Origin: Thermomonospora catenispora
Lineage (GTDB): Bacteria > Actinomycetota > Actinomycetes > Streptosporangiales > Streptosporangiaceae
Assembly: GCF_006363815.1 (NCBI RefSeq)
Contig: NZ_RRYT01000006.1
Location: 62,216 to 126,215, forward strand
DNA length: 64,000 nucleotides
Reading direction: 5' to 3'
Made by a program: the position numbers and the translations under genes. Numbering within the stretch: position 1 is the stretch's first letter; the number at the start of each line of letters is the position of its first letter. The notes under the pieces were generated by a model. That model was not told the DNA's origin and ran no database searches. It saw nothing but the letters and a program-made list of their open reading frames with translations. Below are positions 1-64,000 of the stretch, piece after piece.

Positions 1-357
1 GCGTACTTCGCCGCCAAGATCGGGCACTGCTTCCGTGCACTCGGGCAAGGTGCCCAGACCGAGCGGCACGCCCTCCGCTCACTGCGCATGGATCCGCGGT
101 TCATTCGCGGGAAGGCGCTCAACATCTCTTTGCTCGCCAGCGGCTATGCCGTGCAAGGCGAGGTGGAGCAGGCATGCAAGGCGGGCCAGCAGGCCGTCGA
201 CCTGACCGCCGGCCTCGGCTCTGCCCGTGCGGTCACCTCCATCGGCAACCTGCTGCACGACCTGTCCCCTTACTCCGGCACCCGACAGGTGAAGGCACTC
301 ACCTCGTACGCCGTGACGAGGCTGCCCGCTCTGCGACGGCGTGCAGTACTCCGATGA
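1..357 (+). CDS. C-terminal part of a TPR-type (XRE-family-like) regulator
   Basis: The frame is open from the first base of the window and ends at a TGA after 118 residues, so the N-terminus lies outside. The visible part is helical and rich in Ala, Leu and Gln, in the manner of TPR helix pairs. It ends with a stretch (VKALTSYAVTRLP) typical of the tails of actinobacterial XRE regulators with C-terminal TPR-like repeats. The DNA-binding part, if present, is not in view. The last 59 bases overlap the end of the convergent NUDIX gene. The family assignment rests on general resemblance only. Confidence 0.55.
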   Translation, partial: AYFAAKIGHCFRALGQGAQTERHALRSLRMDPRFIRGKALNISLLASGYAVQGEVEQACKAGQQAVDLTAGLGSARAVTSIGNLLHDLSPYSGTRQVKALTSYAVTRLPALRRRAVLR

Positions 358-880
358 CGGTGGCCGCTCCCACGATCTCCCCACGGGTGATCATGGCCTG
401 AGCCTCTTCGATGGGCACCCACCGCACCAACTCCGCCTCATCGGGCTCGGGCTCCCCGACCAGGTCGGCCCCCCGCGCCACATACAGGTCCTGGGGGGCG
501 TCAGCGGACCCGACGGCGGGCTGATACGTCAGCAAGAACTTCACGTTGCGCGGCCGCCACCCGGTCTCCTCCTCGACCTCCCGGGCCGCCGCAACGGCCC
601 CATCCTCACCGGCGTCCACGTAACCGCCGGGAATCTCCCAGTCCCACCGATCGAGGATGAACCGATGCCTCCAGATCAACAGGATCCGCTCCCCCGGCTC
701 ATCCAGCACCAGCGTCATCGCGCATCGGGGAAGCCTGATCACGTACTGCTCGAAACGCACACCGTTCGGCAGCTCCACGTCAGCGACCGAGAGGCGGATA
801 TGCCGGTTCTCATCGACGACCCGCTCACCGTGGACGATCCATCGGCTCCGTTCAGACCGCTCAGGATCCACATTGACCAC
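299..880 (-). CDS. NUDIX hydrolase
   Basis: A 193-residue protein with a complete Nudix box: G86, five residues, E92, seven residues, then R100-E101-V-E-E104-E105-T-G-W, matching GX5EX7REUXEEXGU. Such enzymes hydrolyse nucleoside diphosphates linked to another group (for example ADP-ribose or NTPs) using Mg2+ held by the box glutamates; the substrate cannot be read from the sequence. The start is GTG at 880, with another in-frame GTG three codons later. The gene converges on the partial regulator and overlaps its tail. Confidence 0.85.
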   Translation of the reverse strand: MVNVDPERSERSRWIVHGERVVDENRHIRLSVADVELPNGVRFEQYVIRLPRCAMTLVLDEPGERILLIWRHRFILDRWDWEIPGGYVDAGEDGAVAAAREVEEETGWRPRNVKFLLTYQPAVGSADAPQDLYVARGADLVGEPEPDEAELVRWVPIEEAQAMITRGEIVGAATVIGVLHAVAERAASSRRTR

Positions 881-1301
881 GCAGGAACGCTACCGCCTGC
901 CCCGAGCCGCCAGGCCGGCGAACAGATCAAGACAGCCGACGACGTTCACCGCCGCAAGAGCCGTCCCCGCATACGCGAGCGGCTGCCGGCATCCGGCAAG
1001 ACCAAAACCCCCTGCTCACATGAACGAAGAGAGCCGCCGGTGCGAGGGCCGATGGGAGCCAAGAGCCCTCCTCGCATCCCCGTGCGGCGTCCCCTTGATG
1101 GAGCCACTCCCCGCCACGCGGGGAAGAGGACCCGAAAGCGGAAGCGGCGACGGCCATGCTTCCCACCGGAACACGCAGTCGCCCAGTCCGATCCCACCGG
1201 ACGGCTCGGACCGCCACACTGTGACGGGTCTCCAAGCGACCTACGCCGGAGACGACCGAATGGACTTCGGGAGTTGCCGGGTCACTCGCTCACGGCGAGG
1301 T
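881..1301. other. Spacer without a recognised gene
   Basis: About 420 bases between the NUDIX start and the DUF397 stop. Open frames here are Arg/Ser/Pro-rich and show no motif, so I call none. The NUDIX promoter must lie near its right-hand neighbour, just above 880. Confidence 0.4.
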
Positions 1302-1526
1302 TCAAAGGTCGTGGTCGCCCCGCTTGATGGCGACGGCGGTCCGGCAGGCTGCGGCGAGGGACAGGATGAGGACGGGCCCGTGGGGGTCCTTGGAGTCGCG
1401 GACGGCCACGATGTCGGCAGCGCGGGCCACTTCGACGCAGTTGCCGGTGCTGCCCTGGCTGCGGCGCGCCTTGCGCCAGACGGCGCCGTCGAGGTTCGGG
1501 TGGAGGCTCGAGGACGAGTCGGTCAT
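1302..1526 (-). CDS. DUF397 domain protein
   Basis: A 74-residue protein of the DUF397 family: the WRKARRS motif near the N-terminus, G-NCVEVA in the middle and VRDSKDPHGPVL in the last third. DUF397 proteins are small actinobacterial partners of Scr1-type XRE regulators and HATPase proteins, and this one lies directly downstream of such a regulator. The ATG at 1526 follows the regulator stop by a few bases. A GTG at 1535 overlaps that stop as GTGA and would add three residues. The C-terminus departs from the usual W/F-rich ending of the family. Confidence 0.85.
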   Translation of the reverse strand: MTDSSSSLHPNLDGAVWRKARRSQGSTGNCVEVARAADIVAVRDSKDPHGPVLILSLAAACRTAVAIKRGDHDL

Positions 1527-1531
1527 GGTTC

Positions 1532-2395
1532 TCACTTCAGGTCGGCGAGCAGCCGCCGCAGGAACTCCGTGGTGGCGTCCTTGTCGAGGGCGGCGGCTTG
1601 GAGGTGCTGGAACCTCAGACTATGACTTTTGAGGTCTTCCGCCTTCTCCAGGTAGAGCGCGTGGCCGCCCATCTCGACGTAGACGATGGACGACTCGTCG
1701 GGATGGGCGTAGTCCAGCAGAGCGAATCCGCAGGCCAGTCCGGGGTGCATGCCGACGCTGAACGGGATGACCTGCACGGTGATGTGGTCGCTGTCGTTGG
1801 TGGCGATCAGGCGCTCGAGCTGCTCGATGCGGTCCTCGCGGGTGCCGAAGGGACGGTGGAGGGCTGCCTCGTCCACGATCGCCCACAGCATGGGCGGGTT
1901 GGGGGCGGTGAGGATGGCCTGACGCTTCATGCGCAGCGCCACGCGGCGTTCGACCTCCTCCGGGTCGCGGATCATGTCGCCGCGGATGACGGCGCGGGCG
2001 TAGGCGGCGGTCTGCAGCAGGCCGGGGATGACCAACGGCTCATAGGAGTAGATCCGGTCGGCCTCCGCTTCGAACCCGGCGTAGTCGCCACCGAGGACGT
2101 CTCCGAACTCGGTCTCCCACCAGCCGCGTTCGCGTGATTCGCGGGCCAGGGTGATCAGGGCCTGGCGACGGGCCTCGTCGGTGACGCCGTACAGGTCGAG
2201 CAGGTCCTTGACGTCCCTGGGGTTGGGACGGCGCCAGTCGTTCTGTTCGATCCGGCTGAGCTTGCCCGCCGACCACTCCAGCCGGCGCCACACCTCCTCG
2301 GCGGTCAGGCCGCTCTCCTCCCGCAGCCGACGCAGTTCGCGGGACAGGCGTCGGCGGCGGATGGTGGGGCTGCGCCGGTGCGGCGGAGCGGGCAT
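1532..2395 (-). CDS. XRE-family regulator, Scr1/DUF5753 type
   Basis: A 287-residue protein with an N-terminal helix-turn-helix (about residues 14-70, LRRLREESGLTAEEVWRRL then SAGKLSRIE) and a long C-terminal DUF5753-like region (PLVIPGLLQT, RMKRQAIL, VQVIPFSVG). This is the Scr1 architecture common in streptomycetes and their relatives. The start at 2395 is chosen because it has GGAG seven bases upstream and gives the usual short N-terminus; an in-frame upstream extension to 2467 exists. It forms an operon with the DUF397 gene and is divergent from the HATPase gene, the standard three-gene arrangement. Confidence 0.88.
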   Translation of the reverse strand: MPAPPHRRSPTIRRRRLSRELRRLREESGLTAEEVWRRLEWSAGKLSRIEQNDWRRPNPRDVKDLLDLYGVTDEARRQALITLARESRERGWWETEFGDVLGGDYAGFEAEADRIYSYEPLVIPGLLQTAAYARAVIRGDMIRDPEEVERRVALRMKRQAILTAPNPPMLWAIVDEAALHRPFGTREDRIEQLERLIATNDSDHITVQVIPFSVGMHPGLACGFALLDYAHPDESSIVYVEMGGHALYLEKAEDLKSHSLRFQHLQAAALDKDATTEFLRRLLADLK

Positions 2396-2483
2396 GGGCG
2401 GCTCCAGAAGGGATGGGCGTGGCCTGTCGCGTCCGATCATCCCAGAGAACCCAGTGGAATCCGACATTGATCATCCATTGGAC

Positions 2484-2495
2484 AACTTCCAAGTT
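2484..2495. promoter_or_regulatory. Near-perfect palindrome between divergent XRE and HATPase genes
   Basis: AACTTCCAAGTT, a 12-bp palindrome apart from the central pair, lies 89 bp upstream of the XRE start. A related GAAGTTC half-site is at about 2511. The same core (AACTTCGAAGTT) occurs upstream of the EspR-like gene at 4363. An autoregulatory operator is the likely role. Confidence 0.45.
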
Positions 2496-2641
2496 GGAGC
2501 TTCCATTTTTGAAGTTCAGAGTTCATGCTAGTGGGCACTCGGCTTCTCCTGGCCGCCCGCGGGATCTGGGCCTGCTCGGCGCATCGGGGACGGACAGGGG
2601 CCACGGCCGAGCCGCCGCCCCCGGAAACGAAGGACTCTCAG

Positions 2642-3520
2642 ATGGCCGACCCTCCTCCCCCTCGCCCGACGGCGCCCACGACCGTCGCCGGCAAGGCCCT
2701 TGGGTCCTGCCGGAACGCCGACCGCATGACGTCCGTGCCGTCGTCCCGGCCGCTGAGCTGCCGCCCGGGAGGAGCCGCCTGGGCACTGCCGGCGGACGAG
2801 ACCATCGCCGCCGTGGCGCGCACGAACGCCGCGGAAGAGTTCGGCGCCCTGGGCGTCACCGGCGAGCCGGCCGAGGACGTCGAGGTGATGGTCAGCGAGA
2901 TCGCGACCAACGCCCTCCAGCACGCCGCGCGCTCATCGGGCGGGGTGATGGGGTCTGCCCCGGCGCTGGAGCTGTGGATGTATCGCAGGCTCTCCGCGGA
3001 CGGCCATGAGCTGGTGGTCTCCGTGTTCGACCAGTCCTGTGAGCCTCCCCGTCGCTCCCCCTGCGGCGCCGCCGACTTGACCGCCGAGGACGGACGCGGC
3101 CTGATGCTGGTCGAAGCGCTGAGCAACGGACGATGGGGCTTCTATGCGACCCGGTCCCGGCTGGCCAACCCGGTCGTGCGCGGCAAGGCCACCTGGTTCG
3201 CCGTTCCCCTGCCCGCCCGCCCGGACGGCTTCGCCCCGGCCGCCTGGGAGCACGACGAGGCCGAGGCCGTCACCGCGCTGAAGACGCTGCTTGCGCTACG
3301 GGGTTTCGACAACCTCATCTTGCAGAGCCGCTCCGAGCCCGGCTCGCGCCTCGCAGTGCTGTCGGTGGTCACCGGCCTGACCGTCTGGTGCCAGGACGGC
3401 CACTTCCGCTGGGACGGTCCCCGCGGCCGCCGTCGGCTCCCTCTCGCCGACCTCACCGCGGCGGCCGAGGCGATCGTCGCCCTCCACGAAAGCACAGGCC
3501 TCGACGGTACGGCGGCCTGA
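2642..3520 (+). CDS. ATP-binding protein of the anti-sigma/HATPase type
   Basis: A 292-residue protein with a GHKL ATPase fold. The N-box is MVSEIATNALQHAA (about residues 84-97) and a G-box-like GRGLMLVEAL follows. The family resembles RsbW/SpoIIAB anti-sigma kinases and is regularly found next to Scr1 regulators and DUF397 proteins. The last 95 residues form an extra domain I do not recognise. The ATG at 2642 follows GAAGGA at good spacing. It is transcribed away from the XRE gene. Confidence 0.8.
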   Translation: MADPPPPRPTAPTTVAGKALGSCRNADRMTSVPSSRPLSCRPGGAAWALPADETIAAVARTNAAEEFGALGVTGEPAEDVEVMVSEIATNALQHAARSSGGVMGSAPALELWMYRRLSADGHELVVSVFDQSCEPPRRSPCGAADLTAEDGRGLMLVEALSNGRWGFYATRSRLANPVVRGKATWFAVPLPARPDGFAPAAWEHDEAEAVTALKTLLALRGFDNLILQSRSEPGSRLAVLSVVTGLTVWCQDGHFRWDGPRGRRRLPLADLTAAAEAIVALHESTGLDGTAA

Positions 3521-3874
3521 CCCCTTCAGCCCTTCCGTCGTGTCGACCCCCTTCCCGGCCGGTCAGGCGCTCCACCCCCAAGCGCCGATGCCCCCGCCCG
3601 GCCGGGAAGGGCCCCCGGCCCACCGACCTGCCCGAGGAGCGTCCACCCGTGACGGGGTCGGCCCGCCGGCGGAACATACGTGCAGGCGGACCAGGCATCG
3701 AGCCTCTTGCGGCCGCCGTCCCCTGCTTCACCGCCCCGTCGACCCGGGCCGGAGAGCACCCGGTGAACGGTGGGAGCGGCGGTGCCCTCGGACGGAAAAG
3801 CGACGGCCCGCCCGCGTGGACGTCTCGTCAGGGCGGCGGCGCCACCGGCTGGATGCCCTCCGAACGTTCCGGGC
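3521..3874. other. Convergent spacer, no gene seen
   Basis: About 350 very GC-rich bases between the ends of two convergent genes. No motif-bearing frame and no hairpin with a T-run was noticed. Confidence 0.4.
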
Positions 3875-4333
3875 TCAGCTCTCGGCGTGCCGACGGGCGG
3901 CGCGGGCCGCGGTCATGATCAGTTCGTCAACGAGCCAGCGGATGTCGGCGGGCAGGTCGGTGAAGGCGCGCAGGACCTCGGGGCGGATGGTGCCGTCGTC
4001 GAGTTTGTGGCGGAGTGCCTGGAAGGTCAGATCGGCGTCGATGGAGCGGGCCTCGGGCGCGGGGCCGAAGTAGCCGAGGGGAACGTCGAAGAAGGCGGCC
4101 AGGGCGGTGAGGGTGCGCAGCTGCGGGTTGTCCTGGCGGCCGGTGCGCAGCTTCCACACGGTGGTGGACGAGATCTCCTCGCCGGTGACGGCGCTGATGG
4201 CTGCGGCGACGGCGATGTTGTTCTTGGGCGGCGGCGCGTCCGGCGGCCACATGTTCTGGATCAGCCATTCGATCTTGTCCGCCAGAGTCGCCGAAGGGCC
4301 TGGGCCCTTGCCTCCGATGTCCTGCTGTGTCAT
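3875..4333 (-). CDS. EspR-like helix-turn-helix regulator
   Basis: A 152-residue protein with an N-terminal DNA-binding region (about residues 15-85: ISSTTVWKLRTGRQDNPQ, then LAAFFDVPLGYF) and a helical C-terminus. The layout matches EspR and related actinobacterial regulators, where an HTH with a long recognition loop is followed by a dimerising tail. The ATG at 4333 is preferred over GTG at 4336. A perfect AACTTCGAAGTT palindrome lies 30 bp upstream. It is divergent from the transfer module and may regulate it. The fold call is good, the target unknown. Confidence 0.75.
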   Translation of the reverse strand: MTQQDIGGKGPGPSATLADKIEWLIQNMWPPDAPPPKNNIAVAAAISAVTGEEISSTTVWKLRTGRQDNPQLRTLTALAAFFDVPLGYFGPAPEARSIDADLTFQALRHKLDDGTIRPEVLRAFTDLPADIRWLVDELIMTAARAARRHAES

Positions 4334-4362
4334 CACCTTTCCATCCGTTGCTTGTGATCAAT

Positions 4363-4374
4363 AACTTCGAAGTT
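4363..4374. promoter_or_regulatory. Perfect 12-bp palindrome upstream of the EspR-like gene
   Basis: AACTTCGAAGTT lies between the EspR-like start (4333) and the transfer module. It differs in one base from the palindrome at 2484. A TTGACA that could be a -35 element for the + strand lies at about 4387. It is a probable operator for the EspR-like protein or the neighbouring XRE regulator. Confidence 0.45.
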
Positions 4375-4476
4375 CATATCTCATAGTTGACAGTTGCTCA
4401 TAGGGGATGCATCCTCGCGTCGAGAACTTTAGTTGACGGCACAGGAGTCGTCAGCCGACACCACGGGGAGCAGACG

Positions 4477-4772
4477 ATGCGGACGCCGCGCAGGGGAGGC
4501 GAAGTGAGCTGGACGAACGGCAGGTTCACCTGCTGCGGTTACGGCATGAGCTGATTCGGCTGGGGGTGCGGGTCCGGGTCCGCAAACCGCGCAACGGCCG
4601 TTGGAAGCTCAAGCTCCGCACGCCGACCGGCTGGACGGAGACGGTGCTGTGCGCCGGCGCCGAAGGCGTGTACGTCTACGTGACCGCTCACGGGCGGCTG
4701 CTCGGGCGTGTCCAGGACGCGCGGATCGTCGCCCGAACGCTCGTCTGGATGCTGGACAGGAGACGCCGGTGA
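4477..4772 (+). pseudogene. Small mobile-element protein with a one-base frameshift near 4496
   Basis: ATG at 4477 has an ideal ribosome site (GGGGAG, seven bases upstream), but its frame stops at 4554. From about 4497 a second frame continues to the stop at 4772 and reads as a coherent basic protein (HELIRLGVRVRVRKP and so on). Restoring one base in the GGGG run at 4493-4496 joins them. The stop overlaps the next gene as GTGA, so this was the first gene of the operon. Without the shift only a 68-residue product from GTG 4566 is possible, and that GTG has a weak ribosome site. No family recognised. Confidence 0.55.
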
Positions 4773-5785
4773 CCCCGGCCGGCCTTGTGGGACCGGCCCA
4801 GGCGGGCGAGCCGTCAGGTCAGCCGCCGGGCGCGCAGATCAGCGGGAGGCATGGGGCGGCCGTGAGGACCGCGATCGCCGTCCTCACTCCGCTGATCTTG
4901 ATGTTGGGGGTGCTGGGCGGGATCGGCTCGTTCACCACCATCCGCGACATGGCCGAGCCGTGGTTCGGGGAACTGGCCTGGATCGTTCCAGTCGGCATGG
5001 ACGTGGGCATCTTCCTCCTGCTGGCCTGGGACCTGCTGATGGAGCACCTGGCGCTGCCCTGGCCAGTGCTGCGCTGGGTCGCCTGGACCTTCATCGCCGG
5101 CACCGTGACGGTCAACGTCCTGGCCGCCGCCGGTGATGCCGCCGGGATCGTCATGCACGCGGCGATGCCCGTCTTGTTCATCACGGTGGTCGAGGGCGTG
5201 CGGCACCTGATCCGCCAATGGGTGGGGCTGGCCACCGGCACCCGCATCGAACGCATCCCGGTCGCCCGCTGGCTGCTGGCTCCGCTCTCCACGGCCCTGC
5301 TGTGGCGGCGCATGGTCCTGTGGCACATCACCACCTACCGCCGGGCCCTCGAGTTGGAATACCGCCACCTGCTCGCCGTCTCCCATCTCCAGCGACGGTA
5401 CGGCCGCTGGGCATGGCGCTGGCACGCCCCACTCGCGGACCGCATCGCGTTGCGACGGCTGCCGGCCGAGATGGCCCGACCGAACGCATCCTCATCACCG
5501 TGCTCCTGCGGCCTTGAGACGGCAGGTCCGCCGGAGCAGGCGGTTGGACGCCCCGCCTCCTCCGCCGAGGAACTGCTGAAGGCCACCTGCCGAATCCTCC
5601 TCGACGCCGAGCGGCAAGGCGTACGGCTCAGCCAGGCCGGCCTCGGCCGCAGGCTGCGCACGATGGGCTTTTCCATCGCCAATGACCGTCTCGCCGCTCT
5701 CCGAGAAGAGGCTCACCGACGCATGCGGTCCGGCTGGAACAACATGCAGGACGACCACGAGACCCGCACCGGAAGCGAGGGCTAG
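4769..5785 (+). CDS. DUF2637 membrane protein (Spd-like, plasmid transfer/spread)
   Basis: A 338-residue protein. About four hydrophobic segments lie between residues 30 and 150 (AVLTPLILMLGVLGGIGSF, IVPVGMDVGIFLLLAWDLL, WTFIAGTVTVNVLAA and one more). They fit DUF2637, the family seen in actinobacterial integrative elements and often annotated Spd-like. After residue 160 the protein is cytoplasmic and basic, with a winged-helix-like end (LLDAERQGVRLSQAGLGRRL). The GTG start at 4769 overlaps the upstream stop (GTGA) and has AGGAG before it. The gap to the primase gene is 3 bp, so these are co-transcribed. Confidence 0.72.
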   Translation: MTPAGLVGPAQAGEPSGQPPGAQISGRHGAAVRTAIAVLTPLILMLGVLGGIGSFTTIRDMAEPWFGELAWIVPVGMDVGIFLLLAWDLLMEHLALPWPVLRWVAWTFIAGTVTVNVLAAAGDAAGIVMHAAMPVLFITVVEGVRHLIRQWVGLATGTRIERIPVARWLLAPLSTALLWRRMVLWHITTYRRALELEYRHLLAVSHLQRRYGRWAWRWHAPLADRIALRRLPAEMARPNASSSPCSCGLETAGPPEQAVGRPASSAEELLKATCRILLDAERQGVRLSQAGLGRRLRTMGFSIANDRLAALREEAHRRMRSGWNNMQDDHETRTGSEG

Positions 5786-5788
5786 AAC

Positions 5789-7804
5789 ATGTCCGGCTCC
5801 CCTCCATCGGCCGCCCCCGGCCGCCGGCTTCCAGACGGCAGCGAGCAGCGGCGAGAGCCCGACCGGTTGCACGGCATCGTCGCGCAGGAGACGGCACGGC
5901 TTCACTCGGGTGCGTCGTCATGGTCCTGGTGGCTGGAACTGGCCGCCCGGCATGGCCGCTATGGCTTCGGCAACACCCTGCTGATCCATGTTCAGATGCC
6001 GACCGCGACCGAGGTCCGGCCCTACGAGGAGTGGAGGGCGCGCGGACGGCAAGTGCGGAAGGGCGAGTCCGGGATCCGGATCCTCTCTCCGCGCGGCGTA
6101 CCCCGCCCGGTGTTCGACATCTCCCAGACCTCCCAGGCGGACGGCGGTGCCCTTGAACCGCCGCAGGGCCCGACGCCCGACCAGGCGTGGGAGCGGCTCC
6201 GCCGGCTCGCCGTCGACCAAGGCTTTCAGGTCGACCGCAACAGCGGCTGGACCTACACCGGACCGCCGGAACGGCTCATCAGCATCCCTGCCGAGCTGGA
6301 CGGGCCGAGCGCGGCGGCCGCGCTCGGCCACCAGCTCGGCCACATCCGGCTCCACGGCGAATGCCATGACGGGACGACGGCATGTCACGGCGTCCGGCGG
6401 GTCGAAGCAGACTCCATCGCCTACCTCCTGCTCACCCACCTCGGCCTGCGACCCGCAGGGCTGTCCTTTCCCGCAGTGGCCCGCTGGGCGGGCAGCGATC
6501 CGCGCGCCAATCCTCCAGCGGCCATCCGGACGGTCGCGGATCGGATCCTGCGAACGACCGCCCGGCTCCGCAAAGACCTGAACTCACTACCGCCCCTCGG
6601 CATCCCTGCCCTCACGGGCACGGTCCCACGGGCAGAGCGGCCCATGGCACCGACCGCCCCATCCAAGAGCGGCAAGGTCTCCCGGGACGAACTTGCCGAG
6701 CTCCAGCTCGCCGCCCACGACTTCTTCATCTCCCGGCTCCGCGGCAGCTGGGTGCCCGCCTACCTGAGCGAACGCGGCTTCGACCTGGGCGTCCAAAGGC
6801 AGTGGGAGATCGGCTACGCCCCGAAGGCCTGGCAGCTCCTCATCCGGCACCTGCGCCGGCTCGGTCACTCCGACGAGGCCATCGTGGCATCCGGCCTGGC
6901 CCGCCGAGCACGCCGCAGCGGTCGGCTGTACGACACCTTCCGCGACCGGGCCATGCTGGCGATCCGCACCTGCGACGGTGCGATCGCCGGTTTCATCGGC
7001 CGTCGGCGAGCCGACGTCGCAGGCCCCAAGTACCTCAACAGCCCGGAGACGCCCCTCTTCCGCAAAGGTGAGCTGTTGTTCGGCCTGTACGAGGCACGCG
7101 AGCGGCTCGCCGCCGGAGCCCGGCCCGTCCTGGTCGAAGGCCCACTGGACGCCATCGCCGTCAACACCGCCGCCCCGCAGGAGTACGCCGCCGTCGCCAC
7201 CTGCGGCACCGCTCTCACCGACACCCAACTCGGCGTCCTCGGACGTCTCACCGACCTACCGAGGACCGGGCTGATCATCGCTCTGGACGGCGATCCCGCC
7301 GGTCAGGCCGCTCTCGAACGGGCATGGACCAGCGTCCTGGCGAAGTTCCCGGGCCGCATCGACGCCGTCGTCCTTCCTGACGGCCGAGATCCCGCCGATC
7401 TACTGCATCGTCACGGCCCAGCAGGCGTCCGAAAAGCGTTGAGCTCCACCGTTCCCTTACCGGCCCTCATCATCGACGCCGCGGCCGGGCGCGCCGGTGG
7501 AAACCTCGAAAGCCCCGAGGACCGGATGGCAGCGGTCCACGCCGCCACCGCCATCACCGCCCGGCTGCCGCCGCACCAGGTGGCCCATCAAGTCGCCCGC
7601 CTCGCCCAGCGCCTGAACGTCGAACCCGCCATCGTCACCGGCGCGCTCACCGCGGCCGTCACCTCGCGCATCGGCTCCGTCGACGAGCTGGCCCGCCAGG
7701 ACTTCCCGCTTCCCCTGAGGCCACCGACGCCGCCAGACGATCCCGCCTTGACACCCGCCGACAGCCCGGCCCGGCTTCGACCGCAGAACGCCAAGCATCC
7801 CTGA
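5789..7804 (+). CDS. ArdC-like / DnaG-type primase fusion
   Basis: A 671-residue protein of two parts. Residues about 20-260 match ArdC N-terminal and zincin-like regions: FGNTLLIHVQMP, a W/RGR-V-KGE-GI motif, then a protease-like site. Residues about 300-560 are a DnaG catalytic core with toprim residues E450 (VEGPLDA) and D500-G-D502 (LDGDPAG). The RP4 TraC primase also carries an ArdC-related N-terminus, so it probably primes transferred single strands and may protect them. The zincin motif reads H181-Q-L-G-H185: the catalytic glutamate of HExxH is glutamine, so that half is probably a binding domain rather than a protease. No N-terminal zinc ribbon is visible. Confidence 0.82.
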   Translation: MSGSPPSAAPGRRLPDGSEQRREPDRLHGIVAQETARLHSGASSWSWWLELAARHGRYGFGNTLLIHVQMPTATEVRPYEEWRARGRQVRKGESGIRILSPRGVPRPVFDISQTSQADGGALEPPQGPTPDQAWERLRRLAVDQGFQVDRNSGWTYTGPPERLISIPAELDGPSAAAALGHQLGHIRLHGECHDGTTACHGVRRVEADSIAYLLLTHLGLRPAGLSFPAVARWAGSDPRANPPAAIRTVADRILRTTARLRKDLNSLPPLGIPALTGTVPRAERPMAPTAPSKSGKVSRDELAELQLAAHDFFISRLRGSWVPAYLSERGFDLGVQRQWEIGYAPKAWQLLIRHLRRLGHSDEAIVASGLARRARRSGRLYDTFRDRAMLAIRTCDGAIAGFIGRRRADVAGPKYLNSPETPLFRKGELLFGLYEARERLAAGARPVLVEGPLDAIAVNTAAPQEYAAVATCGTALTDTQLGVLGRLTDLPRTGLIIALDGDPAGQAALERAWTSVLAKFPGRIDAVVLPDGRDPADLLHRHGPAGVRKALSSTVPLPALIIDAAAGRAGGNLESPEDRMAAVHAATAITARLPPHQVAHQVARLAQRLNVEPAIVTGALTAAVTSRIGSVDELARQDFPLPLRPPTPPDDPALTPADSPARLRPQNAKHP

Positions 7805-7817
7805 CCTGGAGACAACG

Positions 7818-8687
7818 ATGCCCGAGCAGCACTCCGAGCCCATCGCCGAAGGTCTCACGCACACCGGCCAGCGACTCACCCAGTTCATCGCCCTCGCCGT
7901 TATAGGCGGCCAGGCTTACCAACGCCGCCTGCAACGCGTCCAACACGCGCAGCGGACACAGCACCTGGAGGCCCACCGACGGGCCGAACTGGCCAGACGG
8001 GCTTTCTTCGAGCAAGCCCGCTCACGCTGGGCCCCGGTCCACGACCCCAAGTGGCTCCAGCAGGCCGACCTTCTCCAGGTCGCCCGGGCATGGAGTGCCG
8101 CCATCCCCTACAGCACCGCACACAGGGCCGCCGCCATCGCCGTCGACAAGTGCGAAGAACGCCTCCGTCGACTCCACCCGCACGGCATGGGTCACTACGA
8201 CCGTTTCCGCAACCAAGGCCTATCTCGCCTGGAGGCCATGCGGGAGGCCATTCCCTTCTTCGCCCGAGACCCTAACGTCCGCACCGGCGAACCAGCAGGC
8301 GACAGGCACCCCCTCCCCGAAGGCACCGGCACTCGATGGGTCGACAGCGGACACAGTCCAGGCCTCCACGAGCAGCGAGCCCGCCGTCAAGAACAGCAGG
8401 CGCTGAAGCTCATCAACGAGCTCCAGACTCAAAGCTCCCAGGACTTATCTCCCGAAGATCTCCGTCTCGCCCTGGAGGTCGCCACCAACCTGCCCCATCA
8501 CATCATCGCCCAAGCCGTCCGAGAGGCCACCCGAGCCACCGATCCCTCCGCCTCGGAGATCTCCGGAGACTCCAAGACCACACCCCACCAAGAAAAAAAC
8601 AGAGTCCCGGCCTCTCGAAGGCATCCAACCCAAGGTCCGCACCCCGCCCCAGATCGCCGGCGACGACTTCCCCTACAGCATCCATGA
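7818..8687 (+). CDS. Hypothetical mobile-element protein, frameshifted near its C-terminus
   Basis: A 289-residue product as written, starting at ATG 7818 with GGAGACAAC before it and 13 bp after the primase. There is one weakly hydrophobic stretch (about residues 23-32) and then long, charged helices. I do not recognise a family. At the A7 run 8593-8599 the +1 frame takes over with ordinary protein composition (LEGIQPKVRTPPQIAGDDF) and runs to TAG at 8782-8784. The annotated frame instead becomes Arg/Pro-rich and stops at 8687. One base fewer in the run would give a protein of about 321 residues ending at 8784. This is a frameshift or an assembly error. Confidence 0.6.
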   Translation: MPEQHSEPIAEGLTHTGQRLTQFIALAVIGGQAYQRRLQRVQHAQRTQHLEAHRRAELARRAFFEQARSRWAPVHDPKWLQQADLLQVARAWSAAIPYSTAHRAAAIAVDKCEERLRRLHPHGMGHYDRFRNQGLSRLEAMREAIPFFARDPNVRTGEPAGDRHPLPEGTGTRWVDSGHSPGLHEQRARRQEQQALKLINELQTQSSQDLSPEDLRLALEVATNLPHHIIAQAVREATRATDPSASEISGDSKTTPHQEKNRVPASRRHPTQGPHPAPDRRRRLPLQHP

Positions 8688-8784
8688 AACAGTGCGCCTA
8701 GCCACCCAAAAGTCCACCGAAAAACAAAATCCCGGTGAGCGACTTCACGAAAATCAGCTCCAACATCATCATCTAAGGAATTAG

Positions 8785-9092
8785 CCCCAGGGAGCCATCG
8801 AACCTTCGCCAACATCATCAAAAATGGACTAACGAGGATTTCTCATCAAATACGGAGCATGTTGCACATCGTGACACCTCCTGCCAGGGGTACGATGCAG
8901 CCAGGCAGTCCCAACCGACCTCTCTACGTCCACCCGCGAGAGCGCCGTAGCCCGCTCGGTGACATCCCGCCTACTCCACGTCAAGGTCTTTCCCCACCCC
9001 TCGGATTTCCACTACACTCCAGGGCTCCAAATCATCGAAGAAAACTTAGTGAGCATCATGCACCAACAAATAAGACAATGGGTCGATTTCAC
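8785..9092. other. AT-richer spacer
   Basis: About 300 bases between the transfer module and the HEPN gene, with composition falling towards that of the HEPN gene. No gene is called; a + strand frame over 8859-9236 runs antisense to the HEPN gene and has no motif. Confidence 0.4.
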
Positions 9093-9722
9093 TCAGTCAG
9101 GAAGAGTAAGGTACATACCCCCTTTAAAATGTTTAGGCTTCGGCGCAATCTTGAGCATATGATCCATATAAGACAGCATCAAATAAAAGCAATCAATCAC
9201 TTCATAAAAATCTTTCCTCAATTGCAGCATGCTTAGGCGCTGCGAAACCCCTGAACGACGATCCACTATCACCCATTCGAGCTCGAAAGCCTTCTTCAAA
9301 GGAAGCTTTACATTCTCAACAGGCTGCAGTTGCAAAATTCCATGGGCCAACAAATTTCGCCGTTCCACAATCCTCTTCAGTCTTTCTATCAACTCTTTGC
9401 CTCGCGCATCATTTAGACCCTTTTCTTTCATCAGATCCTCCAGTTTTTCCACCCTCGGACCCATTGTCTTCTTGACAAGCTTTTCATAGTAGGCATTTTG
9501 ATCTGGAGCATCAGCAAGATACATTATAAAATCGTCAATGAGGTCCTCGAGAACCGTGGCCTGAAGTACGACCAGCCCACGACGCTGCTCTATGAGCCTC
9601 CTTTCCGCCACTTCACCCCAATCAAGATCGGTGATGTCGCGATAAGACAACACCAGGTCATAAGCAGAAAAAACATTCAGCTCGTCGTCAGGATCATCAA
9701 ACGACAAATTATCAAGACTCAC
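9093..9722 (-). CDS. HEPN-like protein, candidate RNase/toxin
   Basis: A 209-residue, mostly helical acidic protein. R122-N-L-L-A-H127 (in ERRNLLAHG) fits the R-X4-6-H motif of HEPN domains, whose Arg and His form the metal-independent RNase site. HEPN proteins serve in toxin-antitoxin, abortive-infection and other RNA-cutting defences. No MNT nucleotidyltransferase or other usual partner lies next to it. The gene is visibly AT-rich (AAA, ATA and TTT codons) against very GC-rich neighbours, so recent acquisition is likely. The start is GTG at 9722. Confidence in the gene is good, in the fold moderate. Confidence 0.6.
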   Translation of the reverse strand: MSLDNLSFDDPDDELNVFSAYDLVLSYRDITDLDWGEVAERRLIEQRRGLVVLQATVLEDLIDDFIMYLADAPDQNAYYEKLVKKTMGPRVEKLEDLMKEKGLNDARGKELIERLKRIVERRNLLAHGILQLQPVENVKLPLKKAFELEWVIVDRRSGVSQRLSMLQLRKDFYEVIDCFYLMLSYMDHMLKIAPKPKHFKGGMYLTLPD

Positions 9723-9910
9723 AGAGAAGATTATAAAGCACCAGAATCAAGTTGTCAGCACCTTACCCATACCAGGCAAAGACAACTCAGCTACCATGAT
9801 GCAACAACCCGACTAGACTCTTCGTCACGCACGCCCAACACTCCCCAACTCCAGCGAGATTTCCCCAACGAGATTAAACTGGACATGGGAGGATAAAACG
9901 TTCTCAAGGG

Positions 9911-10130
9911 ATGTTGGGAGCATTGGTGGACATTGCGTCGCTACTCCCTGAAATTCGCAAAGCCCTTGATAGGAGGCACCTTCACCACCCCAACGACCCG
10001 ATACCCAGAGGCTTGCTCTCGACGTCCTTCGTCCCGTGGTTGAATTTCTGTCTTGACTGCCCGCCACCTGCCGCCAGATCGGCGCTCCGGGAAGCCCTCG
10101 AGCCTTGGGGCCGTTCCGCCAGCCTGAGCC
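9911..10130 (+). pseudogene. Possible gene cut off by the IS5-type element
   Basis: From ATG 9911 about 73 residues of natural-looking sequence (LGALVDIASLLPEIRKALD and on) run straight into the left end of the insertion sequence at 10131. The frame then passes through the terminal repeat. No continuation was found right of the element at 11135. No family recognised; it could be chance. Confidence 0.25.
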
Positions 10131-11134
10131 AGGGCGTGTTTCGAAGTTGGTGGAGCCATTCGTTGATGGCGGTGACCTCCAAGACGGCCTGATGGCGAAC
10201 GGCGAGCTTGTCATAGCGGGTGGCCACGGCCCGATGACGCCCCAGATGGGTGATTCCCCGCTCCACAGCGTGACGGCCCCGGTAGTCGACCGAATCGAAG
10301 GCGGGCGGTTGCCCCGCCGCCGGTGCCGGACCTGGTCGGCCGGAACAGGGATCGTGGCGGCGATACCACGGCGGCGCAGGTGAGCACGGATCGCCTGAGG
10401 GGAGTACGCCTCATCGGTCCGCACCTGTCTTGGGCCGGGTCCGCGAACGGCCCGGCCCGAGGCGGACGGCCCTGATGCTGGCCATCACCGCCTCGAACCG
10501 CGGGGCACTCCCACGCTGCCCAGCGGTCACCACCGGCGGCGACGACATCTGTCCCTGCTCACAGGCCCAGGAGCACCGTGGTCGACGACCCGTCGCGGGA
10601 GCGGCCCAGCGCGTGATCGGCCAGCTCGGCGACCACCCAGCCGGGCGGCTCGCGCCACAGCACACCGTGCCGCCTGGCCCCGGCGGCGTGCCGATGGACC
10701 CGCATGATGATCGCATCGACGCTCACCTGCCAGTCGATCAGCCCGGCCGCATCGGCCCAGGTCCGCGGGGCGGCCAGGACGCACGCCCAGACGCCTGCGC
10801 GTCGCCAGCGCCGGAACACAGCCCGTAGACCACCTGCCAGGAGCCGTGGCAGGCGGGCACGGCGCTCCGGTGCACATCCGCCGGCGGATCCCGCCCGTCC
10901 ATCAGATGCCGTTTGCTCCACGTGGACGGTCGACCTGGCCGCCGGGCGGCGGGCAGCAGCAGCTCAAGGACTGCCCATTGCGCATCGGTCAGGTCGAACC
11001 GCCTGGTCACCGCTGGAGTGGCCACGAGGTCTCCGGTTCAAGAGGTGTTCTTGGCCAGAAACCCCGTCTCCCGGAGACCTCACCGCGCCCGGCGCACAAC
11101 ACGCCGACACTCACCACACTCCGAAACACGCCCT
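10131..11134 (-). mobile_element. Decayed IS5-family insertion sequence, 1004 bp
   Basis: Inverted ends are visible: AGGGCGTGTTTCG at 10131-10143 and its complement at 11122-11134 are identical over 13 bases, and similarity continues inward to about 24. Between them, on the - strand, lie pieces of an IS5-type DDE transposase in several frames. No clear target duplication flanks the ends. A truncated copy of the left end recurs at 20841. Confidence 0.8.
10144..11025 (-). pseudogene. IS5-family transposase, broken in at least four frames
   Basis: The N-terminus from GTG 11025 reads RRFDLTDAQWAVLELLLP, the classic IS5-family opening. Later frames give WADAAGLIDWQVSVDAII (first Asp), RTDEAYSPQAIRAHLRRRG (second Asp) and ERGITHLGRHRAVATRYDK (Glu), ending in INEWLHQLRN by the left repeat. 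All three catalytic residues can be found, but no single frame joins them, so no active enzyme can be made. Confidence 0.8.
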
Positions 11135-11220
11135 AGGGCCGAGAGAGGACCGGAACGGTTAGTGGTCGAAGGGTTTGGCTGCTCCCTCCTGACCAGGCTG
11201 GCGGCATCCTGCACGATGGA

Positions 11221-11604
11221 GTGGTGATCGACTCACGACCTGCCTTGCCGTTCTTGCTCCCGGTCGTTCCGCTGGCCGCCGCATGCGGCGTTTTCGGCGG
11301 TATCGTTGAGGCCGGACATCATCACTGGGTGCTAGGTCCCTCAGCGGCCTGTGCATCGGCATCGCCGTCGTCCTCGCCTCCTCCCTCGCCCTGCAGGGCG
11401 ACGCTCTAGTGGGCGCTCCCGTTACCTATTCTGGGGCTCCTGGCAATGGGCACGCTGGCGGGCTTCCTGTCAGACGTCGAGGTACTGTCCGAAGCCTCCT
11501 GGCCCGTCCGGTGGATGCTACCGCTGTCGTGCCTGGTGCCCCTCCTCCTCACCTGGGTCGCCGTCCAGGCCGTGCGTAACCACGCGCAGCCGGACCAGGA
11601 ATAG
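11221..11604 (+). pseudogene. Small membrane protein with two frameshifts
   Basis: From GTG 11221 a hydrophobic N-terminus (FLLPVVPLAAACGVFGGIV) is followed by a helix in another frame (GLCIGIAVVLASSLALQG). A return to the first frame near 11410 gives two more helices (ILGLLAMGTLAGFL; LPLSCLVPLLLTWVAVQAV) and a stop at 11602-11604. Each piece looks membrane-spanning, so an intact four-helix protein was probably disrupted by two compensating shifts. No family recognised. Confidence 0.45.
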
Positions 11605-11742
11605 TCGGCGGCCGGCGGCGGGACTGGCCAGACCGCACGCCCGCCTCGGCCGATTCCACCGCAGCGACCAACGGCCGCCGCTCTTAATGAGGTGCTGCTG
11701 GCTGTACGACCTGGCCGACACCTGCGAATTCCTAGCAAGAAC

Positions 11743-11768
11743 TACATGGTAATTCCTTTTACCATGTA
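11743..11768. promoter_or_regulatory. Perfect 10+10 bp palindrome at the TRADD-N gene start
   Basis: TACATGGTAA, six bases (TTCCTT), then TTACCATGTA. The right arm ends three bases before the ATG at 11772, where a ribosome site would normally be, and no good Shine-Dalgarno is visible. It could be an operator over a leaderless start or an RNA hairpin that hides the start codon. Confidence 0.55.
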
Positions 11769-11771
11769 CTC

Positions 11772-12602
11772 ATGGCGGGAGCACCAGAGAATGAGATGGT
11801 GACCCTTCTCTCGGCCTTGGGAGCTATGGGATCTGGCGGGATTGCTTCCCTGCTTAGCTCCTTGCTACATCGTGCTGAGATCCGGCGTGTGGCCCAAGCC
11901 CATCAAGAGCTGCAGCGCGCGGAAAGCGAGCTCACAGGGACCGACCAGCTTTCCCTGCCCGAGCTGTGGGAGGTCACCCACAAGCGCCTGGACTACTACC
12001 ACCAGATCGCCACCGGGCAGGCCCGTCCAAGCTTCCGCAATGCCCAGATCGCCACGGCGATTGGGTTCACGCTGCTGGTCGTCTTCGCCGTCCTCGCTCT
12101 CAACGCCCCTACGACCACGGCCAGCATTGTCACCGGTACGCTGGGGGCTGCCTCGGTGGCCTCCGCCGGCTACATCAGCCGGACTTTCGTCCGCACCCAA
12201 GAGGCCGCCGCTCGTTACCTGCGCACCTACTTCGACCAGCCGCTGGAGTTCTCCCGCTATCTGGCCGCCGAGCGCCTGCTCACCAGCACCAGCCAGCTCA
12301 CCCCCGAGCAGTGGGCCGAGATCATCGCCGAGTTGCTCCGCGCGGTCATCGTCCCCGCCCCTGCCCCGGGGGGACGGCGCACCGACCACCACCGTCACCG
12401 TCACCCACGGCACCCCCGCCGCTCCAGCCAGCAAGGAGCAAGAAGGCAGCCAGGCCGCCGGGCAGGCCAAGGAGCAGCCGGCGTAACACCCCCCTGCAAC
12501 AGCACCCACCCCCGCCGCCCTGGCCAGCTCGGCCGCCCGCCCCAGTGGCAGCCTGGTGTTCACCAGCCGCGTCCCGGCCTGCACTCCCCACAAGCTGGCT
12601 GA
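11772..12602 (+). CDS. TRADD-N-associated two-helix membrane protein, frameshifted tail
   Basis: 276 residues as written. A helical cytoplasmic N-terminus is followed by two membrane helices (about residues 95-115 and 118-135: IATAIGFTLLVVFAVLAL and IVTGTLGAASVASAGYI). Flanking motifs (YYHQIATGQARPSFRNAQ; SRTFVRTQEAAARYLRTYF) match my recollection of the TRADD-N-associated membrane domain found in bacterial signalling and conflict proteins. At the G6 run 12368-12373 the other frame gives a Thr/Ala/Gln-rich tail ending at TAA 12484-12486 (about 238 residues). The annotated frame instead turns into a His/Arg-rich stretch, so a one-base insertion is likely. The domain name is from memory. Confidence 0.6.
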   Translation: MAGAPENEMVTLLSALGAMGSGGIASLLSSLLHRAEIRRVAQAHQELQRAESELTGTDQLSLPELWEVTHKRLDYYHQIATGQARPSFRNAQIATAIGFTLLVVFAVLALNAPTTTASIVTGTLGAASVASAGYISRTFVRTQEAAARYLRTYFDQPLEFSRYLAAERLLTSTSQLTPEQWAEIIAELLRAVIVPAPAPGGRRTDHHRHRHPRHPRRSSQQGARRQPGRRAGQGAAGVTPPCNSTHPRRPGQLGRPPQWQPGVHQPRPGLHSPQAG

Positions 12603-13333
12603 GCTGATGCGCGCCGTGGGGCTGCCGGAGCCGGTGCTGGCCAGCACTGCCGCGTGGCTGAGCGAGAAACGCCGGTCCTTCCCGCGCACCCAGGTTGGAC
12701 ACGTGCGAGATATGTCCTGGTGGCTGGTCTACGCGCAAGCGCGCGGCCTGGACGCCACCGATGTGCCCACCGCCGAGGCCAAACTGTATGCCGCTGCGCG
12801 AGGCCAAGCTGCCCCCGCCGCCACCCGTGCCTGACGCCTGGCCGCCACCAGTTCCTGGTACGCCTACCTGGTCCGCACCGGCGCCGCGACCGCAGCCCTT
12901 TCGCCGACATGGAATGTCCCGCCCCGCCAATCGTCCACCCGCGGGCTGTCGGCGGACGAGCTCGAGCATCTACTGGCCTATACAGCCACGCGGGAGCCGG
13001 CCGCACCTACGCCCTGCTGGCGGTCATAATCACCACCGGCCGCCGGGTCTCCTCGGTGACCGGCGCCTCCTTCGGCGCCCCGGCTACAACCGCAGGCACT
13101 GTGCACCATCGACCTGCCGGTCAAAGGCGGTCATACCAAACGCTTCGTCCTGCCATCGCTGGACCGCGGCCACCCGTTGCGCGTGGTATAGGAGTTCCTC
13201 GGGCACGCCGACCTGCGCACCACCCGCCGCTACGACGCCGGCCGCGAATCCCTCAACCGCTCCCCCCGCCTACAACCTGGGCACCGCCCTGACTGCCGGA
13301 ATCGCCTGCCACGTCCGCACCTACGCCGTCTGA
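12556..13333 (+). pseudogene. Tyrosine recombinase (phage-type integrase), broken
   Basis: Pieces of one integrase occur in order but in different frames. They are a SAM-like N-terminal domain, the start of the catalytic domain (TRGLSADELEHLLAYTATRE; YALLAVIITTGRRVSSV, with the first catalytic Arg), a strand (VKGGHTKRFVLPSL) and the C-terminal box EFLGHADLRTTRRYD, with its Arg and nucleophilic Tyr. A stop codon sits directly before EFLGHAD. It cannot be active. It was probably the integrase of the element starting near 4.4 kb or of a second one. Confidence 0.72.
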
Positions 13334-13693
13334 CTCCCCTTCAAGGCCACTACTGCCCCGGCCCTGCTGCGACGCCCGACGACCACTGCTTGATCTCAGT
13401 AAGCTGAATTCGACAACCAATCTGTCGCCAGCGTTTTGCCAGCGCAATGACCGCCTCGTGGGCGATCAGACGTCTGATCGTATATCTTGCCGCGCACCTG
13501 ACGGCCAAATCTCGAGCGAGATGCGCATGGAACCGTCGGCAAGGCCTCCGACAGGTCATTGATGCTGCCCTGTTCGACGCTCGTCGCCCCCTGACCGTTC
13601 GTTTCGTGCCTGTCGACTGCAGAAGTGGCTGGCCAGGACCGGATAAGGCCCCCAGACAGGCCCCAACCTCGGCCAAGGAGCTCCCGAAGGCGG

Positions 13694-14107
13694 TCAGCAA
13701 CCCCGTCGCCAGGTTCGAACCGCCCCTCCACCGCTATTGGTCCGGACCGTGATGCTGCTGGGAAGCACCACGGTGACTGGCGGGGCCGCGGTGGATGTGA
13801 CGGTCACCGTCGCGGTCGGCTGCGAGGAGGGAGCCGGCGTGAAGGACCCAGACGGCGTGGCGGAAGCCGTCACCGATCTCGTGACGCTGAGAGTGGGGGT
13901 AACAGAACGGCCGTCCCTCACCACCCGCTTCAGAGCGGGGGTTGTGATGAGCACCCCGACGACGAAGAAGACCGCGGCAGTGATGACCCGCGGGAGTTGA
14001 GAGGTGCCCGAGGAGCTAGAACCTGAGGGAAGATCGCTCACAAAAGCACGGTAGAGATCTCCCTGTCCCTTGAGAACAGTGACGACCGGCTGCGGACCCG
14101 GCCACAC
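13694..14107 (-). CDS. Possible single-pass membrane protein
   Basis: 137 residues at most. A cytoplasmic N-terminus is followed by one membrane helix (RVITAAVFFVVGVLITTPAL) and a Ser/Thr/Pro-rich outer part (SVTRSVTASATPSGSFTPAP). That layout is typical of small actinobacterial surface proteins, but start codon and ribosome site are not clear and the opposite strand is also open. Confidence 0.35.
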   Translation of the reverse strand: MWPGPQPVVTVLKGQGDLYRAFVSDLPSGSSSSGTSQLPRVITAAVFFVVGVLITTPALKRVVRDGRSVTPTLSVTRSVTASATPSGSFTPAPSSQPTATVTVTSTAAPPVTVVLPSSITVRTNSGGGAVRTWRRGC

Positions 14108-14920
14108 GCCCGTCTAGCCCTTCGGATATGTTCTGACGCACAGGTGTCCACACGAACGTGCCCCGGTGCGGTCCCCAGTGCCTGGGGTGCCCTAAGCTGC
14201 CAAGCCTGTAAGGCCCGCCATGTTGGGCATGCCTCGTGTTCGCAGGTGTGCTGGATAGCTGTGGGCAGCACAGACGAGGAAGGGCCCCATCCCTGCACGA
14301 CCTGGCCAGAGTCCCGAGGCGGGACCCTTGGTCCTCTTACAGATGAGGACCGAATGGTCCGCCGGACCGGAGCCACTGGTTGGCTATCCACAGGCCGGTC
14401 TTGATCACCTCAAGGCCGATCCGGATGCGCCAGTACCAGCCCGCTCCCTCGTCCAGCTTCTTCTCAGGGACACCCAGCAATAGGTGAGCCTCCTTTCCCG
14501 GCCGCAGAAGGCGGCCGGTGCCCTGCCGGACCATCCGGCGATCGCACGCATGGTCCGGGGAGGCTGAGACAGCACGATAGTCGCTTCCGACAGGAGTTCC
14601 GGCCAGACTCTCGCGTAAGAACCCACTAACGGTTCAACTACCTGGGCAAACGCGCATTACGGCCGTCTCAAATGTCTGGCCTCCCAGTGACAACGGACCC
14701 CAGATGTGATGCCCCGGGGCCGGCCCGGAGAGGCTGCACACCCGGGACATCACATCTAGGGCACTCGTTGGGCATCCTAGAACCCGTAGAGAAAGTTCTC
14801 ATCCGCCTGTGTCATCCGGTGCTGATTGGAAGCTCTAGGCTTTCGGAACGGCGTGTAGGCGACATGCTCTCTAACCGGCGGACGATCAAGGATTGCAAGG
14901 AACGCCGAGAGAGGATACGG
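14108..14920. other. About 0.8 kb without a convincing gene; holds a 17-bp inverted repeat
   Basis: Short frames of 60-85 codons exist on both strands without motifs. The notable structure is an inverted repeat at 14702-14718 and 14741-14757 (AGATGTGATG with a CCCGGG-type inner part, one mismatch in 17, 22-base spacer), about 160 bp before the pentapeptide gene. It could be a terminator, a large operator or a small element end. Confidence 0.45.
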
Positions 14921-16096
14921 GTGAGCGAAGAGGTAAAGCCCCCTCGGCGAGCGTGGCTGTGGGTGGTGGCCGTGCTTGCGGTGGCGGCCGCGCTGGTCAT
15001 AGTGGCAGTGGTGGTGTGGGTGCTGGGGCCAGGCATCGACTGGTGGCTGCGCTTCGCCGATGGTGTCCAGGTCGGTGACGGGATCTCTGAGAGTGAAAAG
15101 GAGGCGCTGGAGGCCAAGGATCGGGCGCGAGGCCGGATCACCACCTACCTCACTGGCGTGCTGGCGGCAGCGGCGATGGTCTTCACCGCCATCAACGCCT
15201 TCGCCGCCCGCCGTACGGCCACTGCCGCCCAGCAAACCGCCGAAGCGGCCTTCCACAGCGCGACGATCACCGAGCGTGGGCAGCAACGCACTCATGAGCT
15301 CACCGAACAAGGGCTGGTGACCAGCCGCTACACCGCTGCCATCGAGCAGCTTGGCTCAGACAAGCTGGATGTCCGGCTCGGCGGTATCTACGCCTTGGAG
15401 CGCATCGCCCGCGACTCTGAGCGCGATCATCCCACCGTGATGGCCGTGCTGGCCGCGTTCGTGCGCGAGCACTCCCACGACCCCGACGCCCACATCATCG
15501 GCCAGCCCGCAGACCAGGGTGAAGAAGGCGGCTCCGCCAGGCGGTCCCGGCCCCGGCTCCGTCCCGACCTGCAAGCCGCCCTCACCGTCATCGGCCGCCG
15601 CAACACCGACCACGACACCGACCCTATCGACCTGTCTGGCGCGGACCTGTCCGGCGCAAGCCTGACCCGCGCTTCCCTGCTTAACGCAGTCCTGTCCGAT
15701 GTGGACTTGAGCGACGCGAACCTGGCCGACGCGGACTTGACCGGGGCGACCCTGATCGACGCGAACCTACAGGGCGCGGACCTGAGCGAAGCGAGCCTGG
15801 CCGACGTGTTCTCGACCGATGCGACCCTGTCTGGCGCGTCCCTGACTGCTGCAGATCTCTCTGACGCGCGCCTGACCAACGTGAACCTCTCCGGCGCGAA
15901 CCTGACCGACGCGGACCTGAGCAACGCATATCTGCACTACGTGGACCTGGCCGGCGCGGACCTGACCGACGCAACCCTGACCGGCGCGGACCTGCGAAGG
16001 GCGCAGGGCCTGTCAGAGAAGGAGATCCGCAAGATGACGCGGTCGGTGAAGGGGGCCCGGTTCGGGCCGCCGCCGAAGCCCGCAGAGGAAGTCTAG
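14921..16096 (+). CDS. Pentapeptide-repeat membrane protein
   Basis: A 391-residue protein with two membrane helices near the N-terminus (about residues 8-33 and 68-90). A helical region follows (YTAAIEQLGSDKLDVRLGG, IYALERIARDS). About 25 pentapeptide repeats of the A(D/N)LXX type lie from about residue 230 to 360 and would fold as a right-handed quadrilateral helix. This membrane/helical/repeat arrangement is common in actinobacteria and its role is unknown. GTG 14921 follows GAGAGG. The repeats show little decay, unlike the surrounding genes. It stands alone on the + strand. Confidence 0.85.
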   Translation: MSEEVKPPRRAWLWVVAVLAVAAALVIVAVVVWVLGPGIDWWLRFADGVQVGDGISESEKEALEAKDRARGRITTYLTGVLAAAAMVFTAINAFAARRTATAAQQTAEAAFHSATITERGQQRTHELTEQGLVTSRYTAAIEQLGSDKLDVRLGGIYALERIARDSERDHPTVMAVLAAFVREHSHDPDAHIIGQPADQGEEGGSARRSRPRLRPDLQAALTVIGRRNTDHDTDPIDLSGADLSGASLTRASLLNAVLSDVDLSDANLADADLTGATLIDANLQGADLSEASLADVFSTDATLSGASLTAADLSDARLTNVNLSGANLTDADLSNAYLHYVDLAGADLTDATLTGADLRRAQGLSEKEIRKMTRSVKGARFGPPPKPAEEV

Positions 16097-16438
16097 CTTT
16101 CGGGAAGCACCATTCCCGTCAATCAACAAACATGAGGATATGACAACTGCCCTTCAGGGATATCAAGGATCGCAATACCGAGGCCGTCCGGGTGCACCCG
16201 CCCAGCGATGACAAGTGATGGCTACCCTTCGGATGACCGAGAAACGCACATGACTCATGGCTTTTACGTCACGCACCAGAGCCAACCACGAATGCCTTCA
16301 GGCAACCAGTCAGCCAACAGGTTCCAAGGTGAACGCCTCGTCTTCATCGACTACGCGCACAGATAACAGAGCATTCCAACGCCTTCATGCTTCTGACCGT
16401 CAGCTCACCCGAAGAGAGTGGGCAGTACCCGCAGGACC
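16097..16438. other. Spacer, no gene seen
   Basis: About 340 bases between convergent genes, somewhat less GC-rich than the surroundings. No motif or strong hairpin noticed. Confidence 0.4.
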
Positions 16439-17641
16439 TTATTTGCCCACTATTCCTGATTTCCTCTGATACGGCTCATATCGCGTTGGCAGAGGCGGTG
16501 GGCACGAGGAAGCTTGCTGGGCAAGCGTCCGTAGGGCCTGAGCGGTCAGGCTTGGGAAGGATTGTGCGGCGAGGGCTGCTGGGGTCTCGTGACTGTTGGG
16601 TGCGTTGGCACGGCGGGCGATGAGAGCCGCCTCGGCCGCGGTGCCCGATCCCGGAGGGGCGAGCTTCAGGACGGTGTCTCCGAGATGGATCGCGGTTTCT
16701 TTCCCGTGGTGGAGGGCGCCTTCGTATCTGGTGAGGAAGCGTCGTGCCGTGACGGGCAGGCGGTGGCGTCCGCTGGACGCCGGTAGTCCTCGGTGGGCGA
16801 GGGTGAGTCGGGCGACGTCGTTGACGGCGGCGCGATGGGCGGCAGCCATGACGTTGCAGGCCTCGATCGACTGAAGCACGGCCAGGACGATGCGGGCGGC
16901 GTGTTCGGTGCTCGAGGTGAGTTGCTCTGGAGGGACGACCCGAGTGGTCCAGCGTGGGCCGGGCATCCAGGCGGGGTCGGCGTAGACGAGGCGGCCGAGG
17001 CGGATGAGCAGGTCGCCGGCGTCGATCGCGGCCGGGGCGGTTGCCGGGTCGCTGCGCATGCCGGTGAGCGAGCGCCAGTTTCGGGCGATGGCCTGCCATC
17101 TCATCCCGATGAGCCTTGTGCGGCGGGCTGCTTCCAGGAGCGATGCAGCGAGGTCTTTCTCGCCCAGCTCGCGGTACCGGTAGGCCATGACGCTGGTGAT
17201 CCGGTTGGCCACCTGGCAGGTGATGGCTGCGGCGGTCGCCAGATAGCGCCAGGTGGTGATGGTCCCTCGGGGGTCCATGTTTCGGAGCCGCTGGGCGCTG
17301 GTGCTGATTCCCTCCAGAAGCCGGGAGGTGCTCTCCCCGGGGGCTGGTGGGATGCGTTCTTCAGTTCGTCGGAGGGTGACCGCCTCCACTGGCGAGGTTC
17401 TCCTTGGTGCGGTCGAGCGCCCGAGGTGAGCCGCTTGAAGCAGCGGGTCTGCCGCTGTTGCTGCCTGTGGGGTGCTGTGCCGGGCGAGGCGTCCTGCCGT
17501 CTCGGCGTGCTTGCTCAGCTTGTGCAGCAGGGAGCTCGCCACATCGGTTTCGGCGATCACTTGGGCGGTGACGCTTGGGGCATGTCGTTCGGCGCCGGGT
17601 GTCCTTGTGAAGTGGGAGGCCAAGGCCGCAGCCGAGCGCAT
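16439..17641 (-). CDS. Hypothetical helical protein, N-terminus lost by a frameshift
   Basis: 400 residues from an internal ATG. The sequence is almost wholly alpha-helical, Ala/Arg-rich and without membrane segments. It resembles large uncharacterised proteins of actinobacterial plasmids and integrative elements. The frame has a stop about 60 bases upstream of 17641. A different frame over 17642-17700 reads as a continuation (RDRLAWTLRAAADALG), so the true start lies further right and a one-base shift near 17640 has cut it. No function can be assigned. Confidence 0.5.
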   Translation of the reverse strand: MRSAAALASHFTRTPGAERHAPSVTAQVIAETDVASSLLHKLSKHAETAGRLARHSTPQAATAADPLLQAAHLGRSTAPRRTSPVEAVTLRRTEERIPPAPGESTSRLLEGISTSAQRLRNMDPRGTITTWRYLATAAAITCQVANRITSVMAYRYRELGEKDLAASLLEAARRTRLIGMRWQAIARNWRSLTGMRSDPATAPAAIDAGDLLIRLGRLVYADPAWMPGPRWTTRVVPPEQLTSSTEHAARIVLAVLQSIEACNVMAAAHRAAVNDVARLTLAHRGLPASSGRHRLPVTARRFLTRYEGALHHGKETAIHLGDTVLKLAPPGSGTAAEAALIARRANAPNSHETPAALAAQSFPSLTAQALRTLAQQASSCPPPLPTRYEPYQRKSGIVGK

Positions 17642-17962
17642 CGGCTGCGGCCCGTAAGGTCCAGGCGAGCCGGTCTCGGATCCACCGACGTCCCGTGCAC
17701 TCTACGACACCGGCCAGCCCACTGGGAATGAAGGTCAGCCATAGTGCTTGCCCATAGATCCGTCGCTGGGCCACCGGAAAGCAAGGCTTTGGCCTTTTCG
17801 CCGGGATCTGACGATGAAGTGGACGGCGTCCACCTCGCCCCCTCCGTCCAATTCCGCCGAGAAGGCCCGTCTCGCCCCTCTTCCTAGGGGTGTCTGAGAA
17901 GTCCTCGATGAATTCCGCAGCGGGCCGGGCCGGCGGCCGGTGCACGGCGGCGAGGGAGGGGT
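17642..17962. other. Remains of the 5' end of the preceding gene
   Basis: About 320 bases. The first 60 carry the displaced N-terminal frame of the helical protein; the rest shows nothing that I recognise. The stop of the SDR gene lies at its right edge. Confidence 0.35.
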
Positions 17963-18766
17963 TCAGCTGTTCTTGAAGGGGTTGAGGGTGCGTCCTGCGA
18001 GGTAGCTCAGGCGGATGGGCATGAGTTTCATGGCGGCGGCGGAGACCTTGTTGACGAGGCCGGGGATGCACACGGGTTCGCCGTTCTGGACGGCCTTCCA
18101 GCCTTCGGCCACGACGGCTTCGGGTTGCTGCCACAGAATGCGAGGGAGCCGGTTGGCTCGGTCGCGGGTGCCCATGACGTCGTGGAATTCGGTGTAGGTG
18201 AAGCCGGGGCACAGGGCGGTGACGTGGATGCCGTGCGGTTTGAGCTCCATGTCAAGGGCCTGAGAGACGTTGAGGACGTAGGACTTGATGCCGGTGTAGA
18301 GGAGGCTCGCGGCGGGTGGGGCGAACGCGGCGAGGGAGGACAGGTTGACGATGCGGCCCCAGCGGCGTTTCTTCATGCCGGGGATGACCAGGTGGGCGAG
18401 TTCGGTCTGGGCGGTCACCATCAGCTGGATCTCCCCGGCCAGGGTCTCCCAGGGGGTGTCGGCGAACGCGGTCTTGCCCGACAGTCCGGCGTTGTTGATG
18501 AGGATGTCGATGTCCAGGCCTTGGGCGTTCGCGTAGTCCATGATCGCCTTGGGGGCGGCGGGGTCGGTGAGGTCGGCGGTGAACACCTCATAGCGCCGCT
18601 CACCGCCGTGCTTGCGGGTCAGCTCCGCGGCCAGTTCCTGGAGGCGATCGGTGCGGCGGGCGACCAGCAGGAGCTGGTAGCCGCGGGCGGCCAGGTGGCG
18701 GGCGAAGGTCGCGCCGATGCCTGCAGAGGCGCCGGTGATGAGCGCGGTGCGAGGGTCGCTGGTCAT
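17963..18766 (-). CDS. Short-chain dehydrogenase/reductase
   Basis: A 267-residue classical SDR with TGASAGIG (residues 11-18) for NAD(P) binding, NNAG for the central strand, a serine in NLSSLAAF and the catalytic YxxxK as YTGIK. An arginine pair after the second strand (VARRTDR) suggests NADP. The substrate is unknown; the C-terminal extension resembles SDRs annotated as acting on ketones or long-chain substrates. The ATG at 18766 overlaps the stop of the damaged upstream gene as ATGA, so it is the last gene of an operon facing the TetR gene. Confidence 0.88.
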   Translation of the reverse strand: MTSDPRTALITGASAGIGATFARHLAARGYQLLLVARRTDRLQELAAELTRKHGGERRYEVFTADLTDPAAPKAIMDYANAQGLDIDILINNAGLSGKTAFADTPWETLAGEIQLMVTAQTELAHLVIPGMKKRRWGRIVNLSSLAAFAPPAASLLYTGIKSYVLNVSQALDMELKPHGIHVTALCPGFTYTEFHDVMGTRDRANRLPRILWQQPEAVVAEGWKAVQNGEPVCIPGLVNKVSAAAMKLMPIRLSYLAGRTLNPFKNS

Positions 18767-19226
18767 GTGAGGGTTTCTTCTGTCATGTGAGGGTCGGTGA
18801 TGGGGAGGGGGCCGCTGCCGGGGAGCCGGGTGATGAGATCGGCGCCGAGCAGGGTTGCGGGCGTGCACGCCTGGGCGGGGAGCGGGGACAGGCCGGCAGC
18901 CCGGTGAGGCGTCTGCCGGTCCAGGTGCCGCGGATCAGGAGGGTGGGCGGTGGGAGGTGCGCCTCGACGTCGGGATTTCCGGTGCCGTGGAGGCCGGCGG
19001 TGGAGAAGGCCGGCGCGAGGTCGGTGCCGTTGCCGAAGTCGATGCGGGCGATGCGTCCGCCCGGCGGGGTCGAGGTGATCTGGTCGTCGGTCTCGCAGGC
19101 GTCGGCGAGGACGTCCGTCTCGCCGGTGATGCCGAGGTGGCGGGTGCGGGGGCGCGTACACGCGTCGAGCATCGAAGCCGCCGTCGCCGAGAACGGTCCG
19201 GCGCGGTGCAGCGGCCGCCTGGTCAC
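18763..19226 (-). pseudogene. Remnant of a saccharopine-dehydrogenase-like oxidoreductase
   Basis: The fragment reads GPFSATAASMLDACTRPRT, then HLGITGETDV. This is the signature of the saccharopine dehydrogenase NADP-binding/trans-acting enoyl reductase family (GPF...DAC...Y-DITGE). It then jumps to the family's C-terminal part (GGRIARIDFGNGTDL). The Rossmann start and several hundred residues are missing. A frameshift near 18900 is needed to reach the C-terminal piece (ATLLGADLITRLPGSGPLPI), whose stop overlaps the SDR start by four bases. An internal deletion plus a shift killed it while the operon joints stayed intact. Confidence 0.6.
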
Positions 19227-19801
19227 TGGGCGGCTTCCTTGTGGCCGGGCAGTTCACGCGGGCCCGGGGTGAAGCCGCGGCGGGCGGTGCCGATGTCACC
19301 GCGGTAGGCGCCGACGGGGCCGGTGAGCAGGAAGGGAAGCGGGATGCGGCGCTGACGTGCGGTGAACCCCCAGGTTCCGATGCCCAGGTAGACGCCGGGT
19401 GCCGCGCGGCGGACCTCGTCGACCATGTTGATCGCCCCGCATATCGAGGCGTAGGCGCGGTAGACCAGCGTGTAGGCGGGGCGGCCGTCATAGCGCGACG
19501 GTGCGATGAGCGTGTGCATCGCATAGCGCTGCCGGACGCGGCCGAACTGGCGGAAGGTGTTGTAGCCGCGCCCGGTCCGGCCGTCGACGGGCCGAAATCC
19601 CTTGCACAGCCACGGCGCGAGCGGATTCGACACCGCCGCACGCCCGGTCACCGAGGCGAACGCGTTGGGCTGGGCCAGCAGCCGAGCGCTGTACTCCCCG
19701 TCCATCTCCTCGACCTCCGGGGCGGGCAACGTGGTGAAGAACGCCAGTAGCTCGGGTGTGTCCATCGCGAGCAGCCTGGCGACCGCGTGGTCGGTCTCCA
19801 T
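19223..19801 (-). CDS. Conserved hypothetical protein of a TetR-controlled operon
   Basis: 192 residues from ATG 19801, which follows GAGGTGGG. An upstream TTG at 19834 lies inside the operator and is unlikely. The protein is mixed alpha/beta with motifs such as NPLAPWLCKGF, YNTFRQFGRV, ICGAINMVDEVR and YLGIGTWGF. I do not recognise a named family; the aromatic pattern could fit a small lipid- or ligand-binding fold. Its stop overlaps the damaged oxidoreductase by four bases, so it is the first gene of the operon. Confidence 0.65.
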   Translation of the reverse strand: METDHAVARLLAMDTPELLAFFTTLPAPEVEEMDGEYSARLLAQPNAFASVTGRAAVSNPLAPWLCKGFRPVDGRTGRGYNTFRQFGRVRQRYAMHTLIAPSRYDGRPAYTLVYRAYASICGAINMVDEVRRAAPGVYLGIGTWGFTARQRRIPLPFLLTGPVGAYRGDIGTARRGFTPGPRELPGHKEAAQ

Positions 19802-19816
19802 GGGGTCCCACCTCAC

Positions 19817-19867
19817 TTCTTGAACAGCACTCAAGAAACCTAGCTTCTTCTTGAGGAGCGTTCAAGA
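19817..19867. promoter_or_regulatory. Two tandem TetR-type operators
   Basis: TCTTGA-N7-TCAAGA occurs twice with the same geometry, at 19818-19836 (a T/A pair extends it to 19817-19837) and 19849-19867. The centres are 31 bp apart, about three helical turns. They fill the gap between the divergent SDR operon and the TetR gene, so both promoters can be covered by bound repressor. Confidence 0.7.
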
Positions 19868-19873
19868 TAGGGT

Positions 19874-20437
19874 GTGGGGGTGCCCCGGAACCGACGCCTC
19901 CAGGACCGCGAAGAGAAACGCGAGGAGATCCTCGCCGTCGCCCAGCGGCTGTTCATCGACGACGGCTACGAGTCGACGTCCATGGGCCGGATCGCCGAGC
20001 ACGCCGGCGTCACCGTCAACACGATCTACTGGTACTTCCGCGACAAGGACGACCTGCTCATCGCCGTCCTGGACCGGCTGCTCGCCGAAGCCCTCGCCCA
20101 ATACGCGACCATCACCGACCGGCCGCTCAACGAGCGGCTCCTATGGGCCGTCGACCGGCTCGAACGGCTGCACGGCCTCGTCAACACCGTCCACACCCGA
20201 GCCTCGGTCTCACCCGCCGTCCACACCTGGCACACCGGCTTCCACGAACTCGCCGACAGCCTGATCGCCGACGCCCTCCGCAACGCCGGCGCCGCCGAGG
20301 CCGACATCCCCGCCATGACGGCGATCGGCACCTTCGTCATCGAGGGCCTCCTCACCCACCGGTACGACGACGCCGACAAACGAGCCGTGATCGACCTCCT
20401 CGTGCACAAGCTCACCACCGTGCCGACCCAAGCCTGA
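19874..20437 (+). CDS. TetR-family repressor
   Basis: 187 residues. The N-terminal helix-turn-helix (about residues 12-58) has the TetR pattern RREEILAVAQRLFIDDGYES...IAEHAGVTVNTIYWYFRDKD. The C-terminal ligand/dimer domain is family-specific and gives no clue to the ligand. The start is GTG at 19874, or GTG at 19880 two codons on. The two palindromes directly upstream make autoregulation and control of the divergent hypothetical/SDR operon likely. Confidence 0.88.
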   Translation: MGVPRNRRLQDREEKREEILAVAQRLFIDDGYESTSMGRIAEHAGVTVNTIYWYFRDKDDLLIAVLDRLLAEALAQYATITDRPLNERLLWAVDRLERLHGLVNTVHTRASVSPAVHTWHTGFHELADSLIADALRNAGAAEADIPAMTAIGTFVIEGLLTHRYDDADKRAVIDLLVHKLTTVPTQA

Positions 20438-20840
20438 CCGGAGGCACGCGGGCCAGCATCGCAACAGCGAACGGCGGCAATGCCTCCGCTCTCAGCGGGG
20501 GTGAGAGTCGTTCGCCTCCTCGACACCCTGCCCGAAGCCCTCCTCGCCGCCGGAACGTCCCTCAACCCGCCGGTCAAACGCGTTGAGAACTTCGGGTGCT
20601 CGACAACGGCGAGGGCACCGTTTTCCTTGAACTCCCGGCCGCGACGACGCCTCGGGCGGCTTCCCGCCCTCCGCGGTCATCCACCAGGCCGCCGACGACC
20701 TTCTCGACCCCGAACCCGCGGTCCACACCGACGCGCTCGTCGGCTGCGCCCGGACCTCTGCAAAGGCCAGCGCCTCGAGGTCCTCGACATCCCTGCGCCA
20801 AGCGGACGCCTGGTCTTCCGCGTGTTCGCCGCTCTCGCCC
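20438..20840. other. Spacer with unreadable coding remains
   Basis: About 400 bases after TetR. Fragments look protein-like (for example ADDLLDPEPAVHTDALVG) but cannot be joined or named. It is probably debris left by the insertion elements to its right. Confidence 0.35.
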
Positions 20841-20960
20841 AGGGCGTGTTCCGAAGTCGGTGGAGCCATTCGTCGATGGCGGTGACCTCCAAGACGGCCC
20901 GGCAGCGAACGGCGAGTCTTGTCGCAGCGGGTGCCACGGCCCGATGACGCCCCACCGGGG
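20841..20960 (-). mobile_element. Truncated end of the same IS5-type element
   Basis: About 120 bases starting AGGGCGTGTT are close to the left 120 bases of the element at 10131 and in the same direction. They carry the transposase C-terminus and the terminal repeat. Similarity fades after the CACGGCCCGATGACGCCCCA segment. There is no right end. Confidence 0.7.
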
Positions 20961-21119
20961 GTGTCGCAGGTCGAGCCCGGCGGTGTGCATGATCTGCGGA
21001 CCGCCCGGACTCAGGGCATCTTGCCCCGCCTCCGGACAGCCGGGCAACCGCTCCTGGCCGACAAGGATCGCCTCGATGCGGCCGGCCGGTGTCCAACTCC
21101 CGGCAGGAGGGCGTGGCAG

Positions 21120-21300
21120 GCCTGGAGTGCAGAAGAGGCCAAGTGGGCTCACGCTCGGCCGCCACAGCCCGGCCGAACGGGTCATCGCTCGGCTTGAGGA
21201 GCCGGTGCATCCTGCGCCGGTTCGTTACCGCCCGCACCGGGCCGGACGCGCCGCAAAGACCATCCTCGCGCCACAGGTCCGCCAGACCCGCGCCCCCTGA
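21120..21300 (+). pseudogene. Relic of a transposase C-terminus
   Basis: The frame reads AERVIARLEEPVHPAPVRYR, then PHRAGRAAKTILA before a stop at 21300. The pattern ER-I-RLK...R..R..PHR....I..AIL.LQ is the C-terminal end of a DDE-type transposase family. Related relics lie at 23640 and in the 149-bp repeats at 33515 and 35374. No upstream catalytic part is recognisable. Confidence 0.5.
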
Positions 21301-21441
21301 AAAGGCTCACTGATCACGAGGGCGGACGGGCCTGGGCGGCAGGCCGCCACAGACCTCCGCCAATGCCGTACGCATAAGCGATTCCAGCGAAACGATGTCC
21401 ACCCCCGGCACCGGTCTCCGAGGCGATCATGATGGCATCGG

Positions 21442-22803
21442 TCATGCCTCACGCCCCGCACCGGCGTCGCCGGATCCGTGCGGAGGTCTCGGTTCCTGCT
21501 CGGAAACCAGGGGCAGGAGCGTACGGCTCTTTCCCGGACGGGGATACGCGCGTGCCGTGTCGGCCAGTTGACCGGCGAGCCGCTGCTGGCGCTCCCAGTG
21601 CCCGTACAGGGCTCCGCGGCCCGTCAGTTCGCCGATGGCGTTCATGGTCTCGGGGTCGATGCGTCCCGGCGTCGCCTCCCGCCAGGGAGTGCCCGGCAGC
21701 GGCATGAAGGTGTGCGCGTGGATGCGCGCGCCCAGGTCGGCCAGTTCCCTGGCCAGGGCGAGAGATGCGGCCGCGTCGTCGGACGCCTCCCCGGGCATTC
21801 CGAAGATCATGTCCACGTTGACGCGGAAGCCCTCCTGTACGGCGAGCCGCACGGCATCGCGCACCTCTTGGACGCCGTGCCCTCGTTTGGCGGCGTCCAG
21901 CACCCTGGTCGAGCCGGACTGGGCGCCGATGATCAGATTGTCGTTGGCGCAGTACCGCTTGATGATCCGCAGCGCCTGGACGCTGACATGCTCGGGGCGC
22001 ACCTCGCTGGGGAAGCTTCCGAAGAACACCCGGCCTTCATTCCCCACGACCGACTTGCAGGTGGCGAGCAGTTCTTCCACGGCCTCCAGGTTGACGTTCT
22101 CATCCCGGCTTCCGTAGGAGAGGGAGGTCGGGGTGATGAAACGGATGTCGCGGCGACCGTGGGCGACCATCTGCTCAACGTGCCTTTTGACGTCCTCGAC
22201 GCTGCGGTGCCGGAACTTCGCGGAGGACATGAACGGCGTCTGGCAGAAGCGGCAGGCATAGACGCATCCCCGCGTGATCTCGATGGGGTTGAAGCGCTTC
22301 CAGCGGACGGAGAAGGCGGGGTATTCGTCCAGCTCCCGGCGTTCGGCCCGGCCGGTCCGGACCAGGCCGCCCTCACCGTCGCGGTAGACGAGGCCGGGCA
22401 CGCCGGTGGGATCGCCACCGGCGGCGACGAGCCGGAGTAGGGTCGTCTCTCCCTCTCCGACGGCGGCGATGTCCCAGCCGGCGTCCAAGACCTGCACGGG
22501 TTCGGCGGTCGCGTGCACCCCACCGGCCACGTGGACGACGGCCGGGTCGTCGATCTCGGCCCGAATCCGACGGAGCTCTTCCGCCATCGTCAGGGCGTCC
22601 GGCGAGTAGAAGGACCAGAGCACCAATACGCGGTGGGTCGCAGGCAGCTCTTTTCGGATCTCGTCCACGACCTCGGCGGCGGTCGTCGCGAAGCGAACGT
22701 CGTAGGAGATGTCCGTGGAGAGCGTCTCCAGGGCGCCGAGAAGGACGTGATGACCGTAGGAGACGGCCTTACGGTAACGTAGGACGATCAACAGGTCACG
22801 CAA
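21442..22803 (-). CDS. B12-binding domain radical SAM protein (MJ_1487-type)
   Basis: 453 residues. A B12-binding-like Rossmann domain (about 1-130, with GGVHATAEP and GEGET) is followed by a radical SAM core whose cluster cysteines are C180, C184 and C187 (CVYACRFC). The arrangement resembles the B12-binding/radical SAM proteins of the MJ_1487 type, which are uncharacterised relatives of methyltransferases and methylthiotransferases. The His of the DxHxxG cobalamin motif is not seen, so cobalamin may bind base-off or not at all. The start appears to be TTG at 22803 with GGGAG upstream. The gene is alone, flanked by transposase relics, so no substrate is suggested. Confidence 0.78.
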   Translation of the reverse strand: MRDLLIVLRYRKAVSYGHHVLLGALETLSTDISYDVRFATTAAEVVDEIRKELPATHRVLVLWSFYSPDALTMAEELRRIRAEIDDPAVVHVAGGVHATAEPVQVLDAGWDIAAVGEGETTLLRLVAAGGDPTGVPGLVYRDGEGGLVRTGRAERRELDEYPAFSVRWKRFNPIEITRGCVYACRFCQTPFMSSAKFRHRSVEDVKRHVEQMVAHGRRDIRFITPTSLSYGSRDENVNLEAVEELLATCKSVVGNEGRVFFGSFPSEVRPEHVSVQALRIIKRYCANDNLIIGAQSGSTRVLDAAKRGHGVQEVRDAVRLAVQEGFRVNVDMIFGMPGEASDDAAASLALARELADLGARIHAHTFMPLPGTPWREATPGRIDPETMNAIGELTGRGALYGHWERQQRLAGQLADTARAYPRPGKSRTLLPLVSEQEPRPPHGSGDAGAGREA

Positions 22804-23639
22804 AGCAAGATCTCCCGCTCACCCGTCGCTCTGGTGCGACGCCGGCTCCCCTTCGGGGAAGGGCGGCAATCTCAGCGATGAGCATCAGAGCATTTTCAAT
22901 CGATATTGGAACATGTCCGCGGCAGGACTCGAAAACCGAGCTTTTCAGCGGGCTCGGCGGCAACGCTGATCACAGGTCGAGCAGCCGGCCCGGAACACGG
23001 CGAGACCGCTGGGAGGCGGGTTCCCGCCGCAGACTCCCCATCCCTCCAGAGGACTCACGAGCTGTTGTACCGTGCCTGCCTGCCGCCTTCATCCCGAACG
23101 CCGGCCCACCCGACCGGAGAGCCGTGCCGCCACCGGTGTGTCAGCGCCTCCCGCCGGCGGTGCCGACCTGGGGCGGCCGGACCCTGGCCGGGTGGCCGGC
23201 GCACCTGCACACCGACCAACCCTACGCCCGCTCCGGGCGGGATCCGGGTGTCGACCTCCATTGCCCGGAAGCGTGTACCCAAGACGGTGGATCCGCTGGG
23301 GCCGCTCGCGCCCCCACGCCGACCGAGCATTGCGAACCGCACGAGCAGAAGGAAGCAGACACCGGTGCCGGATGGCACGTCGATCTCCATCGACCGGCCG
23401 GCGGCCGACCGGCCCTTATATTCGGGCAAGCACCGTTGCCACGAGGTGAGCCTGCATGTCACCGCCATGCCGGCGAGTGCCTCGGCGTGGGTGTCGGGGG
23501 CGTTGCCCGGCAGCGCGCACGACCTGCAAGCCGCCCCGGATCCAAGGCACCCCGCGAGCCCTGTGTCGGTGCTCGCCGACACGGCCGTCCCGGCGAGGGG
23601 GCCGGTGCTCATCACCGACAAGGGGCGGGCAGGCCCGCA
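22804..23639. other. Spacer with insertion debris
   Basis: About 830 bases. Frames on both strands are open because of high GC but lack motifs. I see no gene. Confidence 0.4.
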
Positions 23640-23795
23640 GTGCTCAAGGAGGCCACCGGGCTTCAGCCCGGCCGCCGCGGCCTGGCCGAGCGGGCCATCA
23701 CCCGGCTGAGGAGCGGCATATCCTGTATCGATTGCGCTGCCGCCCGCACCGGACCGGGCACATCACCAGGACCATCCTCGTGTTACAGGCCCGCG
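23640..23795 (+). pseudogene. Second transposase C-terminal relic
   Basis: AERAITRLRS in one frame, then ILYRLRCRPHRTGHITRTIL and VLQARE in the next, match the end of the same transposase family as the relic at 21120. At least one frameshift is needed. Confidence 0.5.
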
Positions 23796-24485
23796 AGACC
23801 CCGCCTGCTATAAAAGGCCTCTCCAGGGCCCGAGAACAGGTTGTGAGCTCCTCAATCTCCCCAAAGCCGCTCTGGAGGAGGTGCAGCCGGCGCGTCCCGG
23901 TCAGAGGTGTGGGCGTAGGCGCTTCGCCCCCTGTCACGGCACCGGATCGAAGTCCTGCCCCATCGCAATGGTCGAGGCCTCGGCCGTTCTACGAACCGCT
24001 CATGGTCGAGGGCCCGTCCTCCGCCCGTCGAACTCATCGCCGGTCGAGGGGCTGTCGAGCCTGTCTCCCATCACCGCGACCTTTCGGCGTGCGGGAACGG
24101 ACGGCCCCTTCCAGCATCGGATAGTTCCTCTTCGGCGCCCGGCGTCGTGAAGAGGCGAAACCGGGCCGGCAGCCGACGAGTCTCGAGGATGCACGCCCTG
24201 GGACGCCCTACCCGTCTCCCGGCCCCCGCCCGGGGAGAAGCGGCGCCGGATGGATGCGAAGGGAGTGGGGCCGCCGAGACGGCGGCCCCGCGCTCCGGTC
24301 CGATTCCACGGCGCTCATGGTGCGACGAAGAGCACCGTCTCAACGGAGACGTATTTCGCAAATCCATTGATATGTCGCCTCCTGCGCGATGGTCGGGATT
24401 ACGCTGGCAACCGCATCCACCGGTCGGCGGGTCTCAACGTCCGGACGCACCCGACCGATCGCGACGGGTCGCGAACGAGGCGCCG
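23796..24485. other. Region upstream of the kinase gene
   Basis: About 690 bases. The kinase frame is open from 24147, so a longer N-terminus is possible, but composition and codon use before 24486 look non-coding. No other gene seen. Confidence 0.35.
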
Positions 24486-26336
24486 GTGAGAAGGGCTGTG
24501 GGAGGTCCGTTGTACGGCGGGGTCGAGCTCGACGGCCGATACCGGTTGGAGGAGGCCGTCGGCCGAGGAGCGATGGGCGAGGTGTGGCGGGGTGTGGACC
24601 GCCGACTCGGTCGTTCCGTGGCCGTCAAGATCCTGCCGCCCGCCCGACGCGCCAGGCCGGAGCAGGTGGAGCGTTTTCGGCGCGAGGCCCGGATCGCCGC
24701 CGCCCTTCAACACCCCGGGATCACGGTCGTCCACGACGTCGGGGAGCACAACGGGCTGCTGTACTTCGTGATGGAGTATCTAGAGGGCGAGGACCTCGCC
24801 AAGGTCGTGCGGAGGAACTCCGAGGGCCTTCCCATTGACAGGGTGCTCGGCTTCGGCATCCAACTCGCCGACGCCCTCGGCGCCGCCCATGGACGCGGAG
24901 TCGTGCATCGGGACGTCAAGCCCGCGAACATCATGGTGACCGCGTTCGACCGGACGAAGATCTGCGACTTCGGCGTCGCCCGCATAGTGGAGCGGATCGA
25001 CGGTGAGAGCGGGACCAGGGGCATCGGCACGCCCCTCTACACGGCGCCCGAGCAGTTCGAGGGACGGGCCGGCGCGCAGGCGGACCTCTACTCGCTGGGC
25101 TGTGTGCTCTATGAACTGCTCACCGGCTGCCCGCCGTTCCACGGCACACCGTTGGAACTGATGCGCAGACACCAGAGCGAGTTCCCACAGCCGGTCCACA
25201 CGCTCAGGAGCGATGTGCCGGACGAACTCGACGCTCTGGTGGCGGAGCTCCTCGAGAAGGAGCCGGCCAAGCGTCCGCAGGACGCGCAGTCGGTCAAGAC
25301 GCGCCTGCGCGATCTTCGGCGCAGGCTCCGTGAGGCCTCTGCCGAACGGGAGATCGCCATAACACCGCAGACGGGCGGTCGTCCCGCCCCATCGGGGCGT
25401 AGAGGCACTGGAGAAAAACTCGAACCGCCGCCGCTCTCCCTTCTTGAGGCGGCTGAGGGCCTCCACGCCGAAGAGGGCCGCGTCTCCTCGGAAGCTGGAG
25501 CGGTGCGATTCGGCGATGTGCTCGGCTTCGCGCCGGACGCCGACGACCGTCCCCTCGCGGTGGCGATCGGCCGCGGCGACGCGGGGCCCCTCGTGGCCGA
25601 CCTGGCGTCACTGCCTCACCTCTTGATCGCGGGTTCTGTGACGGCGGAGAAGTCCGCGGCGGTCCACGCAATCGTGTCCTCGCTGCTCATGCGCGTCCCT
25701 CCGGACCGCGTCCGCATGATCCTGGTGGACTCGGAGCGCGCCGAGCTGTCGGCGTACGCAGGCGTTCCCCATCTCCTCACCCCGGTGGTGACCGATGCCG
25801 GCTCGGCGATCGGAGCGCTGCGTTGGGTGGAGGAGGAGATGGAACGCCGCTACGACGACCTCGCCGCCCATAAGTGTCGCGATATCGACGCCTACAACGA
25901 GGTCATGCGCAACGGCGGGTTCTCGGCCTCGAGATCCGGCTCCGACGGCCGGATCCACCCGCGCATCGTCGTGGTGCTCGAGGAGCTGAACGAACTCATG
26001 GCGATCTCTCCACAAGAGACCGAGGAGCTCGTCGGACGCCTCGCCCGAACGGCGCGGGCCGTCGGCATCCACCTCGTCCTGGCCACCCGACGGGTGACCG
26101 GCCGAGTCCTCCCCCGCCGGATCAGAGCCGACATCCCATCTCGCCTGGCCTTCAAGATGAACTCCCCGGAGGAGAGCGATCTGGTCATCGAACGACCGGG
26201 AGCGGAACGTTTGCGCGGCACGGGGGACGCCCTCTACCTACCGAAGGGCTCATCGAAACCGATCGAGATTCGATGCGCTTCGCCCTCGGAACACGAGATC
26301 GAATCAATCGTCGACCACTGGGTGGTGCATCATTAA
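24486..26336 (+). CDS. Ser/Thr protein kinase fused to a degenerate FtsK/SpoIIIE ATPase domain
   Basis: 616 residues from GTG 24486 (GAGG upstream); ATG 24372 in the same frame is an alternative. Residues about 15-275 are a PknB-type kinase with all key motifs: GRGAMGEVW, VAVK (about K47), HRDVKPAN (about D143), DFG (about D161), APEQ. After a linker, residues about 340-616 match the FtsK/SpoIIIE motor: HLLIAGS...KSAAVHAIVSSLL, IVVVLEELNELM, AVGIHLVLATRR, IPSRLAFKMNS, GDALYLPKGSSKPI. The P-loop reads GSVTAEKS (K389) instead of GxTGSGKS and the Walker B Asp is E499, so ATP hydrolysis there is doubtful. There is no membrane helix. It probably phosphorylates partners sensed by the pseudo-motor. 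Confidence 0.82.
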   Translation: MRRAVGGPLYGGVELDGRYRLEEAVGRGAMGEVWRGVDRRLGRSVAVKILPPARRARPEQVERFRREARIAAALQHPGITVVHDVGEHNGLLYFVMEYLEGEDLAKVVRRNSEGLPIDRVLGFGIQLADALGAAHGRGVVHRDVKPANIMVTAFDRTKICDFGVARIVERIDGESGTRGIGTPLYTAPEQFEGRAGAQADLYSLGCVLYELLTGCPPFHGTPLELMRRHQSEFPQPVHTLRSDVPDELDALVAELLEKEPAKRPQDAQSVKTRLRDLRRRLREASAEREIAITPQTGGRPAPSGRRGTGEKLEPPPLSLLEAAEGLHAEEGRVSSEAGAVRFGDVLGFAPDADDRPLAVAIGRGDAGPLVADLASLPHLLIAGSVTAEKSAAVHAIVSSLLMRVPPDRVRMILVDSERAELSAYAGVPHLLTPVVTDAGSAIGALRWVEEEMERRYDDLAAHKCRDIDAYNEVMRNGGFSASRSGSDGRIHPRIVVVLEELNELMAISPQETEELVGRLARTARAVGIHLVLATRRVTGRVLPRRIRADIPSRLAFKMNSPEESDLVIERPGAERLRGTGDALYLPKGSSKPIEIRCASPSEHEIESIVDHWVVHH

Positions 26337-27249
26337 GGCCCCGCCCGACGAGCGGAAAGGCGCCATCAGCCCTGCTCACCGCTGAGCCGCATGCCGAGTT
26401 CACCGGCGTCGGGCATCTCCTGCGACGAAGCCCCGTCCCGCCACCGGGCCGAGACCGGTCCCAGTGCCCCTCGGCCTCCCCCACCCCCGCCTTCCATTTC
26501 GTTGAGGCACCTCAGCGGCTCATATATCGATGCGCTCGGCGGCGCGGATCAACGGACACGACAGAGTCAGTGGACCCGTCTCCGATCCGATAACTCACGA
26601 AAATTCTCTAACACCACCTCAGATTCAAGGAATACAAAAGCTCAGGCACCGAACCCGGCGACCCATCAATACAAGAGCAGACCAGACGCGCATCGCATAA
26701 ATTTCAACCCCACAAAGCGGCCATCAAAATCCCGACGGCGAGCGATCGAGATATATTCCCACAAGGCCCGAGAGGGCGACATGACAGCCCTTAACGAAGA
26801 CGACACTTGAAGAAGCCGGAATCAAACACACCGAAAACCGCCCCAAAGAACATGGTCGCATCATCCAGAAAACCCGAAGAGAAAAAATCCAAGCGAAGCG
26901 CCCTCGCCGTCTCCGGCAACTATGAAAAGTCGCGAGCGACACAATCAATATTCAAGTCGAAGGTGGACCATAGGATTCTTCGCCTCCCAGGGGCGACGCC
27001 ATGTCGGATGCCACCGAGGCGGACAACACCCTTATCCGTTCAAGTGATACGTCCGGTGTCGAACTCGATCAAGCGGACCATGTCCTGCACTTCGTTGACT
27101 GCAGGCGGACGGAGCCCATCCGCCGTGGTGCCCAGGGCGTCCTCTGGGCGCATCCTGGAGCGGACTCCGGTGCGTTGGGCGTTCCGTTCCATGGACGACC
27201 GAATATCACCGTCTCGTGAAATCGTGGCCGTCGGGAACCGCTCGGTGCC
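26337..27249. other. Spacer, AT-rich in its middle
   Basis: About 900 bases between the convergent kinase and helicase genes. The part 26590-26950 is visibly AT-rich and Lys/Asn/Ser-coding in several frames, unlike the rest, and looks acquired. One weak small frame (27001-27219) is listed separately; otherwise nothing is recognised. Confidence 0.4.
27001..27219 (+). CDS. Possible 72-residue protein
   Basis: ATG 27001 follows AGGGGCGACGCC, a fair ribosome site, and the first 35 residues are acidic and natural-looking (SDATEADNTLIRSSDTSGVE). It has no recognised domain and its end lies 30 bases before the helicase stop on the other strand. It may be chance. Confidence 0.25.
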   Translation: MSDATEADNTLIRSSDTSGVELDQADHVLHFVDCRRTEPIRRGAQGVLWAHPGADSGALGVPFHGRPNITVS

Positions 27250-29352
27250 CTACGGGACGGGGATGAAGTCACGGAGGAAAGGGCTCGGGGCGCCGTGCCA
27301 GGAGATGTAGAGGAGTTCGCGTGCGCGGCTGCAGGCGACGAACAACAGACAGCGCTCCCGTTGCAGGTCGTGGGAGTGGGCCGTTTCGTCGTCCTCCGCG
27401 GGGCGCACCGCACCAGGCGCGGGGAGATGGTGTTCGCCTGCGCCGATGAGTGCCACGCAGCGGAATTCCAGGCCCTTCATGCGGTGCATGGTCATCGTCT
27501 GGACGTGGCCCTCGACAGGGCTCTGCTCGCGTGACAGGTGGCAGGCCGGGACGCCCGCCCGCTGGAGGGAGCGGGCCGCTTCCTGGGCGAGCGGGCCGGA
27601 ACGGGCAGCGATCCCTATCTCGTCGGGCTCCACGCCCGCGTCCAGCCACTCGCGGACCTTAGCGGTCAGTCTCCGGAGCTCCTCGGTCCTGGTGTTCGCG
27701 GGGGCGAGTTCGGGGGGCGGGCCGTGCGTCTCGGAGCGGAAGCCCCTCAGCGACGCCGGCGCGTCGTCGAGGTCCTCGATCCGTTCCCCGGCCAGCAGGC
27801 CGTGGCTCCAGGCGAGGATCTCCGAGGTGGTGCGGTAGTTGACGGTCAGGCGGACGGAACGACCCGCCACGTCGATCCCGACCGACCGCAGCGAGACCCG
27901 GTTGTCGTAGATCCGTTGATGGGTGTCGCCAGCGATGAACAGGTCGTCCCGTCCCGGGGGCACGAGGGCGCGAAGGAGCCTCCAGCGAACGGGGTGCAGG
28001 TCCTGGGCCTCGTCGACGATGACGTGATCGTAGGGCTTGTCGTCCCGCTCGGAGAGGATCCTCGTCGCCTCCGCGCACACGGTCTCGTAGGTGTGGGCGT
28101 TACGGGCCTCCAGTTCCCGTAGGAACTCGGAGATCACGTGCCAGACCTGGGTGCGCTGGACGGGGCCGAGACGCCTGCCGCGCCCGGTGCGGCGCACGGC
28201 GAGATACTCGTCGAGGGTGTGCAGGTCGTGGGCGAGCACGATCTGACGCCACTCCTCGGCGATGAAGGTCGCATTGTGGTCCACGCCGCGGTCGCGGATG
28301 ATCCGCTCCCACAGTCGTTCTTCGTCGGAGTCCTTGACGAGGGCATAGGGCCCGCGGTGGGAGCGGACGATGCGCGCGGCGACCTGGTCGATGTGTCGGA
28401 CGTCGATGCGGGCGAGGACCTCTTCCCTGTTCTCCAGCAGACGCAGCCCTTCGAGCAGGGATTCGGCCAGCGTGGAGGTGAACGTGGTGAGCAGCACGCG
28501 TCCGCCTCGGGCGGCAAGGTGTCGGGCGCGGTGCAGCGCCACCACCGTCTTTCCGGTTCCCGGGCCGCCGGTGACCTGGGCGGGGCCGGAGTAGGTCCCA
28601 TAGGCGACGTCCCGTTGGGTCGGGTGGAGATAGACGCGCCACAGGGCGAAAGGCTTTTCGAACAGGGCCATCAGCTCTTCGGGGCCCTCGACGAACGCGA
28701 TCCTGGACGGGGTCCGCTCCATCGCGCCGACGATGTCGTCGGCGTCGTACGGTTCCGTGTCCGCGGCGTCGATCACCTCTTCGGCGATCTCGTCGGGGGA
28801 CAGGCCCGCGGCGAGGCCGATGAGGACGTCGTACTGGGTCTCGGGCAGGTAGTCCTTGATCGCTTCCAGCGGTCCGGGATCGGTGAGCAGCCTGGCGAAG
28901 ACCCGGATCTGCTCGTCGATGCCGAGCCGGGCCATGTCCTCATCGGACACGTGCGCGAAGAGCCGTTCGGGCTCGGGGGCGGAGGTGGTGCGCGCCAGTT
29001 CCTCGGTGGCGGCCTCGACCGCATGGGAGTCCCAGATCTCCATGTGCCCGGTGGTCGTGTTGACCGACACCCGGCGGCGTTCCGCCCACGCGTAAGCCTC
29101 ATCGTGGGGCAGGACCTTCAGGAGAGTGAAGCGGTCCCCGCCGTCGGGCGCAAGGACGATGCCGCGGACGGACCGGTCGATCCGGATGCTCTTGAGCCGG
29201 TCGTCGCGCACGCCGTTGATCTTCTCCAGGTGAATTCCGGCGTGTGTGGCCTGCTCGAACTTGAGGATGGCGTTGACGACCTTCCGCTGGACGGAGCGGT
29301 CCAGCGAGATCAGGTCTCGAAGGAAGTCACGGTGGATGCCCAGCCTGGCCAC
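27250..29352 (-). CDS. UvrD/Rep-type helicase with an N-terminal RelE-like domain
   Basis: 700 residues. Residues 1 to about 95 resemble a RelE/ParE toxin-fold domain (RDFLRDLISLDRSVQRKVV, LKSIRID, RGIVLAPDGGDRFTLLKVLP). A linker follows, then a superfamily 1 helicase with motif I GGPGTGKT at 262-269, motif II VDEAQDL, an NYRTT segment, motif V-VI TMHRMKGLEF and VACSRAREL. RelE-like plus UvrD proteins occur in bacteria next to other helicases and are suspected defence components. Whether the RelE part still cuts RNA cannot be judged. It lies downstream of DrmB but behind a strong terminator, so it may have its own promoter in 29353-29464. Confidence 0.83.
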   Translation of the reverse strand: MARLGIHRDFLRDLISLDRSVQRKVVNAILKFEQATHAGIHLEKINGVRDDRLKSIRIDRSVRGIVLAPDGGDRFTLLKVLPHDEAYAWAERRRVSVNTTTGHMEIWDSHAVEAATEELARTTSAPEPERLFAHVSDEDMARLGIDEQIRVFARLLTDPGPLEAIKDYLPETQYDVLIGLAAGLSPDEIAEEVIDAADTEPYDADDIVGAMERTPSRIAFVEGPEELMALFEKPFALWRVYLHPTQRDVAYGTYSGPAQVTGGPGTGKTVVALHRARHLAARGGRVLLTTFTSTLAESLLEGLRLLENREEVLARIDVRHIDQVAARIVRSHRGPYALVKDSDEERLWERIIRDRGVDHNATFIAEEWRQIVLAHDLHTLDEYLAVRRTGRGRRLGPVQRTQVWHVISEFLRELEARNAHTYETVCAEATRILSERDDKPYDHVIVDEAQDLHPVRWRLLRALVPPGRDDLFIAGDTHQRIYDNRVSLRSVGIDVAGRSVRLTVNYRTTSEILAWSHGLLAGERIEDLDDAPASLRGFRSETHGPPPELAPANTRTEELRRLTAKVREWLDAGVEPDEIGIAARSGPLAQEAARSLQRAGVPACHLSREQSPVEGHVQTMTMHRMKGLEFRCVALIGAGEHHLPAPGAVRPAEDDETAHSHDLQRERCLLFVACSRARELLYISWHGAPSPFLRDFIPVP

Positions 29353-29464
29353 GGCCGTCCCTTTCGGATGCGTCCAGAGGTTCTGCGTCGGGGAGCCGGC
29401 GTCCCGATGATCACCGTAGTGCCCCGGCCCGGGTCGGGAGGCCGGAACGCCCGACGAGCGACGC

Positions 29465-29500
29465 CGTCCGGAACCCGCGCGCCGACGCGGGTTCCGGACG
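29465..29500 (-). terminator. Strong hairpin between DrmB and the helicase
   Basis: A perfect 15-bp stem (CGTCCGGAACCCGCG and its complement) with a six-base loop begins 10 bp after the DrmB stop. There is no T-run, as is common in high-GC actinomycetes. Confidence 0.65.
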
Positions 29501-29509
29501 GGAGCATCG

Positions 29510-31387
29510 TCACTCGTCGAGGGCGAAGTAGCCGACCGAGGATTCGTCGGGGGTGCCGATGAGCATGGCCCGGTCGAGGAAGGTGTTGTTGGTCTCGCAG
29601 CTCGTCTCCGGCAGCAACACGCAGGCGTAGCAGGCCGCGAGGTTGAGGCTGTCGACCCCGCCCGCCTCCGACTCCATGCAAGGGGGGTCCTGCGAGCACC
29701 ACGACACCCGCCTCAGCGCCGACTCCAGGGAGTTCCGCAGGTTCTTGTACTCGCCCTGGGCGACGACCCCGCCCAGGCTGCCGGCGGAGTCGCTGGTGGC
29801 GGTGTAGATCAGCAGCCCGGCCATGTCGTGGGAGACGTACAGGCGTTCCCGCAGCGAGGCCGCCGGGTAGCCCGACTCCAGGCTCCACTCGTTGATGAGC
29901 GCGTGCGCCAGGGTGTGCAGCAGGATGTAACGAGCGCTGATCGGCGACTGGATCTCTCGGACGGCCTTGGGGTTCGTCGCCATGATGCGACGGCGGAGCG
30001 CCGCGGTGTGGTTGTCGCGGATCCGGTCGGCCCGCTGGCGGACCCCCTTCTGCCGCTCCCACTCGCCCAACCTGGCCGTGTCCAAGGTCAGGAACACGCC
30101 TTCGCCGATGACCTCGACGGCCGGGAGCCACCCCTTGTCCTCAATGGACAGGGCCGCCCTTCGGGTCTCGGGCGTCGTGGAGTCGGGCGCCTCGACCCGG
30201 GTGAACGACCACAGGGCGCGAACTTCGCGGAGCCGCTTGACCTGCATCGAGCGTTCGATCCCGACCGGAAGGGGGGTGTCGGGATCCTCCGGAGGCCTGG
30301 TGCATTCGAAGTCGTCTTCGCGGTCGACCGACGCTGTTCCGAACAACAGCCGCTCGTATTCCTCCCGACGCAGTTCACCGGCCGCCTCCAACGGCTCTCG
30401 CCCGTCGGAGTCCGCGACTTCGCTCTCCTCCAACTGCACCCGAAGCTGGACCGCTTCGATGACGTCCTTGGGGGTGAAACGTGAGGCGTCCAGAATGCCG
30501 CTCGCCCGGATGAGCTCCTCGAGGGATTCATACGACACCCTCCCCTCCCGCCACAACCGCACCGATGACTTCAACATCGGGTACTGGCTGCAGTTGAGCC
30601 GTTTTTGCAGGGTCTCCGACCACGGTGGGATGGACAGCGCCGAGCGGACTATCGGGAACCAGACGGCGGAAGAACCGCGCTGCAGGGTGCGGGGAATCGC
30701 CTTGCAACCGGACTGCTCGGCTCCCCGCCCGAGCCAGGGACGGCGCCCTTCGCAGAAGATATTGAGCGATCTCAGGGCGTTCCGGGAGAAGGCACCCTCC
30801 ATGGAGGCCTCCTCGCCGCACGAGCAACGGATGATCACCGAGCGCAGCGACGCCGTCCGTCCGGTGCTGTGCAGAGTCAGTCGGTGCCCACGACCTGGAT
30901 CTGCGCCTTTATGCACCCACTTGGCGTAGGGAAAATCATCCAGATGCCCGTTCTCGCAGGCGATCACGAAGCGGGAGGGCGTGAGCAGTTTATCGCACGC
31001 TCCGCATCGACTCGTTCCCGGAGGCGAGCCGAACTTATGGAACTCCTTCAGTTCATGGCATCCCGGGCATGAATAGAACTCGGGAAAGAGCCTAACCCGC
31101 ACGCCGTCCCCGGTCGACGAACTGGCGGCGGGAGGCAGCCGGAAGCCGTCCACACCGAGCCGGCGCTCCAGGCGAGGCTCGTGGATGGTGATCGAGGTGT
31201 CGAGATTCCAGGTGTCGAGTCCGCTGATCACATAAGACTGGTCTCCGATGGCGACCATCGCCCCGACCCCGTAGGTGGTGATCATCTGTGCCCTGCGCAC
31301 CCCGCCCAAGGGCGTGCGAGACGCCCGGCGGGCGCCGCGACCGGTCCGGACCCGTCCAGCTCTCCGCTGTGCCATCGCCATGTTCAT
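29510..31387 (-). CDS. drmB: DrmB-like protein (DUF1998)
   Basis: 625 residues from ATG 31387, which overlaps the DrmA stop as ATGA. The N-terminus has the DrmB opening (RRAQMITTYGVGAMVAIGD). Two CxxC pairs (CPGC and CGAC) form a likely zinc ribbon at about 105-135, then CENGHLDDFPYAKWVH. The C-terminus is the DUF1998 region (LLHTLAHALINEWSLESGYP, SHDMAGLLIYTATSDSAGSLGG) with four more cysteines (SWCSQDPPC and ACYAC). DrmB is the partner of the DrmA helicase in DISARM; the DrmAB pair recognises or loads on invading DNA. No DISARM methylase, PLD protein (DrmC) or DrmD/DrmE is present in this window. Confidence 0.88.
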   Translation of the reverse strand: MNMAMAQRRAGRVRTGRGARRASRTPLGGVRRAQMITTYGVGAMVAIGDQSYVISGLDTWNLDTSITIHEPRLERRLGVDGFRLPPAASSSTGDGVRVRLFPEFYSCPGCHELKEFHKFGSPPGTSRCGACDKLLTPSRFVIACENGHLDDFPYAKWVHKGADPGRGHRLTLHSTGRTASLRSVIIRCSCGEEASMEGAFSRNALRSLNIFCEGRRPWLGRGAEQSGCKAIPRTLQRGSSAVWFPIVRSALSIPPWSETLQKRLNCSQYPMLKSSVRLWREGRVSYESLEELIRASGILDASRFTPKDVIEAVQLRVQLEESEVADSDGREPLEAAGELRREEYERLLFGTASVDREDDFECTRPPEDPDTPLPVGIERSMQVKRLREVRALWSFTRVEAPDSTTPETRRAALSIEDKGWLPAVEVIGEGVFLTLDTARLGEWERQKGVRQRADRIRDNHTAALRRRIMATNPKAVREIQSPISARYILLHTLAHALINEWSLESGYPAASLRERLYVSHDMAGLLIYTATSDSAGSLGGVVAQGEYKNLRNSLESALRRVSWCSQDPPCMESEAGGVDSLNLAACYACVLLPETSCETNNTFLDRAMLIGTPDESSVGYFALDE

Positions 31388-33180
31388 CGCTCCAAATAAA
31401 GGTCGGATTCGACGTCGACGTCCCGCAGACTCCACAAGGTTTGATATGCGAGGTCGAGATCCTCATCCGCGTGGGAGCGCAGCAATGCGGCGCCCTTCGC
31501 ACGGGATTCGTCGTGTTTGAGATTCGCCGGCGCCTCGTAGACCAGCTTCGGGTTGCGGGCCGCCAGCCACCGCCACCTCTCGATGATGCCGTCGAGGTCT
31601 CTTTCGGTGCCGTGGAGCTCGTCGGACGCGTCCGGCGCGATCGACTTCACCCGCGCCAGGATCAGGTCCTTGAGCTCCTCGAGACGGTTGACGAAGGACT
31701 CCACGTTCCCGGCGGCGCCGTTCGGGCGGGCCTCGGGGTACAGCAGCCGGGCCATGCCCACGAGCACCGCGTGCAGGGCTCGGTCACGAGTCCGAGGCGA
31801 GAAGGGGGTCACGCTCGTCGACTCCACCTGCCGGTACAGCGCCGAGTGATAGGAGGTGAAGTTCTCATAGTGCGAGCGGTCCCGGGAGCGGGCCGCGTTG
31901 AACAGGACGACCACCAGCCCAGGGTGCCGCCGGCCGACCCGGCTGCTGGCCTGGATGTACTCGGCGGTGGTCTGCGGCTGCCCCATGATCGCCATCAGGC
32001 CGAGCCGGTCCACGTCGACGCCGACGGAGATCATGTTGGTGGCCAGGACCGCGTCGAGGGCGTCCTCGTCGGGCAGCGCCCGTTCCAGGTCCTTCAACCG
32101 CTGCGGGATGTCGCTGGACTTCACGCGGCTGGTCAGCTCCGACAGCAGCTCGGCCGGGCGCGGGACGACCCCCTGTCGTCCGGCCAGTAGTTTGAGGCGG
32201 TCCTGGACGTCGTCGTGGAACTGCAGTTCGGCGGCAGCCAGCAGACGAAGGCTGTTGAAATAACCGACGAGCGTCCAATAGGCGTCACGGACGGCGTCCT
32301 CTCCCCCGATGTCGGCCGCATGGTGCAGCAGCGCCGCGTAAGTCCGCACCCACAGCGTCGCCTGGCTGAGGTGGGTGGTGAGCAGTCCCACGTACCGGCG
32401 AGAGGCCTTATCCTCTGCGGGGGCCTCGACCGCGAACCAGGAGTCGCGGGCGTCCAGTCCGGCCGGAGGGAACTGGCACACCCGCCGGTTGAACAGGCTC
32501 CGCACCTGTTGTTCGGCGCGACGGATCGTTGCCGTGGAGGCGATGACCTTCGGTTCGTCCGCGGCGACGTCGACGGCGGTCTCGTACAGACCGGCGAGGC
32601 TGCCGAGCGGTCCGGAGATCAGGTGGAGCTCGTCCTGCACGATCAGCTCCGGCGGCGGCGTCCCCTCCGGAGCCCCGCTCCGGTTGAACAGGGCGGCGAC
32701 CTGTCCTCGCCATGTGATCTGCGCGAATTTGTCGACCGTCGCGATGAGCAGCGTGGGCCGGACCCGATAGATCCGCTCGTCCACAACGTGGACCGGCAGC
32801 TCCTCGTGGAAGTCGCACTCGTCGGAGGAGCAGAACGTCCGCATGCGCGAGGTCTCGAGGTCTACCTCGTAGTTCCAGGCGTCCATCGCGGTGCCGCACC
32901 AGGGGCAGACGCGCAGCTGGACGGGGTTCTTCTCCTGCAGCTCCTCACCGGCACGCAGGCGTTCGAGGCTGGTCGCGGCCTCGGCGATGGTGTTGGGGGT
33001 GGCCGCGCGGCCCACCCACATGCCCAAGGAGATCGGTTCCTCCCCCAGCGGCCTCGGGATGCCGACATATCGCAGGCCATCGCCCATCGCCGCCTGCGTG
33101 AGGGCATCACCGCGCCGACCGCACAGGCCTTCACCCCGCATCAGGTCCAGGCCCGCCGTCGATCCGGTGGGCACGACCAT
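31384..33180 (-). CDS. drmA: DrmA-like helicase, lacking its motif-I half
   Basis: 598 residues; known DrmA proteins are about twice as long. Present are the segment with EPISLGMWVGRAATPNT, a four-cysteine zinc site (CPWCG...CSSDEC), motif II as QDELHLISGPLG, motif III-like IASTATIRR, and the C-terminal lobe (ATNMISVGVDVDRLGLMAIM, EYIQASSRVGRRHPGL). The Walker A lobe is absent, and no other frame upstream of 33180 carries it; instead the sequence meets debris and the 149-bp repeat. The gene is probably 5'-truncated, so helicase activity is unlikely. It is translationally coupled to drmB. Confidence 0.75.
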   Translation of the reverse strand: MVVPTGSTAGLDLMRGEGLCGRRGDALTQAAMGDGLRYVGIPRPLGEEPISLGMWVGRAATPNTIAEAATSLERLRAGEELQEKNPVQLRVCPWCGTAMDAWNYEVDLETSRMRTFCSSDECDFHEELPVHVVDERIYRVRPTLLIATVDKFAQITWRGQVAALFNRSGAPEGTPPPELIVQDELHLISGPLGSLAGLYETAVDVAADEPKVIASTATIRRAEQQVRSLFNRRVCQFPPAGLDARDSWFAVEAPAEDKASRRYVGLLTTHLSQATLWVRTYAALLHHAADIGGEDAVRDAYWTLVGYFNSLRLLAAAELQFHDDVQDRLKLLAGRQGVVPRPAELLSELTSRVKSSDIPQRLKDLERALPDEDALDAVLATNMISVGVDVDRLGLMAIMGQPQTTAEYIQASSRVGRRHPGLVVVLFNAARSRDRSHYENFTSYHSALYRQVESTSVTPFSPRTRDRALHAVLVGMARLLYPEARPNGAAGNVESFVNRLEELKDLILARVKSIAPDASDELHGTERDLDGIIERWRWLAARNPKLVYEAPANLKHDESRAKGAALLRSHADEDLDLAYQTLWSLRDVDVESDLYLER

Positions 33181-33514
33181 GCGACCGCAGGTTGAATGCT
33201 CTCCTTCTGCGACCGGGTCGTCGGCACGACCGAGGACAGCAATGACCCCTACCCCTGGTTCCCCGGCAAGGCCCGTCCACGGGAGCCCTCGGCCGGTCCG
33301 GATGACGCCCCGCCGCGGACGTCAGAGGTCGAGCCCGACAGCGCGCCCGAACTGTGGACCACCCGCGTCTCCGCCCCGCCGGCGCCCCATCCGGGCAGCA
33401 TCAGGCCGGTGGCGCCGACCGTGTCAGACATGTCGAAGCGGGCATCGGTGCCCATGCCCTGCGACGTCCGCATCCGGACATCCCCGGTCCGCTGGATGCC
33501 CCCGCGCTCTGCAA
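33181..33514. other. Debris between DrmA and the left repeat
   Basis: About 330 bases at the point where the N-terminal half of DrmA should lie. No helicase motif is found in any frame, so the join appears to be a deletion or replacement edge. Confidence 0.4.
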
Positions 33515-33663
33515 CGCAGCATCCGCGTTCCTTGAACGCGCTGTCGCCCGTCTCAGGCGATGCCGGCGCGTCCCGCGATGCATCGCCTTGAGGCCGGGTC
33601 GGACCGGCGTCTCGTCCAAGCCGCCCGGTCCCTGGGCGGCACAGGAGGCGGCTTTCATTGAGA
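33515..33663 (+). repeat. Left arm of a 149-bp inverted repeat around the GTPase
   Basis: Matches the complement of 35374-35522 with four mismatches by eye. In the + frame it reads FLERAVARLRRCRRVPRC, a transposase C-terminal pattern like the relics at 21120 and 23640. The repeat is thus transposase-derived. Confidence 0.85.
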
Positions 33664-33813
33664 AACCCTCAGCACCCCTGACCGGAGCAACTCTCTTAAG
33701 CAATGCACCGAAGAGTGACAGGCCACCCATACCGCGCAACGTCTCGAACCTAGAAGCAGATATAGTGACACTGAAATCAGGCGACCAAGAGGAAAGGATA
33801 AGGGACGGAAGTT

Positions 33814-35268
33814 ATGCCCCAAAAAGGATGGCCCGAAATGAATCCGAGAGAGCGCGATGAGCTCGAACCCCAGCGAATCCCCGTGGTCGTCGTATGCGGC
33901 GCCACAGGAGTGGGCAAGACCACCATGATAAACACGCTGTTCGGACGAAAAGTCGGCGAGGTGGGACGCATTACCCGAGGGACCGTCAAGGACGCTCGCC
34001 ACGTTTGGGAAGCTCAAGGAGAACACATCCATGTAATCGATCTTCCCGGGCTGGGCGATAGCGAAGATCTCGATAATGAGTTCAAGGAGATCTATCGCCG
34101 TTACGCGCCGACCGCCGACGGATTCATCCTGGTCACCACACCTCCCCGCCCAGCGCACCGGGGAACTCTCGACACCGTCAAAACCCTCCTGGATTCCGGG
34201 GTCGAGCCAGGAAAGATCATCTTTGCGCTAAACCGATTGTCTTTGTTGGACCGCGAAACAAATGGGACTCGCGAGTCCATTACGATCAATGGCTTCGAAG
34301 GCCCCACACTTCCGTGGGAACACGAATTGATCGAAGAGCAGAGGAAACAGTTCCTAAAGGACCTTGCCAGAGGACTGAAACGCGATGATCTATCCCTGGA
34401 ACGAGTCATTCCTTTCGATGCCTTTACAGGATGGAACCTCCCTCTACTGCTACACCGGCTGGTCGATATCCTCCCGTATGCCACTGCCAGTGAAACGGAG
34501 GAGATGGTCGATCAGTCCTTGGACGATATGCGCGCATCCATCTCAAGCCGACTGCGCGCACAGCGCGAAGCCGCTGAAGCCGAGCTGGCCAGGAAGTCCA
34601 GAGAGCTTGAGCAACAGCAGCTAAAGCGAACCCAACTAATGGTCGACCTCCTGAAAGAAGAAATCGATAACCTAAAAGACGAAATTGATAACACTAAAGA
34701 AGAGCTCAGGAGATTCAAGTCAGAGTTGCGAGAAGTGAAAAGCATGCAGCCCCGCACTACGGGCGAATCTGCCGCTTCATCCAGCGCATGGACAAATTCC
34801 CCACGTACACCTTCCGAGGACAAGCGCACCACGGCGGCAAAGTGGGACTCCAGCCGAACCGATGCGCCCAGCGCCCACCGCACCGGAGAGAACCAGGGCA
34901 GAACCGAGAAAGACGGCCGAAAAAATGATCGAGAAGTTTCTCGAAGGCTGCCCCCCGACTCCACACCACCCTCTTCCAGGGGTAATGACACACGTGAAAA
35001 GTTGGCCCAATTGGAGCAGGACATCCAGCGCAAGCAGGAAGAGAAGAGACGACTCGAAAAAAAGATAGACTCTTTGGGAGAAACGGAAAAAGAGGCAATT
35101 TCCCAGATAGAGGAGAGTCGCGTTGCCATCAAGAAGGGGATACTGGCGCGAGTCAAAGAAAAGCTAAAGAGAATTTGGCCGACCGTGGGAGCCAGTCTCA
35201 CTGCCAGCGCAATCGCACAAGGAGGGCGGAGACTGCTGGCCTGGCTACGGGATCAAAGCACATTCTGA
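33814..35268 (+). CDS. GTPase with long coiled coils
   Basis: 484 residues. An Era/HSR1-like G domain has P-loop GATGVGKT (29-36), a Thr-containing G2 region (RITRGTVKD), G3 DLPG at 76-79 and a weak G4 N140-R-L-S instead of NKxD, so base specificity may be relaxed. Residues about 230-310 and 400-455 are heptad coiled coils separated by a polar low-complexity linker. The end (ILARVKEKLKRIWPTVGASL...RRLLAWLR) is amphipathic and may touch membrane. The layout recalls dynamin- or GIMAP-like proteins that assemble on membranes or phage structures. Codon use is AT-richer than neighbours and the gene sits alone between inverted transposase-derived repeats, so it is mobile or recently acquired. ATG 33814 is chosen (AAGGGA upstream); ATG 33838 is possible. 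Confidence 0.78.
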   Translation: MPQKGWPEMNPRERDELEPQRIPVVVVCGATGVGKTTMINTLFGRKVGEVGRITRGTVKDARHVWEAQGEHIHVIDLPGLGDSEDLDNEFKEIYRRYAPTADGFILVTTPPRPAHRGTLDTVKTLLDSGVEPGKIIFALNRLSLLDRETNGTRESITINGFEGPTLPWEHELIEEQRKQFLKDLARGLKRDDLSLERVIPFDAFTGWNLPLLLHRLVDILPYATASETEEMVDQSLDDMRASISSRLRAQREAAEAELARKSRELEQQQLKRTQLMVDLLKEEIDNLKDEIDNTKEELRRFKSELREVKSMQPRTTGESAASSSAWTNSPRTPSEDKRTTAAKWDSSRTDAPSAHRTGENQGRTEKDGRKNDREVSRRLPPDSTPPSSRGNDTREKLAQLEQDIQRKQEEKRRLEKKIDSLGETEKEAISQIEESRVAIKKGILARVKEKLKRIWPTVGASLTASAIAQGGRRLLAWLRDQSTF

Positions 35269-35373
35269 AAAATTCAGAAAAGAGCGTTTCTTTGCACTGA
35301 TCCACAGTTCACGGGATGACATGCCCACAGAACTCCGTGGACGCATCTGCACCAGGAAGCAATACTGCTGTTC

Positions 35374-35522
35374 TCTCAACGAAGGCCGCCTCCTGTGCCG
35401 CCCAGGGACCGGGCGGCTTGGACGAGACGCCGGTCCGACCCGGGCTCAAAGCGATGCATCGCGGGACGCGCCGGCATCGCCTGAGACGGGCGACAGCGCG
35501 TTCAAGGAACGCGGATGCTGCG
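35374..35522 (-). repeat. Right arm of the 149-bp inverted repeat
   Basis: The inverted partner of 33515-33663, with equal length and about 145 of 149 identical bases. Right of it no transposase body is visible, and the arms together bracket about 1.7 kb holding only the GTPase gene. Confidence 0.85.
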
Positions 35523-35939
35523 CAATGCTCGCGGGCCTTAGGAGCACGCTGCGATCGAGCACCTCAAGATGCGCGCCGAACCGCCGGAAGCGCCGGCCGT
35601 CCCGCCCTTCGGCGTCGGATGCGGACGGAGCGGCGGCTCCCGCATCCCGGTCGCCGGGACGGCCTGGAGATGAACGTCCGCTTCCGGTGCGCCGACACCG
35701 GTCTCGCCGAGAGACCCTCGCCGATGCGTCGGGTCCGTGCGCACGATGAGGCGGAGGCCGAGGCGCCGAAGAGGCCGGTCGGACGCCGGGGCCGTCGTCC
35801 GACCCGCCTCCGGCGGACGTCGCGGATTCCGCCGTGATCGTCATGCCGCGGCGCGGGAGGCGTTGCGCGTGTTCTCCGCCCTTGCACCGAGACGGCCGGG
35901 ATGAGGCCGCTTTTCAGGTCCGGGCCGGGGAGCGGGGCC
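35523..35939. other. Spacer before recD2
   Basis: About 420 GC-rich bases with no motif-bearing frame. The recD2 promoter should lie here; I cannot place it. Confidence 0.4.
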
Positions 35940-38252
35940 GTGACCCGGCACAATGCTGATGTGCATGATCCGCGTCCTTCGCCGCAGGTCGGTGCGTCCG
36001 AGGCGGTCCGGGGCGAATCGGTGCTGGAGGCGGTGCTGGAACGCATCACCTTCGTCAACGAGGAGACCGGATACACCATCGCCCGGGTGGCCACCGAACG
36101 GTCCGGCCCCGACCTGTTGACCGTGGTGGGGCCGCTGCAGGGCGCCCAGATCGGCGAGAGCCTGCGGCTGCGCGGCCGGTGGACCTCCCACCCCAAGTAC
36201 GGACGGCAGTTCCAGGTGCATTCGTTCACCACGGTGCTGCCGGCCACCGTGCAAGGGCTGCGGCGGTACCTGGGGTCCGGGCTGATCAAGGGGATCGGCC
36301 CGACGATGGCCGAGCGGATGGTGGATCACTTCGGCACCGACATCCTGCGGGTCATCGAGGAGGAGCCCGAGCGGCTGACCGAGGTCCACGGGCTGGGGCC
36401 CAAGCGGATGCGGCGGATCGCCGAGGCCTGGGAGGAGCAGAAGGCCATCAAAGAGGTGATGGTGTTCCTCTCGGACGTGGGGGTGTCCACCTCGCTGGCG
36501 GTCCGCATCTACAAGACCTACGGGGACGCCGCCGTCGACGTGGTGCGGGAGGAGCCCTATCGGCTGGCCGCCGACGTGTGGGGCATCGGGTTCAAGACCG
36601 CTGACACCATCGCCCAGGCGGTCGGCATCCCCCACGACAGTCCGGAGCGGATCAAGGCCGGCCTGCGCCACACCCTCTCCCAGGCCGCCGACGACGGGCA
36701 CTGCTATCTGCCCGAGCCGAACCTGCTCACCGAGGCCGCCAAGATCCTCCAGGTCGACCCCGCCCGGGTCGGTCCCTGTCTGGAGGAGCTGGCCGCGGAC
36801 GAGGGGGTGGTGCGGGAGACGGTGCGCACCGTCGGCGGTCACCAGGTGCCGGCGGTGTATCTGCCGCCGTTCCATCGGGCCGAGTGCTCACTGGCGACCG
36901 CTCTGCTGGGGTTGCTGCGCTGCGACGTCGACCGGCTGAGCTCCTTCGGCGAGGTGGACTGGGAGGCGGCGTTGGGCTGGCTGGCCCGGCGCACCGGCCA
37001 GCGGCTGGCCGAGGAGCAGCGTCAGGCGGTCCGGCTCGCGCTCACCCGCAAGGTCGCCGTGCTCACCGGCGGCCCGGGCTGCGGCAAGAGCTTCACCGTC
37101 CGTTCGGTGGTGGAGCTGGCCCGGGCCAAGAGGGCCAAGGTGCTGTTGGTCGCCCCGACCGGTCGCGCCGCCAAGCGGCTGGCCGAGCTGACCGGTCACG
37201 ACGCCTCCACCGTGCATCGGCTGCTGGAGCTGCAGCCGGGCGGGGACCCCAAATACGACCGCGACCATCCGCTGGACGCCGACCTGGTGGTGGTGGACGA
37301 GTGCTCCATGCTGGACCTCATCCTGGCCAACAAGCTCGTCAAGGCCATCCCGCCCGGTGCGCATCTGCTGCTGGTGGGCGACGTCGATCAGCTTCCCTCG
37401 GTCGGTGCCGGGGAGGTGCTGCGCGACCTGCTGGCCGCCGACGCCGTCCCGCATGTCCGGCTCACCAGGATCTTCCGGCAGGCGCAGCAGTCCGGGATCG
37501 TGGTCAACGCCCACAAGGTGAACGCCGGTGAGCCGCCGGCCCTGACCGGTTTCGACGACTTCTTCTGGTTCGGTTGCGATCCGCCCGCCGACTCCGGTCT
37601 GCATCCGGCGGAGGAGACCGCCAAGCTGGTGGTCGACATCGTCGCCCGCCGCATTCCCGCTCGTTTCGGGCTGGATCCCCGCCGGGACGTGCAGGTGCTG
37701 GCCCCCATGCATCGGGGTCCGGCGGGGGCGGCCAGTCTCAACGCCCTGCTGCAGGAGGCGCTCACCCCCTACCGGGAGGGTGTTCCCGAGCGCCGTCACG
37801 GCAGCCGGGTGTTCCGTCCCGGCGACAAGGTCACCCAGCTGCGCAACAACTACGACAAGGGCCGGGCCGGGGTCTTCAACGGCACCGTCGGCGTCGTCAC
37901 CGCCGTCTCCCCCGAGGAGGGCGTCCTCACCGTCACCACCGACGAGGACGAGAGCGTCGACTACGACTTCGCCGAGCTCGACGAGCTCGCTCATGCGTAT
38001 GCGGTGACCATTCACCGGTCGCAGGGCAGCGAGTACCCGGCCGTGGTCATTCCCGTGACCATGAGCGCCTGGATGATGCTGCAGCGCAACCTGCTGTACA
38101 CGGCGATCACCCGGGCCCGCAAGCTCGTCGTCCTGGTGGGGTCCCGTCGTGCCCTGGCCGTCGCCGTCCGCACCCCGGGGGCGGGCCGCCGGCACACCGC
38201 GCTCGCCCATCGTCTCCAGTCCGCTTTCCGGCCTTCCTCGCAGCCGGGATGA
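35940..38252 (+). CDS. recD2: RecD2-type DNA helicase
   Basis: 770 residues from GTG 35940 (GGGGAG upstream). An OB-like N-terminus is followed by tandem helix-hairpin-helix motifs (GLIKGIGPTMAERMVDHFG, VHGLGPKRMRRIAEAW, VWGIGFKTADTIAQ). A superfamily 1B helicase core then has motif I GGPGCGKS (Cys-Ser in place of the usual Thr-Thr), motif II VVDECSML, LLVGDVDQLPSVGAG and the C-terminal HRSQGSEYP and AITRARK. This is the stand-alone RecD2 form with the long N-terminal extension, a 5'-3' helicase in recombination and replication-fork repair, independent of RecBC. It stands alone and is ordinary for its family. Confidence 0.92.
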   Translation: MTRHNADVHDPRPSPQVGASEAVRGESVLEAVLERITFVNEETGYTIARVATERSGPDLLTVVGPLQGAQIGESLRLRGRWTSHPKYGRQFQVHSFTTVLPATVQGLRRYLGSGLIKGIGPTMAERMVDHFGTDILRVIEEEPERLTEVHGLGPKRMRRIAEAWEEQKAIKEVMVFLSDVGVSTSLAVRIYKTYGDAAVDVVREEPYRLAADVWGIGFKTADTIAQAVGIPHDSPERIKAGLRHTLSQAADDGHCYLPEPNLLTEAAKILQVDPARVGPCLEELAADEGVVRETVRTVGGHQVPAVYLPPFHRAECSLATALLGLLRCDVDRLSSFGEVDWEAALGWLARRTGQRLAEEQRQAVRLALTRKVAVLTGGPGCGKSFTVRSVVELARAKRAKVLLVAPTGRAAKRLAELTGHDASTVHRLLELQPGGDPKYDRDHPLDADLVVVDECSMLDLILANKLVKAIPPGAHLLLVGDVDQLPSVGAGEVLRDLLAADAVPHVRLTRIFRQAQQSGIVVNAHKVNAGEPPALTGFDDFFWFGCDPPADSGLHPAEETAKLVVDIVARRIPARFGLDPRRDVQVLAPMHRGPAGAASLNALLQEALTPYREGVPERRHGSRVFRPGDKVTQLRNNYDKGRAGVFNGTVGVVTAVSPEEGVLTVTTDEDESVDYDFAELDELAHAYAVTIHRSQGSEYPAVVIPVTMSAWMMLQRNLLYTAITRARKLVVLVGSRRALAVAVRTPGAGRRHTALAHRLQSAFRPSSQPG

Positions 38253-38525
38253 GGAGGGCTCCCGGCGTGCTCCCCGGTGCTCTCGGGCGTGCGCGTCGTC
38301 TCTCCCGCCGTCGGCCGCCCGACGGAGGCGGCGTCATCGTGCCCGGCCGCGCCCGGGCCGCCGCTGGTTTCTGCATGCGACCGGGGCGGAGCCCGGTGAG
38401 GGTCGTGCCGCGTCATGACGGCCCGATTCGCTCCCGGGCGGGTCGCGGTCCCGCATGCCGGGGCTCACCGCTCACCGCGGTGCTACGGTTCAGGAGAGCC
38501 GAGGAAGCCCTGGACGGTTCCCGAG

Positions 38526-38957
38526 ATGACCTCTTCGCCCGATCGCCGCGCACCCGCTCCCGAGCGGAGCGGCGGATTTCTGCAGTGGGTCCGGTTCTTT
38601 CGCTACTGCGCGGTCTGCGTCGTGGCGGCCTTCATTTCGTTCACCGCCTTCTCTGATCCCGAACGCATGCCGGACGGTTTCTCTCCGGTCGCCGGCGTGG
38701 TCGGGACGGTGCTGCTCGGCTCGTTCCTCTGCGCGGCGGCGGTCGTCGCGGAGCTGGGCGGTCGTGACGCCGCCACGCTGCTGAAGGTGGCGCTGGGCGC
38801 ATGGATCGTCGGCATCCTCGGGATGGTGTACGGCGCGGTGGTGGTGCTCGTGACCGCCGCGTTCTCCGACCTTCTGGTGACGCTGCTCGTCGGGCTTCTC
38901 CTTCTCGCCGCCATGCCGCCGCGCCGCTCGGCCGGCCGGGGCGGCGCCCGTCGTTAA
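38526..38957 (+). CDS. Small four-helix membrane protein
   Basis: 143 residues from ATG 38526 (GGACGG upstream). There are four hydrophobic segments at about residues 24-42, 54-74, 86-113 and 116-131, with a basic tail. No family recognised. It is transcribed after recD2 with a 270-bp gap, so it probably has its own promoter. Confidence 0.65.
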   Translation: MTSSPDRRAPAPERSGGFLQWVRFFRYCAVCVVAAFISFTAFSDPERMPDGFSPVAGVVGTVLLGSFLCAAAVVAELGGRDAATLLKVALGAWIVGILGMVYGAVVVLVTAAFSDLLVTLLVGLLLLAAMPPRRSAGRGGARR

Positions 38958-39269
38958 CCGATGCCGGCGAGAGGGTCACCGGGGTTCTCTCGACGCGCCG
39001 GGGGTGCAGGTCAGCGGGCCGGTGGTCGCGGGATCCCGCCGGGGCGGTCCCGGCGGACGCACGGATCCGAGCGGGCGGGCCCTCTTCCCGAGGGCGCCCG
39101 GCGCCCGGAGGCCTTGGCCGGCCCTCTCGAGGGTCATCGTGTCGACCGGGCTGGCCTCACCCCTGCGCCCGGCCCGACACGTCACCGTGAGCGGGGTGTG
39201 AGCCGCGTGCTCGCGGACGGCGCATCGTTCTTCTGCGGCCGGGGCGTCGGGCTCGGGGCCGCCGAGGGC
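38958..39269. other. Convergent spacer
   Basis: About 310 bases between converging genes with nothing recognised. Confidence 0.4.
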
Positions 39270-40358
39270 TCATTCCTCGACCGGGCGGAACCGGATGTCG
39301 TGGGCTTCGCAGTCGGCGGCGCCGAAGCGCAGCAGCCGCTCGCCCTCGGCGACGACGGCCGCCTCTTCTTCCGCGGACAGCGGCTCGAACAGCCGGATGT
39401 CCAGCGTGGCGGTCTGCTTGTCCCGTTTGACGGCCCACAGTCCGCGCACGAAGCCGTCCACTGTCAGCGTCGCGTCGATCCAGGCGTACGTGCGCTGTTC
39501 CTCGGTCACGATGCGGGAGCGGTCGTGGTAGGCGAGCACCACGTTGTCGAGCGCGGCCAGGAACCGCACCGGGGCGGGCGTGTCCGGGTCGGGGCGCGGC
39601 GCGTCGGGCAGGTCGAACAGCTCCCGTCCGTTCTCGTCCCGGAAGGTGCGCAGCTTCGGGCGGAGCGGTTCGATGGCCTCCTTCAGCCCGGTCAGCCCGC
39701 TCCAGGCCCGCACGTCGCTGACCGTCGCCGGGCCGAAGGCCGCCAGGTAGCGCCGGATGAGGTCCTGCACCGACGGTTTCGTCGACAGCGGCCGGCCGAG
39801 CCAGTGCTCGGCGAGCGCGAACGGCGTGGCGCCGCGCCGCCGCCACAGGCCGTCGGGCGGCGGGTGCAGGACCGGCAGCAGATGCTGCGCCGACCGGGCC
39901 AGCGCCACCCGGTCCCGCCCGGGCCATCGCTCGGCCAGCGCCCTGCCCAGCTCGGGCCGGGTCACCGTGCCGGTTCCGATGATCTCGCGGGCGGCACGGG
40001 CCAGCTCGGCCAGGTCGATGCCCTCGGTCTGACGGCGGAAGGTCCCTTTCTGCAGGGTGGCCAGCAGCCGGTCGAACAGCGGCCGGAAGCGCACATAGTC
40101 GTCGGCGGTGAGCAGGTGCTGGGTGCCGCGGAACATCATCGCCCGTACCACTCGGCGGTCGTGCAGCAGGCGGGTCAGGTCCTCGATCCGGAATCCCTCG
40201 ATCCGTGACCACAGGCCGAAGTAGGGCGGGTCCGGGTCCTGGCCCTGCAGGCCGACCAGATGCTCGATCACCTTGAGGGGCGGCCGGTCGACCCGGCGCA
40301 ACAGCAGCTGGCGCTCCAGTGTGGCCCGGTTGAGCGCCCGGCGGGTCAGGGTCTCCAT
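39270..40358 (-). CDS. Winged-helix DNA-binding domain protein (HTH_42)
   Basis: 362 residues. The protein fits the winged-helix DNA-binding domain family that includes E. coli YcaQ, a DNA glycosylase for interstrand crosslinks. Supporting pieces are LTRRALNRATLERQLLL, VEHLVGLQGQDPDPPYFGLW, LAALDNVVLAYHDRSRI and DGFVRGLWAV. The family's QxQ-type motif near the N-terminus is present as LQGQDP. A role in DNA repair is plausible but not shown. It is a single gene. Confidence 0.82.
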   Translation of the reverse strand: METLTRRALNRATLERQLLLRRVDRPPLKVIEHLVGLQGQDPDPPYFGLWSRIEGFRIEDLTRLLHDRRVVRAMMFRGTQHLLTADDYVRFRPLFDRLLATLQKGTFRRQTEGIDLAELARAAREIIGTGTVTRPELGRALAERWPGRDRVALARSAQHLLPVLHPPPDGLWRRRGATPFALAEHWLGRPLSTKPSVQDLIRRYLAAFGPATVSDVRAWSGLTGLKEAIEPLRPKLRTFRDENGRELFDLPDAPRPDPDTPAPVRFLAALDNVVLAYHDRSRIVTEEQRTYAWIDATLTVDGFVRGLWAVKRDKQTATLDIRLFEPLSAEEEAAVVAEGERLLRFGAADCEAHDIRFRPVEE

Positions 40359-41391
40359 GACGTCCTTTCACACCATCGGCCGGACCTCCAGCGGAATCTG
40401 AAATATTTTAATCGATGCCACCGAGAAGTGAATCGACTTCTGATATCGGTTCGGATGTCGCCGGGAGTCCGCCGACCCATTTTCTGCGTGCGACTCGTGG
40501 CCCGTGCGGCGGGCGACCGTATGCGACGCAGACGGTCCAGGCCGCAAGAACCGGCGTCAACCGACGATCGAGCAGAACGAGCACAGAAAGGGATTTTGAG
40601 GTTCTCTCCGTGCGATAGGCCGCAGGCGGGTCGGGGCCGGCACGCCCCGCCGTACCGTTGTGAGCATGGGCCTGCCGGCACCGTGGCCTTCGGCGACGTC
40701 CGCCGGCGGCTCGCCCGGAAGGGCTCGGCGGCCGTTTCCAGCCGAGTTCATGCAGGACGTTGCGCGCGTCGCCGCCCCATACCGCCGCCCGTGAAGCAGG
40801 CGCAGGACATCGGCGCAGAAACGCGGCGCCACCGACACGCTCATCTCTCTCAAGAAGGGGCGCCGGGACGTCGCCGGAAATAGAATGCCGGCCATGGAGT
40901 GCGGAGGACGCCTGAGAAGCCCTCCACGGCAGGTGCTCTTCGGTCGACGCCACCGCTCTCACCGACGTCGTCGAACGTCGAGAGGCGTCGGCGCACGCTC
41001 ACGCCCGGAAGACGGAACCGGCACGTCGCAGGAGATACCGCCGCCCTTTCGTGCGCATTTCACCGGCTCCGCGTCGACGCAGGCCGTCATGCCGCTTCCG
41101 CCGTTCCGGCTCCCCCCTCTTCGCCGTGAGGGGCCTCCCGGCCGCCGCGGAACCGGTCATTCCGGCGGACGAGCTCCCCGACGGCCGGGGCGGCCGGAAC
41201 GGAAACGACCTCGAGACCGACGCGCCGGCAGGCGCATCGAACGACCGACGGCGCCGCGTCCGGCCCTCGCGGTCCGCCGCCGCACGCCGCACCGCAGAGC
41301 CGCCCCGCCCGCACCGTCGCCCCCCTGATCGGCGGGCGGCCGAGGGCGGCCGACGACCGAAAGGGCGAGAATCCCTGAACACCGCGTGGAG
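40359..41391. other. About 1 kb without a recognised gene
   Basis: Very GC-rich. Frames are Arg/Pro-rich and without motifs on both strands. It contains the promoter side of the winged-helix gene. Confidence 0.4.
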
Positions 41392-42027
41392 ATGAGCACG
41401 ACCGCCCCGTACCGAGTTCTCTACGGCACCCTCTCCGCCATAGCGCAAGGGGTCACTTTTCTGGCGGTGATATTCTGCTTCGGCGCGCACCTGGTCGACC
41501 ATCTGTCCCTCAAGTCGAGCAGGCACACGACGCCGGAGACCGATCTGAACACCTATTTCCTGGTGTGGTCGTTCGGCATCGCCCTCATCGTCGGGCTGGT
41601 CATGGCCCGGAAAGTCGGCAGGGGGACCTGCTGCGCGTCGGCCGCCGTGCTGATGCTCCTCGCCGAGATCTCGATCCATGTGATCCACGTGTCCGGGCGA
41701 GGCCACACCGTCCCGGCCGCCGCCGTCGGAGCGGCGCTCGGTTTCAGCTTCGCCGGGTCCTTCGAAGTCGTCGGCTCATTCGTGGCGACGGTGAGCGCGA
41801 TCGCCGCGGAGATAGCGATGAACCGCTTCTTCAGCGGCCTGCAGGACAGGCTGGACTCCTCCCCGGTGGAACAGATAAACGCCCTGTCCGCCGCAATGGC
41901 GCACCCTTTCCTGACGGCGTCCGTCCTGCTCGTGGCCGTGCAGTTCATCTTGTCCTGGCGTGGAGACGATCGCAGACCGCCTCCGCGCTGGACGTCGCTT
42001 TCTGATGCGTGGCCCGGCGACCTTTGA
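41392..42027 (+). CDS. Membrane protein of unknown function
   Basis: 211 residues from ATG 41392 (GTG two codons earlier is possible). About five hydrophobic segments: residues 14-34, 56-72, 80-97, 106-124 and 174-191. Several helices contain His and Cys (CFGAHLVDHL, EISIHVIHVSG) but no known motif. It is convergent with the kynureninase gene. No family recognised. Confidence 0.6.
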   Translation: MSTTAPYRVLYGTLSAIAQGVTFLAVIFCFGAHLVDHLSLKSSRHTTPETDLNTYFLVWSFGIALIVGLVMARKVGRGTCCASAAVLMLLAEISIHVIHVSGRGHTVPAAAVGAALGFSFAGSFEVVGSFVATVSAIAAEIAMNRFFSGLQDRLDSSPVEQINALSAAMAHPFLTASVLLVAVQFILSWRGDDRRPPPRWTSLSDAWPGDL

Positions 42028-42333
42028 TCCTCGGCACCGAGTCCGGACTCCGGCTCGTCCCCCGAGCCGGGCGGGCTCGGTGTGGAGGATCCGATGCGCC
42101 GCCGCGCCATGCATCGCGCGGCGGCCCGTCGGCCGTCGCCCGCGGCCCCGCCGGCCGGCACCGACGCTCCACGGCCGCCCGCCGGGTCCGGCCGCGCTCC
42201 GGCGGGTGGGCACGGCCGGGCGGCCTGGCGGACCCGGGGTCCGTGCGGCTCGGGTCGGTCCGCCGACCGCCCCGGACGCCCGGTCAGCGGCGGCCGCGGA
42301 CGCGGTCGCGCGCCGGGAACCGGACGGGGGCGC
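42028..42333. other. Convergent spacer
   Basis: About 300 bases; no gene, and no clear terminator with a T-run. Confidence 0.4.
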
Positions 42334-43587
42334 TCATGCGCGTTCCTCGGCGAGGGCCTCCGCGACCATGGTCAGTCCGAGGGCGACCTCGGAGAAGGAG
42401 GTGCTCAACGGGGACAGGCCGACCCGCAGCCCGCACGGCGGCCGGAAGTCCGGGATCACTCCCCGGGTCCACAGCCGGGCGGTGACGCGCTTGAAGTCGG
42501 GGTGATCGAAGGTGACGTGGCCGCCTCGCTCGTCGGCGGCGCGCGGGGAGGCGAGGCGGACCCCCAGCGGGGCGAGCAGGTCGTCCGCGGCCTCGATCGC
42601 GAAGCCCGTCAGCTGCACCGACTTGGCCCGGATCGCGGGCATGCCCGCCTCCTCGATGAGCGCGAGCATGTCGCGCATCGGGAGCATGCCCACGATGGGC
42701 GGGGTCCCGCTGATGAAGCGTCTGATGCCGTCGGCCGGCTCATAGCGCTCGCCCATCGCGAACGGGTCGCCGGCGCCCATCCACCCTTGGATCGGCTGGC
42801 GCAGCCGGTCGTGCAGGCGGCGGGCGACGTAGGCGAAGGCCGGGGCTCCGGGACCGCCGTTGAGATACTTGTAGGTGCACCCCACGGCCAGGTCCACCTC
42901 GTGCTCGTCCAGCGCCAGCTCCACCGCCCCGGCCGAATGGCACAGGTCCCAGAGCATGAGCGCGCCCGCCTCGTGCGCGGCCGCGGTGATCGCGGGGAGG
43001 TCCGCCATGTACCCGGACCGGTAGGCGATGTGGCTGAGCACGACGAGGGCGGTGCGCGGCCCCGTCACCGCCCGGACCTGCTCGACCGTCACCCCCGCGG
43101 ACGGGTCGGGGGTGATCCAGCGGATCGTCAGGCCCCGCTCGGCGGCGACGCCCTCGACGACGAACCTGTCGGTGGGGAAGTTGTCGGTGTCGATGACGAT
43201 CTCGTCGCGTCCGGGGCGGGCGTCCACCGCGGCCCGGATGAGCTTGTAGAGCATGACCGTGGTGGAGTCGGCGACCACCGTCTGCCCGGGTCCGGCCCCG
43301 AGCACGACCCGGCCGATGAGGTCGCCCAGTTCGGTGGGGGCGTCCATCCAGCCCTCGTCCCAGGAGCGGATCAGACGGTCGCCCCACGGCCCGTCCACGA
43401 AGCGGGCGAGGTTGTCGCGGGTCGCCTTGAGGGGGCGGCCCAGGGAGTTGCCGTCGAGGTAGGCGATCACGTCGTCGCTCTCGACGAAGGCCGACCGGTA
43501 TCCGGCGAGGGGGTCGGCGGCGTCCAGGGCGGCCGCCCTCTCCTTGAGGGCGACGGGAACGCGGGTGGCGATGTCGTCGGTTGTCAC
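42334..43587 (-). CDS. kynU: Kynureninase
   Basis: 417 residues; a PLP enzyme that cleaves kynurenine to anthranilate and alanine. Family motifs: YLDGNSLGRPL near the N-terminus, SWDEGWMDAP, VVLSHIAYRSGYMADL, WDLCHSAGAVE, the PLP lysine in CTYKYLNGGPGAPAF, and TFDHPDFKRV with LRVGLSPL at the end. The length is normal. The start overlaps the amidohydrolase stop by four bases, so it is the last gene of the tryptophan-degradation operon. Anthranilate may feed primary metabolism or an anthranilate-based product made elsewhere. Confidence 0.94.
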   Translation of the reverse strand: MTTDDIATRVPVALKERAAALDAADPLAGYRSAFVESDDVIAYLDGNSLGRPLKATRDNLARFVDGPWGDRLIRSWDEGWMDAPTELGDLIGRVVLGAGPGQTVVADSTTVMLYKLIRAAVDARPGRDEIVIDTDNFPTDRFVVEGVAAERGLTIRWITPDPSAGVTVEQVRAVTGPRTALVVLSHIAYRSGYMADLPAITAAAHEAGALMLWDLCHSAGAVELALDEHEVDLAVGCTYKYLNGGPGAPAFAYVARRLHDRLRQPIQGWMGAGDPFAMGERYEPADGIRRFISGTPPIVGMLPMRDMLALIEEAGMPAIRAKSVQLTGFAIEAADDLLAPLGVRLASPRAADERGGHVTFDHPDFKRVTARLWTRGVIPDFRPPCGLRVGLSPLSTSFSEVALGLTMVAEALAEERA

Positions 43588-44582
43588 AGGACGTCCTGGG
43601 GGTAGGCGGCGGTGAAGCGCCGTGCGGTGGAGAGCCAGGTCACCAGTTCTTCGCCCGTGGTGGGCAGGGGCAGGGGCGACACCAGGGCCCGGTCGGCGGG
43701 GATGGCCGGGCCGGCGGGTCCGACGAGGGCGGTGATGAGCTCATCGCCCTCGAGGCCGGCCCGGTGGAGGGCCCGGATCTCGGTCTCGTTCGGGCCGACG
43801 GGGGTGGGGCCGTTGCCCATGTCCGTTCCGTAGACGACCCGGCCGCCCAGGGCCCGGAAGCGTCGGATGTTGTCGATCGCGACGTCCCGGTCGCGGGGGT
43901 CGTGGACGGCCAGGGTCGAGATCCAGGTCATGTGCGCGCCGCGGGCGAGCACGCGGTCGGGGATCCGTTCGGTCCAGGGGGCGTGGACGAGGACGTCGGC
44001 GCCCGCGTCGATGGCGCGGGCCGCCTGCCCCGGTCCCTCCGCGTGCACGAGGGCCGGCAGCCCCGCGGCATGGGCGGCGTCGACCAGGGCGTGCAGCACC
44101 TCGTCGCCGAGCAGCGGGAGTCCGGAATGCAGGGCGATCTTGACGGCGTCGGCTCCGCATTCCCCGACGGCCCGGACGGCGGCGCGGGCGTCCGCGGCGT
44201 CGGTGACGGCCCGTACGGCCGCGTCCGGGGCCCAGGGACGGCCCGAGGGGTATCCGCCCGGGGCCGTGTGGAACGGCCCGGCGATGCGGACCGTCACGCC
44301 CGCGGGCGGGCGGGCGCGCCAATCCGCCGCCGTCTCGGGGATCCAGCCCAGGTCGTGGACCTCGACCAGGGGGCCGTCGGCCAGCCGCGCCCTGTCCACC
44401 AGGCCCAGGTGGACGTGCCGGTCGACGATCCCCGGCAGGATCGTGATCCGGCGGCGGGGGACCGCCGGGGGCGCGTCGGCCCGTTCGATGCGGCCGTCGA
44501 CGACGCGGAGGGCCGTGACGCCCGTACGGGCGCCGAGCCAGGCGTCGTCGACGAGGAAGGGCGGGGCCTGGCGGTCAGCCAC
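43584..44582 (-). CDS. Amidohydrolase, candidate kynurenine formamidase
   Basis: 332 residues of the metal-dependent amidohydrolase superfamily. Seen are the H-V-H pair in [11 protein letters not shown] (about residues 54-58), a lysine in [10 protein letters not shown] that may be carbamylated, LVHAEG for the next metal His, another His in [10 protein letters not shown] and the catalytic Asp in YGTDMGNG. It lies between the dioxygenase and kynureninase genes and overlaps both. The step between those enzymes is hydrolysis of N-formylkynurenine, and no KynB-type formamidase is visible nearby. The assignment to that step is inference from position and chemistry. Confidence 0.7.
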
Positions 44583-45429
44583 CGAGCTCCGTCCGGACCG
44601 CGATCAGTTCGGGGAAGAACGTCAGCTCCAGGGCTCGTCGCAGGAACGCCACGCCGGTGGAGCCGCCGGTGCCGCGCTTGTGCCCGATGGTCCTTTGGAC
44701 CGTTTGAAGGTGGCGGAAGCGCCAGAGCTGGACGGCGTCCTCGAGGTCGACCAGGTCCTCGCAGGTCTCGTACAGCTCCCAGTGGGCGGCCGTGTCCCGG
44801 TAGATGGCGCGGAACACCGGCACCAGGCCGGGCGCCTCGACCCAGGCCGCGCTGACGTCCCGGTCGAGCACCTCGGCGGGGACGTCGTGGCCGCGCCGGG
44901 CGAGCAGCCGCAGGAAGGCGTCGTAGACGGTGTGGCTGTGGAGGATGTCGGACAGCATCGCGTGCGCCGCCGGATCCGACTCGAAGACCGCGAGCATCTG
45001 CTCGTTCTTGTTGCCCAGCAGGAACTCGACCGCGCGGTACTGGTAGGACTGGAAGCCCGAGGCCGAGCCCAGCGCGCCGCGGAACTCGGCGTACTCGCTG
45101 GGGGTGAGCGTCGTCAGCACCGACCACTGCTCGATGAGCGTGCGGATGATGTGCTTGACCCGGGCCAGGCTCTTGCGCGCCGGGGACAGCTGGTCGGCGT
45201 CCAGTTGCCCGCGCGCCGCGAGCAGTTCGTGGACGAGGAGCTTGAGCCACAGCTCGGAGGTCTGGTGCTGGATGATGAACAGCAGCTCGTCGTGGTGCGG
45301 CGGCGTGCTCTTGGGGTGCTGGGCGGACAGCAGCACGTCCAGTTCGAGGTAGCTGCCGTAGCTCATGGTGGAGCTGAAGTCGGTGCGCACCCCGTCCTCG
45401 AGGTCGCGCACGCCGTTCTTGATCGACAT
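44575..45429 (-). CDS. kynA: Tryptophan 2,3-dioxygenase
   Basis: 284 residues; a heme enzyme that opens the indole ring of tryptophan to N-formylkynurenine. Key pieces: [20 protein letters not shown] with the distal histidine, [25 protein letters not shown], and the heme-ligand region [20 protein letters not shown] (proximal His at about 249). The length matches bacterial TDO. ATG 45429 follows GGAG at eight bases. It is the first gene of the operon and overlaps the amidohydrolase by eight bases. Confidence 0.95.
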
Positions 45430-46275
45430 CGGGCACTCCGTTGTATCCGCAGTCGATGTGACAAAACCTTGACGAACGCTACCAATCGGAACATAACGTC
45501 GGGGTTTCGCGGGTCACCTGTTACCACACCGTGCCCAGGGGCGCCGCCCGCTCGGCGCGGTCGAGCGGCTCGGCCCGCCGGCTCCGCCCCCCGGCCCGGC
45601 GGACGGCGGCCGCGTCTTCCCGGCCGGGGCCGGCGATGAGCCGAGAGCGGGAGATGCCGCCGCGAGCCGGGAGGACGGACCCGGGGTTCCCCGGCGCCTC
45701 CTCTTCCGGTGGGCGCGACCCGGCGCCCACCGCGAGGGAACGCGATGGAACGTGTCGCGATCCGGGCGCGAGGAACGGCGGAGCGGTGAGGCCTCCGGGG
45801 CGAGGGAACGGACGGATCGGTCGGCCTTTCGCCCGCCCCGTGATCGTGCGGCGCTCCGCGCGACGGCCTCCGATGGCGAGGCGGCCTTCGCCGGCGCCTC
45901 GAAGAGGGGTGCGCCGCTTACTCGGCGGCCGGCGGACGGGCGTCGTCGAAGGCGATGCCCCGCCCGCCAGCCGCCGGTTTTCACTCTTTCGCCCACCGGG
46001 GCGATTTCGAGCGAGCCTGACATGTCAGCACCGAACGGTGTTCACGTTATAGAGGCGTTGTGATCAGAAGCGGGCTCGATTATCGACGAAGAAAGCCCGC
46101 CTGTCCGATCATCACCGATATGGGAAAGAATCTGCCCTAGCTCCCTGCCTGCCCAATGCCAAGGAGAGCTCGCACCCGTGGACCCGGGCCGAGCGCGCCG
46201 ACGAGACGACCTCATGATCATTTGAGGAGACGATCCGGCCGCGTCGGTGTATCGTGCAAGGAATCGCAGCAGCCC
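45430..46275. other. Spacer with a possible 15-codon leader frame
   Basis: About 850 bases. Most of it is GC-rich without motifs. At its right end AAGGAG (46161) precedes a 15-codon frame from GTG 46178 to TGA 46225, followed 50 bases later by the hairpin terminator upstream of the STAS gene. Confidence 0.35.
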
Positions 46276-46298
46276 GGCGCCGAGGACGGCGCCTTTTT
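46276..46298 (+). terminator. Intrinsic terminator or attenuator upstream of the STAS gene
   Basis: GGCGCC-GAGGAC-GGCGCC followed by TTTTT: a 6-bp stem, 6-base loop and a T-run, the classic intrinsic form and rare in such GC-rich DNA. It lies 100 bp before the STAS start and reads in the same direction, so it could attenuate that gene. Confidence 0.6.
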
Positions 46299-46397
46299 CG
46301 GCTACGGCATCGCCTTGCCATTTTTGTCATGATGCGTGGCCGTACCGGTGATGGAGGACGCAAGTGCCTGGTGACCTGACGAAGGAGTCAGTCCGGG

Positions 46398-46751
46398 ATG
46401 TCCGTTGATACCGATCCTCGACCCGATGACGGATTGATCGTGTCGACCAGGCCGCAGGGCGACTGGCGGGTGATCGAGGTACGCGGTGAGCTGGACATCG
46501 CCACGGTGCATCTGCTGGACGATCAGGTCACCGCGGCGGCGGCCGGCGTGCGGCCACAGATCGCCCTGGAGCTGTCCGGGCTGGGATTCTGCGACTGCGC
46601 GGGGCTGGCCGGCATCGTGCGGGCCGCCAAGCGCGCCGCCGAGACCGGTGGGCGGCTGATGCTGCTGCGCCCCTCCCGCCCGGTGTCCCGCTGCCTGCGA
46701 CTGACCGGGCTGGACCGGCATCTGGTCATCGCCGACACGCTGGCATCGTGA
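46398..46751 (+). CDS. STAS-domain protein lacking the phospho-serine
   Basis: 117 residues; a single STAS domain of the anti-sigma factor antagonist kind (VIEVRGELDIATVHLLDD; LELSGLGFCDCAGLAGIV). Members switch by phosphorylation of a serine in D-S-S-G; here this reads D-C-A-G, so normal kinase control is lost. It may be always active, be redox-sensitive through the cysteine, or only act as a scaffold. GAAGGAG precedes the ATG at 46398. No anti-sigma kinase lies beside it. Confidence 0.85.
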   Translation: MSVDTDPRPDDGLIVSTRPQGDWRVIEVRGELDIATVHLLDDQVTAAAAGVRPQIALELSGLGFCDCAGLAGIVRAAKRAAETGGRLMLLRPSRPVSRCLRLTGLDRHLVIADTLAS

Positions 46752-48007
46752 TCGCCCGCCCCGCCCGCACCGACCGACGTCCGCGGCGGGGCCGGCCCTC
46801 TCCTCCTCCCCCCACGACCGTCGCGGCGGAGGCACCGGCGATCGCGGACATGCGCGCTCCGACCCCCGGGACCCGGCACGGCGGCGGTCGACGACGCCTC
46901 CCGTCGCCGGGGCGAGGTCCGGCCGGGCGTCGCCGAGAGGGCCTTCGCGCGGCGCGCCGGGACCGCGCCGAGGGACGCCGGGCCGCGGCCGACGGAGCCG
47001 ACGCGGCACCGACACGGCGCCGCGGTCCGCCGGGGGATCGGATGCGCGGGGGTCACGCCGGCCGGGCGTCACATCGTTCTCCGACCCCGATAAAGAGAAC
47101 GTATTTTTCGTCGACTACCGGACTGCGATCACTTATCGTGCCCCCATCACCGTTCCCGACGGCTCAGAACGGTGATCTTCACCACAGACAGTACGGCCGT
47201 TCGACACCCCTCCCCCTGCCCGCCGATCACTCCGACCGGGGATTTCACGCGGACATTTTCACGGGTTCGGCGCCGACCGTTTTCAGGTGCGATGCGAGGG
47301 ACGCGCCCCGTGTGGACCTCCTGGGCGCATCGTCGGCCACCGGTCGCGCCGCCTCCTCGCCGAAACGGCCTTGAACAGGGATTTCAGCGACCGATGAGGC
47401 GCGTTCCCGCAGCCCCGGGAGGCGGCGGAGAAGTGTCGCTCATACCGTAAATCGGTGCCGATAGTGCAGCTTGGCCACAAGTGGTCATCGCGGGGGTTCT
47501 GGGAGCCTGCGCCGCGCCGAACCAACGATGCTCGACAGCGGCAGGGATCGCTGTATCGGAGACCTCGCCGCCGCCCTTCGCCCGCTTCATGTGCGGCCAT
47601 ATCCGAAATACGTCATATTCATGACGAATCGGGCGGCGTGCGAAGGTCGCCGAGGGCACGACATGACGATTGCGAAAGGCGCTGATGTCGAGCACGACGA
47701 GGTCATCCGTCCATCGACGATCCGCTGTGCAGATCGGCGCTCACGCAGCCGTTTCCGGCAGGGATTCGCACGCACTGCCCGTGCGGGACGGCCGGTGACG
47801 CCGATCGGAGCGGCGACGTCCGGCGCCGATCGGAGCCCCGGCCCGCCCGGCCGGCTCCCCGTCCCGCCGAACGCGCTCGGGCGCACGGCGCCGCGCCGCG
47901 GCGCTCGGCGGACCGGCCGCGGGCGGTGCGGCGACGTCCGATCCTCTGCGGACGGCGTGAACGCCTCGCCGGCATGGCGCCGCGACGGGCCGTCCCCTCA
48001 GTGACAC
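46752..48007. other. About 1.25 kb before the conservon without a gene
   Basis: No motif-bearing frame on either strand. The stretch 47075-47220 is less GC-rich and could hold promoters for the conservon. Nothing more can be supported. Confidence 0.4.
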
Positions 48008-49573
48008 ATGAAAGCGACCATGACTTCTTCCCCTCCGACCGGTGCCACGTCCGTGGTCGACGCGTCATCCCCTGCACCGTCCCCCGCACCGGTCCCGCGC
48101 CGATCGAGGCCGACCGGCGCCGCGGTCGGCGGCGCGATCGGCGGCGGAGCCGCCTACCTGGTGCTGGCGGCGGCCCTGTACCGGGAGCCGGGGTGGCCGA
48201 TGACGGCCGTGGCGATCGCGGCGATCGCGGCCGCCGCCGCGGTGTGGGGCCGGCGGCTGACCCGGCGGCATCACGAACGCCTCGCCGAGCTGCAGGCCGC
48301 CAAGGACAGGGCGGTCAGTGAGCAGGACGCCCGGTGGCGCGACTTCCACGTGCAGCGCATGGAGGCGGTGGCCGCGGCGCTGGACGAGCTGGCCGGGCCG
48401 CGGATGCAGGCCGTGGCGCAGGGACTGCCGGTCCCGCCGTCGACGCGGGACGACCTGGAGCCGCAGCTGATCGAGCGCCTGGACCGGGTGCTGCAGGAGG
48501 CCGAGCGGATCGCGGACCGGTACCGCGCCGAGCACGACCGGGTGGACGCCGTCACCGGCGCGGTGGTGGCGACCGGTCAGGACTTCATGGCGGCGGCGCT
48601 GCGGGTGCAGCAGGAGGCCGCCGCCATGCTGCAGCGGCATTCGGCCGACCCCGACGTGCTGGAGGTCGGCAACCGCGTCGACCACGCCGCGGCGCAGCTG
48701 CAGCGCCGGGCCCAGAGCCTGGTGGTGCTGGCCGGGCACCATCCCGGCCAGCAGTGGCCCGACCTTCCGCTGGTGGAGGTCGTCCGGGCCGCCCAGGGCC
48801 GGATCGTGGCGTTCGAACGGGTGCAGGTCGCCGGGGACGGCACGCTCGGCGTCGCCTCCAAGGCCGCCGAACCGCTGATCCACCTGGTGGCCGAGCTGCT
48901 GGCCAACGCCACGCAGAGCTCCACCCCGGCCGATCCGGTGGAGGTGCGGGTGCGGCCGCTGCGCGACGGCGCGGTGATCGAGATCGACGACTGCGGTCTG
49001 GGGATGGATCCGCAGACGCTGGAGCGGCAGCGGGAGATCGCCTCCGGCCGCACCCGGGTCGGTCTGGCCGACCTGGGGCCGACGCCGCAGCTGGGCCTGG
49101 CCGTGGTGGGCGAGTACGCCCGCCGGTACGGGTTCGGGGTGGAGCTGCGCGAGTCGATGTACCGCGGGATCCAGGCGGTGGTGTGGGTGCCCGCCGAGCT
49201 GACCGTCATCGTCGATCCCACCGCCGAGCTGGACGACCTGGCGCCCGTGCGGCCGGCCGCCCCCGACCCCCTGACGGGTCCCGAGCGCCTCTCCCCGGCT
49301 CCGCGTCCCGGTGCCGGGGAGGGCGCCGACGTCGCGGGGCCCGGCTCCGCCCGACCCGCTCCGGTCTCCCCCGACGAACTGCCCCAGCGCCGCTCGCGGC
49401 GCAACCGGGCCCCCTCGGGCCCCGCCTTCGCCGCCGATCCCGCCGAGGGCGTGTCCCGGGAGACGCCGGATGAGGCCGCCGCGTGGGCCGCGGCGTACTT
49501 CGGGGCCGCCGACAACGGTGACCGGCACTCCCTTGCCGACGCACCCGACACCGACGACGAGGAACAGCGATGA
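48008..49573 (+). CDS. cvnA: Conservon sensor-kinase-like protein
   Basis: 521 residues. Two membrane helices at about residues 37-60 and 65-83 are followed by a coiled coil and a GHKL ATPase domain with the N-box LLANATQSSTP and G-box DDCGLGMD. The usual phospho-accepting His region of a kinase is not evident. After about residue 410 the tail is Pro/Ala-rich and disordered. This is the CvnA type: the first gene of a conservon, thought to signal through the roadblock, DUF742 and GTPase proteins that follow. ATG 48008 or ATG 48020. Its stop overlaps cvnB by four bases. Confidence 0.88.
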   Translation: MKATMTSSPPTGATSVVDASSPAPSPAPVPRRSRPTGAAVGGAIGGGAAYLVLAAALYREPGWPMTAVAIAAIAAAAAVWGRRLTRRHHERLAELQAAKDRAVSEQDARWRDFHVQRMEAVAAALDELAGPRMQAVAQGLPVPPSTRDDLEPQLIERLDRVLQEAERIADRYRAEHDRVDAVTGAVVATGQDFMAAALRVQQEAAAMLQRHSADPDVLEVGNRVDHAAAQLQRRAQSLVVLAGHHPGQQWPDLPLVEVVRAAQGRIVAFERVQVAGDGTLGVASKAAEPLIHLVAELLANATQSSTPADPVEVRVRPLRDGAVIEIDDCGLGMDPQTLERQREIASGRTRVGLADLGPTPQLGLAVVGEYARRYGFGVELRESMYRGIQAVVWVPAELTVIVDPTAELDDLAPVRPAAPDPLTGPERLSPAPRPGAGEGADVAGPGSARPAPVSPDELPQRRSRRNRAPSGPAFAADPAEGVSRETPDEAAAWAAAYFGAADNGDRHSLADAPDTDDEEQR

Positions 49574-50022
49574 CCGAACACAGCAGCCGGCCGAGGGCTC
49601 TCATCAGCGGCAATCCGGAGGACAACGGCTGGATGCTGGAGGAACTGGCGTTGCCGGGCATCCGTCACGCCGTGGTGTGCTCCCGTGACGGACTGCCGCT
49701 GGCGTACCCGTCCTCCACGCCCCGTGAGGACGCCGAGCGACTGTCGGCGGCCTGCGCGGGGCTGGCGACCCTGGGTCAGGGGCTCGCCGACTCCATCGAC
49801 ACCTCCTCCCCCGCCGGCGCCGTCCCCATGGGCCTGCCTCAGGAGGTCATCATCAAATACGACGGCGGAATCCTGTTCGTGCGAGGCGCCGCCCGCAACA
49901 CCGCGCTGGCGGTGCTGGCCGAGCGGACCATCGACCCCGGGCTGGTCGCCCGGCAGATGCAAAAGCAGGTCGACAAGATCGGCCGGGGCATGAACGCCGC
50001 GGTCCGCGCACCGGGGTCATGA
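49570..50022 (+). CDS. cvnB: Roadblock/LC7-domain protein of the conservon
   Basis: 150 residues; a roadblock/LC7 domain (WMLEELALPGIRHAVVCSRD, GLPLAYPS, LSAACAGLATLGQGLAD). Such proteins act as partners or regulators of small GTPases, like MglB. It is overlapped at both ends by cvnA and cvnC (ATGA joints), so translation is coupled. Confidence 0.92.
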   Translation: MTEHSSRPRALISGNPEDNGWMLEELALPGIRHAVVCSRDGLPLAYPSSTPREDAERLSAACAGLATLGQGLADSIDTSSPAGAVPMGLPQEVIIKYDGGILFVRGAARNTALAVLAERTIDPGLVARQMQKQVDKIGRGMNAAVRAPGS

Positions 50023-50405
50023 GCGGCGAGCATGGTCCGCTCGGCGCCGGCGGTCCGCCGGAGGAGGTGCACCGCCGGCCGGTGCGCGCCTATGTGATCA
50101 CGCGGGGCCGGTCGCAGCCCACCCGCAACACCTTCCGGCCCGAGACCCTGCTGATCGCCACCGACCCGGACCGTCGGCTGCCGCCGGCGGCCACCGTGGA
50201 GCAGCGCAGGTTCCTGGAGATCTGCCGGGGACTGCTGTCGCTGAGCGAGGCCGCCGAGGCCCTGCGGCTGCCGATCAGCGTCGCCGCGGTGGTGGCCAGC
50301 GACCTGGTCGACGCCGGCCACTTGACGATCCGTTCCACACCGCCGTCCTCAGCATCCGACCCCACACTGTTGCGAGCGCTCCTCGATGGTCTCCGCCAGC
50401 TCTGA
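50019..50405 (+). CDS. cvnC: DUF742 protein of the conservon
   Basis: 128 residues; DUF742, with VRAYVITRGRSQPT near the start, ICRGLLSLSEAAEALRLPIS (winged-helix-like) and VVASDLVDAGHLTI. Its role is unknown, but it always accompanies the roadblock and GTPase genes. It overlaps cvnB by four bases and cvnD by about 20. Confidence 0.92.
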   Translation: MSGEHGPLGAGGPPEEVHRRPVRAYVITRGRSQPTRNTFRPETLLIATDPDRRLPPAATVEQRRFLEICRGLLSLSEAAEALRLPISVAAVVASDLVDAGHLTIRSTPPSSASDPTLLRALLDGLRQL

Positions 50406-51030
50406 TGTCCCGTCCGCACCCCGTCGCCCGGACTACGTCGACAGCGCGGTCACGCAGTCGGCCAAGCTGCTGGTCGCCGGCTCGTTCGGGGTGGGCAAGA
50501 CGACCTTCATCTCCTCGGTGAGCGAGATCCGGCCGCTGTGCGCCGAGGCCCCGATGACCACCCTCAGCATCGGCACCGACCGCCTGGACGGGCTGGAGAA
50601 CAAACGCACCACCACGGTGGCCATGGACTTCGGCCGCATCACCCTCACGCCCCAGGGCTTCTCGCCGATCGTGCTGTACCTGTTCGGCACGCCCGGGCAG
50701 CAGCGCTTCTGGAACGTCTGGGAGGGCTACGGACTGGCGTCCGGGGCCGCGGGGGCGCTGGTGCTGGTGGACACCCGCCGGCTGGAGGACAGCTTCGAGG
50801 TGCTGGACCAGCTGGAGACCCGTGCCCCCGACCTGCCGATCGCCGTGGCGGTCAACGTCTTCCCCGACTCGCCGCAGCACCCTCTGGAGACGGTGCACCG
50901 CAAGCTGGACCTGCTGCCGCACACCCCCATCACGTCCTGTGTGGCCACCCGCCGGGACTCCTCCATAGACGCGCTGATCACCTTGGTGGAGCATGCGCTC
51001 GACCGCAGCCTGGAAGGCGGTGCCTCATGA
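50386..51030 (+). CDS. cvnD: Conservon GTP/ATP-binding protein
   Basis: 214 residues; a small GTPase with P-loop GSFGVGKTT (about 32-40), Thr-rich switch (KRTTTVAMDFG) and G3-like GTPGQQRFW. The G4 NKxD motif appears as AVNVF, as in other CvnD proteins. It presumably cycles with CvnB as regulator. The start at 50386 lies inside cvnC; the stop overlaps the first P450 as ATGA. Confidence 0.92.
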   Translation: MVSASSDVPSAPRRPDYVDSAVTQSAKLLVAGSFGVGKTTFISSVSEIRPLCAEAPMTTLSIGTDRLDGLENKRTTTVAMDFGRITLTPQGFSPIVLYLFGTPGQQRFWNVWEGYGLASGAAGALVLVDTRRLEDSFEVLDQLETRAPDLPIAVAVNVFPDSPQHPLETVHRKLDLLPHTPITSCVATRRDSSIDALITLVEHALDRSLEGGAS

Positions 51031-52289
51031 GCGATCGCCTGGCGGACATGACGGGGTTGACCCCGCTGACCGAGATCGCCGCCAGCCCGGACCTGCACGG
51101 CACCTACCGGAGGCTGCGGGAGCGGTGGGGCAACGTCGTCCCGGTGCTGCTGGAACGCGGCCGCCGCCATGAGATCAACGGCTGGCTCCTGCTGGGCTAC
51201 CGGGAGATCCTGGAGGTCGTCCAGGACGAGCGGCGGTTCGCCCGCAACCCCGAGCTGCACTGGCGCGACTACGTCGAGGGCCGGGTCGACCCCGACTCGG
51301 GGCTGGCGCCGATGATGTTCCCCCGGCCCAACGCCTACTTCGCCGACGGGGAGACCCACCAGCGGCTGCGCGCGCCCCTCGACCAAGGGCTGCGCGAGCT
51401 GAACCAGCACGCGATGGCGCGGCAGATCCGCGCCGTCTGCACCGAGCTGACCCGGGACTTCGTCGGCCGCGGGCACGCCGACCTGGTCGCCGAGTACGCC
51501 ACCCGCATCCCGATGATCACGGTGGCGCACACCATGTTCGGCATCGGTCTGGACCACAGCCGTCGTCTCCACGAAGGGCTGTTGGCCCTGTTCGGCTCCG
51601 GCGCCGACTCCCAGGACGGTTATCTGGACGTCCAGCGGATCCTCAACGACGTCATCGCCGCCCGCAAGGAGCAGCCCGCGGCCGATCTGACCACCGCGTT
51701 CCTGCGGCATCCGAACCTGCGCGACGACACCGAGGTCATGCAGGAGATGCTGCTGATGATCTCCGCCGGGTACGAGACCACCGCCATCTGGATCGCCCGG
51801 GCCCTGCTGCTCATGCTCAGCGATCCCCGGTTCTCCGGCCGGATCCGCGGGGGCACCCTCGGCGTCAACGAGGCGCTGGACGAGGTGCTGCGGCTGGATC
51901 CGCCGATGACCCACATGCCCGCCCGTTTCCCGCTGCTGGACTGCCGGATCGCCGGCCAGCGGATCGCCCGCGGCGACGCGCTCATCCTCGGCCTGGCCGC
52001 CGCCGGGTCCGACCCGCGGATCCATCCCCCGGGCCGCAACTGGTGGCAGGAGATCGACAACCGCGCCCACCTGGGCTGGAGCGCCGGACCGCACACCTGT
52101 CCCGCCAAGAGCCAGGCGCGGATGATCGCCCGCATCGCCGTCGAGACCGCGCTGCACGAGCTGCCCGGCGTCGCCTTGGCCGACCCGGACGCCCCGATCC
52201 CGCTGGTGCCCTCGCCCTGGACCCGGCTGCCCGCTCACCTGCACGTCCGTTTCCCGACATCCTCATCCGCGCACTCTGGAGGAGTCTGA
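51027..52289 (+). CDS. Cytochrome P450, first of the conservon pair
   Basis: 420 residues. I-helix ISAGYETT, ExxR as EVLR and the heme-binding loop HLGWSAGPHTCPA with C358. The usual Phe seven residues before the Cys is Trp, and Pro follows the Cys in place of Leu-Gly. Conservon P450s of this position fall in CYP157-like groups with unusual signatures; some lack ExxR, but here it is intact. The substrate is unknown. It starts within the cvnD stop (ATGA) and ends in a TGATG joint with the next P450. Confidence 0.9.
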   Translation: MSDRLADMTGLTPLTEIAASPDLHGTYRRLRERWGNVVPVLLERGRRHEINGWLLLGYREILEVVQDERRFARNPELHWRDYVEGRVDPDSGLAPMMFPRPNAYFADGETHQRLRAPLDQGLRELNQHAMARQIRAVCTELTRDFVGRGHADLVAEYATRIPMITVAHTMFGIGLDHSRRLHEGLLALFGSGADSQDGYLDVQRILNDVIAARKEQPAADLTTAFLRHPNLRDDTEVMQEMLLMISAGYETTAIWIARALLLMLSDPRFSGRIRGGTLGVNEALDEVLRLDPPMTHMPARFPLLDCRIAGQRIARGDALILGLAAAGSDPRIHPPGRNWWQEIDNRAHLGWSAGPHTCPAKSQARMIARIAVETALHELPGVALADPDAPIPLVPSPWTRLPAHLHVRFPTSSSAHSGGV

Positions 52290-53533
52290 TGACGCTGACC
52301 CCCGCCCCCGAGGTCCGGTTCAGCCTGGATCCCTACGGCGGCGACCACCACGGCGAGGCCGCCCGGCTCCGCGAGGCCGGCCCCGCCGTCCCCGTCGCCC
52401 TTCCCGGCCTGCCCGACGACGTCACCGCCTGGGTCATCACCCGGCACAGCGCCCTGCACGGCGTGCTGCGCGACCCGGCGGTCAGCAAGAACTGGCGGAA
52501 CTGGGCCGCCCACCGGCAGGGGCGGGTGCCGTCGGACTGGCCGTTGCTGGGCATGTTCGCCGTCGACAACATGTTCACCGCCGACGGCGCCGAGCACCGG
52601 CGGCTGCGCGGGCTGATCAGCGGCGTGTTCACCCGTTCCCGGGTCGAGGCGCTGCACCCGCGGATCGTCGGCATCATCGACGAGGTCCTGGACGCCCTGC
52701 CCGGTCACGCCGACGCCGACGGGGTGGTCGACCTGCGGCGGCACTTCGCCTACCCGATCCCCATGCAGGTGATCTGCGAGCTCCTGGGCGTCCCCGCGGA
52801 CTGGCGTCCCACCCTGCGGGAGCTGGTCGACAGCCTGTTCCGCACCGACACCACCCCCAAGGAGGCCGTCCGCACCCAGGAGCGGCGCCACCGGCTGCTG
52901 GCCGATCTGATCGAGCTGCGCACCAAGGAGCCCGCCGACGACCTCACCACCGCGCTCCTCAACGCCCGCCGCGACACTCCCGACGCGCTCAGCCACGAGG
53001 AGCTCATCGACACCCTCTGGCTGCTGTGCACCGCCGGTCACGAGACCACCCTCGGTCTGCTCGCCAACGCCGTCCGGGCGCTGCTCACCCACCCCGAGCA
53101 GAAGGCCATCGCGATGCAGGGCGAGGAGGACGCCTGGTCGGCGGTGGTCACCGAGACCCTGCGCTGGGACCCGCCGATCACCAACCTGTCCTGCGGTTAC
53201 CCCACCCGGCCGCTGACCGTCGAGGGCGTGGCCATCCCCGCCGGCGACGCGCTGCTGGCCTCCTACACCGCCGCCGGGCGGGACCCGTCGGAGTACGGTC
53301 CCACCGCCGACCGCTTCGACATCACCGCCAGCCGCACTCCTCACCTGTCCTTCGGCGGCGGTCCCCACTACTGCCTCGGCGCCCCCCTCGCCACGACCGA
53401 GGCCCCCTTGGCCCTGCGCGCCCTGTTCACCCGCCACCCCCGCCTGCGGCTGGCCGAGGAGCGTCCGCTGAAGCCCGTTCCGTCCCTGTTCACCAACTCC
53501 GTCCAGGAGCTGCCCGTCCGGCTGGAGCCGTAG
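52289..53533 (+). CDS. Cytochrome P450, second of the conservon pair
   Basis: 414 residues with canonical signatures: I-helix CTAGHETT, ETLR, and HLSFGGGPHYCLGAPLA with C362. The position fits the CYP154-type partner that follows a CYP157-like P450 in several conservons. The start shares a base with the stop of the first P450 (TGATG) and GGAGG lies upstream. No ferredoxin gene is adjacent, so the redox partner is elsewhere. It is the last gene of the conservon and is followed by a large palindrome. Confidence 0.92.
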   Translation: MTLTPAPEVRFSLDPYGGDHHGEAARLREAGPAVPVALPGLPDDVTAWVITRHSALHGVLRDPAVSKNWRNWAAHRQGRVPSDWPLLGMFAVDNMFTADGAEHRRLRGLISGVFTRSRVEALHPRIVGIIDEVLDALPGHADADGVVDLRRHFAYPIPMQVICELLGVPADWRPTLRELVDSLFRTDTTPKEAVRTQERRHRLLADLIELRTKEPADDLTTALLNARRDTPDALSHEELIDTLWLLCTAGHETTLGLLANAVRALLTHPEQKAIAMQGEEDAWSAVVTETLRWDPPITNLSCGYPTRPLTVEGVAIPAGDALLASYTAAGRDPSEYGPTADRFDITASRTPHLSFGGGPHYCLGAPLATTEAPLALRALFTRHPRLRLAEERPLKPVPSLFTNSVQELPVRLEP

Positions 53534-53540
53534 CCGGGAT

Positions 53541-53584
53541 GCGGCGTCGCGGGGCCGGACCGCGGTCCGGCCCCGCGACGCCGC
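53541..53584 (+). terminator. Perfect 21-bp-arm palindrome after the conservon
   Basis: GCGGCGTCGCGGGGCCGGACC, two bases, then its exact complement, starting eight bases after the P450 stop. A few central bases must stay unpaired. There is no T-run. A second, weaker hairpin (9-bp stem, 53624-53659) lies before the end of the convergent PfpI gene. Confidence 0.75.
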
Positions 53585-53712
53585 CGGCGCGCTCGATGTG
53601 CCGGCCCGCACGGACGCGAAGGGCCGGGCGTCGCCCCGTCCCTCACGGGTGACGCCCGGACCGCTCGGGTCGTCGGGAGGGGGCCGCCGTGGGTCGCGCG
53701 GCGGCCGGTCGT

Positions 53713-54408
53713 TCATCCCAACGCCGCGAGCAGCTTCGCGATCAAGGGCTCGGTGGAGGCGGGGTTCTGCCCGGTGAACAGGTTCCGGTCCACCACCACG
53801 TTCGGCTTCCAGGGCTCGCCTCCCCGGAAGTCGGCGCCGAGCCCGATCAGCCGGTCCTCCAGCAGCCAGGGCGCCTTGTCGGCGAAGCCGGCCTGTCGTT
53901 CCTCCTCGTTGGTGAAGCCGGTGAGCCGGTAACCGGCGAACGGCGAGCCGCCGTTCGGGCGCCGGGCGGCCAGGAGCGCGGCGGGGCCGTGGCAGAGCAG
54001 GCCGAGGGGCTTGCCCGCATCGAGCGTCGCGGTGAGCAGCCGGCCGGAGTCGGCGTCGGCCGCCAGATCCTCCATCGGTCCGTGCCCGCCCGGGTAGAAC
54101 ACCGCGTCGTAGTCGGCCGGATCCGCCTCCGCCAGCGGCAGCGGGCTGCGGAGTTCTGTGAACTCCCTCAGGGCTGCGGCGATCTCCTCGGCCCCCTCCT
54201 CGCCGCCGCCGGCGTCCGGGGAGAGGCTGGCCTCGTCGGGCTCGGGGACCACGCCGCCCGGCGAGGCGACCGTCACCCGGTGCCCGGCCTCGGTCACCGC
54301 CCGGTAGGGGGTGACGGCCTCCTCGGCCCAGAACCCCGTGGGGTGCCGGGTCCCGTCGTTCAGCGTCCAGTGGCGGGCGCCGGTCATCACGAACAGAATC
54401 CGCGCCAT
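53713..54408 (-). CDS. DJ-1/PfpI-family protein (type 1 glutamine amidotransferase-like)
   Basis: 231 residues. The family nucleophile elbow is LLCHGPAAL (C139, H140), and a conserved Glu lies in GFWAEEAVTPY (29-30) with YPGGHGPMEDL. The size fits the Hsp31-like/YhbO branch, whose members act as glyoxalase III or protein/DNA deglycases; the exact reaction is not clear. ATG 54408 is chosen because the longer frame gives an Arg-rich N-terminus. It is divergent from the LysR gene, which probably regulates it. Confidence 0.85.
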   Translation of the reverse strand: MARILFVMTGARHWTLNDGTRHPTGFWAEEAVTPYRAVTEAGHRVTVASPGGVVPEPDEASLSPDAGGGEEGAEEIAAALREFTELRSPLPLAEADPADYDAVFYPGGHGPMEDLAADADSGRLLTATLDAGKPLGLLCHGPAALLAARRPNGGSPFAGYRLTGFTNEEERQAGFADKAPWLLEDRLIGLGADFRGGEPWKPNVVVDRNLFTGQNPASTEPLIAKLLAALG

Positions 54409-54516
54409 GGGTGTCCGTCCTTTCCGTGGTCTCGGCCGCGCCTCATCGGCGCCGTGTCCGGTCCGCGGCCTCACGCTAGTCCGCCAACCCATTTGTCATC
54501 CAATAGAGTTGTCCAT

Positions 54517-55440
54517 GTGAGCCATAGAGAATTCGATGGATCGCCGGACCTGGACCAGCTGCGCACGTTCCTGGCGGTCTATCGGGCCGGCTCGATCACC
54601 GCGGGCGCCCGGCTCGCCGGGGTCTCCCAGCCGACCGCGACCACCCAGGTGAAGGCGCTCGAGCGGCGGCTGGGCCGGCGGCTGTTCGAACGGCTGCCGC
54701 GCGGGGTGGCGCCCACGCCGGTGGCCGACGAGCTCGCCGCCCGCCTCGCCGGTCCGCTGGACGCGCTGGAGGCGGTCATCGCCGGAGTCTCACCGAGCCG
54801 GGACGTCCCGGAGCCGCCGGTCCATCTGGCCGGTCCCGCCGAGGCGCTGGCCGTCCTCGTGCTGCCGGCCCTGACCCCTCTGGTCGACCGGGGCGTCCGA
54901 TTGCGGGTCGCCACCGGCCTGGCCGACGAGCTGCTGGCCGGGCTGCGCGCCGGCGCCCACGACCTGGTGGTGTCCGCGATCCGGCCGCGCGGCCGGGCCC
55001 TCATCGCCGAGCCCTTCATGGACGAGGAGTTCGTCCTGGTCGCCGCTCCCCGCTGGGCCTCCCGGGCGGGCCGGGACCGGCTGGCGGCCGACGGCGCGGC
55101 GGCGCTGGAGGGGGTCCCTCTGCTCTCCTACGCCGAGGACCTGCCGATCCTCCGTCGTTACTGGCGGCATGTCTTCGGCGTCCGGCTGACCGCCGATCCC
55201 GCGCTCGTCGTCCCCGATCTGCGCGGCGTCCTGGCGGCGGTCATCGCCGGGGCCGGGGCGTCCGTGCTCCCGCGCTATCTGTGCGCCGCCCCTCTGGACG
55301 CCGGCGCGCTCGTCGCCCTCTGGGAGCCCGACGACCCGCCCATCAACACCCTCTTCCTCGTCCGCCGCGCCGGTGCCCCGCTCCATCCGCACGTCACCCT
55401 GGTCCACGACCATCTGATGGAGGCGGCCCGGCGGTGGTGA
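54517..55440 (+). CDS. LysR-family regulator
   Basis: 307 residues from GTG 54517. The N-terminal winged helix (about 12-70) reads LDQLRTFLAVYRAGSITAGA, RLAGVSQPTATTQVKALERR, LGRRLFERLPRG. An effector-binding domain of periplasmic-protein fold follows. The 108-bp gap to the divergent PfpI gene is typical of a LysR regulator and its target. No clear T-N11-A site was placed. Confidence 0.9.
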   Translation: MSHREFDGSPDLDQLRTFLAVYRAGSITAGARLAGVSQPTATTQVKALERRLGRRLFERLPRGVAPTPVADELAARLAGPLDALEAVIAGVSPSRDVPEPPVHLAGPAEALAVLVLPALTPLVDRGVRLRVATGLADELLAGLRAGAHDLVVSAIRPRGRALIAEPFMDEEFVLVAAPRWASRAGRDRLAADGAAALEGVPLLSYAEDLPILRRYWRHVFGVRLTADPALVVPDLRGVLAAVIAGAGASVLPRYLCAAPLDAGALVALWEPDDPPINTLFLVRRAGAPLHPHVTLVHDHLMEAARRW

Positions 55441-55497
55441 GGGTCCCGGGGAGGGGGCCGTCGGCCGGCCGCCGCGGCGCGCGCGGGACCGGCCCGA

Positions 55498-56832
55498 TCA
55501 GCCCCTGGTGTAGAGGAGGCCGAGTTTGTCGACCTCGTCGCCGGAGCGCCCGTGGAATCCGGCGAGCCGCCAGCCGGGCGGGGTGGTCCGGGTGACGCAG
55601 TCGCCGGTGTCGGTGCCGCCTTCCAGGGTCCGGCCCCGGTCGGTGGTGAAGCGGATGTGGAAGACGCGGGTGCGGCCGTTCTTTTGTCCTCGGCAGAGCC
55701 GGACGGACGTGATGCGCTCATCCGGTTCCAGAGTGAGGCTCCGGGCGGTGCCGCCGGTGCCGCCGTGGGTGAAGGCGGTCCCGTCGGCGAGGATGAGGCC
55801 CACCTGGTCGACCCGGGCGCCGGCGCGCAGCAGGATCGTGGCGGGGCGGGCGCCTGCGGGGATGCGGTCGATGTCGGTGAACGGGATGCCGTGCGGGCCG
55901 CCGAACTGGTCGCCGGCCCGGAAGTCGGGGTTGCGGGTCCAGGTGAAGTCGGCGGCGATGGGGAAATGGTCGGACAGCCTGACGCCGTCGTCGTCGCGGA
56001 AGTCGGCGTCGAGGTTGGCGTAGCGGACGGCGTCGAGCGTCAGCAGCCGGCTGCCCCGGTACAGGATCTTGTCGACGACCTCGCACTCGATGCCGGGGTC
56101 GGTCTCCGGGCAGGTGAGGGCGGGGTCGCCCGGCGCGGGGGCGGCGCCGCCGCGGGCGAGCCGCACCCATGCGTCGGTGAGCCCGTTGTCGGCGGCGAAC
56201 TGGGCGATGCGGTCGCCGGGGCGGGTGTAGCGGGTGTTGGTGTCGCCCATGACCAGCACGGCGCTCCCCGCCGAGTGAGTGCGGATGTAGGCGGTCAGCT
56301 GGGCGAGGTTGGCCCGGCGGGCGGCCTCGTCGCCCGGGGTGGATCCGGCGTCGGCGTGCAGGTTGTAGACGTCCAGGTAGATCCCTTCGGCGAGCCGGAC
56401 GCGGTGGAAGGTGAAGCCCTTGGGGGTCAGGCAGTCGCCGGAGCCGATGAAGCAGTTCTTCCAGGTGACCCGGTCCAGATCGCTGTAGGGCTGGTGGGAC
56501 AGGCTGTTGAGCCCGCTGCCGATGCCCGCGCCGCCGCTGGTCGGCGTCCGGTACGCGTGGTCGTCGGCGGCGTACAGGTAGGCGTGGTAGTTGAAGTCCT
56601 CCTGGACGTTGACGATGTCGAACGGGCCGAGGCGCCGGCCGATGGCCGTGGTGGCGGGGGCGCGGGGCGTCGGCGCGCTCGAGAGGCCGTCGGGGAGGCC
56701 GGCGATGTTGTAGGTGAGCGCGCGGAAGGAGCCGGAGGCGGGGGCGTCGGCGTGGGCGGCCGGGGAGGGGGCGAGGGCGGGAACGGCGGCGATCAGGGCG
56801 GCCAGGGCGAGCAGGCGGGGGCTCTGACGCAC
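55498..56832 (-). CDS. Secreted endonuclease/exonuclease/phosphatase-family protein with lectin-like tail
   Basis: 444 residues with a signal peptide (about 1-28, LLALAALIAAVPALAPSPAAHA). Residues about 35-300 form an EEP fold (DNase I/sphingomyelinase type): LTYNIAGLP, NVQEDFNYHAYL with the metal Glu, VYNLHADAG, VMGDTNTRY and SDHFPI with the catalytic His. The C-terminal 130 residues resemble a jacalin-like lectin domain (GPHGIPFTDID, VDQVGLILADG, HGRSGDEVDKLGLLY). It is probably an extracellular phosphodiesterase or sphingomyelinase-like enzyme. It is a single gene. Confidence 0.85.
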   Translation of the reverse strand: MRQSPRLLALAALIAAVPALAPSPAAHADAPASGSFRALTYNIAGLPDGLSSAPTPRAPATTAIGRRLGPFDIVNVQEDFNYHAYLYAADDHAYRTPTSGGAGIGSGLNSLSHQPYSDLDRVTWKNCFIGSGDCLTPKGFTFHRVRLAEGIYLDVYNLHADAGSTPGDEAARRANLAQLTAYIRTHSAGSAVLVMGDTNTRYTRPGDRIAQFAADNGLTDAWVRLARGGAAPAPGDPALTCPETDPGIECEVVDKILYRGSRLLTLDAVRYANLDADFRDDDGVRLSDHFPIAADFTWTRNPDFRAGDQFGGPHGIPFTDIDRIPAGARPATILLRAGARVDQVGLILADGTAFTHGGTGGTARSLTLEPDERITSVRLCRGQKNGRTRVFHIRFTTDRGRTLEGGTDTGDCVTRTTPPGWRLAGFHGRSGDEVDKLGLLYTRG

Positions 56833-57124
56833 GGAGGACTCCGATGCTCAAACGTGAGGATGACTCGGATACGGCCGCACGCTAACCCGGGCCCCGGACG
56901 GCGGCAAGACCCTCGGCGGCCCGCGCGGAGCACGACCGGAGGGGCGCCGGTCCGGCGGGTGCGGCGCCCGAGCGCGGGCTCGAGGAGGCGTCCGTCCGCC
57001 CGGCGGCGCCGAAACCCCGGTCGGATGACGATTCGCGCGGTTCGGCCGGCGGTTCCCAACCTTTTCGGGTCCGGGGTCGTCTCCCTGTGGCGAGAGTGCG
57101 ACACCGTCCAAGCGAGGGAGGCTC
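56833..57124. other. Divergent promoter region
   Basis: About 290 bases between the divergent phosphodiesterase and membrane-protein genes. Both promoters must lie here; none can be placed with certainty. Confidence 0.4.
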
Positions 57125-57697
57125 ATGCACAGGCGTGGTCTGCGGGAACTGGCCCGGCTCAATCTGATTCTCCTCATCGCAGCGCTCGTGCTCTTCGTCG
57201 GAGTGGGGCTCCCGACCGACAAGCCGATCGGTTGGGGCGCCGCCTACGTCTTCGGCGAACCCGCCTCGGTGACCTCGGTGGGCTCGTGTCGTTCCGAGAC
57301 CGTCATCAGCGGCGGCAGCGCGGGCAGGAGCATGGGGACGTGCGAGAGCGCCACGTGGACCGTGGACGGGAAGTCCCGCAGCGGAACCCTGCACGCGTTC
57401 GCCGACGAGATCGACGACTCGTCGGATGACCTGCGGTTCACCGGCGAGGCCAAGGCGCTGGGCGGCCATGCGTACGGCCGCCCGGAGAGCTGGATGATCG
57501 TCTTTCATCTGACGACGCTCGCCGCCGCCGTGATCGGCGCGCTGGCCCTGCTGGGATGCGGTGTGGCGGCGCTCTTCTCCGGGTGGCGCCGCAGGGCCGG
57601 CCTGTCCGCGACGTTCCACCGGCGGGTGTTCGGCGGCGAGCTCGGCGTCGTCGCGGTCGCCGCCGTGTCCTTCATCGCCCTGGCCCTGGCGGTGTGA
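57125..57697 (+). CDS. Membrane protein of unknown function
   Basis: 190 residues from ATG 57125 (GAGGGAGG upstream). One helix near the N-terminus (about 14-30) is followed by an extracellular part with three cysteines, and then two helices (about 121-150 and 173-190). No family recognised; the form is like small proteins with an outer beta domain. It converges with the alcohol dehydrogenase gene. Confidence 0.65.
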   Translation: MHRRGLRELARLNLILLIAALVLFVGVGLPTDKPIGWGAAYVFGEPASVTSVGSCRSETVISGGSAGRSMGTCESATWTVDGKSRSGTLHAFADEIDDSSDDLRFTGEAKALGGHAYGRPESWMIVFHLTTLAAAVIGALALLGCGVAALFSGWRRRAGLSATFHRRVFGGELGVVAVAAVSFIALALAV

Positions 57698-57764
57698 CGT
57701 CGACGGGGCCGGTGCCGGGCCGCGGTCCGGTCCTCGCCGGCTCGCGGCGGGCGGGCACGCCGAA

Positions 57765-57796
57765 GGCCGCCGTGTCACAACGGTGACACGGCGGCC
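57765..57796. terminator. Bidirectional hairpin terminator
   Basis: Perfect 14-bp stem GGCCGCCGTGTCAC, loop AACG, then the complement, between two convergent genes. Confidence 0.8.
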
Positions 57797-57872
57797 TCGA
57801 TCTTCCGGTACGCCTGCTCGTCCGCGGCCGGCGACGGCGGCGGGACGCTCCGCCCGGCGGCGGGACGGCCGC

Positions 57873-59018
57873 TCAGTATGTGATCAGGCCGCGGAGGTTC
57901 TTGCCGTCCAGCAGGTCCCGGTAGCCCTGGTTCACCTCGTCGAGGGTGTAGGTGTTGGTCACCAGCTCGTCCAGCTTGAGCCTGCCGTCGGTGTACAGGC
58001 GCAGCAGCCGGGGGATGTCGCGGCGGGGGTTGGCGTTGCCGAAGATGCAGCCGACCAGCTCCTTGCGCTGCATCGCCAGGTCGAACAGGTTGAGCTTGAC
58101 GTCCTCCTGGGAGATCGGCGCGACCGCGGTGACGACGCCGCGGCCGCCCTTGGCGACCATTCCCATCATCGGGGCGATGAGGTCGCCGGTGGCCACGCCC
58201 GTGGTGAGGATCGCCTTGTCGGCGTTGGCTCCCCAGGTCAGCTCCGCGACCAGGGCCGCGGCCTCTTCGATCGACGCCGCGGTGTGGGTGGCGCCGAAGA
58301 TCGCCGCCCGCTCCCGCTTCCAGTCGATCGGGTCGACGGCGATGACGTGCTGGGCGCCGGCCATGGCCGCGCCCTGCACGGCGTTCATTCCGATGCCGCC
58401 CAGGCCGATCACGACGACGGTCTCGCCCGGCCGGACGTCGGCGGCGTTGACGGCGGCGCCCCATCCGGTGGTGACGCCGCAGCCGACCAGGGCGGCCCGG
58501 TCCAGCGGAATGCCGTCGTCGATCTTCACGCAGGAGGCCTCGTTGACCACGGTGTAGGGCGCGAACGTGCCGAGCAGGCACATCAGTCCCAGGTCCCGGC
58601 CGTTCTTGGTGCGGTGCCGCGCCGTCATGTCGCTGATCTGACGGCCTCCCAGCAGGACGGCGCCGAGGTCGCACAGGTGCTGACGGCCCCTGGCGCACGA
58701 GGGACAGCGGCCGCAGGCCGGGATGAACGACAGGACGACGTGGTCGCCCTCCTTCAGCGTGGTGACGCCGGGACCGACCTCGACGACCTCGCCCGCGCCC
58801 TCGTGCCCGCCGATGATCGGGAACTGCTCCCACCCCATCAGCTTCGCGACCTCGGGGTCGAGCCGCATGTCCCCGGTGCGCAGGTGCTCGTCGGAGTGGC
58901 ACAGACCCGCCGCGGCGAGCTTGACCTTGACCTCTCCGGCCTTCGGATCGTCGAGCTCGATGTCCTCGACGCTCCAGTCGGTGTGGGGCTCCCACAGGAT
59001 TGCCGCTCGGGTCTGCAC
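57873..59018 (-). CDS. NDMA-dependent zinc alcohol dehydrogenase
   Basis: 381 residues of the class III-like MDR family in its actinobacterial, NDMA-linked form. Catalytic zinc: Cys in AAGLCHSDEH and His-Glu in GGHEG. Structural zinc: CGRCPSCARGRQHLC. Cofactor site: GLGGIG. Such enzymes keep NAD(H) tightly bound and pass electrons to mycofactocin or to N,N-dimethyl-4-nitrosoaniline. The start at GTG 59018 has GGAG seven bases upstream. No mycofactocin genes are visible. A palindromic operator lies 100 bp upstream. Confidence 0.9.
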   Translation of the reverse strand: MQTRAAILWEPHTDWSVEDIELDDPKAGEVKVKLAAAGLCHSDEHLRTGDMRLDPEVAKLMGWEQFPIIGGHEGAGEVVEVGPGVTTLKEGDHVVLSFIPACGRCPSCARGRQHLCDLGAVLLGGRQISDMTARHRTKNGRDLGLMCLLGTFAPYTVVNEASCVKIDDGIPLDRAALVGCGVTTGWGAAVNAADVRPGETVVVIGLGGIGMNAVQGAAMAGAQHVIAVDPIDWKRERAAIFGATHTAASIEEAAALVAELTWGANADKAILTTGVATGDLIAPMMGMVAKGGRGVVTAVAPISQEDVKLNLFDLAMQRKELVGCIFGNANPRRDIPRLLRLYTDGRLKLDELVTNTYTLDEVNQGYRDLLDGKNLRGLITY

Positions 59019-59119
59019 AGGCGTCTCCTCGGATCCGATCCGTCGTTGCGGTCGTGCGGGCACGGGATCGTGGCTGCGGTTCCCTCGGAACCGTGGGCCG
59101 ATACTTTATCGGATATCGA

Positions 59120-59136
59120 CTAGAATGTGATTCTAG
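59120..59136. promoter_or_regulatory. Palindromic operator upstream of the alcohol dehydrogenase
   Basis: CTAGAAT-GTG-ATTCTAG, a perfect 7-bp inverted repeat around a 3-base centre in an AT-rich patch, typical of a TetR-family site. No TetR gene lies adjacent. Confidence 0.6.
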
Positions 59137-59766
59137 TATAACGGTCGGCGACGAACCACCGAGGGAGGGGTGCGGTCGCGCCCCTCCCCCTCGCAAGGAG
59201 ATGCGAGGGACGCCCGGGGCTGCGCGGCGCCCATGAAGAGAGAAAGAAAGAGCAGGGCGCCCTGAGGCACCCCCGACCCCTGCGCCTCCGAGCCTCCCTC
59301 CCCGCCCCCGCCCTCGGTCGACGCCCGACAGCCGGCGCCGCCCCCCTGGCGCCGAGCGGATGCGGCAAGGCGCGGACGCCGAGGCGGCGCGACGGCCTCA
59401 GCCGGACGGCCCGGATCCTCGGGCGGCGACCGGGAGGACTGCGGGCCGGCCCCCGGCATCGCGCCCGACCGGCCGGCCGACCGTCGCCCGCCCCTCTCCC
59501 CCGTCGCCCGACCGGGCCGGCGCCGTCGGCGCACTCCGCCCGCCCCGCTCCGACGCTCCCACCGCCTTTCACCAGCGAATTCCCGAAATCCGGCCCCGCC
59601 TCTGCGCATACCGCGGACGGACGCCGGAATGAGATCGGCACATTCGATCCGGCGCGTCAACGGCAAAAAATGACAAAACGCTGAAACAAATCGGCTGCCC
59701 CTTGAATACGGAACTCCGATGTATAAGTGATTCCGTACCCTCCGATTCATCCCCCTTGGAGAGCCG
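59137..59766. other. Spacer between divergent genes
   Basis: About 630 bases. The left part is very GC-rich without a gene; the last 120 bases before the lipase are AT-richer (AAAAAATGACAAAACG region) and should hold its promoter. Confidence 0.4.
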
Positions 59767-60558
59767 ATGCGCGTTCCCCGCTGCGCGCTCACTGCCGTTT
59801 GCGCGCTCATCCTCGCCATCGCCCTGTCCGCCTTCGCCCCGCCCGCATCGGCGGCGACCGTCAATTACGTCGCTCTCGGCGACTCCTATGCGTCGGGCCT
59901 GGGAGCCGGAAGTTACGACTCTGCCAGCGGAAACTGCAAGCGCAGCAACAACGCCTATCCGAAATTGTGGGCGAACGCCAACTCCCCCACGACGTTCCGG
60001 TTCGTCGCCTGCGCCGGGGCCACCACCACGTCCGTCATGAACGACCAGCTCAGCGCGCTCAGCTCCAGCACCACGCTGGTCACCGTCACGGTCGGCGGCA
60101 ACGACGCCGGATTCTCGAGCGTCATGGAGACCTGCGTCCTGGGCTCCGACTCGACCTGCCTCAACGCCATCAACAATGCCAAGACCTTCATGCAGAACCA
60201 GCTGCCGGGCCGGCTCGACACGCTTTATCGGGCGATCCGGTCCAAGGCTCCCTCGGCGCGCGTGGTGGTGCTCGACTACCCCCGGCTCTACACGATCGTG
60301 AGCGGGTGCATCGGGCTGAGCAACACCAAGCGGACCGCGCTGAACAGCGCGGCGGATCTGCTGGACAGCGTCATCGCGAGCGCCGCCGGCCGGGCCGGCT
60401 TCACCCTCTCGGGCGTGCGGGACGAATTCAACGGGCATGAGCTGTGCAGCGGCGACGACTGGCTGAACGCCGTCACCATCCCGCTCAACCACTCCTACCA
60501 CCCGACCGCCCTCGGCCAGCGCCACGGATACTACGCCGCCCTCAACTCGGTGCTCTGA
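59767..60558 (+). CDS. Secreted SGNH/GDSL hydrolase (lipase/esterase)
   Basis: 263 residues with a signal peptide cleaved after about residue 29 (PPASA). Block I is YVALGDSYASG with nucleophile S40, then CAGATT, block III GGNDAGF, and the catalytic Asp/His region NHSYHPTALGQ. Six cysteines probably pair, as in the S. rimosus-type secreted lipases. GGAGAGCCG precedes the ATG. Confidence 0.92.
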   Translation: MRVPRCALTAVCALILAIALSAFAPPASAATVNYVALGDSYASGLGAGSYDSASGNCKRSNNAYPKLWANANSPTTFRFVACAGATTTSVMNDQLSALSSSTTLVTVTVGGNDAGFSSVMETCVLGSDSTCLNAINNAKTFMQNQLPGRLDTLYRAIRSKAPSARVVVLDYPRLYTIVSGCIGLSNTKRTALNSAADLLDSVIASAAGRAGFTLSGVRDEFNGHELCSGDDWLNAVTIPLNHSYHPTALGQRHGYYAALNSVL

Positions 60559-60899
60559 CCTCTACAGCGGCGATCGTTCCGCAAGCATTTCCCTTCCGGT
60601 GGGGGCGTCTGAGCGGCAGATGCCCCCACCGGGTCGCTTTATCGCATTCCGATGCCGATCCGGCCCGCTCCCGTCCCGGCCGAGACCGAGGCGCTCATCG
60701 GCGCGCCGCCGCCGGTCCGGGGGCCTCCCTCGCCCTTCGGGGGGCGGGCTCCGGCGCTCCGGAGACGAGGCCCTGCCGGCGTCGGCCCGTGCGCTCCTGC
60801 CCCCTCAGGCGATCACCGACGCCGGGCAGGGCTTCGCGGGCCGTCCCGGCCATGGCCGGGACGGCGCGGGCCCGGCGAGCGGGGCGGTAGGTTCGCGGC
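60559..60899. other. Spacer
   Basis: About 340 bases between two + strand genes, with no gene recognised. Confidence 0.4.
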
Positions 60900-61751
60900 A
60901 TGCGGCTTCATGTGGGGTGCGCGATGTGGACGCACGCGCCGTGGCGGGGGCGGTACCTCCCCCATCCCCTCCCGGCGGAGGAACGGCTGCGGGCCTATGC
61001 GAGCTGGTGCAACGCGGTGGAAGGGAACACGACGTTCTACGCCACCCCCGCGCGGAGCACGGTGGAGTCGTGGGCGGCGCAGACCGACCCGGGCTTCCGG
61101 TTCGTGCTGAAGCTGCCGAAGACGGTCACCCACGTGGCGCGGCTCGCCGACGCCGAGACCGAGCTCCGGGAGTTCCTGACGGCGATCGAACCGCTGGGGC
61201 CGCGGATCCACGCCCTGTGGGTGCAGCTGCCCGGGTCGTTCGGACCGGGGGACGTGGGCGCGCTGGCGGCCTTCCTGCAGCGGCTGCCGAAGTCCCACCG
61301 GTACGCCGTGGAGGTGCGGCACCGGGCCTTCTTCGAGGACGGACGCGCCGCACGGCTGCTGGAGCGGGCGCTGGGGCGGGTGGGGGCCGAGTGGATCCCC
61401 TTCGACACCACCGCGTTCTTCGCCGCCCCGCCGACCAGCGACGCCGAGCGGGACGCCTGGATGAAGAAACCGCGCATGCCGCGCCGGTCGGCCGCGCTCA
61501 CCGACCGGCCGATCGTCCGCTATCTGGGGCGGGACGACGTCGAGCGCACGGTCGAGGGCTGGCGGTTCTGGGTCGACACGGTGACCGGATGGCTGCGGGA
61601 GGGACGCTCGCCGACCGTGTTCGTCCACACGCCGGACAACGCCGAGGCGCTCGCCCTCGCCCGCCGCTTCCACGAGGAGGTGCGCGCCCGGATGCCGGAG
61701 GTGGAGCCGCTGCCGGAGCCGATCCCCGCCCAGCCGCCGACCCTGTTCTGA
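60900..61751 (+). CDS. DUF72 (YecE-like) protein
   Basis: 283 residues; a TIM-barrel-like DUF72 protein: HVGCAMWTHAPWRGRYLP, NAVEGNTTFYATPARSTVES, FRFVLKLPKTVTH, LWVQLPGSFGP, YAVEVRHRAFF and VFVHTPDN. The biochemical role of the family is unknown. It converges with the next gene at a short hairpin. Confidence 0.9.
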   Translation: MRLHVGCAMWTHAPWRGRYLPHPLPAEERLRAYASWCNAVEGNTTFYATPARSTVESWAAQTDPGFRFVLKLPKTVTHVARLADAETELREFLTAIEPLGPRIHALWVQLPGSFGPGDVGALAAFLQRLPKSHRYAVEVRHRAFFEDGRAARLLERALGRVGAEWIPFDTTAFFAAPPTSDAERDAWMKKPRMPRRSAALTDRPIVRYLGRDDVERTVEGWRFWVDTVTGWLREGRSPTVFVHTPDNAEALALARRFHEEVRARMPEVEPLPEPIPAQPPTLF

Positions 61752-61766
61752 CCTCGACGGCCCCGG

Positions 61767-61786
61767 GCGGCCGTCCTCACGGCCGC
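61767..61786. terminator. Hairpin between convergent genes
   Basis: GCGGCCGT-CCTC-ACGGCCGC, an 8-bp stem that includes the last bases of the - strand gene. Confidence 0.55.
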
Positions 61787-62496
61787 AGCATCCCCTCGAC
61801 GGCCACGAGCAGCTCCAGCAGCTCCTCCTCGTCGGCGCGCTCGAACGCGGCGGCGACGGCCTCGGCCGCCGGTCCTTCGACGAGCCAGGCCAGGGTCTGG
61901 TGGTAGGGGCCGTCGACGCGGTCCCAGAGGGCGTTGTGCAGGCGAGGACGCCCGTGCCGCCAGACCAGCTTCTCGGTGACGAAGTCGTGCAGGTGCCTGA
62001 TCGAGGCGCCGGTGTCGAGCCGTTCCCATGCGGCGAGGTAGGGGGCCAGGTCGTCGACGGCCTGGGCGATCGAGCTCAGCGCCGTCCCGGCGTCCGGGCG
62101 TGCCGGGAACTCCGCCAGGGTGCGGGCCCAGAACGCCTCCAGGAACGCGGTGATCGCCCGCTGCTCCGGCCAGTCCCGCCACCCGGCCAGGGCCAGTTTG
62201 CCGAAGACGATCTCCGGGTCGGGCCAGCCGAACGCGTCGTCGGCCGCCAGCTCCAGCAGCCGGGGCGCGAAGTAGCGGAACTCCGCCACATCTCCCCAGG
62301 TGGTGAGCGCGCGGAAGGCGTATGTGGCCAGCTCCTCGGCGGACAGTCGGCGCAGCGGCCGGGCCAGCAGCGGCGCGCCCGCGTCCGGCCCCACGCAGCA
62401 GGGGCATCCGGGCAGTTCGGCCGGGCGCGGCACCGACGCGAACGCCGCATACAGCTCTTCGACGGCCGCCTCCCAGTGCATCCGCCGATCGTCCAC
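61777..62496 (-). CDS. Conserved hypothetical helical protein
   Basis: 239 residues, almost entirely alpha-helical. A CPCC near residue 31, ARPLRRLSAEELATYAFRAL, and then WGDVAEFRYFAPRLLEL suggest a family of uncharacterised bacterial proteins. The start is GTG 62496, or ATG 62481. No function can be given. Confidence 0.7.
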   Translation of the reverse strand: MDDRRMHWEAAVEELYAAFASVPRPAELPGCPCCVGPDAGAPLLARPLRRLSAEELATYAFRALTTWGDVAEFRYFAPRLLELAADDAFGWPDPEIVFGKLALAGWRDWPEQRAITAFLEAFWARTLAEFPARPDAGTALSSIAQAVDDLAPYLAAWERLDTGASIRHLHDFVTEKLVWRHGRPRLHNALWDRVDGPYHQTLAWLVEGPAAEAVAAAFERADEEELLELLVAVEGMLRP

Positions 62497-62790
62497 CTCT
62501 CATCGTTCGAAAAGCCAGTTCTTTTCGGAAGGGCGCCCGGCCGATCCCCCGATCCACCCCCTCGACGCGAGGAGAACTCGATGGCGAGCCGGGTGCCCGG
62601 CGGGTCCGCTGCAGCTCGCCGGTCCGGCCCTCAGCCGGGCGCTCAGCGCCCACAAGTGACCTCTCCGTGCCCCCAAAAGCGGGCACGGGACGATCGGAGG
62701 GCGGACGCGCGGGGCACGACGGCCGGCGAGAGGCGGCCGCTCTCGCCGGCCGGGCCGGCCGGGGAGGTTCCTGCGCCGCGGTCGTCGGGG
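62497..62790. other. Spacer
   Basis: About 290 bases between two - strand genes; nothing recognised. Confidence 0.4.
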
Positions 62791-63537
62791 TCAGGCGGCG
62801 TAGTTGCGCAGGACGCGCAGGGCCGCGGCGGCGTGCGGGCCCTCGGCGCGCAGGGAGGTGTCCTCGGGACGCAGCCGACGGGCCCCGACCCGGCAGAACT
62901 CGCCCGCCGGACCGGTGATCACGCTCGGCGCGTCGGCGTCGCCGAACTCCCAGCGCTCCCCCGCCGGACCGGTCAGCACGCAGCGGACCGGGCCTCCCTC
63001 CTCTCCGGCCACCGCGAACGCGTACGGCAGGGTGCGCTGCGCCAGCCGGGCGATGTGCCACAGCCGCGCGGTGTCGGGGTAATCGACGCCGAGGGGACCG
63101 GTGACGTCCAGGGCGTGCGCCCAGTGTTCGGCGATGCGGGTGGCGGCCAGGGTGCGCGGCGACAACGGGACCGCCGCCCAGTGCAGGCGCGTTCCGGCGG
63201 GGCAGCCGCGCAGCGCCTCCAGCGCCGCCGCGGCGGACCTCCGCCAGCGCCGGAAGACCTCCTCCGGAGGCGCGCCGCGTTCTTCGGCGACCATGCGGTC
63301 CATCAACTCGTCCAGCGGAACGCCCTCCGGGCGGGCGAACTGCTCCCGGTCGCCGGTGACGCTGGCCACGACGAGCTCGTTGGTCTGCGCCAGATGCAGG
63401 ACCACGTCGCCGACCGTCCATCCGGGCGCGCCGGATGCGGCGTCCCACCGTTGAGGCGGTATCGCCGCGAGCACGGCCTCCAGGTGCGCGTGTTCGGCGG
63501 CCAGGTCGTCGAAGACGTCTCTCTCCTCGTGGATCAC
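62791..63537 (-). CDS. DinB-fold maleylpyruvate-isomerase-like protein (TIGR03084 type)
   Basis: 248 residues from GTG 63537. The N-terminal four-helix bundle has metal His residues at WTVGDVVLHLAQTNE and RIAEHWAHALDV plus an early LAAEHAHLEAVL. The C-terminus is a small alpha/beta domain (GPAGERWEFGDADA; GPAGEFCRVGARR). It belongs to the mycothiol-dependent isomerase/DinB group of actinobacteria. The substrate is unknown. Confidence 0.85.
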   Translation of the reverse strand: MIHEERDVFDDLAAEHAHLEAVLAAIPPQRWDAASGAPGWTVGDVVLHLAQTNELVVASVTGDREQFARPEGVPLDELMDRMVAEERGAPPEEVFRRWRRSAAAALEALRGCPAGTRLHWAAVPLSPRTLAATRIAEHWAHALDVTGPLGVDYPDTARLWHIARLAQRTLPYAFAVAGEEGGPVRCVLTGPAGERWEFGDADAPSVITGPAGEFCRVGARRLRPEDTSLRAEGPHAAAALRVLRNYAA

Positions 63538-63687
63538 CGTCCCACGGTACCGAACGGGATTCGGGAAATACAGGAGCGGCCGGCCGGATCCGGCCAGGCG
63601 GCATGAGGCGGCGTGCGAGGGCGGGCGGCCGCCGACGCCGTTCCGGCGCCCGAGGGCCGCCGAGGCGATGCCCCCGGCATGCACGAC

Positions 63688-63726
63688 GTCTCTCCGCACG
63701 GTCTCTCCGCACGGTCTCTCCGCACG
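63688..63726. repeat. Three perfect 13-bp direct repeats
   Basis: GTCTCTCCGCACG repeated three times without gaps, in the 220-bp gap between two - strand genes. Confidence 0.9.
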
Positions 63727-63760
63727 CGGCGTCGGGCCGCTCCCCCGGCCGGCGGCAGGG

Positions 63761-64000
63761 TCAGGACTGCAGGGCCCGGGCGGCGGGGGCGCCGCAGTGC
63801 CGGTGCAGCGCCGACTGGATCGCCGAGACCGATTGCGGGCTCTCCGCGGCCCAGGCGATGTAGGCGTCGGGGCGGACCAGGACGATGAGGCCGGTGGCGG
63901 CCCCGGCCTCGGCGATCTGGACGCGGTCGGACCAGGAGACGACCGCGGTCTGTCGAGGGCGCCCGCCGGGCGGCGTCACCAGCAGGAAACGGCCGTCGCG
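63761..64000 (-). CDS. C-terminal end of an FAD-dependent aromatic monooxygenase
   Basis: The frame is open to the window end; 79 residues are visible. The sequence (LLVTPPGGRPR, VVSWSDRVQIAE, LIVLVRPDAYIAWAAE) matches the thioredoxin-like C-terminal domain of the PheA/TfdB/RdmE class of aromatic hydroxylases. In these VRPDGYIAW is the last well-conserved motif. The catalytic FAD part lies beyond the window. Confidence 0.8.
   Translation of the reverse strand, partial: RDGRFLLVTPPGGRPRQTAVVSWSDRVQIAEAGAATGLIVLVRPDAYIAWAAESPQSVSAIQSALHRHCGAPAARALQS

Follow-up and report, generated by a model that had tools for sequence, protein, structure and literature searches.

A Ser/Thr kinase fused to a degenerate FtsK-type motor at the remnant of a DISARM-like locus

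Several described systems come close to the locus reported here. In Pseudomonas aeruginosa FtsK, as far as the accessible part of the source goes, R620 is the arginine finger, which reaches the neighbouring subunit, and R661 is the loop-I arginine that contacts DNA (PMC7321959). Captured HerA/FtsK domains such as that of DndH lie in a nuclease-domain protein and are described, in the excerpt available, as ATPases (PMC10853773). For DISARM, the accessible text reports DrmC to be non-essential, and the word kinase is absent from the main text (PMC9142583); in the main text of the ARMADA paper neither kinase nor FtsK occurs (PMC12458937).

We report a gene of Thermomonospora catenispora encoding a Ser/Thr kinase and a degenerate FtsK motor in one protein. 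No description of such a fusion was found in the literature examined, supplements and subscription papers lying outside its scope, and none is given in the accessible parts of PMC12458937, PMC9142583, PMC10853773, PMC12839542, PMC11090510 and PMC7321959. This agrees with the first-pass annotation, which had named no well-described protein of this architecture.

One frame for a kinase and a degenerate FtsK motor

The gene lies in the window, that is, the whole stretch of DNA analysed (64,000 nucleotides; NCBI RefSeq assembly GCF_006363815.1, contig NZ_RRYT01000006.1, positions 62,216 to 126,215). Its features, in window positions, are as follows:

24486..26336, + strand: kinase-FtsK fusion gene, 616 residues counted from the GTG at 24486; probable start, TTG at 24510
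24500..24505, + strand: GGGAGG, probable ribosome-binding site of the TTG at 24510, read from the sequence
24540..25295, + strand: Hanks-type Ser/Thr kinase domain, residues 19-270 (Pfam PF00069, Pkinase, 168 bits)
25548..26096, + strand: FtsK/SpoIIIE motor core, residues 355-537 (Pfam PF01580, FtsK_SpoIIIE, 138 bits)
25632..25655, + strand: degenerate Walker A, GSVTAEKS, residues 383-390 (GATGAGKS in housekeeping FtsK)
25968..25997, + strand: Walker B region, VVVLEELNEL, residues 495-504, with Glu for Asp at 499 and Glu500 kept
26055..26057, + strand: Arg524, which by its spacing corresponds to R620, the arginine finger of FtsK; all 13 fusions linked to Drm genes (see below) keep it

From the GTG at 24486 to the stop at 26336 there is a single frame of 616 codons without internal stop, which also stays open further upstream (GTG at 24147). 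The TTG at 24510 is the likelier start, to judge by the GGGAGG before it and by the alignment with a fusion of Streptomonospora nanhaiensis, which begins at that residue. Both domains score far above the Pfam cut-offs (31.7 bits for Pkinase, 24 bits for FtsK_SpoIIIE), and the FtsK model recovers the fusion at 140.7 bits in a six-frame search of the genome. The gene encodes a PknB-like kinase and a degenerate FtsK motor in one frame; a Ser/Thr kinase fused to such a motor is what the first-pass annotation had proposed.

The C-terminal half, assigned to FtsK/SpoIIIE from its motifs in that annotation, holds up by domain search (138 bits) and by structure prediction. AlphaFold2 modelled residues 341-616 with a mean pLDDT of 86-98 per 10-residue block and one block at 68, from an alignment of 28 rows that were mostly canonical FtsK, which favours the FtsK fold in the model. 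Foldseek ranked FtsK motor structures first; 2ius, the motor of FtsK from E. coli, came out on top with 38% identity at rmsd 2.0 (E 6.8e-31). The kinase half of the model was poor because few kinase-bearing relatives, four rows, were in the alignment. The FtsK half is about 45% identical to the FtsK of the same genome; the FtsK alpha and gamma domains gave no match in the window protein (Pfam, E 0.01). Among PADLOC models it matches SspH at 115 bits and mad8 at 85 bits.

The kinase half carries the glycine loop, the VAVK lysine, HRD, DFG and APE, so that the full set of catalytic motifs claimed for it is indeed present. In 12 fusions, 10 of them Drm-linked, the glycine loop, Lys, HRD and DFG are found 12 times out of 12 and APE 11 times, PPE replacing it in L069, a fusion without Drm neighbours; the motifs are intact in all 10 checked of the 13 Drm-linked fusions, and Pfam also matches the kinase domain in L154 and L156. 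By sequence, the closest PDB entries are the kinases PknA and PknB, and PADLOC models matched are PD-T4-6 (294 bits) and mad6 (256 bits).

The motor changes were described correctly as well. In the P-loop the glycines at positions 4 and 6, two of the three of FtsK, are gone and the Lys-Ser is retained; in Walker B, Glu replaces Asp (VVVLEEL against LVIVDEL).

A family of fusions and a DISARM-like island

The fusion is not an isolated case. At least 20 were found in 20 genomes of the window's family, window included, and split into 13 Drm-linked (window, L067, L070-L077, L127, L154, L156) and 7 solo fusions without Drm genes nearby (L068, L069, L125, L126, L128, L129, L130). The first relative met, that of S. 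nanhaiensis (L029), is 50% identical to the window protein, and the closest version is L076, with 62% identity for the fusion, 72% for DrmB and 82% for the C-terminal half of DrmA. In a tree of the FtsK halves, the Drm-linked ones lie on one side of a branch supported at 100/100 (11 of the 13 being rows in the tree).

The set was built from family genome searches, the match in G182 and DrmA neighbourhoods. These counts are lower bounds, since some searches missed known fusions and few candidates were scored per genome. In the search of 100 family genomes the fusions of G005, G077, G033 and G073 appeared, among the matches listed, by their kinase half only; in another family search the matches to those of the window and G182 covered just the kinase part, and the fusions of G230 and G149 were absent from the matches listed; in a further one the fusions of G000, G182, G230 and G149 were absent from the matches listed. 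In a class-wide search (394 genomes, two candidates scored in each) the full-length matches among those listed all fall within the window's family. Eleven DrmA stretches from outside the family, out of 24 DrmA matches there, held no fusion.

Three other views of the gene were dropped. The fusion had been suspected to be unique to this genome, from 100 family and 5 genus genomes (its own included), which L029 and others refuted. It is not an assembly join, since fusions occur in 20 genomes, three of them single-contig (G156, G173, G243), and in the complete record NZ_CP113264.1; a search for the fusion in other genomes, proposed in the first-pass annotation, thus finds it again, and 13 of the fusions, window included, adjoin DrmA/DrmB. 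Genes seemingly split by one TGA in G077, G156, G206 and G033 proved to be single open frames, a later search showing no stop, and the TGA is taken as a product of the alignment end.

Next to the window fusion lie three genes:

27250..29352, - strand: UvrD-like helicase, extended by ~240 residues at its N-terminus and convergent to the fusion
29510..31435, - strand: DrmB family protein (NF038324, 490 bits; PADLOC)
31384..33180, - strand: DrmA, truncated, equivalent of residues 542-1098 only of the full-length L076 relative

The helicase neighbourhood of a defence type that had been noticed beside the fusion is made up of the UvrD-like helicase, the DrmB gene and what is left of DrmA, its C-terminal half. 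The N-extended helicase (700 residues) matches GajB models. The upstream UvrD helicase, the 1579-residue protein and the two methylases of relatives gave no match in the window (E 1e-15, 90 bits), and against the whole genome the 1579-residue protein gives no more than a 35% match, 201 residues long. With DrmA truncated and the upstream genes gone, the defence system of the window is a remnant.

Other features of this region were recorded. The first ~41 codons of the DrmA frame are not homologous to DrmA, and a rearrangement is marked near 33057. Between the fusion and the helicase, whose counterparts overlap in seven relatives, lie 913 bases (26337-27249), possibly an insertion, in which G+C dips to 54% (26500-26999). 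Beside the DrmA break, 33814-35268 encodes a GTPase with a weak LeoA dynamin-like match (62 bits, PADLOC), and a RecD2-type helicase gene lies at 35901-38252. A RelE fold considered for the N-terminal part of the UvrD-like helicase was not confirmed: Pfam gave no match at E 1, PDB three weak ones (best E 0.0013, to an engineered protein), and a single-sequence model reached a pLDDT of 42.

In relatives the 1579-residue protein and a UvrD helicase are followed by DrmA and DrmB, often by an N-extended UvrD helicase, and lastly by the fusion. The fusion gene runs opposite to the Drm genes, convergent with the operon and outside it. Seven loci (L067, L071-L075, L127) have the called 3′ ends of this gene and of the N-extended helicase overlapping by 4-23 bases. 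In L073 (5442-9051) the N-extended helicase is in two parts with a 475-residue frame on the opposite strand between them. In the upstream stretches (L148-L152), homologues of two cytosine-5 methyltransferases, a DUF6339 protein and an HTH protein are present in five of five cases, and one of a 397-residue protein in four of five, the domain names coming from the L151 copies only; the direction of the methylase genes varies. The 1579-residue protein of L151 (11442-16181) joins a RadD-like SF2 helicase to a Tiamat/sacsin-like N-terminal part, whose match to TmtA is confined to residues 31-556. It has homologues in the 12 nearest-group islands searched other than the window (L148-L159).

DrmA matches at E 1e-100 or better number 45, in 42 of 250 family genomes. 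The nearest group (n = 17: the truncated copy of the window and 16 whose identity to the DrmA of L076, itself counted, is at least 59%) has the fusion at 12 of its 17 loci; at the other five (G015, G190, G157, G223, G030) it was not found within 6.1-8.5 kb past DrmB. In the next group (53-56% identity, 11 fetched) none of the 10 loci judged had it within the 5.6-8.8 kb seen, G168 being unjudged at a contig end just past DrmB, and of the remaining 17 matches (38-42%) two were fetched, neither with a fusion. The fusion is thus not obligatory for DrmA loci. The N-extended helicase is present at 10 of 13 fusion loci against 0 of 5 nearest-group loci lacking the fusion (Fisher p 0.0065, indicative only, as the genomes are related and the value is uncorrected for relatedness); in other families, relatives of this helicase lie near DrmA without a fusion (L182, L183, L184). 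Two genomes have two differing DrmA-type loci each (G077 contig C7, G106 contig C8), with a fusion seen at one.

Motor losses, origins and possible roles

To describe the motor, retention was scored over 96 columns near-invariant in 23 FtsK sequences (16 genomic, 7 from viral contigs). The 13 Drm-linked fusions keep 56% of them on average. Kept in all 13 are, among others, Arg524, Glu500, His378, His529 and Arg553; the sensor Gln is kept in none, the DPK Lys in one and the Walker A Lys in two. The Walker A pattern GxxxxGK[ST] is intact in one Drm-linked fusion out of 13, against six of the seven others. That one, L077, retains Walker A together with Walker B; loss of the motor is therefore not common to the whole group, and the Glu-for-Asp change in Walker B is confined to 2 of the 13. 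Residues not seen in the 23 FtsK sequences have been gained: Arg521 in 10 of 13, and Arg533, Arg545 and Arg596 in nine each; Trp612, found in 10, also occurs in two of the 23. To judge from these alignments, degeneration of the motor is a trait of the Drm-linked family rather than of the window gene alone, and in our reading the motif pattern reflects a domain put to a new use, not one that merely decayed. Translocation by the Drm-linked half appears unlikely; nucleotide binding without turnover is possible.

On balance we favour the reading that the fusion would be an accessory regulatory subunit of a DISARM-like system, the pseudo-motor docking or sensing and the kinase signalling. It draws on the architecture, the family, the neighbourhood, the pattern of losses and the purifying selection described below; what is said on the activity of the kinase, its substrate, its docking partner, the direction in which control runs and any effect on phage we infer. 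Against this reading stand the DrmA loci that lack the fusion, the place of the gene outside the operon, the intact Walker motifs of L077, the weaker constraint on the FtsK half than on the kinase half, and the relatives of the N-extended helicase near DrmA without a fusion. From its motifs, the N-terminal kinase should be active. The FtsK-type domain would be a docking or sensing platform, because residues for ATP turnover are lost and the motor fold and arginine finger are kept. This platform might bring the kinase to a nucleoprotein complex; candidates are DrmAB, an FtsK-type ring and the partner UvrD helicase. There the kinase would phosphorylate a component of the system and so set its activity. 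Since the surrounding system is a remnant, the window gene itself may work with DrmB and the helicase only, or be on its way out.

An alternative of low probability is that the FtsK half joins the rings of the host FtsK or of other FtsK-type proteins, supplying its arginine finger in trans with its own site dead, so that the kinase travels with it to the septum or onto moving DNA. All 13 Drm-linked fusions have the arginine-finger equivalent although 12 have lost Walker A, as such co-assembly would have it, yet Arg524 is part of a conserved RAxGxH motif, and folding may be the reason for its retention. The solo fusions bear on the same point. Three of the seven match the ftsK of their own genome closely, as expected for co-assembly: L125 with 99.9% DNA identity (dS 0.01), L068 with 98.4% (dS 0.06) and L130 with 96.7% (dS 0.08). 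The other four have no close match (dS 0.23-0.45; L126 0.32, L069 0.45), and the Drm-linked FtsK halves, 10 of 13 being measured, are only 34-53% identical to the FtsK protein of their own genome. For some solo fusions co-assembly with the FtsK of the host is plausible; the Drm-linked ones, whose FtsK half could possibly bind another FtsK-type subunit, as the first-pass annotation also suggested, are less plausible candidates.

The origin of the solo fusions was followed by comparing each with its own ftsK (L132 for L125, L131 for L068). Between L068 and L125, dS is 0.21 for the kinase halves, 0.26 for the fusion FtsK halves and 0.23 for the genomic ftsK genes. Since kinase, linker and junction are common to both, the fusion would predate the species split and the FtsK half has probably been overwritten by the host ftsK, most simply by gene conversion. 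Repeated recent fusion is less likely for these two, which have kinase, linker and junction in common and each match their own ftsK. L126 and L069 have a common junction without excess match to their own ftsK. In the kinase tree, where the row L048_kin duplicates L076_Drm and was disregarded, six solo kinases form one clade (100/99) separate from the Drm-linked kinases (89/96, not decisive), and L130 lies far off on a long branch. The kinase of L130 is an unrelated one, and L130 may be a recent separate fusion. These clades and the distant L130 suggest at least two, probably three, origins of the kinase-FtsK fusion.

A joint reading can be drawn from this, which we hold only tentatively: a kinase was repeatedly grafted onto the cell's own FtsK, some solo copies being kept matched by conversion and the motor of the Drm-linked ones, released from translocation, turning into a dedicated pseudo-ATPase sensor module of a DISARM-like system. 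The kinase of such solo fusions would then ride in the segregation ring or imitate it, reporting invasion or segregation trouble.

Decay of the gene, with motor motifs lost as the local defence system broke and the gene left to drift, is unlikely. The truncated DrmA of the window and the absence of the upstream helicases and methylases of relatives would suit it, but L076 has the same Ala-Glu at P-loop positions 5-6, the same Walker B Glu and the same missing FtsK alpha, and nonetheless has full-length DrmA, DrmB and the upstream helicases (though not the N-extended UvrD). The motor was probably altered before the window system broke, given these shared P-loop and Walker B changes beside a full-length DrmA in L076. 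Rates also stand against drift. For the FtsK half, dN/dS is 0.29 between window and L076 (dS 1.08) and 0.27 between L071 and L072 (dS 0.41), in both of which the P-loop is deleted; these are the two closest Drm-linked pairs, and the solo pair L068-L069 gives 0.24. The kinase half gives 0.25 for window and L076. Over the 21 pairs listed the FtsK half ranges from 0.23 to 0.48 and is less constrained than the kinase half in 19, by a simple counting method with many dS above 1 and most near saturation. In a relative-rate test, 51 changes are unique to the window and 48 to L076 (chi2 0.09), the window fusion being no faster. The dN/dS values point to purifying selection on both halves.

That the FtsK half is a working motor, moving or sensing DNA through its pore and thereby switching the kinase, is very improbable. 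Walker A and B are kept in L077 and most solo fusions, the loop-II R632 equivalent is present in the window, and the loop-II K643 position holds Lys or Arg in nine of 13 Drm-linked fusions (Lys in seven, Arg in two). Against this, the Drm-linked fusions have lost canonical Walker A in 12 of 13, the sensor Gln in all and the loop-I Arg (R661 position) in 12, one keeping it, and FtsK alpha is unmatched in four of the nine scanned by Pfam (window, L076, L154, L156). With the loop-I Arg mostly gone, loop II partly kept and arginines gained, DNA contact by the Drm-linked motor, on which the DNA-sensing role suggested in the first-pass annotation would depend, seems weakened, and contact without translocation is possible.

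Least probable of all is an integrated decoy, in which the FtsK half is bait resembling the host FtsK and the kinase senses phage interference with FtsK-type proteins: it would account for the FtsK halves of L068 and L125 staying matched to the host copy although the fusion predates the species split, and for the fusion arising at least twice, probably three times, but four of the seven solo fusions have no close match to their own ftsK and the Drm-linked forms match no longer.

Significance and comparison with known systems

If the pseudo-motor is a docking part, as in the accessory-subunit reading, DISARM-like systems would have a phosphorylation layer that is unmentioned in the accessible text of PMC9142583 and PMC12458937. 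Within one conserved family the P-loop runs from intact to deleted, and this series is a natural experiment on how a motor becomes a scaffold. With the solo fusions, of which two seem to have been overwritten by the host ftsK, it can be asked directly whether a fused kinase lets bacteria watch over or alter the FtsK ring of the cell. The finding joins Hanks-type kinases and hexameric DNA motors, which are rarely linked.

Among kinases, the best PDB matches, PknA and PknB, are not known as FtsK fusions; they are membrane kinases with other C-terminal parts. The resemblance to PD-T4-6 and to MADS (mad6 and the FtsK-like mad8) is one of generic domains, and in PADLOC mad6 and mad8 are separate models, against one fused protein in the window. 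With FtsK/SpoIIIE translocases the window protein shares the motor fold and its ~45% identity to the genome's own FtsK; it differs in lacking canonical Walker A, sensor Gln and loop-I Arg and in carrying a kinase at its N-terminus. Like DndH, as far as the accessible text describes it, it has an FtsK-type domain recruited to an anti-invader system, but here this domain is degenerate and joined to a Ser/Thr kinase instead of a nuclease (PMC10853773).

ARMADA type II is described, in the text available, with BrxHII-like and PglX-like genes (PMC12458937), neither of which was seen among the genes scanned here: PglX found no match among them, and for the SF2 genes PbeA is a far better match than BrxHI/II. 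A point of resemblance is the N-terminal extension of the 700-residue window helicase, which matches GajB models. To DISARM the island is linked by adjacent full-length DrmA and DrmB in relatives of the window and by cytosine-5 methyltransferase homologues in the five relatives' islands extended upstream; in the window itself DrmA is truncated and the two methyltransferases find no match. DrmC (PLD) had no match among the part of the relatives' island genes that was scanned; these islands hold instead the fusion and the 1579-residue Tiamat-like/SF2 protein, together with a UvrD helicase and in many cases the N-extended one. We rate the island as a DISARM-like system with what would be a new type of subunit.
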